20,286 nt of DNA from IMG/VR virus record IMGVR_UViG_3300047560_002067, positions 1 to 20,286 of that record. One strand, 5' to 3'. Each line of letters begins with the position of its first letter. The first letter of the stretch is position 1. The stretch comes from a virus. Positions 1 to 20,286 of this stretch are shown in pieces. A program made the translations under genes and the position numbers. The notes below the pieces were generated by a model, which was not told the DNA's origin, made no database searches, and was given only the letters and a program-made list of their open reading frames with translations.

Positions 1-273
1 ATTTTATTATATACTCCTATAATATTATTATAGACTGATATTATTTTATTATAACGGAATATTATAAAGTCCCAGACCGTCGCACACCGGCTTCTGGGTG
101 TGGCGCGAGTCAGTCAGACCTGGCAGTGTGTAGTTACTTCACGCATACGCACTGTAATGACTTCGCACATACAGACCGTCATGAGTTATTCATTACAAAG
201 GCAGCTTGGCATGACGAGTTTGAGATCATAACTGGCGCGTGATGTCTCTACGCACCGGCTAGTGAGTAGGCAC
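1..273. other. Non-coding left end, AT-rich start
   Basis: No convincing gene is visible here. The first 75 bases are very AT-rich. They contain, on the minus strand, the string ACTTTATAATAT, which recurs near position 1530 and could hold a -10-like element; no well-spaced -35 is seen. The rest carries copies of two short motifs found throughout the leftward region: GGCGCGTGA at 234-242 and CACCGGC near 85 and 253. The stretch lies downstream of a leftward unit and probably separates it from the next one beyond the window. Confidence 0.5.
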
Positions 274-297
274 AAAAAAGCCCAGTGTGACCTGGGC
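274..297 (-). terminator. Intrinsic terminator of leftward unit 1
   Basis: On the minus strand GCCCAG pairs with CTGGGC across a 6-nt loop, followed by six T residues and then GTGCCTA. It lies just downstream of the stop codon at 321. The same T-tract plus GTGCCTA follows the terminators at 2034-2060 and 3886-3910. Confidence 0.8.
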
Positions 298-320
298 CTG
301 TGTGTTACTGTGTGGAGTGT

Positions 321-680
321 TTACTTTAGGCGAGTGGCATTAGCCGGTGGCCATGCACCCAAGTCGTCGTCGTCTTCCTCTTCCTTTTTGCTTGGGTGTG
401 TGGCAATCGTATAGGAGGCAGCGAATGAGATTGCGCGAGAGAGGTACTCTGCGGAACTCTGGGTTTCTCCACCGGCTTGAATCTCGTCTGCGAGTGATAG
501 CAGGGCTAATGCTCCTGCACTCATGCAGTCTGCCATTCTTTGGTTCTCCTGTTCACGGGCCATTGTGTGCAGTTGCTTTGCAGCATGGCTCATGGCAGTG
601 CATAGCAGAACCAGGTCTTTCTGCTTCAGTGGGCCGGTGTGCAGATTGACCAGTGCGGTCTGGATTGGGTCTAGTTTCAT
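321..680 (-). CDS. Small acidic-tailed hypothetical protein (119 aa)
   Basis: I do not recognise this protein. It is largely helical with Ala/Leu-rich stretches. It ends with a strongly charged segment (KKEEEDDDD at about residues 98-106) before a short hydrophobic tail, and no membrane segment is evident. The start is chosen because the ATG is directly preceded by the leader CCCACCCACACACAC, shared by most leftward genes; there is no Shine-Dalgarno site. It is the last gene of the unit from 1303 leftward, 20 nt after the 64-aa gene, and a terminator follows at 274-297. An early regulatory or host-interaction role would be inference only. Confidence 0.75.
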   Translation of the reverse strand: MKLDPIQTALVNLHTGPLKQKDLVLLCTAMSHAAKQLHTMAREQENQRMADCMSAGALALLSLADEIQAGGETQSSAEYLSRAISFAASYTIATHPSKKEEEDDDDLGAWPPANATRLK

Positions 681-700
681 GTGTGTGTGGGTGGGAAGTT

Positions 701-895
701 TTAGATCTTGCGATAGCGCATGATGTCCATGATTGCGGATTCCATGCGGTCGAAATCACCGGCTTCATGGTAGAAGCCGATTGAGGAAACGAGGCCGTAG
801 AACCATGTTTCCTTTTGGGATTCCATGACGAGAGCAGTGGGTAAGTAGATGCAGCACTGCTCCAGTCCGACTTGGTATGCTTGGGATGTCTTCAT
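701..895 (-). CDS. Hypothetical protein (64 aa)
   Basis: This is a 64-residue protein of unknown function with no recognisable domain. Its sequence has a hydrophobic stretch (CCIYLPTALVM, about 14-24), too short and interrupted for a confident membrane segment, then a polar C-terminus with two Met-Asp clusters. The ATG follows AACACCCACACACA, the C/A-rich leader typical of this region. A GGCGCGTGA copy (929-937) sits about 35 nt upstream. It lies between the 82-aa and 119-aa genes in one leftward unit. Confidence 0.65.
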   Translation of the reverse strand: MKTSQAYQVGLEQCCIYLPTALVMESQKETWFYGLVSSIGFYHEAGDFDRMESAIMDIMRYRKI

Positions 896-938
896 GTGTG
901 TGGGTGTTTACTTTTCCTGGGTGTGTGTGGCGCGTGAA

Positions 939-1187
939 TCAGAGTGGATGGATTACCCATTGTACACCTTTTGAACAGGTGAAGAGGTAGGATTCCCATT
1001 CATGGAAGGATTCGGGGAAAGCAGCTTTGGTTTCCTCCCATGGGTGTACAAAGTTCCAAAAGTAACCTTTTCCAGTCTCTGGGCAAAAGACAGAGAACTC
1101 TGTCCCATTGTTCATGACTTGGCACTCCTGCACTTCCGCAAACTCTGCGTAAGCCCGCCGGTGGTCTGTGGGGAAGACTGGGCGCAT
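939..1187 (-). CDS. Hypothetical protein (82 aa), coupled to upstream membrane peptide
   Basis: Unknown function. The sequence is rich in aromatic residues (Trp, Phe, Tyr) with two Cys, and looks like a small globular domain. I choose the ATG at 1187 over a GTG one codon earlier. The ATG overlaps the stop of the preceding 38-residue membrane protein as TGATG, a typical translational-coupling arrangement. No Shine-Dalgarno site or CACACA leader precedes it, consistent with translation by re-initiation. Family assignment is not possible by eye. Confidence 0.7.
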   Translation of the reverse strand: MRPVFPTDHRRAYAEFAEVQECQVMNNGTEFSVFCPETGKGYFWNFVHPWEETKAAFPESFHEWESYLFTCSKGVQWVIHPL

Positions 1188-1303
1188 CACTTTAGGAGGT
1201 AGATAGTGACGAGGGGGACTGCGACGATGCAGCTCGAGATCATAGACATGACGAGGAAGCCAAGGAGGACCTGGCCCATGGGTGTGTATTCAGTGTGTTT
1301 CAT
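1187..1303 (-). CDS. Small single-span membrane protein (38 aa)
   Basis: This short frame starts at the ATG at 1303 and reads 38 codons to a TGA that overlaps the next start codon (TGATG). A short polar N-terminus (about 8 residues) is followed by an almost uninterrupted hydrophobic stretch to residue 37, containing VLLGFLVMSMI and IVAVPLVTIYLL. This is a clear membrane segment with a C-terminal Lys. Coupling to the 82-aa gene supports it being real. It is the first gene of leftward unit 1, just downstream of the repeat-rich region. Function is unknown; small phage membrane proteins of this kind can be superinfection-exclusion or holin-like factors, which is only a guess. Confidence 0.65.
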   Translation of the reverse strand: MKHTEYTPMGQVLLGFLVMSMISSCIVAVPLVTIYLLK

Positions 1304-1604
1304 GGCAGTCACTAGTGTGGGCGCGAGGCCGGACTGTGCAAGAAAATCGAGTTAGAAGGGGTAAAACAGTCAATTTCGCAGTAAATGGGCCTAGCAGGGC
1401 CGTAGAGACGGGCTTTTTTTGCCTATGTCCTACTATGGGCAAAGGTCTGTTAGGGCTTCCTAGGGCAAGCCAGGCCATACTTTTTTTACTATTCATAAGT
1501 GCCTGTTTATCAGTGACTTACGAAACGATATTATAAAGTTGGCAGTGCAAGCATGGGGTGCGCCAAGTCTGGGCGAAATCGAAAATAGTTTATAATACTT
1601 TAAA

Positions 1605-1724
1605 CTGTTAATCCAGGGTAATCTAGTCATGATTAGATCGGGCTTAACCTGTAATCCTGGGTAATCTAGTCATGTTAAGCCAGGCTTAACCTGTAATCAT
1701 GAGTAATGTTATCATGTTAAAGGC
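1605..1724 (+). repeat. Three tandem iteron-like repeats of about 43 bp
   Basis: Three consecutive units begin at about 1605, 1649 and 1691. The core GGGTAATCTAGTCATG is identical at 1616-1631 and 1659-1674. The third unit is diverged (GAGTAATGTTATCATG). Units end in GGCTTAAC or a related string. They sit centrally between the inverted-repeat arms, which resembles operator arrays or origin iterons. Confidence 0.75.
1674..1690. promoter_or_regulatory. Perfect palindrome, possible operator
   Basis: GTTAAGCC and GGCTTAAC flank a single A, giving a perfect 17-bp palindrome at the boundary of tandem repeats 2 and 3. A half-site, GGGCTTAAC, lies at the end of repeat 1. This is the size and symmetry expected of a dimeric repressor site. 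No repressor gene is identifiable in the window. Confidence 0.45.
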
Positions 1725-2033
1725 AGTTTTTTACACTTATTTAACAGTTTCATAAGTAGTTGATAATCAACGGTTTAGTCACACTAAAAAAATGGCCTAG
1801 GAAGCCCTTGCATGGCGCAGCCAAGGGTAGGACATGGGCAAAAGTAAACCCGTCTCTACGGGCAAGCCAGGCACCTCTAATGCAATTTTCGGGTTTTCTT
1901 ACCTATTTACTCCTGGGTGTGTGACTTGGCGCGAAGTCTGTACAGCACACCCAGGCAGTTAGGCCGAGATCATAACGGCCCTACCAGTCAAAAGCAGCTA
2001 GGCCCAGTAGCCGGACCGGCTAGGCACTAGGCA

Positions 2034-2060
2034 CAAAAAAAGGGCCATTAACGGCCCTTT
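2034..2060 (-). terminator. Intrinsic terminator of leftward unit 2
   Basis: On the minus strand AAAGGGCC pairs with GGCCCTTT around a 6-nt loop, followed by a run of T and GTGCCTA. It lies 50 nt downstream of the stop of the ArdA-like gene. It closely resembles the terminators at 274-297 and 3886-3910. Confidence 0.9.
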
Positions 2061-2110
2061 GCGAAGTACAGGAGTACCAGAATCAAAAGCAGGACAGGAC
2101 ACACTGGGCC

Positions 2111-2773
2111 TTACCAGTTGGCGCGTACATAGAAGCAGCGGATTACCTTTGTGGAAGGGTCTTCATGCTTCACTTCATGGTAGTCATATCGAAGGCAGCG
2201 TGACCAGTAGCCCGCAATATCGAAGTAGGCCAGTAGGTTATTCTCCTCTAGTGCGGTGTATGCTTTCCCGTCGCAGTTCTCCAGGTAGTCCCAAGCGAAC
2301 TCATGGGCATTATCAAACTCCCCTTGATATACCTCGTTAAAGATTTTCAGCAGCCGGTCCGGCGAGTACTGTTCCCAGTAGTCACTGGAGACGCATGAAC
2401 TGGCCCATGCCAGGACTACTTCTGGGGTTACATTCTTGCCAGGCAGTACCTCACTAGTGGCGCGTGCCTTGAACTGGGAGTGCCATACCTTACGGTCTGG
2501 CAGCTTATCAGTCAGAAACTCTTCCTTAATAATAATCCCGTAGGTACGGGCATACCTCAAAAAGTCACTGTCTTCCTCCAAGTGTGCCGGTGTGTCATGT
2601 AAGGCCCAAGGGTTCTTGATCATAGAACCGTCTTGTTTGCACTCTCCAGGCACTCGGACGCAGCGAAGTCCTTTGGGGATTCCGTACTCTGTCCCGTTGG
2701 GCAGGACATAAGTGATATGCCGGGCAGTCAGTTTGAACTTTTGTTCTGATTTTTTGGCGCGTGATTTAGTCAT
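2111..2773 (-). CDS. ArdA-like antirestriction candidate (220 aa)
   Basis: The C-terminal third (about 144-200) has the pattern of ArdA proteins: an aromatic-Gly-Glu-aromatic-Asp motif (YQGEFDNAHEFAWDYLE), then Leu/Tyr-Phe-Asp and a closing Asp-Tyr segment. ArdA proteins are acidic DNA mimics that occupy type I restriction-modification enzymes. The N-terminal 85 residues form a separate domain, with IPKG at 32-35, a following Val-Arg and FLRYARTYGI at 71-80. The 73-aa protein at 3929-4150 consists of a relative of this domain. The start follows the leader CCACACCCACACACAC, with no Shine-Dalgarno site. It is the last gene of unit 2 before a strong terminator. The ArdA link is by pattern and should be confirmed by profile search. 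Confidence 0.6.
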   Translation of the reverse strand: MTKSRAKKSEQKFKLTARHITYVLPNGTEYGIPKGLRCVRVPGECKQDGSMIKNPWALHDTPAHLEEDSDFLRYARTYGIIIKEEFLTDKLPDRKVWHSQFKARATSEVLPGKNVTPEVVLAWASSCVSSDYWEQYSPDRLLKIFNEVYQGEFDNAHEFAWDYLENCDGKAYTALEENNLLAYFDIAGYWSRCLRYDYHEVKHEDPSTKVIRCFYVRANW

Positions 2774-2793
2774 GTGTGTGTGGGTGTGGGAAA

Positions 2794-3240
2794 TTATTCA
2801 AGGGGTACGGAACCGGCTACCTCGTCACGGGCCTTCTGGAGTGCCTTATCAAAGTCCATAATGAAAGGCAACATGGACAGAGTCTCGTCTTCCGTACCTT
2901 TATAAATCTGGTTCTGCCGGTCTTCCCATGCGGAAGCATACTGTGCATTCTCCAGGACTACCTGGGCCAACTGTACCAGACTATAAGCATAGTTAAGCAG
3001 ACCTTGCGGGCAGGAATTTTCGTCACGGGTGGAGTTAAGGAAGGCCAGACGCAAGTCATGGTCTGCAGCGTTATGCTCCAGGTATTTCGTCAAGTGACGG
3101 GCAATATTTTCGGCCCGTACTTGTTTGGGGTTTTCTGGCAGCTTTGGCAGTTTGGTTTCGATAGGACCGGCCAGACGCAGCAACTGCTTATCAGTCAGTG
3201 ACTGGCCTACCTTCATTTTTTTTGCGGGTTTCTTTTTCAT
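2794..3240 (-). CDS. Hypothetical protein (148 aa)
   Basis: An unrecognised, mainly helical soluble protein. It has a very basic N-terminus (KKKPAKKMK) that could bind nucleic acid, then alternating charged and hydrophobic residues with several Leu-rich helices. No Cys clusters or membrane segments are seen. The ATG follows CTTTCCCACCCACACAC, the regional leader, and a TTCACGCGCC copy (minus reading) lies about 25 nt further upstream at 3263-3271. It sits between the 97-aa gene and the ArdA-like gene, 20 nt before the latter, in one leftward unit. Confidence 0.75.
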   Translation of the reverse strand: MKKKPAKKMKVGQSLTDKQLLRLAGPIETKLPKLPENPKQVRAENIARHLTKYLEHNAADHDLRLAFLNSTRDENSCPQGLLNYAYSLVQLAQVVLENAQYASAWEDRQNQIYKGTEDETLSMLPFIMDFDKALQKARDEVAGSVPLE

Positions 3241-3286
3241 GTGTGTGGGTGGGAAAGTGTTTGGCGCGTGAAGTTTCTACCCAGGC

Positions 3287-3580
3287 TTAACCCAGGTAAA
3301 CAACTAAAAAAGTTTCCCCGTCAACTGTGACGCAGTCACTGCGTCCATAGTCACGGTCACCGGGCAGAAGTTTGGAGGTAGTTGCCTCGTCCATAGTCAG
3401 CACTGCGAAATCTTCCCTTGGGCAGTGATTGTCCACATACGCAGTTACCAGTCCATAACTGGTTACCTTTGCCTCTAGGGAGGCCGGTGTACGCAGTGGG
3501 AAACCCTTGGGCCTTCCCTGTTTCTTGTCTTCCCTGTTAATGAAGGCAGCCAGTGCCTTAATCCTTTGTTCTGGTTTCAT
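3287..3580 (-). CDS. Hypothetical protein (97 aa)
   Basis: Unknown protein. It has a helical basic N-terminal part (KPEQRIKALAAFINREDKK) and a C-terminal part with alternating hydrophobic and polar residues ending in FLVVYLG, suggesting a small alpha/beta fold. The ATG is preceded by CACCCACACATCAC, a variant of the C/A-rich leader. It is the first recognisable gene of leftward unit 2; the region 3581-3885 upstream should hold its promoter. Confidence 0.7.
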   Translation of the reverse strand: MKPEQRIKALAAFINREDKKQGRPKGFPLRTPASLEAKVTSYGLVTAYVDNHCPREDFAVLTMDEATTSKLLPGDRDYGRSDCVTVDGETFLVVYLG

Positions 3581-3885
3581 GTGATGTGTGGGTGTGCATG
3601 AATGAAGGTAGGTAGGCGCATCACATAGTAAAGGGAAAATATCCAGGTACGCACTGGGCCGGTGTGCAGATCGTTACGGGCCTGTGTATGTGTTTCCTGG
3701 ATACACTTGCCAGGGCTTGCCTGTGCCGGTGTGCGTCGATTGCCAGGTGCAGAGTCCAGTGACTGAAGCCTGGCAGTAGATCGCAACTAGGCCGTGCTTG
3801 GCAGCTTTATGTGGCGCGTGATGCAGCTCCTGTATGTGTGCGTATGTGCGTATGTGTGTGCCTACCTACCTACCTACCTAGGCAC
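3581..3885. other. Inter-unit region with short tandem repeats
   Basis: About 300 bases separate the terminator of unit 3 from the first gene of unit 2. They contain an exact (CCTA)x5 tract at 3861-3880 preceded by GTGCGTAT-type repeats, a GGCGCGTGA copy at 3813-3821, and two copies of GCCGGTGTGC near 3659 and 3725. A 69-codon open frame on the minus strand (3577-3786) has no leader motif and low-quality composition, and is not called. No clear -35/-10 pair is visible. Confidence 0.5.
3861..3880 (+). repeat. CCTA tetranucleotide repeat, five copies
   Basis: An exact 20-base run of CCTA directly borders the terminator T-tract of unit 3. Related CTACC and GTACC repeats recur at 6797-6910. Confidence 0.9.
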
Positions 3886-3910
3886 AAAAAAGGGCCGTCA
3901 ACCGGCCCTT
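3886..3910 (-). terminator. Intrinsic terminator of leftward unit 3
   Basis: On the minus strand AAGGGCCG pairs with CGGCCCTT across a 5-nt loop, followed by six T residues and GTGCCTA. It lies 19 nt after the stop of the 73-aa gene. Confidence 0.9.
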
Positions 3911-3928
3911 GTACCTTGGCAGTGTAGG

Positions 3929-4150
3929 TTACCCTACCTCGTCATGCTCCAGTAAAATCCCGTACCCATGATACAGTGAAAGGAAGTTTCTGTCCTTCCT
4001 GTACTGTGTGGGAATCTGCTTCAGCCAGTAACGGGGTTTCCCGTTTTTAAGTTCCAAGTTATAGGCGCGGACTACCCACATACCTTTGGGTATGGTAAAT
4101 GTGTGCAGTTGACCGGCTAAACCATAACCTATGTCTTTTAATGTACGCAT
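3929..4150 (-). CDS. Small IPKG-domain protein (73 aa), relative of the ArdA-like N-terminus
   Basis: Almost the whole protein is one domain. FTIPKG at about 18-23 is followed by Val-Arg, a central YWLKQIP and FLSLYHGYGILL at 57-68. The same order appears in residues 30-83 of the 220-aa protein at 2111-2773 (YGIPKG, Val-Arg, FLRYARTYGIII), so the two are likely paralogous domains. The ATG follows the stop of the upstream gene by three bases (TAATCCATG), indicating coupled translation. It is the last gene of unit 3 before the terminator. Function is unknown; association with an antirestriction module is inference. Confidence 0.65.
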   Translation of the reverse strand: MRTLKDIGYGLAGQLHTFTIPKGMWVVRAYNLELKNGKPRYWLKQIPTQYRKDRNFLSLYHGYGILLEHDEVG

Positions 4151-4153
4151 GGA

Positions 4154-4432
4154 TTACTCTTCTGGAAGATTTTCGTTAATGAACTTCTGGGCCTTTTCAG
4201 TGATAGGAAAATCACCGGCTTCAGACTCGTGATCGTAATCTTCCTCATTAACGATTTCCTCGTCATTATAATTGTTTGATGCAGCTTCTCCTGCGAGTTC
4301 AAACCATTTCTCGTTATCCAAGTTTTGGTATGCTTCACGGGCTTCCTCTTCAGACATGGCAACTACCTGGTAGCAGACATGAATGGTTTCAGAAATCGTG
4401 TATACCTTGGGTTCTTTCTTTTGTTTGCTCAT
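4154..4432 (-). CDS. Acidic hypothetical protein (92 aa)
   Basis: A highly acidic small protein: more than a quarter of residues are Glu or Asp, with clusters such as NDEEIVNEEDYDHESE at about 55-70. The N-terminal part (VYTISETIHVCYQVVAMSEEEAREA) resembles a short beta-strand pair followed by a helix, a fold common in small phage proteins. The acidity would suit a DNA mimic or host-protein inhibitor, but nothing in the sequence proves that. The start follows CCCCCACACACACAT. The downstream 73-aa gene begins three bases after its stop. Confidence 0.7.
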   Translation of the reverse strand: MSKQKKEPKVYTISETIHVCYQVVAMSEEEAREAYQNLDNEKWFELAGEAASNNYNDEEIVNEEDYDHESEAGDFPITEKAQKFINENLPEE

Positions 4433-4450
4433 ATGTGTGTGTGGGGGAAA

Positions 4451-4750
4451 TTATTCAGAGTAAGCGGATTCGATTTTCTCGTTACACTCGTCACAGGTAA
4501 GGGAATTGTTTTCCCAGTTCACGTCTACATAAAAGATTTCCCAGGCTTTGTCTGAACCTGGATTGTCGATTGCGTCTATGGCGCGTGATTCGATATCACT
4601 TTCTTGATCGCACCGGCCTTTAGGCACTAGGCACTTGTAGCAGACGCAGCTACAGTCCTTTGCCACAAAATACCTTGGGTAGCCGCCGGGAAAAGCGAAT
4701 TGCCCGTACTTCAGTTGCTCGATTAATTCAGACTTGGATTTAATGAACAT
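4451..4750 (-). CDS. Cys-rich PGGYP-motif phage protein (99 aa)
   Basis: Residues 20-28 read FPGGYPRYF, a motif I associate with a widespread family of small phage proteins that continue into a Cys-rich segment. Here Cys 33, 35, 37, 40 and 47 are followed by a second pair (CDEC, 86-89), which could bind one or two zinc ions. The biochemical function of the family is not known to me. The leader is AATAACACACACC before the ATG. It sits mid-unit, 18 nt from the 92-aa gene. One GGCGCGTGA motif copy (4580-4588) lies inside it, encoding part of ESRAI. Confidence 0.7.
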   Translation of the reverse strand: MFIKSKSELIEQLKYGQFAFPGGYPRYFVAKDCSCVCYKCLVPKGRCDQESDIESRAIDAIDNPGSDKAWEIFYVDVNWENNSLTCDECNEKIESAYSE

Positions 4751-4759
4751 GGGTGTGTG

Positions 4760-4996
4760 TTATTCGGGAAAATATTCGGAAGGGATTTCCGCAGTAACTG
4801 CATAACCCTTTTCCAGTTCTCTGCGTTTAGCCGGTTTTAGGTACTCCAGTATGTAGGCGCGTGATTCACTGTCCTGCACATATAAGTCTGCCCATTTGCC
4901 TTCTGCCTTCCAGGTGTACTTATGCCCAGTAGGAGTGACATGGCCCTTCCATATGTGAAGTGAACCCATACTGTCTTCTTTAATTATACATTTCAT
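4760..4996 (-). CDS. Hypothetical protein (78 aa)
   Basis: Unknown small protein with a likely beta-rich N-terminal half (SLHIWKGHVTPTGHKYTWKA) and a helical, basic middle (LKPAKRRELEKG). There are no Cys pairs or membrane segments. The ATG is preceded by CAGACCACACACAC, the regional leader. It contains one GGCGCGTGA copy (4856-4864), read as ESRAY on the coding strand. It is nine bases from the PGGYP gene, in the same leftward unit. Confidence 0.7.
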   Translation of the reverse strand: MKCIIKEDSMGSLHIWKGHVTPTGHKYTWKAEGKWADLYVQDSESRAYILEYLKPAKRRELEKGYAVTAEIPSEYFPE

Positions 4997-5043
4997 GTGT
5001 GTGTGGTCTGGTTAATGTGTGATGTGCAGCGCGGAAAGTAAAC

Positions 5044-5313
5044 TCATTTCACATATTCTTTTACCAGTAGATCGTACATCAAGTGTACATTCTCATCCGG
5101 CTCGTCTTCCAGTTCCATGTCCTTCTGGTTATAGTCTACAGCACACAGTGCCTGGTAGAGATTTGAGAACTGTCCATTATAGTACGCACCGGCAAAGTAA
5201 TGTATGGCAATATTCATTTCATAATGGGCAGTGCAATCCCTCCAGTCTATAAGACCAGAAGTCTTCTGGCGCAGGAAGGCACTCATGTCTGCTAATGTTG
5301 GATCGAGACTCAT
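5044..5313 (-). CDS. Hypothetical protein (89 aa)
   Basis: I chose the ATG at 5313 (protein begins MSLDPTLADM) rather than a longer frame reaching 5364. This start lies four bases after the stop of the 135-aa gene (TAATCCCATG), the same junction style as at 4150; the longer version would overlap that gene. The protein is mainly helical with several aromatics (HYFAGAYYNGQFSNLY) and an acidic stretch near residues 66-75. It is not recognised. Confidence 0.7.
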   Translation of the reverse strand: MSLDPTLADMSAFLRQKTSGLIDWRDCTAHYEMNIAIHYFAGAYYNGQFSNLYQALCAVDYNQKDMELEDEPDENVHLMYDLLVKEYVK

Positions 5314-5317
5314 GGGA

Positions 5318-5725
5318 TTATTCTTTAGCAGCTTCAGTTGCAAGCCGGTGCAGCTCACATTCAAATCCAGACTGAACCCCTAGTGACCATTCATTACAGA
5401 GATCGTCCAGAAACTCTTCCACATGGTCTGCCTGTTTAGTGCCAGGCTTCACATCAAGCGCGTGAAGTACTTCAGACAATACGGACTGTGGGGTAGGGCC
5501 GTCTGCCCATTCTCCAGACAAGTCCGGCAGACCGTCATACAACCCGTTGTCATAACCCTCGTCTAGAGTCTTAAGTACGGCCCTGGCAGCTTTACGCTGG
5601 TCACCGGTGTACCTTCCTCCAAACAAATCCTGTTCAACCCAGTTGGCATGGTTCTCACCTACATTCATGCCCAGGTCGTAAGCGAATCCCAAAGCCCTGG
5701 TCATAAGTTTGTCTAGTTTGCTCAT
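5318..5725 (-). CDS. Hypothetical protein (135 aa)
   Basis: Acidic, predominantly helical protein with many Gly-Leu-Asp turns (YDNGLYDGLPDLSGEWADG), no membrane segment and no Cys cluster. The start is supported by the leader TTTTCCATACACGCAC directly before the ATG. Translation of the 89-aa gene is probably coupled to it through the four-base spacing at its stop. Not recognised; an early phage role is inferred from position only. Confidence 0.72.
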   Translation of the reverse strand: MSKLDKLMTRALGFAYDLGMNVGENHANWVEQDLFGGRYTGDQRKAARAVLKTLDEGYDNGLYDGLPDLSGEWADGPTPQSVLSEVLHALDVKPGTKQADHVEEFLDDLCNEWSLGVQSGFECELHRLATEAAKE

Positions 5726-5744
5726 GTGCGTGTATGGAAAAGTT

Positions 5745-6503
5745 TTAGGCGCGAGTCTTGTAACTGGATTTCATTTTCTCGATTTCCTCGTGATCGTACT
5801 TACGGGCAATATAATTTAACCCGTCCTGCGTAGGGATTGCACTGTCGATACATTCGCAAATCTGCATCACTTTGGAAAGTAGGTTAACTACCTTCTGGCC
5901 TTCCTCGCCGGACTGCAAAGTAGAAGAGGAAAGACTCAAGTTATATTTATGCAGGAAGAGATTATTGAAACACTTGTTACCCCAGGTTCGGGAAATGGAA
6001 ACCCATAGACGGTTTCCAGAAATGTCTTCCTTTGTGTCGAACTCGATATCACGCAGCTCGCCGTAAGTACCCAGACTGAAGCGCACCCGGCAGTGTGCAG
6101 ACGCAATCGACAGTGCGTAGTACTTGTCTGCGTGAAGTGACTGACTCTTGTCTCGATTGTCCAAATCCAAGTGGTGAATAAGACCGGCAGACTTAAGGGC
6201 CGGAATAGTATAATTATCCAGGACATGGTTACGCAGACTGTCCTTAATGAGATTGTTATAGCACTCGGAAATGGTTTCGAGATTGGCCCTGTAGACTTCA
6301 ATCTGCCCATTAAGGTAGGCAATCCGTTCACTTTCAGATTTCTTTAGGCGCGTCGAAACCCGAAGTGCCTTATCAGCGTGAATCTGGGCCTGTTCTTTTT
6401 TGGCAGTCTCCAGTTGCTTCTGGATCTGCTTCATGGACTCCAGGGCGAGTGCCTGTGCCGGAGTCAGTTCCAACTGCGTCATTTCTGCGAATGTAGTAAT
6501 CAT
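5745..6503 (-). CDS. Coiled-coil hypothetical protein (252 aa)
   Basis: The N-terminal 90 residues form a strongly predicted coiled coil (repeating Leu/Ile with KQLETAKKEQAQ and similar). The remaining about 160 residues look alpha/beta, with HCRVRFSLGTYGELRDIEF as the most structured piece, and end in a basic helix. The ATG at 6503 is preferred over an upstream GTG because CTTACCCATACACAC, the regional leader, sits immediately before it. This is the first and longest gene of leftward unit 3. Function is unknown; coiled-coil early phage proteins can bind host complexes or DNA ends, which is not shown here. Confidence 0.75.
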   Translation of the reverse strand: MITTFAEMTQLELTPAQALALESMKQIQKQLETAKKEQAQIHADKALRVSTRLKKSESERIAYLNGQIEVYRANLETISECYNNLIKDSLRNHVLDNYTIPALKSAGLIHHLDLDNRDKSQSLHADKYYALSIASAHCRVRFSLGTYGELRDIEFDTKEDISGNRLWVSISRTWGNKCFNNLFLHKYNLSLSSSTLQSGEEGQKVVNLLSKVMQICECIDSAIPTQDGLNYIARKYDHEEIEKMKSSYKTRA

Positions 6504-6539
6504 GTGTGTATGGGTAAGGACACACACACAAACCCTGGT

Positions 6540-6568
6540 AGTTTACTGCGTCAACACAAAAGTAAACT
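6540..6568. promoter_or_regulatory. Inverted repeat upstream of unit 3
   Basis: AGTTTACT at 6540-6547 and AGTAAACT at 6561-6568 are perfect inverted arms separated by 13 bp. The interval contains TTGACG on the minus strand, a possible -35 element for the gene starting at 6503, but no good -10 is found 17 bases on. It could be an operator for unit 3. The arms are too AT-rich for a convincing terminator. Confidence 0.4.
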
Positions 6569-6773
6569 ATTTATAGATTATTTTAAGGGCCGGTTTTTGC
6601 CTGGCAGCTAGGGGTACGATCTTCTCCTGTATCCAGTCTATAACTACATGGCGCGGTCTGCCGGTGTGCCTGTGCAGTGCGTCTACCAGGAGATCGTAAT
6701 CGTAAGCCAGGAGTCTAGAGCCAGGAGGCCCAGGCTTGCGTCTGGCAGCTCCATGCAGTGCGGGCGCACACAC
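6567..6773 (-). CDS. Small YDY-domain protein (about 68 aa), start uncertain
   Basis: The C-terminal about 50 residues contain LLAYDYDLLVDALH, then VVIDWIQEKIVPL. This aligns with YITYDYWGLVRVCER and AIEWVEYNILGL of the 102-aa protein just upstream, so the pair look like duplicated domains. The frame stays open to 7040, but the upstream part is low-complexity Arg/Gly/Thr sequence from the GTACC repeat tract and is probably not translated on its own. I place the start at a GTG at 6773, with low certainty. A -1 frameshift in the repeat tract would instead fuse it to the 102-aa protein. Confidence 0.45.
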   Translation of the reverse strand: MCAPALHGAARRKPGPPGSRLLAYDYDLLVDALHRHTGRPRHVVIDWIQEKIVPLAARQKPALKIIYK

Positions 6774-6796
6774 GTCATGCGGGCGTATGTATGCGT

Positions 6797-6910
6797 ACCT
6801 ACCTGTGCATACCTTAAGCCTACCTACCCGCCTACCTACCTCCGGCGTACCTTGCGTACCTTGCCTACCCCTTTGCCTACCTTGGGCCGTACCTTGCGTA
6901 CCCTGTGTAC
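6797..6910. repeat. GTACCTT / CTACC short-repeat tract
   Basis: The plus strand is an irregular microsatellite built of CTACC, GTACCTT and GCGTACCTTGC units. It lies over the end of the 102-aa gene and the beginning of the following frame. On the coding strand it produces the repetitive basic tail KVRRVRK-type sequence. Such tracts are prone to slippage, and its placement between two related domains is notable. Confidence 0.75.
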
Positions 6911-7144
6911 CTTTACGGTCTTCTCTGGATCTTCGTACCATACCTTGAACTGGCTTTCCTGCCCGTCGTTTAGACCAAGGATATTGTACTCTACCCATTC
7001 GATTGCGTCGTCTTGTTGGAAGTCGTACAGGCGTTCGCATACCCGCACCAGACCCCAGTAGTCATATGTGATGTACCCATCTCTGCGTACCTTGACGATG
7101 GCTTTATCAAAATGCTTCCGTGGTTCGATGCGGATATACGACAT
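6836..7144 (-). CDS. Small YDY-domain protein with repetitive basic tail (102 aa)
   Basis: Residues 1-75 form a compact domain beginning MSYIRIEPRKHFDKA, with YITYDYWGLVRVCER at about 24-38 and DDAIEWVEYNI at about 44-54. Residues 78-102 are a low-complexity Val/Arg/Lys tail encoded by the GTACCTT repeat tract, which may be an incidental extension. It starts 13 bases after the stop of the methyltransferase gene. No family is recognised. Its relative at 6567-6773 supports a real, duplicated domain. Confidence 0.65.
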   Translation of the reverse strand: MSYIRIEPRKHFDKAIVKVRRDGYITYDYWGLVRVCERLYDFQQDDAIEWVEYNILGLNDGQESQFKVWYEDPEKTVKVHRVRKVRPKVGKGVGKVRKVRRR

Positions 7145-7157
7145 ACCCCATACATAC

Positions 7158-8765
7158 CTACCCCTGCTTCTTGTTCAACTCGGTAACCAAGTCGTCCACC
7201 ATTTGGATGCGTCTACCGATCCAGTGCATACAGTTCGTAGCCATGCTATTGCCGATGGCCTTGTACCTGTGACCGTCTGGGGCTGGCTTACCGTTCCAAG
7301 GGATGTCAGTCCATCCCTTCGGAAACCCTTGCAGGGCTTCGCATTCGGAAGGCAGCAACCGGCGTACCGCCATAGGCGTGGCGATGTGCGGAATCTGGTC
7401 ACCCATAGAAGCCTTCAGCGTCGTGGTAGTCTCGGCATTAGGTTCTGCACCGGCATCCCTGCGAAGGTTGCCAGGCTGGAAGGAGATGCACTCCTGCATC
7501 ACCGCTGGCGCACCGTGACCACCGGCCGTGCGTAAGGGGCAGTGGATATCCCCAGTCAACGCTTGGTTGTACAGGTCAACGCCTTGGATGTTCTGGACGA
7601 ACGGAACATTACCACCGCCCGTGCCGAACCGTGCTGCCACAGTGGGGGCGACATCATGCGGGCCGGTGACACGGCTGTCGTTCGGATGGTTCTCATAGAC
7701 CACCTGTTGAGGCGTGGCAACGAACTGGTCTTGCGTGGCAGCTACAGTGAAGGTCTTGTCTTCATAGTGCAACATACCCGTACCGCCACGCTCGGTGGGC
7801 CTAACCTCGCCACCTTTAGCACCAGAGTACTCGCCACCGCATCGCACCTTGAAGGCGATGGGAGGCTGTACAGCATGAGGGCCACGGGCAACCAGAGCAG
7901 GAACAGAGTCCGAATGTTGGATAAGCGGGTCGAACTTTGCGTTAATTCCTTGCGAGTAGGCAGCACGATCTAGGACTACAGGCCGTGGGTCTACTCCTCC
8001 GGCATCTCCTCCGTCGAGTCCTGCTCCATCTCCAGGTCCTGTGGCGACGAGGTTATAATGCTCATCTCCTGCTGGGCCTCCGGTTCCTTTGTGCCACTTT
8101 CGGGTGACCGTACCAGAGATTCCATCTGGTCGGCAGTTAATCCGGCTTGCGCCATCAACGCCTGTAGCAGAAGGGGGGGGAGTTCCTTTCCACGCATGAG
8201 GCTTCGTCGTAGAACCCCCGAAGCTGCCCGGGCCGTCAAGTAATACCGCTGCGGAATGTCGCCAGTCTCCAGAACTGCAGCCAACGAGGAAAACTCTGCG
8301 CCGTCGCTGGGGAAGGCCGTAGAACTGTGAGTCCAGCACTCGGTAGCAGAACCCATAGCCGCAGTCAGCCAACGCTGTGAGGAGGGACGAAAAGTCTGAT
8401 CCAGACTTCGATGACAGAAGTCCTGGGACATTCTCGTACACCAGCCACTTCGGCTTAAGTCGTTTAACAAGTCCGAAATAGATGAGGGATAGGTTACCAC
8501 GTGGGTCATCCATTCCTTCTCGCATACCGGCAACTGAGAATGCTTGGCAGGGTGGGCCTCCGACCAGAACATCAACTGTTCCTGGTTCGATTGGCCAGTC
8601 TTTGTAGTTTTCGAGGTTTCCATAATTAGGTACGTTGGGGAAGCGGGTTTTCAGCACCTCGCACGGGAACGGCTCGATTTCTGCGAACCCAACCGGAGTC
8701 CAACCAAGGGACTCCCAGGCCACAGATGCAGCTTCAATCCCAGAGCATACTGAAAGGTATCGCAT
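7158..8765 (-). CDS. dcm: C5 cytosine DNA methyltransferase (535 aa)
   Basis: Transfers a methyl group from S-adenosylmethionine to carbon 5 of cytosine in DNA. Motif I (LSVCSGIEAAS) is at 4-14. Motif IV, GGPPCQAFSV with catalytic Cys73, is at 69-78. Motif VI (YENVPG) is at 110-115, motif VIII (PQRRRRVFLV) at 152-161, and motif X (AIGNSMATNC) near 503-512. About 320 residues between motifs VIII and X form a long Gly-rich target-recognition part, longer than in bacterial enzymes but usual in phage relatives. The ATG overlaps the upstream stop (TAATG), with AAGGAGA just before it. No partner endonuclease is visible, so it probably shields phage DNA. A second conserved protein is encoded out of frame at 7991-8356. 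Confidence 0.93.
   Translation of the reverse strand: MRYLSVCSGIEAASVAWESLGWTPVGFAEIEPFPCEVLKTRFPNVPNYGNLENYKDWPIEPGTVDVLVGGPPCQAFSVAGMREGMDDPRGNLSLIYFGLVKRLKPKWLVYENVPGLLSSKSGSDFSSLLTALADCGYGFCYRVLDSQFYGLPQRRRRVFLVGCSSGDWRHSAAVLLDGPGSFGGSTTKPHAWKGTPPPSATGVDGASRINCRPDGISGTVTRKWHKGTGGPAGDEHYNLVATGPGDGAGLDGGDAGGVDPRPVVLDRAAYSQGINAKFDPLIQHSDSVPALVARGPHAVQPPIAFKVRCGGEYSGAKGGEVRPTERGGTGMLHYEDKTFTVAATQDQFVATPQQVVYENHPNDSRVTGPHDVAPTVAARFGTGGGNVPFVQNIQGVDLYNQALTGDIHCPLRTAGGHGAPAVMQECISFQPGNLRRDAGAEPNAETTTTLKASMGDQIPHIATPMAVRRLLPSECEALQGFPKGWTDIPWNGKPAPDGHRYKAIGNSMATNCMHWIGRRIQMVDDLVTELNKKQG
7991..8356 (-). CDS. Overlapping phage protein encoded inside dcm (about 121 aa)
   Basis: On the same strand as dcm but in a different frame, an open frame contains SLAAVLETGDIPQRYYLTA followed by a Gly-Val-Leu-Arg-Arg and RGKELPPLL segment. 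From memory this matches a conserved phage family (SLSxxLETGDVPQRYYLS, GILRRAEKRGK) usually encoded beside phage cytosine methyltransferases. The ATG at 8356 (MGSATECW) is the most likely start. The frame is open to 8623, but that extension looks like a shadow of motif IV. The C-terminus is acidic. The function of the family is unknown to me. Translation has not been shown, and part of the similarity could arise because the methyltransferase frame is itself conserved here. Confidence 0.5.
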   Translation of the reverse strand: MGSATECWTHSSTAFPSDGAEFSSLAAVLETGDIPQRYYLTARAASGVLRRSLMRGKELPPLLLQALMAQAGLTADQMESLVRSPESGTKEPEAQQEMSIITSSPQDLEMEQDSTEEMPEE

Positions 8766-8998
8766 TAGACGATGTTCTCCTTTTCCATCTTCTTCTGGAA
8801 GGAGCGCCACTTCTTGATCGTGGCTTGCATCTTGTCAGAAGCCCTGCCGGAACAGGCTTGTTCAAACTCGCTCAAGAGTTTCTTCATGGTCTCGATACGC
8901 TTCTCAAGGATGAGGCGTTCCTCGCATTGGATTTGGATTTCCATTTCGAGTTCTTCGTTGGTGGCTTCTAAGGAAAGGATATAGTCTTCGTTGCTCAC
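8765..8998 (-). CDS. Coiled-coil hypothetical protein (77 aa)
   Basis: Begins at a GTG overlapping the upstream stop as GTGA (protein starts with Ser-Asn-Glu-Asp after the initiator). A frame reaching 9073 is also open but overlaps the 124-aa gene. Residues 8-45 are a coiled coil rich in Glu and Leu, followed by a basic helix (MQATIKKWRSFQKKMEKE). The stop overlaps the dcm start (TAATG), so the two are probably translated together. Role unknown; a methyltransferase-associated helper is possible from context only. Confidence 0.7.
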   Translation of the reverse strand: MSNEDYILSLEATNEELEMEIQIQCEERLILEKRIETMKKLLSEFEQACSGRASDKMQATIKKWRSFQKKMEKENIV

Positions 8999-9369
8999 TT
9001 GGTCAGACCAAGGACGGACTGAAGGTAGCGGGTGCGGAACGCAGCTACGTCCTCGCCAATCTCCGGCTCGCACTTCACGTCGTTGATGTTCGCGCCATAG
9101 ACCTTGACGGCTTCAGCGATGGACTCCCAGAGTTTGTCGTACTTGCGGTACATCATAACCTTCTGGGATAGGGTGATACCCTTGGCACTGGTCTTCGGGT
9201 CACGACAGGCGAACGCCAGCGAACGGAGGGTCGTCCAGGTCAGAGCCTTGACCACCTCGTCGGTGACTGCGTCGTGGAGGCGTTGAGCCGGACGCTTGTT
9301 GAGATCGAAGAACTCGACCACCTCTGCGATGGTCTGGGGCTTCTGCTTGGTATTGGTTTCGGGAGGCAT
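8995..9369 (-). CDS. Hypothetical protein (124 aa)
   Basis: Unrecognised, mainly helical protein of average composition (TIAEVVEFFDLNKRPAQRLHDAVTDE at about 13-38, then Lys/Arg-containing helices). No Cys or membrane features. The ATG follows the stop of the 109-aa gene by one base (TAATATG). Its own stop overlaps the GTG of the coiled-coil gene. The tight packing indicates one leftward operon leading into dcm. Confidence 0.75.
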   Translation of the reverse strand: MPPETNTKQKPQTIAEVVEFFDLNKRPAQRLHDAVTDEVVKALTWTTLRSLAFACRDPKTSAKGITLSQKVMMYRKYDKLWESIAEAVKVYGANINDVKCEPEIGEDVAAFRTRYLQSVLGLTK

Positions 9370-9370
9370 A

Positions 9371-9700
9371 TTATTTGGTAGGGGGGAATTGGTTGAAGAG
9401 AGGGTGGGTTTCGTTGAAGACGATTTTGCCGTCCTCGTCGGTGTATGCGTAGGGAATATTATATTCGCTGCTCAAATCGGTCTGGATGTCAGAGTCGCCG
9501 TCGGGATAGGTGTAGATGCTCACAGGACGCACATACCATTCGTGAGCCACGATCTTCGGAAACAGCCCCTTCTTGTTGATGCGTTCGATGAACGCAGCTG
9601 GGGTGCGCTGAATGCTGACGACCTGGCTGTGGCAGTTAGGGACATCTACAGCCCGGATGTTTAGCACACAGGCGTAGTGGGTTTTTTCTTTGATGCTCAT
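9371..9700 (-). CDS. Hypothetical protein (109 aa)
   Basis: Begins at the ATG at 9700 (MSIKEKTHYA); an in-frame upstream start at 9724 has no better support. Predicted alpha/beta with aromatic residues (EWYVRPVSIYTYPDGD). The acidic C-terminal half contains YTDEDGKIVFNETHPLFNQF. No family is recognised. About 70 bases separate it from the HTH gene; that gap contains a minus-strand TTGACT but no clear -10. Confidence 0.68.
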   Translation of the reverse strand: MSIKEKTHYACVLNIRAVDVPNCHSQVVSIQRTPAAFIERINKKGLFPKIVAHEWYVRPVSIYTYPDGDSDIQTDLSSEYNIPYAYTDEDGKIVFNETHPLFNQFPPTK

Positions 9701-9767
9701 AGGAAGGACTGCCAGTGATGGCAAAGCCCCTTCCTTCAGTCAACGCAAAAATAACTCTTTTGTATTT

Positions 9768-10244
9768 TTATTCCGGCTTGGGCGGGTCAATAGGCTCGGC
9801 ATCGATAATCAAACCCTTGGTATCCAGCAGTTTATTGATGTCGTCCGCAGAGATACGCAACTCTGCCTTGATGTTCACACTTGGCGTGGGATCGACCAAC
9901 TTCTCCAACTTGTCGATGGCGATGGCGGTGGAGAGCATCAGTTGACCAAGGGGGATGCCATCCACTTCCTGCTCCAACCGTTCGGTAGCCTTGCCGACGA
10001 ACGATGCCAGGCGGTGTGCGGTCTTGCGCTTGAACGCCAGGACATCGAGTTGTCCTGTATCCTGTAAGTTATTACGAATCTCTGTGACTACCTTCGGTTC
10101 GACAGCCGTCATCTTGGCTGTGTCGGATGGTGCAGTGCCTTGCTTGAGGAGCTGCTCGATACGCTTCACTGTGTGCTTGGGCAACTTCTTGCCGGCCTCC
10201 GGGTTCGTGCCATCCAATCGTTCAAACTTTGGGTCTGTATCCAT
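9768..10244 (-). CDS. HTH-domain phage protein (158 aa)
   Basis: Residues 24-64 (KKLPKHTVKRIEQLLKQG, then APSDTAKMTAVEPKVVTEIR) fit a helix-turn-helix. The central part (about 78-118) has the pattern HRLASFVGKATERLEQEVD followed by LMLSTAIAIDKLEKL. I recall this helical pattern in small phage HTH proteins often encoded near terminase genes. The tail is acidic and Pro-rich. The ATG at 10244 is preferred to an in-frame start at 10259, because a promoter-like TATATT ends only seven bases before it, which would give a nearly leaderless transcript. It is the first gene of the leftward unit containing dcm. DNA binding, possibly transcriptional or packaging-related, is inference. Confidence 0.7.
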   Translation of the reverse strand: MDTDPKFERLDGTNPEAGKKLPKHTVKRIEQLLKQGTAPSDTAKMTAVEPKVVTEIRNNLQDTGQLDVLAFKRKTAHRLASFVGKATERLEQEVDGIPLGQLMLSTAIAIDKLEKLVDPTPSVNIKAELRISADDINKLLDTKGLIIDAEPIDPPKPE

Positions 10245-10296
10245 TAAGTAAATATACACAGTTGACCCGGTTAATCAAGGAGGGTAACCCAATAGT
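10245..10296. promoter_or_regulatory. Divergent promoter region
   Basis: The 52 bases between the diverging genes hold, on the minus strand, TTGATT, 16 bases and TATATT, a good sigma70-type match. Its -10 ends seven bases before the leftward ATG, implying a leaderless or very short-leader mRNA. On the plus strand TTGACC lies at 10262-10267, and AAGGAGG, the clearest Shine-Dalgarno-like site in the window, precedes the rightward ATG by about 13 bases. Confidence 0.55.
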
Positions 10297-10734
10297 ATGT
10301 TGTTCCACATCAAGATCGAGCCACCGCCCACCCATCAAGCAGCTCTGCGTATCCTCAAGACCAAGGATGGTCGGCAGTTTATCGGCAAGATGGCTAAGTC
10401 ATCCGCAAAGAAATGGAGCGTTGAGGCTACCAGTATGATGAAGCAGTTGGCGCAGGAAGCCAAGGTCACCCCCCTTGACGAGCCTTGCCAGGTAGGTATA
10501 GTGTTCATCTATCCCCATACCAAGGAGAGTAAGAAGACTGCCGACAAGACCGGGGCTGATGTGGTATCAAAGTCCACCCGCCCAGACCTGGACAACCTAG
10601 CCAAGTCCGTGCTGGACTGCCTTGTTGACTCTGGCTGGCTGAAGGACGACGGGCTTATCGTCGAACTGGTTCTGCGTAAGGGTCACGGAGAACAGCCGAT
10701 GGTTATTGTTGACATTACTCCTTACACCGAATAG
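10297..10734 (+). CDS. rusA: RusA-like Holliday junction resolvase (145 aa)
   Basis: RusA proteins are dimeric endonucleases that cut four-way DNA junctions. The signature RPDLDNLAKSVLD at 95-107 carries the metal-binding Asp97, Asp99 and the family Asn100, with Lys103. DD at 117-118 and a Lys at 128 match the remaining conserved acids and basic residue. Length is typical (about 120-150). It is the first gene of the rightward operon, directly after the divergent promoter and an AAGGAGG site. Together with the nuclease and Rad52-like protein downstream it completes a phage recombination set. Confidence 0.9.
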   Translation: MLFHIKIEPPPTHQAALRILKTKDGRQFIGKMAKSSAKKWSVEATSMMKQLAQEAKVTPLDEPCQVGIVFIYPHTKESKKTADKTGADVVSKSTRPDLDNLAKSVLDCLVDSGWLKDDGLIVELVLRKGHGEQPMVIVDITPYTE

Positions 10735-10751
10735 CCCACTTGTCCTCACCT

Positions 10752-11555
10752 ATGAGCAACACATCCCAAATCATCCACGATCTGTCCTTCGCAGATTACA
10801 AGAAGAACCCCGGCGTGAATGCGTCCTTCCTCAAGAAGTTCGCCGTCTCGCCCCTGTACGCCAAGACCGACACGTTTGAGTCTTCGGCTGCCACCGACCT
10901 CGGCAACTACGTCCACGCCCTGCTGATTGACCGTGGCACGTTGGACAACTTCGCCTGTCTCCCGACCACGGGTGAAGGTAGCAAGACGGCTCGCGCCAAG
11001 TGGCGTGAAGAACATCCCGATGGTGTCCTCCTCTCTCCGGCACAGATGGAGCAGGGCAAGGCAACCGCACAGTCGCTGGCTAACTATCCGTACTACGACG
11101 AGCTGCTTAAGCGTGGCAAGGTGGACACGGAAGTTACCATCTTCGTCAAGCATCCCAAGTACGGCTTCCCTATGAAGGCTCGTATCGACATCCTGGTTAC
11201 CGATGGCGACAGGATGTGGCTGGGCGACGTGAAGACCTACGGCAAGGCTCTGACCAAGAAGTCCCTGTTTTGGGATATCCGTGACCGGGGTTACGACATT
11301 CAACTCGCTCACTATCGTCGCTGTCTCCAGATCGCCCTCAACCGTTCCCCGGAAGAGATGGCGTTGTACTTCGGTGAAACGGAAACGGCTGCTCATGACA
11401 GTTGCAAGGTCACCTTGGACGAAGGCTGGCTCGCCCACGCTGAGATGCGTCTGGACGAGTACTACCGCATCTACAACGACTGCTATGAGTCCGATGTGTA
11501 TCCAGGCTTCAACTTCGGCAAGCCGTTGACCCTTACCCTAGGCGACACGGTCTAA
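10752..11555 (+). CDS. RecE-like PD-(D/E)XK exonuclease (267 aa)
   Basis: Resembles the nuclease domain of exonuclease VIII (RecE), which resects double-strand ends to leave 3' tails. LGNYVHALLID at 50-60 provides the family His. Glu127 lies ahead of RIDILVTDG, with Asp146. LGDVK at 157-161 gives Asp159 and Lys161. GYDIQLAHY at 180-188 is the Gln/Tyr motif. I start at ATG 10752 rather than a TTG twelve bases earlier. The leader CACTTGTCCTCACCT has no Shine-Dalgarno site. The gene pairs functionally with the Rad52-like annealing protein at 13936, as in RecE/RecT systems. Confidence 0.88.
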   Translation: MSNTSQIIHDLSFADYKKNPGVNASFLKKFAVSPLYAKTDTFESSAATDLGNYVHALLIDRGTLDNFACLPTTGEGSKTARAKWREEHPDGVLLSPAQMEQGKATAQSLANYPYYDELLKRGKVDTEVTIFVKHPKYGFPMKARIDILVTDGDRMWLGDVKTYGKALTKKSLFWDIRDRGYDIQLAHYRRCLQIALNRSPEEMALYFGETETAAHDSCKVTLDEGWLAHAEMRLDEYYRIYNDCYESDVYPGFNFGKPLTLTLGDTV

Positions 11556-11560
11556 AGCAT

Positions 11561-12208
11561 ATGACGCACGGCACTTGGATTCCCAAGGCCGTATTGGAAC
11601 GGGTGGACATTCCTTTGTCTGCCCGTGTCCTTTACGGACTAATCGATGCCTTGGATGGCGACGAGGGATGCTACGCTTCCAACGGGTGGATCGCCACGAA
11701 CTTGGCGCTGACTCCACGGCAAGTCCAGAACCTCCTCAAGACCCTTATCGATAACGGGCTTGTGGTACGCCTGGAAGTGGACGGCAAACGCATCCTGCGG
11801 ACGGTGGAGAAACAGGCACTCGTAGCCCTCAAGGGGGATGCAGCCAATTTCATACCCCCCACGAAATCCGTTTCACGCCCCCCACGAAATAGACTTCATA
11901 CAGATAGTACAGAGGATAAGACAGAGGATAACAATAACCCCTTACCCCTTCCTCACAGTCCTATGTTCCGTAGGGTCTGGGACGAGTGGGTGAAGTATAG
12001 GCGAGCGTCCAAGAAGGCTTTGTCTGCCTTCGCCCAGCAAAAGCAGCTGGCTATGCTTGGCGCGTTGACGGAGGCTGAAGCCATCGAGTGCATCAACCGA
12101 TCCATCGCCAACGACTGGCAGGGTCTGTTCCCGGAGAAGAAGCCTGGACACAATAGTAAATCTTTTTCCAAAATCTTAACCAAGGATGACCACGCCAATG
12201 GATTCTGA
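11561..12208 (+). CDS. Winged-helix replication initiation protein (215 aa)
   Basis: Residues 15-80 form a winged helix: ALTPRQVQNLLKTLIDNGLV is the recognition part, followed by a wing strand (VDGKRILRTV). After a Pro/Thr-rich linker (about 98-135), the C-terminal domain contains RVWDEWVKYRR and NRSIANDWQGLFPE, a pattern typical of phage replication initiators (lambda O and DnaD-like organisers) that recruit the helicase loader. The next gene is a DnaC-like loader, supporting that role. The linker DNA carries two sets of direct repeats that may be the origin. The gene starts five bases after the nuclease stop without a Shine-Dalgarno site. Confidence 0.82.
   Translation: MTHGTWIPKAVLERVDIPLSARVLYGLIDALDGDEGCYASNGWIATNLALTPRQVQNLLKTLIDNGLVVRLEVDGKRILRTVEKQALVALKGDAANFIPPTKSVSRPPRNRLHTDSTEDKTEDNNNPLPLPHSPMFRRVWDEWVKYRRASKKALSAFAQQKQLAMLGALTEAEAIECINRSIANDWQGLFPEKKPGHNSKSFSKILTKDDHANGF
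11855..11931 (+). repeat. Direct repeats inside the initiator gene, candidate replication origin
   Basis: CCCCCCACGAAAT occurs at 11855-11867 and again at 11878-11890 (23-bp period). It is followed by ACAGAGGATAA at 11909-11919 and 11921-11931 (12-bp period). AT-rich bases lie between and after. Iterons next to an AT-rich stretch within the initiator gene is the lambdoid ori arrangement; here the repeats also fall in the non-conserved linker. Confidence 0.5.
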
Positions 12209-12893
12209 CCGGCCTTACTGTCGTGGGTGCAAGGGGCAAGTGACCCCTGTGCTGGACACGAACAAGAACCAGCTGCTGAACTTCTTCACCTGTGAGCCTT
12301 GCGCTGTCAGCGGGAAGACCTCGCACTTCAGCCATCCGTTCGACTACACGGAGATGTTCAAGGGCAAGGGCTACAAGTTCATCCACCATCACCCAGACTA
12401 TCCCAAGGCGTTCCTCGATACAGACCTCTCCTTGCTCCCCCAGAGCCTTCAGACGGCTTCGGGATGGTCACCGTCCACCAAGGCAAGCATCCTGCTCCAC
12501 GGGACGACTGGGACGGGTAAGACGAGAACTGCGTGGCTCATCTTCAATCGCCTGTGGTTGCACAACTTCCCGGAACGGGCAGTATGGTTACCTATGCGGA
12601 AACTTGAAGCCTCCATCGAGAAGGGCTTTGAAGACCACAAGCACGGCAAGGTACTCGACTTCTTCTGCACCGTCCCACTCCTGGCGTTCGACGATCTGGG
12701 GAAGGAACGGTTGACTGCCCGCTTGGAGGCAGACCTGTTCGCCATCCTGGACGAACGCACCAGCAATCTCCGACCCACAATCATCACGACCAACTACAAT
12801 GGAACAACCCTCCTCGACAGGTTCAGCAACAAGGAAACAGGTGAAGCCTTCCTGCGCCGACTCCGTGAATACTACCACGCAGTTCACTCTTGA
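12186..12893 (+). CDS. DnaC-like AAA+ helicase loader with zinc finger (235 aa)
   Basis: Loads replicative helicase onto DNA at the origin. The N-terminus has CRGC (12-15) and CEPC (36-39), a four-Cys zinc site. The ATPase core has Walker A GTTGTGKT (106-113), Walker B LLAFDDLG (165-172), sensor 1 TTN (201-203) and an Arg-rich RRLREYY close to the C-terminus, where the arginine finger is expected. Length is as in DnaC-type loaders. It overlaps the initiator gene by 23 bases. A second ATG at 12198 is a possible alternative start. It forms the replication pair with the upstream winged-helix protein. Confidence 0.88.
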   Translation: MTTPMDSDRPYCRGCKGQVTPVLDTNKNQLLNFFTCEPCAVSGKTSHFSHPFDYTEMFKGKGYKFIHHHPDYPKAFLDTDLSLLPQSLQTASGWSPSTKASILLHGTTGTGKTRTAWLIFNRLWLHNFPERAVWLPMRKLEASIEKGFEDHKHGKVLDFFCTVPLLAFDDLGKERLTARLEADLFAILDERTSNLRPTIITTNYNGTTLLDRFSNKETGEAFLRRLREYYHAVHS

Positions 12894-13113
12894 GGCATTG
12901 GACTGCCGGTATCCGCTGACGCTTTGGAAGGTCAAGAGCCAGTCCAGCAGCTCCTACTATACGTCCAACATCCTAACGAACCAATGCAGTTGCGAACACT
13001 GGATGCGTCGCCTGTGGGACAAGCCGGAGGAGCAACGCATCTGCAAACATATCCGTGCTGCCCGTGAACAGGCGTTAACCGAATATCTGAAGGACTTGAA
13101 AAAAAGATATTGA
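12865..13113 (+). CDS. SWIM-type zinc-finger protein (82 aa)
   Basis: Contains CSC at 41-43 and CKH at 60-62, i.e. CxC-x16-CxH, the SWIM zinc-binding pattern found in DNA- or protein-binding proteins linked to recombination. The N-terminal part (TLEALDCRYPLTLWKVKSQS) is probably a small beta unit and the C-terminus is a basic helix. An ATG at 12799 is in frame, but its extra 22 residues overlap the loader gene and look like a shadow. I therefore use GTG 12865, which still overlaps by 29 bases. Its place in the replication operon suggests binding of DNA or a replication protein; unproven. Confidence 0.65.
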   Translation: MNTTTQFTLEALDCRYPLTLWKVKSQSSSSYYTSNILTNQCSCEHWMRRLWDKPEEQRICKHIRAAREQALTEYLKDLKKRY

Positions 13114-13150
13114 CCGCAGAACATTTAGTCCACATACACTTCACATCCTT

Positions 13151-13615
13151 ATGAAACGCATCCTATCACTCCTCCTGGCGTTCGCCTCCTGCGAAGCCAA
13201 GTCCATCGTCAATGAAGACCTCGTCCACAAGGTCGCCATCATTGAGTCCAACATCAACGACGATGCCATCAGCGATGGTGGTCGTAGCCTTGGTGCTTTC
13301 CAGATTAGCAAGGAGGCTTGGTCTGATGCCGTCGCCTACGATCAGGTTACTGCCGGCCCTCACGACTCGACCCTGCCGACCAACTGGAAGGTCTACGCCC
13401 ATAACTTCGATGTGGCGCATCGTGCAGCTGAACTCATCCTGCTGATGCACGAAGCCCGGATGATTCGCAACAAGATTAAGCCCACTCCTATGAAGTTGTA
13501 TATGGCTTACAATATGGGCTACAACCAAGCCTCCTCGTTCAACTTCAACGAGAACATCACCTTCGGCAAGCGGAAGGCCATCCTCCTGCGAGCCAAGCAA
13601 ATCCTTTCCAAGTAA
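13151..13615 (+). CDS. Exported lytic transglycosylase-like enzyme (154 aa)
   Basis: Residues 1-16 are a signal sequence (MKRILSLLLAFASC); Cys14 makes it a possible, loosely matching lipobox. The mature part fits the lysozyme-like transglycosylase fold: Glu32 in AIIESN (catalytic), GAFQI at 48-52, and MAYNMGYN at 118-125. Such enzymes cleave the MurNAc-GlcNAc bond of peptidoglycan. It is placed among replication and recombination genes rather than beside the holin at 18796. It could be the endolysin (signal-dependent export) or a DNA-entry muralytic enzyme. The leader CACATACACTTCACATCC is C/A-rich, with no Shine-Dalgarno site. Confidence 0.78.
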   Translation: MKRILSLLLAFASCEAKSIVNEDLVHKVAIIESNINDDAISDGGRSLGAFQISKEAWSDAVAYDQVTAGPHDSTLPTNWKVYAHNFDVAHRAAELILLMHEARMIRNKIKPTPMKLYMAYNMGYNQASSFNFNENITFGKRKAILLRAKQILSK

Positions 13616-13631
13616 CTTTCCTCCCACCACA

Positions 13632-13931
13632 ATGAGCAACCCAATAAAAGACATCCGGTCGCTGCTCCGCATCACCAATGCGGAAGTGGATCGTGCCGAA
13701 GCCCAGTCCCACGCCAACGAAACCCAGGTCGCCTATCTGTCCGAAAAGATGGAGAAGGTCTTCCACAACCTCCGTGAGTTCAATATGCTCCACGGGCGTG
13801 ACCTCCACCCCGAAGTCCTCGATGCGTTCAACGCAGCTTGGCGTTCCCACGAAGCCTCCTTCGACGTGTGGAAGTCCTACAACAAGGAAATCCCTCTCAT
13901 CCAATACAATAACCTCAACGACGATATCTAA
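13632..13931 (+). CDS. Helical hypothetical protein (99 aa)
   Basis: Almost entirely helical with a coiled-coil-like stretch from about 12 to 60 (ITNAEVDRAEAQSHANETQ, then LSEKMEKVFHNLREF). No motif points to a function. The ATG is preceded by TTTCCTCCCACCACA, a C/A-rich leader. Its stop lies four bases before the Rad52-like ATG (CTAATCCTATG), so the two are probably co-translated and may act together. The DNA is also open in a second frame, but that frame is the upstream tail of the next gene. Confidence 0.7.
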   Translation: MSNPIKDIRSLLRITNAEVDRAEAQSHANETQVAYLSEKMEKVFHNLREFNMLHGRDLHPEVLDAFNAAWRSHEASFDVWKSYNKEIPLIQYNNLNDDI

Positions 13932-13935
13932 TCCT

Positions 13936-14805
13936 ATGACCAAAGAACAACAGATTGAAATGCTCAAGCAACTCCGCGCCCCGTTCCCTGCTGACCGCAT
14001 CGAGTGGCGACTCCAGTCCTCCGGCGAAAAGCAGGACGGCAGCATCTGGGCAAAGTGCCTGTGCTATATCGACAACCGTGCTGCTATGGAACGCCTGGAT
14101 GAAGTGTTCGGCACTTGCTGGTCGCACAGCGAGGAGTTCATCCAGATCGGCAACCAAGCCGTCTGCACGGTGACCATCACCATCGAGTATATGAACGGCG
14201 AGGAAGGTCGTCCGCTGTTCCCCCATCGCTCCGTGTCCGGCAGCTGTGCCGTCGAAGCCAACGGCGACATCGACCCGTTCAAGTCGGCTGCCTCTGGTGC
14301 TATGAAGCGAGCCGTCGTGAACCTGGGCATCGGGCGCTACCTGTATGAGTTGCCCGAAGCGTGGGCTATCATCACCAACGATGGCAAGTACGAGGGCAAG
14401 ACCAAGAACCAGACCCGCTTCCGTTGGAATCCTCCGTCCCTTCCCGCTTGGGCCGGTGGCGATGGTGCTGAGTCTCCTGCTCCCGCCCAGCGTTCCTATC
14501 AAGCCCCTGTAGCCTCTGCCCCTGCTCCTGCTCCCGTGGAGTCCGACGGCACTTGGCGTACTGTCGTCATCCCGTTCGGCAAGCAGAAGGGTCAGACCCT
14601 TGGTCAGCTGCCTCCGGCTTCCCTCAAGTGGTGGCGCGAGAACTACCAGCCAAAGCCATACAACGGCAAGATTTCTGCCAAGGACAAGGCGTTCCGTGAC
14701 GCTCTCGACCAGTCGGCTGGTGCTTACGCTCCGATGCCAGGTCTGCCCACGGCATCCACCGATGAGGTGGTTACCGATAACCCCATCGACGACGTTCCGT
14801 TCTGA
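13936..14805 (+). CDS. Rad52-like single-strand annealing protein with ExoX-like segment and SSB-like tail (289 aa)
   Basis: Anneals complementary single strands during phage recombination. Residues 1-145 match the Rad52/Rad22 core: IEWRLQSS, YIDNRAAMERLDEVFG at about 44-59, and SGAMKRAVVNLGIGRYLYELP at 120-140. A Pro/Ala linker (178-203) leads to a short domain, VIPFGKQKGQTLGQLPPASL, then KWWREN (211-236). This resembles the small domain found at the C-terminus of ExoX-type exonucleases. The last residues, DDVPF, mimic the conserved tail of bacterial SSB (DDIPF). The start at ATG 13936 excludes an upstream open stretch that overlaps the 99-aa gene. Partner of the RecE-like nuclease. Confidence 0.88.
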   Translation: MTKEQQIEMLKQLRAPFPADRIEWRLQSSGEKQDGSIWAKCLCYIDNRAAMERLDEVFGTCWSHSEEFIQIGNQAVCTVTITIEYMNGEEGRPLFPHRSVSGSCAVEANGDIDPFKSAASGAMKRAVVNLGIGRYLYELPEAWAIITNDGKYEGKTKNQTRFRWNPPSLPAWAGGDGAESPAPAQRSYQAPVASAPAPAPVESDGTWRTVVIPFGKQKGQTLGQLPPASLKWWRENYQPKPYNGKISAKDKAFRDALDQSAGAYAPMPGLPTASTDEVVTDNPIDDVPF

Positions 14806-14806
14806 T

Positions 14807-14974
14807 ATGGACAACACGCACATCGACGAAGACGAGTGGGAAACCCTCGACGAAAAGACTGGGTCTAAGTCCAAGACCGAGTTCGTGATCGTACAGGAAG
14901 TCCGTGCCTTGCCGGACATCTCCGACGACGAAGTTATGGCTATCCTCAACTACGCTCTGCGTATCAACAAGTGA
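14807..14974 (+). CDS. Small acidic hypothetical protein (55 aa)
   Basis: A 55-residue acidic protein. The N-terminus is rich in Asp/Glu (THIDEDEWETLDEK); the C-terminal half (LPDISDDEVMAILNYALR) looks like one amphipathic helix. The ATG is one base after the annealing-protein stop. Its own stop overlaps the next GTG start (GTGA). Unknown function; co-translation suggests a link to its neighbours. Confidence 0.65.
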   Translation: MDNTHIDEDEWETLDEKTGSKSKTEFVIVQEVRALPDISDDEVMAILNYALRINK

Positions 14975-15417
14975 GCAAACTGCTGTCCCCTAATCGGGTG
15001 CGTGAACTGATGAGTCAGTACGCACAGCCAGTCGTTGTCGAAAGGAAGCCACGATCCAAGTCCGGGAAGATTAAGTGTGCCTACGAGATGCTCACCAAAA
15101 GCAACTCGACCTTGCGGGCTGCGTCCCAGTCCTGGGGCGTGGCTATCGCCAGCATCCGGCAGTACGCCAAGGACAACCATCTCCCGTTTGTATGGACTGC
15201 CGATGGTCTGGTGGAGCAAGCCAAGCAGCTCGTAGCCAGCGGTAACTACAAGAACGTACGGCACGGTCTGCGTACACGGGTAGCCTATGAGTTGGCGAAG
15301 ACCCACGGGGTCAGCCAGGCTTGCCGTATGGCTGGAACGACCCGGCGCGGTCTGTACTACTACTGCGAGAGGTATCAGTTGCCTACTCCTCTTCGTCTTG
15401 CGGGGGTGCAATCGTGA
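14971..15417 (+). CDS. Tandem helix-turn-helix protein (148 aa)
   Basis: Two related helix-turn-helix-like units are visible. Residues about 38-72 (AYEMLTKSNSTLRAASQSWG, then a second helix ending QYAKDNHLP) and 104-140 (AYELAKTHGVSQACRMAG, ending CERYQLP) share the A-Y-E-x-x-K opening and Y/H-x-L-P end. The N-terminus and linker are basic. A DNA-binding, possibly regulatory, role is likely. It starts with GTG overlapping the previous stop. It resembles in design the 112-aa protein at 16348-16686. The C-terminus is AGVQS, part of a repeated gene-junction sequence. Confidence 0.68.
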   Translation: MSKLLSPNRVRELMSQYAQPVVVERKPRSKSGKIKCAYEMLTKSNSTLRAASQSWGVAIASIRQYAKDNHLPFVWTADGLVEQAKQLVASGNYKNVRHGLRTRVAYELAKTHGVSQACRMAGTTRRGLYYYCERYQLPTPLRLAGVQS

Positions 15418-15650
15418 AGCAGCTAATCAACCGACTTGGGTTCGGTGCTTACGCAGAGAACATCATCGTCAACTACCTTGAGGACTGGGGCGATGTTCTT
15501 CGCAACAGCACACAAGGCACTCACACGATTGAGCGAGACGACTACACAGTCAACGCCTCTTGGGGGTACGACAACTTGCACATCACGATCCGCGCCTATG
15601 TCGAGGGTGATGGCTGGCAATCCCTTGAACAGAACATCAAAATCAAATGA
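15414..15650 (+). CDS. Hypothetical protein (78 aa)
   Basis: The GTG start overlaps the previous stop (GTGA) and is preceded by GGGGGTGCAATC, one copy of the junction cassette. The protein has a helical N-terminus (LINRLGFGAYAENIIVNYLED) and a beta-rich C-terminal part (YTVNASWGYDNLHITIRAYV). No family is recognised. Its stop overlaps the start of the 38-residue membrane protein (ATGA). Confidence 0.68.
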   Translation: MKQLINRLGFGAYAENIIVNYLEDWGDVLRNSTQGTHTIERDDYTVNASWGYDNLHITIRAYVEGDGWQSLEQNIKIK

Positions 15651-15763
15651 ACGACGACGATAACGAAAAGATTATTAACAGGCTTTGTCTAACTTTTTTT
15701 CTGTCTGGACTAACAGTAGGTCTGACCATCCTAAACATCGTCTTGTTGTTCCAAAATAAATGA
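15647..15763 (+). CDS. Small single-span membrane protein (38 aa)
   Basis: This short frame fills a gap exactly. Its ATG overlaps the previous stop and its TGA overlaps the next ATG (both ATGA). The N-terminal 13 residues are polar (MNDDDNEKIINR). Residues about 13-34 are a continuous hydrophobic segment (CLTFFLSGLTVGLTILNIVL), followed by QNK. A negatively charged N-terminus and a single span are all that can be said. Function is unknown; a small inhibitor or membrane-anchored regulator is possible. Confidence 0.75.
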   Translation: MNDDDNEKIINRLCLTFFLSGLTVGLTILNIVLLFQNK

Positions 15764-15975
15764 GAAACCTTAACAAGCCACTTCGCTACAATGTAGCCAG
15801 CATCCAGGCACAGCAGACGCTGGGCGGTGATGTGATGGTCGCTGACGAGAATGGACAGTATGTTGAATGGCGCGACTATCAATGGCTGCTGTCCGAGGTA
15901 GATCGCCTCAAGAACAACATCGCCTATCTCGACAAGAAACTGGATGACGAGTTGGACAAGGGGGTGCAGTCGTGA
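15760..15975 (+). CDS. Coiled-coil hypothetical protein (71 aa)
   Basis: The middle reads NGQYVEWRDYQWLLSEVDRL (about 31-50), followed by a coiled-coil tail. The same pattern (NGKWVKWEDYARLKAEVERL) occurs in the 79-aa protein at 16112-16351, so the two are paralogues. Similar small phage proteins with a GxxVxWxDY-helix layout exist, of unknown function. It starts with ATGA overlap and ends KGVQS within the junction cassette AAGGGGGTGCAGTCGTGAG. Confidence 0.72.
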   Translation: MRNLNKPLRYNVASIQAQQTLGGDVMVADENGQYVEWRDYQWLLSEVDRLKNNIAYLDKKLDDELDKGVQS

Positions 15976-16115
15976 GCCGCAAGAACCCTTACGAAGCAGG
16001 AACAATCAAAGCGACCACTTGGGCTTTGCTAAAGCCTGTCCGACAAGCGGAAGCCAAACGCAGGAAGAACACAAAGGGTGCTTTTGGTAAATCCAAGAAG
16101 GGTGACCAGCCGTGA
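15972..16115 (+). CDS. Small basic protein (47 aa)
   Basis: A 47-residue, very basic protein with Lys/Arg clusters (KPVRQAEAKRRKNTKG, about 21-36; KSKKGDQP at the end). It starts with GTG overlapping the previous stop behind AAGGGGGTGCAGTC, and its own stop overlaps the next GTG. No domain is recognised. Nucleic-acid contact is plausible from charge alone. Confidence 0.65.
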   Translation: MSRKNPYEAGTIKATTWALLKPVRQAEAKRRKNTKGAFGKSKKGDQP

Positions 16116-16351
16116 GCGAGCCGAAGCGATACCAGCGTTGCTACCACAAGGACTACATCCCAGAAGGGATGGAGGAACACTACAACGGCAAGTGGGTCAA
16201 GTGGGAGGACTACGCCCGCCTCAAGGCCGAGGTCGAGCGGCTGACCAAGGCGGGGGATGAACTTGAGCGAGTCCTTACCAGTCGTATTTCATCTTATGAA
16301 GTCGGCAACGCATCGCACGAATGGCGGTCAGCCAAGGGGGTGCAGTCGTGA
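16112..16351 (+). CDS. Coiled-coil hypothetical protein (79 aa), paralogue of the 71-aa protein
   Basis: Contains NGKWVKWEDYARLKAEVERL (about 25-44), matching the 71-aa protein at 15760-15975, and a heptad-like helix after it. The N-terminus (KRYQRCYHKDYIPEGMEE) differs. It starts with GTG overlapping the preceding stop. It ends KGVQS inside a second exact copy of the 19-base junction cassette. The pair probably arose by duplication of a gene together with its 3' junction. Confidence 0.72.
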   Translation: MSEPKRYQRCYHKDYIPEGMEEHYNGKWVKWEDYARLKAEVERLTKAGDELERVLTSRISSYEVGNASHEWRSAKGVQS

Positions 16352-16686
16352 GTTCCTCCGGCAAGAACACCCTTGGGTATGGCAAGACCAAGGCAGCAAT
16401 CCACGAAGCCCATAAGAAGGGAATGACCTTGCGTGAGGCATCCACCCATTACGGGATTACCTACGCCTCCGCTTATGGAGCTGCCGTTCGATCTGGACTC
16501 AAGTTCCGACCAGACAACAACCGCGCCAAGTACGGTCACGTCAAACTGATGGTAATCTACGAGGCTAACTCCGGGCTTACCCTGTCCGAGATCGCCAAGA
16601 AGCACAACCTTTCTATGTCCTCCGTTCGCAACGTGAACATCAAGTGCCAACTTGGAATCAAAGGACGTAACAAGAAAAGACTATGA
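16348..16686 (+). CDS. Tandem helix-turn-helix protein (112 aa)
   Basis: Two HTH-like units. The first spans about residues 17-54 (KAAIHEAHKKGMTLREASTH, then YGITYASAYG). The second spans about 66-102 (LMVIYEANSGLTLSEIAKKH, then NLSMSSVRN). The linker and tail are basic (KGRNKKRL). This points to DNA binding. The GTG start at 16348 lies in the third junction cassette; a frame extending to 16321 is open but duplicates the end of the previous gene. Its stop overlaps the next ATG (ATGA). It is similar in architecture to the 148-aa protein at 14971. Confidence 0.7.
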   Translation: MSSSGKNTLGYGKTKAAIHEAHKKGMTLREASTHYGITYASAYGAAVRSGLKFRPDNNRAKYGHVKLMVIYEANSGLTLSEIAKKHNLSMSSVRNVNIKCQLGIKGRNKKRL

Positions 16687-17438
16687 GCGAAAAATACGAC
16701 ATCGTCGCTATGGGCGACAACCACGGAGACCTGGCTTGCGAGGACACGCTCGATGCCATTATGGAGTTCGTCAAGCGTGTGAAGCCTAAGTACCGGGTTC
16801 ACCTTGGCGACAACTGGGACTTCCGATGGGGTCGGCGTGGAGTAGACAAACATTCCGCAGAGGCAAAGCAAGGTATGGAGGAAGACCTCCAGGCTGGCAT
16901 CCGTTGGATTAAGCGTTACAGACCTACCCACTTCTTGATGGGTAACCACGACGACAGAATCCGTCAAATCATCAACAACACGGACTCGATCAAGGATAAG
17001 GAGGATATGCAGAAGTTGTGGGATACTATGATGCGGACTCTGCGTGAGGTAGGGTGCAAGGTCATCAAACAGTACAACGTGAAGACCGGGCGTATCCGAA
17101 TCGGCCCTATCATCTTCATCCACGGGTTCTCACACGGACAGAACGCCTTGCTCAAGGATGCCCGTACATTCGGTATTCCTGGCGGTGGCTTCTGTATGGG
17201 TCATTTGCATCGCCTTGAGCAGCTGAACATCGAGTACTTCGATGGCGGTGCAGCTTGGCTCTGTGGCTGGGCGGGCCGGCAGGAGGATGCCGACTACTCG
17301 TTCCGTATGCCAGGAAGCCTACGCTGGCAGAACGGATTTATGTACTTCGTGGTTGATGGTGACCACTACATCGGTAAACAAGCACACCGCTTCGGGGATG
17401 GCTGGTACTTCCCCAATGGCGACATATACAAAAAATGA
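16683..17438 (+). CDS. Calcineurin-like metallophosphoesterase (251 aa)
   Basis: Two-metal phosphoesterase fold. It shows GDNHGD at 11-16 (variant of the DxH motif), LGDNWD at 41-46, GNHDDR at 87-92, a His-Gly pair in IFIHGFSHG, and GHLHR near 173-177. The motif order and spacing are standard for the family. Phage members act on nucleotides, RNA ends or DNA, and the substrate cannot be read from the sequence. The ATG overlaps the previous stop, and the gene belongs to the rightward operon. Confidence 0.9.
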   Translation: MSEKYDIVAMGDNHGDLACEDTLDAIMEFVKRVKPKYRVHLGDNWDFRWGRRGVDKHSAEAKQGMEEDLQAGIRWIKRYRPTHFLMGNHDDRIRQIINNTDSIKDKEDMQKLWDTMMRTLREVGCKVIKQYNVKTGRIRIGPIIFIHGFSHGQNALLKDARTFGIPGGGFCMGHLHRLEQLNIEYFDGGAAWLCGWAGRQEDADYSFRMPGSLRWQNGFMYFVVDGDHYIGKQAHRFGDGWYFPNGDIYKK

Positions 17439-17728
17439 ACGAACCATCTGAACTAGAAGAACGCGCCAAGTCCCTAGGTATGAACCTGGACAGGCTTCGT
17501 GAGGTGCTTAAGGCCGGTTTCTCCGAGCCTTCCTATGACTTGATGCCTCGCACCAATTCACGGGATAACCCTAACCGCAACCTGTGCAACCCGAAGGGTA
17601 CAGGTATCTGGTACGTCAAGTACACCCACAACGGTGTGCGTATCAGCAGGAAACTCTGTTCCGATCTGGAACAGGCGCGTAAGATGCGTGACGAGTTCTT
17701 CGCTGAAATCAACTACTACAAAGAATGA
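17435..17728 (+). CDS. AP2-like DNA-binding candidate (97 aa)
   Basis: Residues about 53-90 (GTGIWYVKYTHNGVRISRKL, then Leu-Glu-Gln-Ala-Arg and a closing helix) have the three strands plus helix layout of AP2/integrase arm-type DNA-binding domains, which in phages appear alone or with HNH nucleases. No nuclease motif is present, so it may be a stand-alone binding domain or a degraded homing-endonuclease remnant. The N-terminal part is helical. It overlaps its neighbours by ATGA at both ends. Confidence 0.6.
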   Translation: MNEPSELEERAKSLGMNLDRLREVLKAGFSEPSYDLMPRTNSRDNPNRNLCNPKGTGIWYVKYTHNGVRISRKLCSDLEQARKMRDEFFAEINYYKE

Positions 17729-17925
17729 TTCACGAGTTCAACAGACCCATCCCGGTGAAGACTCCGCTTGGCTACGGGTATCTCCTGTATGTCCAAGCAG
17801 CTGGGCTTTACTGCAACGACATCTTCGCCGTGGTCCTGGAGAAGGACGGGATGATTCGCCATATGCTGACGCATCAGTTCGCCATCATCAAGAACGACAC
17901 CTTCGACATCGAGAACAATGAGTGA
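17725..17925 (+). CDS. Hypothetical protein (66 aa)
   Basis: Small beta-rich protein (VKTPLGYGYLLYVQAAGLYC, then DIFAVVLEKDGMIRHMLTHQ), compatible with a small barrel. No catalytic or metal motif is apparent. The ATG overlaps the previous stop and its end overlaps the next gene by eight bases. Not recognised. Confidence 0.72.
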   Translation: MIHEFNRPIPVKTPLGYGYLLYVQAAGLYCNDIFAVVLEKDGMIRHMLTHQFAIIKNDTFDIENNE

Positions 17926-18103
17926 CATCTCCAAGTGCGACGGCTTCATCAAGGACGTGATGTGTCCCAACAAGGACAACTGCCTACGCTACAACATCAA
18001 GGCTGACGATCTATGGCAGTCCTGGATTAGACCAGAGGTCAAAGACAACGGGCAGTGCCGTTCATTCCTCAAGGACTATGGCAAAGACCAAAAGCGTAAT
18101 TGA
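17918..18103 (+). CDS. Four-Cys small phage protein (61 aa)
   Basis: Cys7, Cys16, Cys22 and Cys47 with the pattern CPNKDNCLRY, later QSW and GQC. This is a layout I recall from many small phage proteins that probably bind zinc. Function is unknown. It overlaps the next gene by 26 bases. The C-terminus (DYGKDQKRN) is basic and may be dispensable. Confidence 0.72.
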   Translation: MSDISKCDGFIKDVMCPNKDNCLRYNIKADDLWQSWIRPEVKDNGQCRSFLKDYGKDQKRN

Positions 18104-18350
18104 GGCTCTGCGGGAGTACGTCAACCGCCACTCTGGAGAGGAGGATGTTCCTGCCGGGTTCTACAGCAGGGACGAGTGCGTACAGATGATGAAGTGCAGC
18201 AAGAAGCAGTTCACGACCTTGGCGCGTAAGATGGTCAAGGAGGGTGTCTGCAAGGTTCGTGTCTTCAAACGCTACAAGACGAAACGCATCTACAGCATCC
18301 CGTACTACTCGTTCGATTCGGCTGCCAGCAAGTTGATTGGTCTGAAATAG
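18078..18350 (+). CDS. Winged-helix-like hypothetical protein (90 aa)
   Basis: Residues about 28-66 (FYSRDECVQMMKCSKKQFTT, then LARKMVKEGVCKV) look like a helix-turn-helix, followed by a wing-like strand pair (VRVFKRYKTKRIYSIPYYSF). The protein is basic. It is the last gene of the rightward operon; a terminator follows about 90 bases later. A late regulator is a reasonable guess from position. Confidence 0.65.
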   Translation: MAKTKSVIEALREYVNRHSGEEDVPAGFYSRDECVQMMKCSKKQFTTLARKMVKEGVCKVRVFKRYKTKRIYSIPYYSFDSAASKLIGLK

Positions 18351-18442
18351 CGACCAGTCCTGCTGGTGGGCCGCAGGGTGGTCTATCTTGAGGAGCGTCC
18401 TTATATGAGCCACGCACAACATCAACACCCACCCGCCCGTTC

Positions 18443-18470
18443 AAGATGACGTACTATGCGTCGTCTTTCT
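18443..18470 (+). terminator. Terminator of the rightward operon
   Basis: AAGATGACG pairs with CGTCGTCTT (one G-T pair) around a 7-base loop, followed by TCTTTG. The U tract is short, but the hairpin lies between convergent operons where a terminator is expected. Confidence 0.6.
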
Positions 18471-18503
18471 TTGTCCGTCAAGCCGGACGCAGTACAACCT
18501 TGT

Positions 18504-18830
18504 TCACGCCTTCTTCACAAGACGGACGACAAGGCCGGTAGCCATAATCAACGACGAGATTGCCATCGCATAGGCGACCTCGATTGAGATTCGCAGGGCA
18601 AGCGTTGCGCTGTTCAGATCGTGTTCAAGCGTGGCATCGTCTGACTTGAAGGACTTGCCCCCATCGACGATAATCAACGCCATCGTCTTGGAAGACCCCA
18701 GGCTATCCAAGGTGAACTGGATGATGTATGCCGTGTACAACGCACAGGCACAGGAAAGGAACAGGATGACTCCCACAGACCAGACCAGATTGCGGTCAGC
18801 GTTTACGCTTTGTACGCTTGGTTTTTCCAT
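18504..18830 (-). CDS. Two-span membrane protein of the lysis block (108 aa)
   Basis: Two hydrophobic segments, about residues 16-38 (VWSVGVILFLSCACALYTAY) and 82-104 (SIEVAYAMAISSLIMATGLV), flank a polar loop. The C-terminus is basic (VRLVKKA). It overlaps the holin candidate by 35 bases. An antiholin, second holin or host-membrane factor is possible; no family is recognised. Confidence 0.7.
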   Translation of the reverse strand: MEKPSVQSVNADRNLVWSVGVILFLSCACALYTAYIIQFTLDSLGSSKTMALIIVDGGKSFKSDDATLEHDLNSATLALRISIEVAYAMAISSLIMATGLVVRLVKKA

Positions 18831-19176
18831 TGGAGTTTCCTTTGGTTACGCTTTGGACTTCCTTGTTAATCTTGCTGTTAACCCATTTGATAGCCCCTTC
18901 CATAATCTCGTTGGCGGCTGCTCCGGCAAGACCGATACAGGCGAACCGCATCACAAGCGAGGATACGTGTTCTTGCAGTGCGAACCCGGCGAAGACACCG
19001 ATGATGGATGCAGCTACCAGCCGTCTGACGATCCAGCCGAAGGTCAACGGCTCTGTACTGAGGAGCATCCGCGCCACCATCCCGCCACCGCCCAGGACGC
19101 TTGCGATAAGCGAGTCCTTGACGATAGCCTGGTAGTCGTCTGGGTTACTCGGACTTGGAGGGGGAGGAGGACTCAT
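18796..19176 (-). CDS. Holin candidate (126 aa)
   Basis: After a Pro-rich start (PPPPPSPSNP), a hydrophobic Gly-rich segment (SLIASVLGGGGMVARMLL, about 22-39) is followed by a second (AASIIGVFAGFALQ, about 55-68) and a third, weaker one (FACIGLAGAAANEIM, about 78-92). The tail is very basic (KTKRTKRKR). Number of spans, size and charged tail fit phage holins that open the inner membrane for endolysin. It lies between the lipoprotein gene and the 108-aa gene, overlapping both. Confidence 0.7.
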   Translation of the reverse strand: MSPPPPPSPSNPDDYQAIVKDSLIASVLGGGGMVARMLLSTEPLTFGWIVRRLVAASIIGVFAGFALQEHVSSLVMRFACIGLAGAAANEIMEGAIKWVNSKINKEVQSVTKGNSNGKTKRTKRKR

Positions 19177-19849
19177 TTACTTTGTCACGGGCTTTATCCC
19201 ACAGCACCCACAGCCCAAAGGACAGGGCGATGCCGATGGCTGTAAGGACGATGGGCAGGAAGTACGGAGAGCCTTGGATGACAGGGATAGACCCAGCCAC
19301 AGTAGATAGGAAGATGAGGGTAGCACCAGCCTTCCAAGACAGGAAGGCACAGACCACAGCCCCAAGGACGAACATCCCCCCGGCAAGCATCGTCCAGAAG
19401 TTGCGGTCAGCGTCGGCTTTGACCTTTTCAAGACTAAGGGCGAGCTGCTCGTTGCGTAGTTTAAGTTCCTTAATCTCCGCAAGATTGCGTAGATTATCGG
19501 ATTCCATCTTATCCCACATCTTGTTTACTTCTGCCTGTAACTTCTTGGCGTAGGCAATCTGGGCTGCATATGCCTCTAGATCGCCCTTGGAAGCCCTTTC
19601 ACGGGCAAAGGAGATGTCAGCCTCGGACGGAGCAGGAAGATAGGCTAGCGCCACCTTTCCTTCAGCCTTTACCACCTCCGGCTTGTCAGCCTGTTCGATG
19701 GCTACAGTAACGGCAGCCGCCGCCCTGCCTTCCGTGGTATCAATCTTGTCCCCCAGTTTACTAACATTGGCTGGGTCGGTAGCCGATGCCGGGGTCTTCT
19801 CCGTGGTCACACAGGAAGCCAGGAACAGGATGCAGAATAGGTACTTCAT
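19145..19849 (-). CDS. Spanin-like lipoprotein with C-terminal membrane segments (234 aa)
   Basis: The N-terminus MKYLFCILFLASC is a lipoprotein signal with lipobox LASC (Cys13 lipidated). A periplasmic part follows, with a long coiled coil at about 80-145 (LQAEVNKMWDKMESDNLRNL). Three hydrophobic segments are at about 151-171, 174-191 and 197-217, and the tail is polar. An outer-membrane lipid anchor plus a C-terminal inner-membrane anchor in one protein is the plan of unimolecular spanins, which normally have one rather than three spans. The start overlaps the upstream stop (ATGA) and the end overlaps the holin gene, placing it in the lysis cluster. Confidence 0.65.
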   Translation of the reverse strand: MKYLFCILFLASCVTTEKTPASATDPANVSKLGDKIDTTEGRAAAAVTVAIEQADKPEVVKAEGKVALAYLPAPSEADISFARERASKGDLEAYAAQIAYAKKLQAEVNKMWDKMESDNLRNLAEIKELKLRNEQLALSLEKVKADADRNFWTMLAGGMFVLGAVVCAFLSWKAGATLIFLSTVAGSIPVIQGSPYFLPIVLTAIGIALSFGLWVLWDKARDKVNESSSPSKSE

Positions 19850-20286
19850 TTGTTACGATAGCGATTGGCAGCCTCGGCATCCGCTTGACGCTGGATTGTG
19901 GTCTGCTGGCTTTGCAGATAGGTGGGGCTGATGGATTGGCGAAGCACTTCGGTTGTGACCTTTTCCTTCTCAGCCTTGGTTGTCGGGACAGACTTGATTG
20001 TCAAACCACGCAGACGCTGTTCCTGGAGGAGCAAGTTCTGGTAGACAGCCTTGGCATCTTCAGATCGGAAGAGTTCCTGTCCATTGACACCATAGAGGTG
20101 GTACTGGTACTTCGGCTTACCTCTAGCATCCAGACCCTTGTAGACAGCGTGGAGTTGGTTGCCCAGTTCGGTCTTCCAGACATCGTTGATAGCCTTAAGG
20201 ACTTCCTGCCCAGCGACCATCCCTTGGTCGAGGTACTTGTTGACTTGTGGAACGGCAGCTCCGGCTTCGGTAGAACCAAGCGCACG
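19846..20286 (-). CDS. C-terminal part of a gene running off the window (at least 146 aa)
   Basis: The frame is open through the window edge: 22 more codons precede the ATG at 20220 with no stop, so the ATG is probably internal. The visible part is helical and polar with many Gln, including repetitive QSQQTTIQRQADAEAANRYR near the end. A central section has aromatics (HAVYKGLDARGKPKYQYHLY). It may be the end of a large virion protein, as often found before lysis genes, but the family cannot be determined from this fragment. Confidence 0.7.
   Translation of the reverse strand, partial: RALGSTEAGAAVPQVNKYLDQGMVAGQEVLKAINDVWKTELGNQLHAVYKGLDARGKPKYQYHLYGVNGQELFRSEDAKAVYQNLLLQEQRLRGLTIKSVPTTKAEKEKVTTEVLRQSISPTYLQSQQTTIQRQADAEAANRYRNK

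Follow-up and report, generated by a model that had tools for sequence, protein, structure and literature searches.

Bacterial SSB recruits repair enzymes through a short acidic C-terminal tip, and the partners of this tip include PriA, RecO, RecG, Pol III chi and DnaG. In the bacterial SSB-Ct (DDDIPF), as in phage SSBs, acidic residues are followed by an aliphatic residue, proline and phenylalanine at the end of a long disordered tail. The phage protein described here terminates in the same manner, but it does not match the SSB family (PF00436) and carries the tip on a Rad52-type annealase, after a small domain denoted FGK. Its annealing core is 35-42% identical to those of Sak/Rad52-type phage annealases (ul36 Sak and the Erf-like proteins of Sf6 and ES18; PF04098), with which it also shares a replication-gene context; however, the ul36 Sak, Sf6 and ES18-type proteins have other C-terminal regions without the tip, and an ssb gene is mostly present in these phages. 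A rad52/22-ssb module has been reported in Firmicutes phages (PMC8093625), Sak is reported to need its cognate phage Ssb (PMC5499656), and the tail of the phage SSB is reported to be required for Sak4 (PMC5928155). A partial precedent is Deinococcus DdrB, an annealing protein that forms rings and has been proposed to carry an SSB-like motif at its C-terminus; nevertheless, DdrB, compared here by description rather than by sequence, has a different fold and comes from a different organism, and its motif was reported to be unnecessary for radioresistance (PMC3834827). In lambda Red-beta, a C-terminal module links the annealase to SSB-dependent sites (PMC8303780), but Red-beta receives the SSB tip, whereas the protein described here displays one.

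The annealing protein and its gene neighbourhood

The window, that is, the whole stretch of DNA analysed, is a 20,286-base virus record (IMGVR_UViG_3300047560_002067) in which the ORF for the annealing protein lies on the + strand, with exact boundaries (ATG at 13936, TGA at 14803-14805) and DDVPF as the C-terminus of the product. The gene and the segments of its product are as follows:

13936..14805, + strand: Rad52-type single-strand annealing protein, 289 aa (ORF, translation, PF04098, PHROG_1097)
13960..14379, + strand: Rad52_Rad22 annealing core, residues 9-148 (Pfam boundaries; AlphaFold; VIA-align)
14464..14544, + strand: disordered Ala/Pro-rich linker, residues 177-203 (pLDDT <50; length and sequence vary among relatives)
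14551..14736, + strand: small FGK domain, IPFGKQKG..L..L...SLKWW, residues 206-267 (16 invariant columns in alignment A3; PF12843, 22.5 bits)
14737..14787, + strand: variable disordered acidic tail, residues 268-284 (pLDDT <50 for 268-289)
14788..14802, + strand: SSB-type terminal tip DDVPF, residues 285-289 (kept in 47/48 relatives; synonymous codon variation)

The protein matches PF04098 with E 6e-15 and 55.9 bits, against a curated Pfam cut-off of 20.3; all 31 members of alignment A1 match the same family at E <=0.1, and PHROG_1097 ('Erf-like ssDNA annealing protein') matches the window protein with E 2e-44. In an AlphaFold model built from 31 relatives, the core is predicted with confidence (pLDDT mostly 80-90) and the small domain lies between two disordered segments, residues 177-203 and 268-289. 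Plain Foldseek comparison of the whole model with the PDB gave no match at E <=0.001; RAD52 was recovered by VIA-align of the Foldseek candidates, with human RAD52 (5xs0_B) at their top (Z 12.1, rmsd 2.7, 123 residues), compared with Z of about 9.9 for yeast Mgm101 and about 6.5 for unrelated folds. By sequence and predicted fold, the window protein is a Rad52-type annealase, for which annealing and ring formation are predicted. The preliminary description of this DNA had already proposed a Rad52-like annealing protein, and structure prediction of its segments agrees with that proposal, yielding a Rad52-like core, a disordered linker, a small domain and a disordered tail that bears the tip. 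Neither the model of the whole protein nor that of the small domain gives a confident position for the tip. Membership of the protein in the SSB family can be dismissed, given that there is no PF00436 match at E <=1 and that the fold is that of Rad52 instead of an OB-fold.

The FGK domain on its own scores 22.5 bits against PF12843 (QSregVF_b, DUF3820), just above the gathering cut-off of 22, and the whole protein scores 19.8 bits, below this cut-off. A weak match to the C-terminus of pol III epsilon (PRK06309) was obtained with 11 of 13 members (E 5e-4 at best). No ExoX family is among the Pfam or NCBIfam matches of the protein or the domain; the FGK profile retrieved no convincing relative from the PDB sequences; and a 91-residue model of the small domain (mean pLDDT 65) had no structural match at Z >=2 among 49 chains. 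The conserved small domain that precedes the tip is real, and these matches agree with the ExoX-like label given to it but support it weakly, the PF12843 match being borderline, the PRK06309 match weak and no ExoX model involved. Whatever likeness there is to PF12843 and to the C-termini of ExoX- and pol III epsilon-like exonucleases, the domain is here joined to annealases. A PF12843 cluster in Southern Ocean viral genomes has been named 'quorum-sensing-regulated' (PMC8407431), and we suggest that viral proteins listed in this manner be re-examined as possible recombination adaptors.

Upstream of the annealase gene, the window encodes further recombination and replication proteins:

10297..10734, + strand: RusA-like Holliday junction resolvase (PF05866, 2e-18)
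10740..11555, + strand: PD-(D/E)XK exonuclease, RecE/exonuclease VIII-like, probable nuclease partner, TTG start (PF12684, 3e-11; PF12705; phrog_412, 3e-35)
11561..12208, + strand: replication initiation O-like protein (phrog_678, 2e-15)
12186..12893, + strand: DnaC-like helicase loader (phrog_50, 3e-21)

The order of this recombination-replication block is thus RusA, RecE-like exonuclease, O-like initiator, DnaC-like loader, small genes and annealase. A RecE-like exonuclease is also encoded in the flank of 20 of 38 relative loci, many of the flanks being too short. Two segments within the replication block resemble known domains at scores below the cut-off: window 12799-13113 a SWIM zinc finger (0.006), and window 13151-13615 a transglycosylase SLT domain (4e-4).

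Conservation of the tip among close and distant annealases

A first scan of viral contigs yielded 38 relatives of the window annealing protein, and in all 38 loci D[DE][VI]PF directly precedes the stop codon. A second, profile-based scan added 10 relatives with a readable stop, 9 of them ending with an acidic-[VI]PF tip, and one more that is cut by the contig end, so that the tip is present in 47 of the 48 relatives in which the stop was read. Two scans of genome contigs yielded no relative; record G001 encodes a 547-aa protein, a large terminase judging by eye, that matches two phage records, the better one at 31%.

Among the relatives, the tail varies in length and sequence and its terminal residues are fixed. 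In the 48 parsed rows (L081 left out), the tip proline is encoded by CCG, CCC, CCA and CCT in 29, 10, 8 and 1 cases, respectively, and valine by GTT, GTC and GTA in 21, 15 and 8. The pattern [DEN][DEN][IVL]PF ends 48 of the 2239 ORFs of at least 60 aa in the window and the 48 relatives, and all 48 are among the 49 annealing-protein ORFs of this set; none of the 2190 other ORFs in the same loci has it, which excludes a chance motif. Hence the earlier proposition that DDVPF copies the acidic tip of SSB holds up in that the motif is terminal, lies on a predicted-disordered tail and is conserved within the clade (47/48).

The single exception among the relatives, L084, has the FGK domain but not the tip; no SSB was found in its 10 kb fragment, and a scan with L084 as the query retrieved only its own contig. 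In a tree of 67 core sequences, the tip clade (35 tip-bearing rows and L084) constitutes one side of a branch with 100/100 support, and the distribution of the tip requires 2 changes, consistent with one gain and one loss. The branch leading to the tip clade is very long, which implies that intermediates are absent from the sample.

The fixed terminal residues bear on the possibility that the tip is an internal regulator that folds back onto its own ring, occupies the basic DNA groove there and bars DNA until single strands displace it. The tail is indeed acidic (net charge -5 over the last 25 residues) and flexible, and acidic tails are reported to control how the RNA chaperone Hfq anneals its substrates (PMC6561178, PMC5606850). 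For such a function, however, charge would suffice, yet proline is fixed in 48/48 and phenylalanine in 47/48 parsed rows, with the positions just upstream varying freely; moreover, a stand-alone protein without an annealing core, described below, has the same tip. We therefore consider autoinhibition quite unlikely.

Outside the tip clade, the nearest named phage relatives have only the core in common with the window protein (35-42% identity over residues 7-187). Twelve of the nearest named or unnamed phage relatives were read, one of them (L099) being broken and not counted; the tip was found in none of the 10 readable named Rad52-type phage proteins, nor in one unannotated fecal record. It was likewise absent from 91 distinct annealase C-termini of the broader set of Rad52/Sak-type loci (L100-L255), and on the ERF side from P22 Erf, nine further named proteins and 80 Erf loci. 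For the proteins sampled, the tip is accordingly excluded as a general trait of phage Rad52 or Erf proteins, and the comparison of tails across phage Rad52 homologues proposed in the preliminary description has a divided outcome: the tip is kept within the window clade and missing from the distant homologues sampled.

Tails are also shared between annealases of another kind. P22 Erf (L258:4255-4872) and the Sf6/ES18-type Rad52 annealases have a common C-terminal region (P22 residues 135-205, 63-78% identity), and their cores belong to different families, making this another instance of annealase tail exchange.

The FGK domain and tip across annealase families

A scan with L082, a divergent member of the clade, also drew proteins that are alike only in the C-terminal part, and a profile scan with this part yielded 42 loci, 8 from the window clade and 34 others. 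In 22 of the 34, the product is a stand-alone protein of about 130 aa that consists of the FGK domain, a linker and the tip:

L371:3851-4270, L370:3836-4240 and 20 other contigs (L376-L397): stand-alone FGK+tip proteins

Of these proteins, 21 end with acidic-[VL]PF and one with ENMPY. The next gene encodes a RecT-like annealase in 21 of the 22 contigs (for L371, phrog_561, E 1.6e-30), the remaining contig ending too soon. The stand-alone protein matched no Pfam family (two proteins tested), no PHROG (one tested) and nothing among the named phage records. In other loci, the FGK domain and tip follow an annealing core, namely, SSAP_Sak (PF06378) in L399 and L406 and ERF (PF04404) in L409. One further stand-alone protein (L398) ends with DDEQIPF, with no annealase identified nearby; frames near it (L398:1890-2633 and 1075-1950) include, by eye, a YqaJ-type exonuclease-like frame and a 292-aa frame, possibly an annealase.

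Eight loci encode the FGK domain without the tip: four are Rad52-type (L400, L401, L404 and L410; L404 was classed as such via a C-terminus identical to that of L410 and near-identical length and start), three are ERF (L402, L403 and L405), and the last (L411) matches phrog_10048, of unknown function. The three ERF proteins have an acidic tail with a terminal phenylalanine (SEQEAF, NETEAF) rather than PF, possibly a variant tip. Across L376-L411, the tip pattern occurs in 27 of 1773 ORFs, and all 27 contain the FGK domain. Thus, the FGK domain and the tip form a cassette that is common to Rad52, ERF and Sak annealases and to a stand-alone protein encoded beside a RecT-like annealase. The SSB tip, Rad52-type phage annealases and PF12843 were already known; the newest part is the sharing of the cassette across four annealase families, and in searches of open-access literature we found no report of this tail cassette on phage annealases.

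The stand-alone protein lends itself to an explanation in which recombination proteins of the phage itself dock on the tip: this protein would coat or mark single strands and its tip would load the RecT-like annealase, and in the fused forms the tip would hold the exonuclease partner or a further annealase subunit. Such an arrangement is most attractive for the stand-alone protein, with its RecT-like neighbour in 21/22 contigs; in addition, RecT-family annealases are reported to read the C-terminal seven residues of host SSB (PMC10711431), the C-terminal domain of Red-beta is reported to bind both SSB and lambda exonuclease (PMC8303780), and the window annealase has a RecE-like exonuclease encoded upstream of it. 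In the Rad52, ERF and Sak carriers, however, the annealase bears the tip itself, so that recruitment of that annealase would be superfluous. On balance, a dock devoted to phage proteins seems to us rather unlikely.

The distribution of the cassette is also relevant to the idea, raised as displacement of SSB in the preliminary description, that the tip is a decoy that draws SSB-partner proteins off host SSB, to the detriment of host repair nucleases or replication. The terminal motif is identical in kind to the SSB tip, but in four annealase families the tip accompanies the annealing machinery, either in cis or in a neighbouring gene, which suggests a role in recombination and makes a decoy highly improbable.

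SSB genes and the possible role of the tip

PF00436 was detected in none of the 73 tip-bearing records (0/28, 0/19 and 0/26, the ENMPY record counted in); for the window clade, the counts are 0/28 and 0/20, the 20 being the 19 with the tip and L084. In the window phage, too, no SSB gene was found. SSBs of families other than PF00436 were sought with a local SSB profile in five tip-bearing records of 42.6-45.8 kb, where it found nothing and where the annealase is the sole ORF of at least 50 aa with such a tip. PF00436 is present in 31 of the 44 records with an ordinary Rad52-type annealase, in none of 5 P22-Erf-type records and in 3 of the 34 other FGK records (L401, L404 and L410). These three are all tip-less Rad52 carriers, so that an SSB accompanies three of the four tip-less Rad52+FGK proteins. 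The PF00436 counts are lower bounds because two ordinary Rad52-type records without a match (L125 and L134) nonetheless encode a divergent SSB with a DDDIPF tip.

The tip-bearing records differ in this respect from the tip-less FGK records (0/73 vs 3/9, Fisher 9e-4) and, among records of at least 40 kb, from those with an ordinary Rad52-type annealase (0/12 vs 23/31, Fisher 8e-6; 0/12 vs 23/35, Fisher 8e-5, with the four tip-less FGK records added), but these p-values overstate the evidence for exclusion because the counts are not independent, coming as they do from related records that are mostly fragments. Some phages have neither the tip nor PF00436: 8 of the 31 ordinary Rad52-type records of at least 40 kb (two of these with a divergent SSB), all five P22-Erf-type records and the ERF+FGK records L402, L403 and L405 (46.9-56 kb). 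Absence of an SSB alone therefore does not demand a tip on the annealase, and the data fit the statement that tip-bearers lack an SSB better than the statement that phages lacking an SSB need the tip.

In related phages, an ssb gene encoding a tip-bearing product usually comes after the annealase gene. In ES18, Sf6 and ul36, the phage ssb directly follows it, and in SV21 the ssb lies one small gene further; the respective SSBs end with DDEIPF (ES18), DSDIPF (Sf6) and DDDLPF (ul36 and SV21). The absence of the tip from distant annealases hence fits a relocated tip and is not a refutation, because an SSB is encoded in 31/44 ordinary but 0/73 tip-bearing records.

Several other SSB-like proteins were noticed along the way. 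Divergent ones ending with DDDIPF or DDDMPF, in L124, L125, L134 and L216, were detected solely via the local profile (E 4e-8 to 2e-9). In Vibrio phage 1.265.O, a 113-aa protein ending with DEEIPF (L098:2537-2878) is encoded directly after a short Rad52-type annealase and is possibly an unrecognised SSB or adaptor. The SSBs (PF00436) near ~1500 in L418, L419 and L420, which belong to the phages with a tip-less Rad52-FGK annealase, end with DDIPWE or EDVPW, tryptophan replacing the final phenylalanine.

From these patterns we tentatively derive a general scheme, to which we assign slightly less than an even chance: a mobile FGK+tip cassette has been fused to at least three annealase families and acts in trans beside RecT-like annealases, a phage that has it can dispense with an SSB of its own, and the tip resides either on the SSB or on the annealase or adaptor, not on both, so that the tip would be the conserved unit and its carrier interchangeable. 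As for function, a recruiting role of the tip is plausible. Our preferred explanation, which we judge evenly poised, is that the window protein is a phage annealase with its own SSB-type docking tip, and that the cassette replaces the arrangement of annealase and ssb, bringing tip-binding proteins, most likely those of the host, to the annealing site. This explanation draws on the fold class, the disorder of the tail, the conservation of the tip, its sharing among four families and the absence of PF00436; the reported dispensability of the DdrB motif for radioresistance counts against it, as do the phages with neither tip nor PF00436.

According to this docking-tip explanation, the RecE-like exonuclease encoded upstream would make 3' single strands, which the Rad52 core, probably an oligomeric ring like that of RAD52, would anneal. 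The FGK domain, which may bind DNA, and the flexible acidic tail would hang from the core and display D-D-V-P-F, and the tip would bring tip-binding proteins to the joint, where annealing would pass into replication. The recruited set would most likely consist of host proteins for replication initiation or restart and for the processing of joints. In the stand-alone form of the cassette, the tip may, in addition, recruit the RecT-like annealase encoded next to it because RecT-family proteins read the host SSB tip.

Annealing proteins are usually studied as cores with disposable tails. Ideas on how a phage annealase gains access to SSB-coated forks come from Red-beta and RecT, which receive the host SSB tip, whereas the window annealase displays one. 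If the tip recruits replication-restart or repair proteins, the window annealase would combine in a single protein what many phages divide between an annealase and an SSB. If this holds true, the purpose of the phage SSB tip would become directly testable through five residues.
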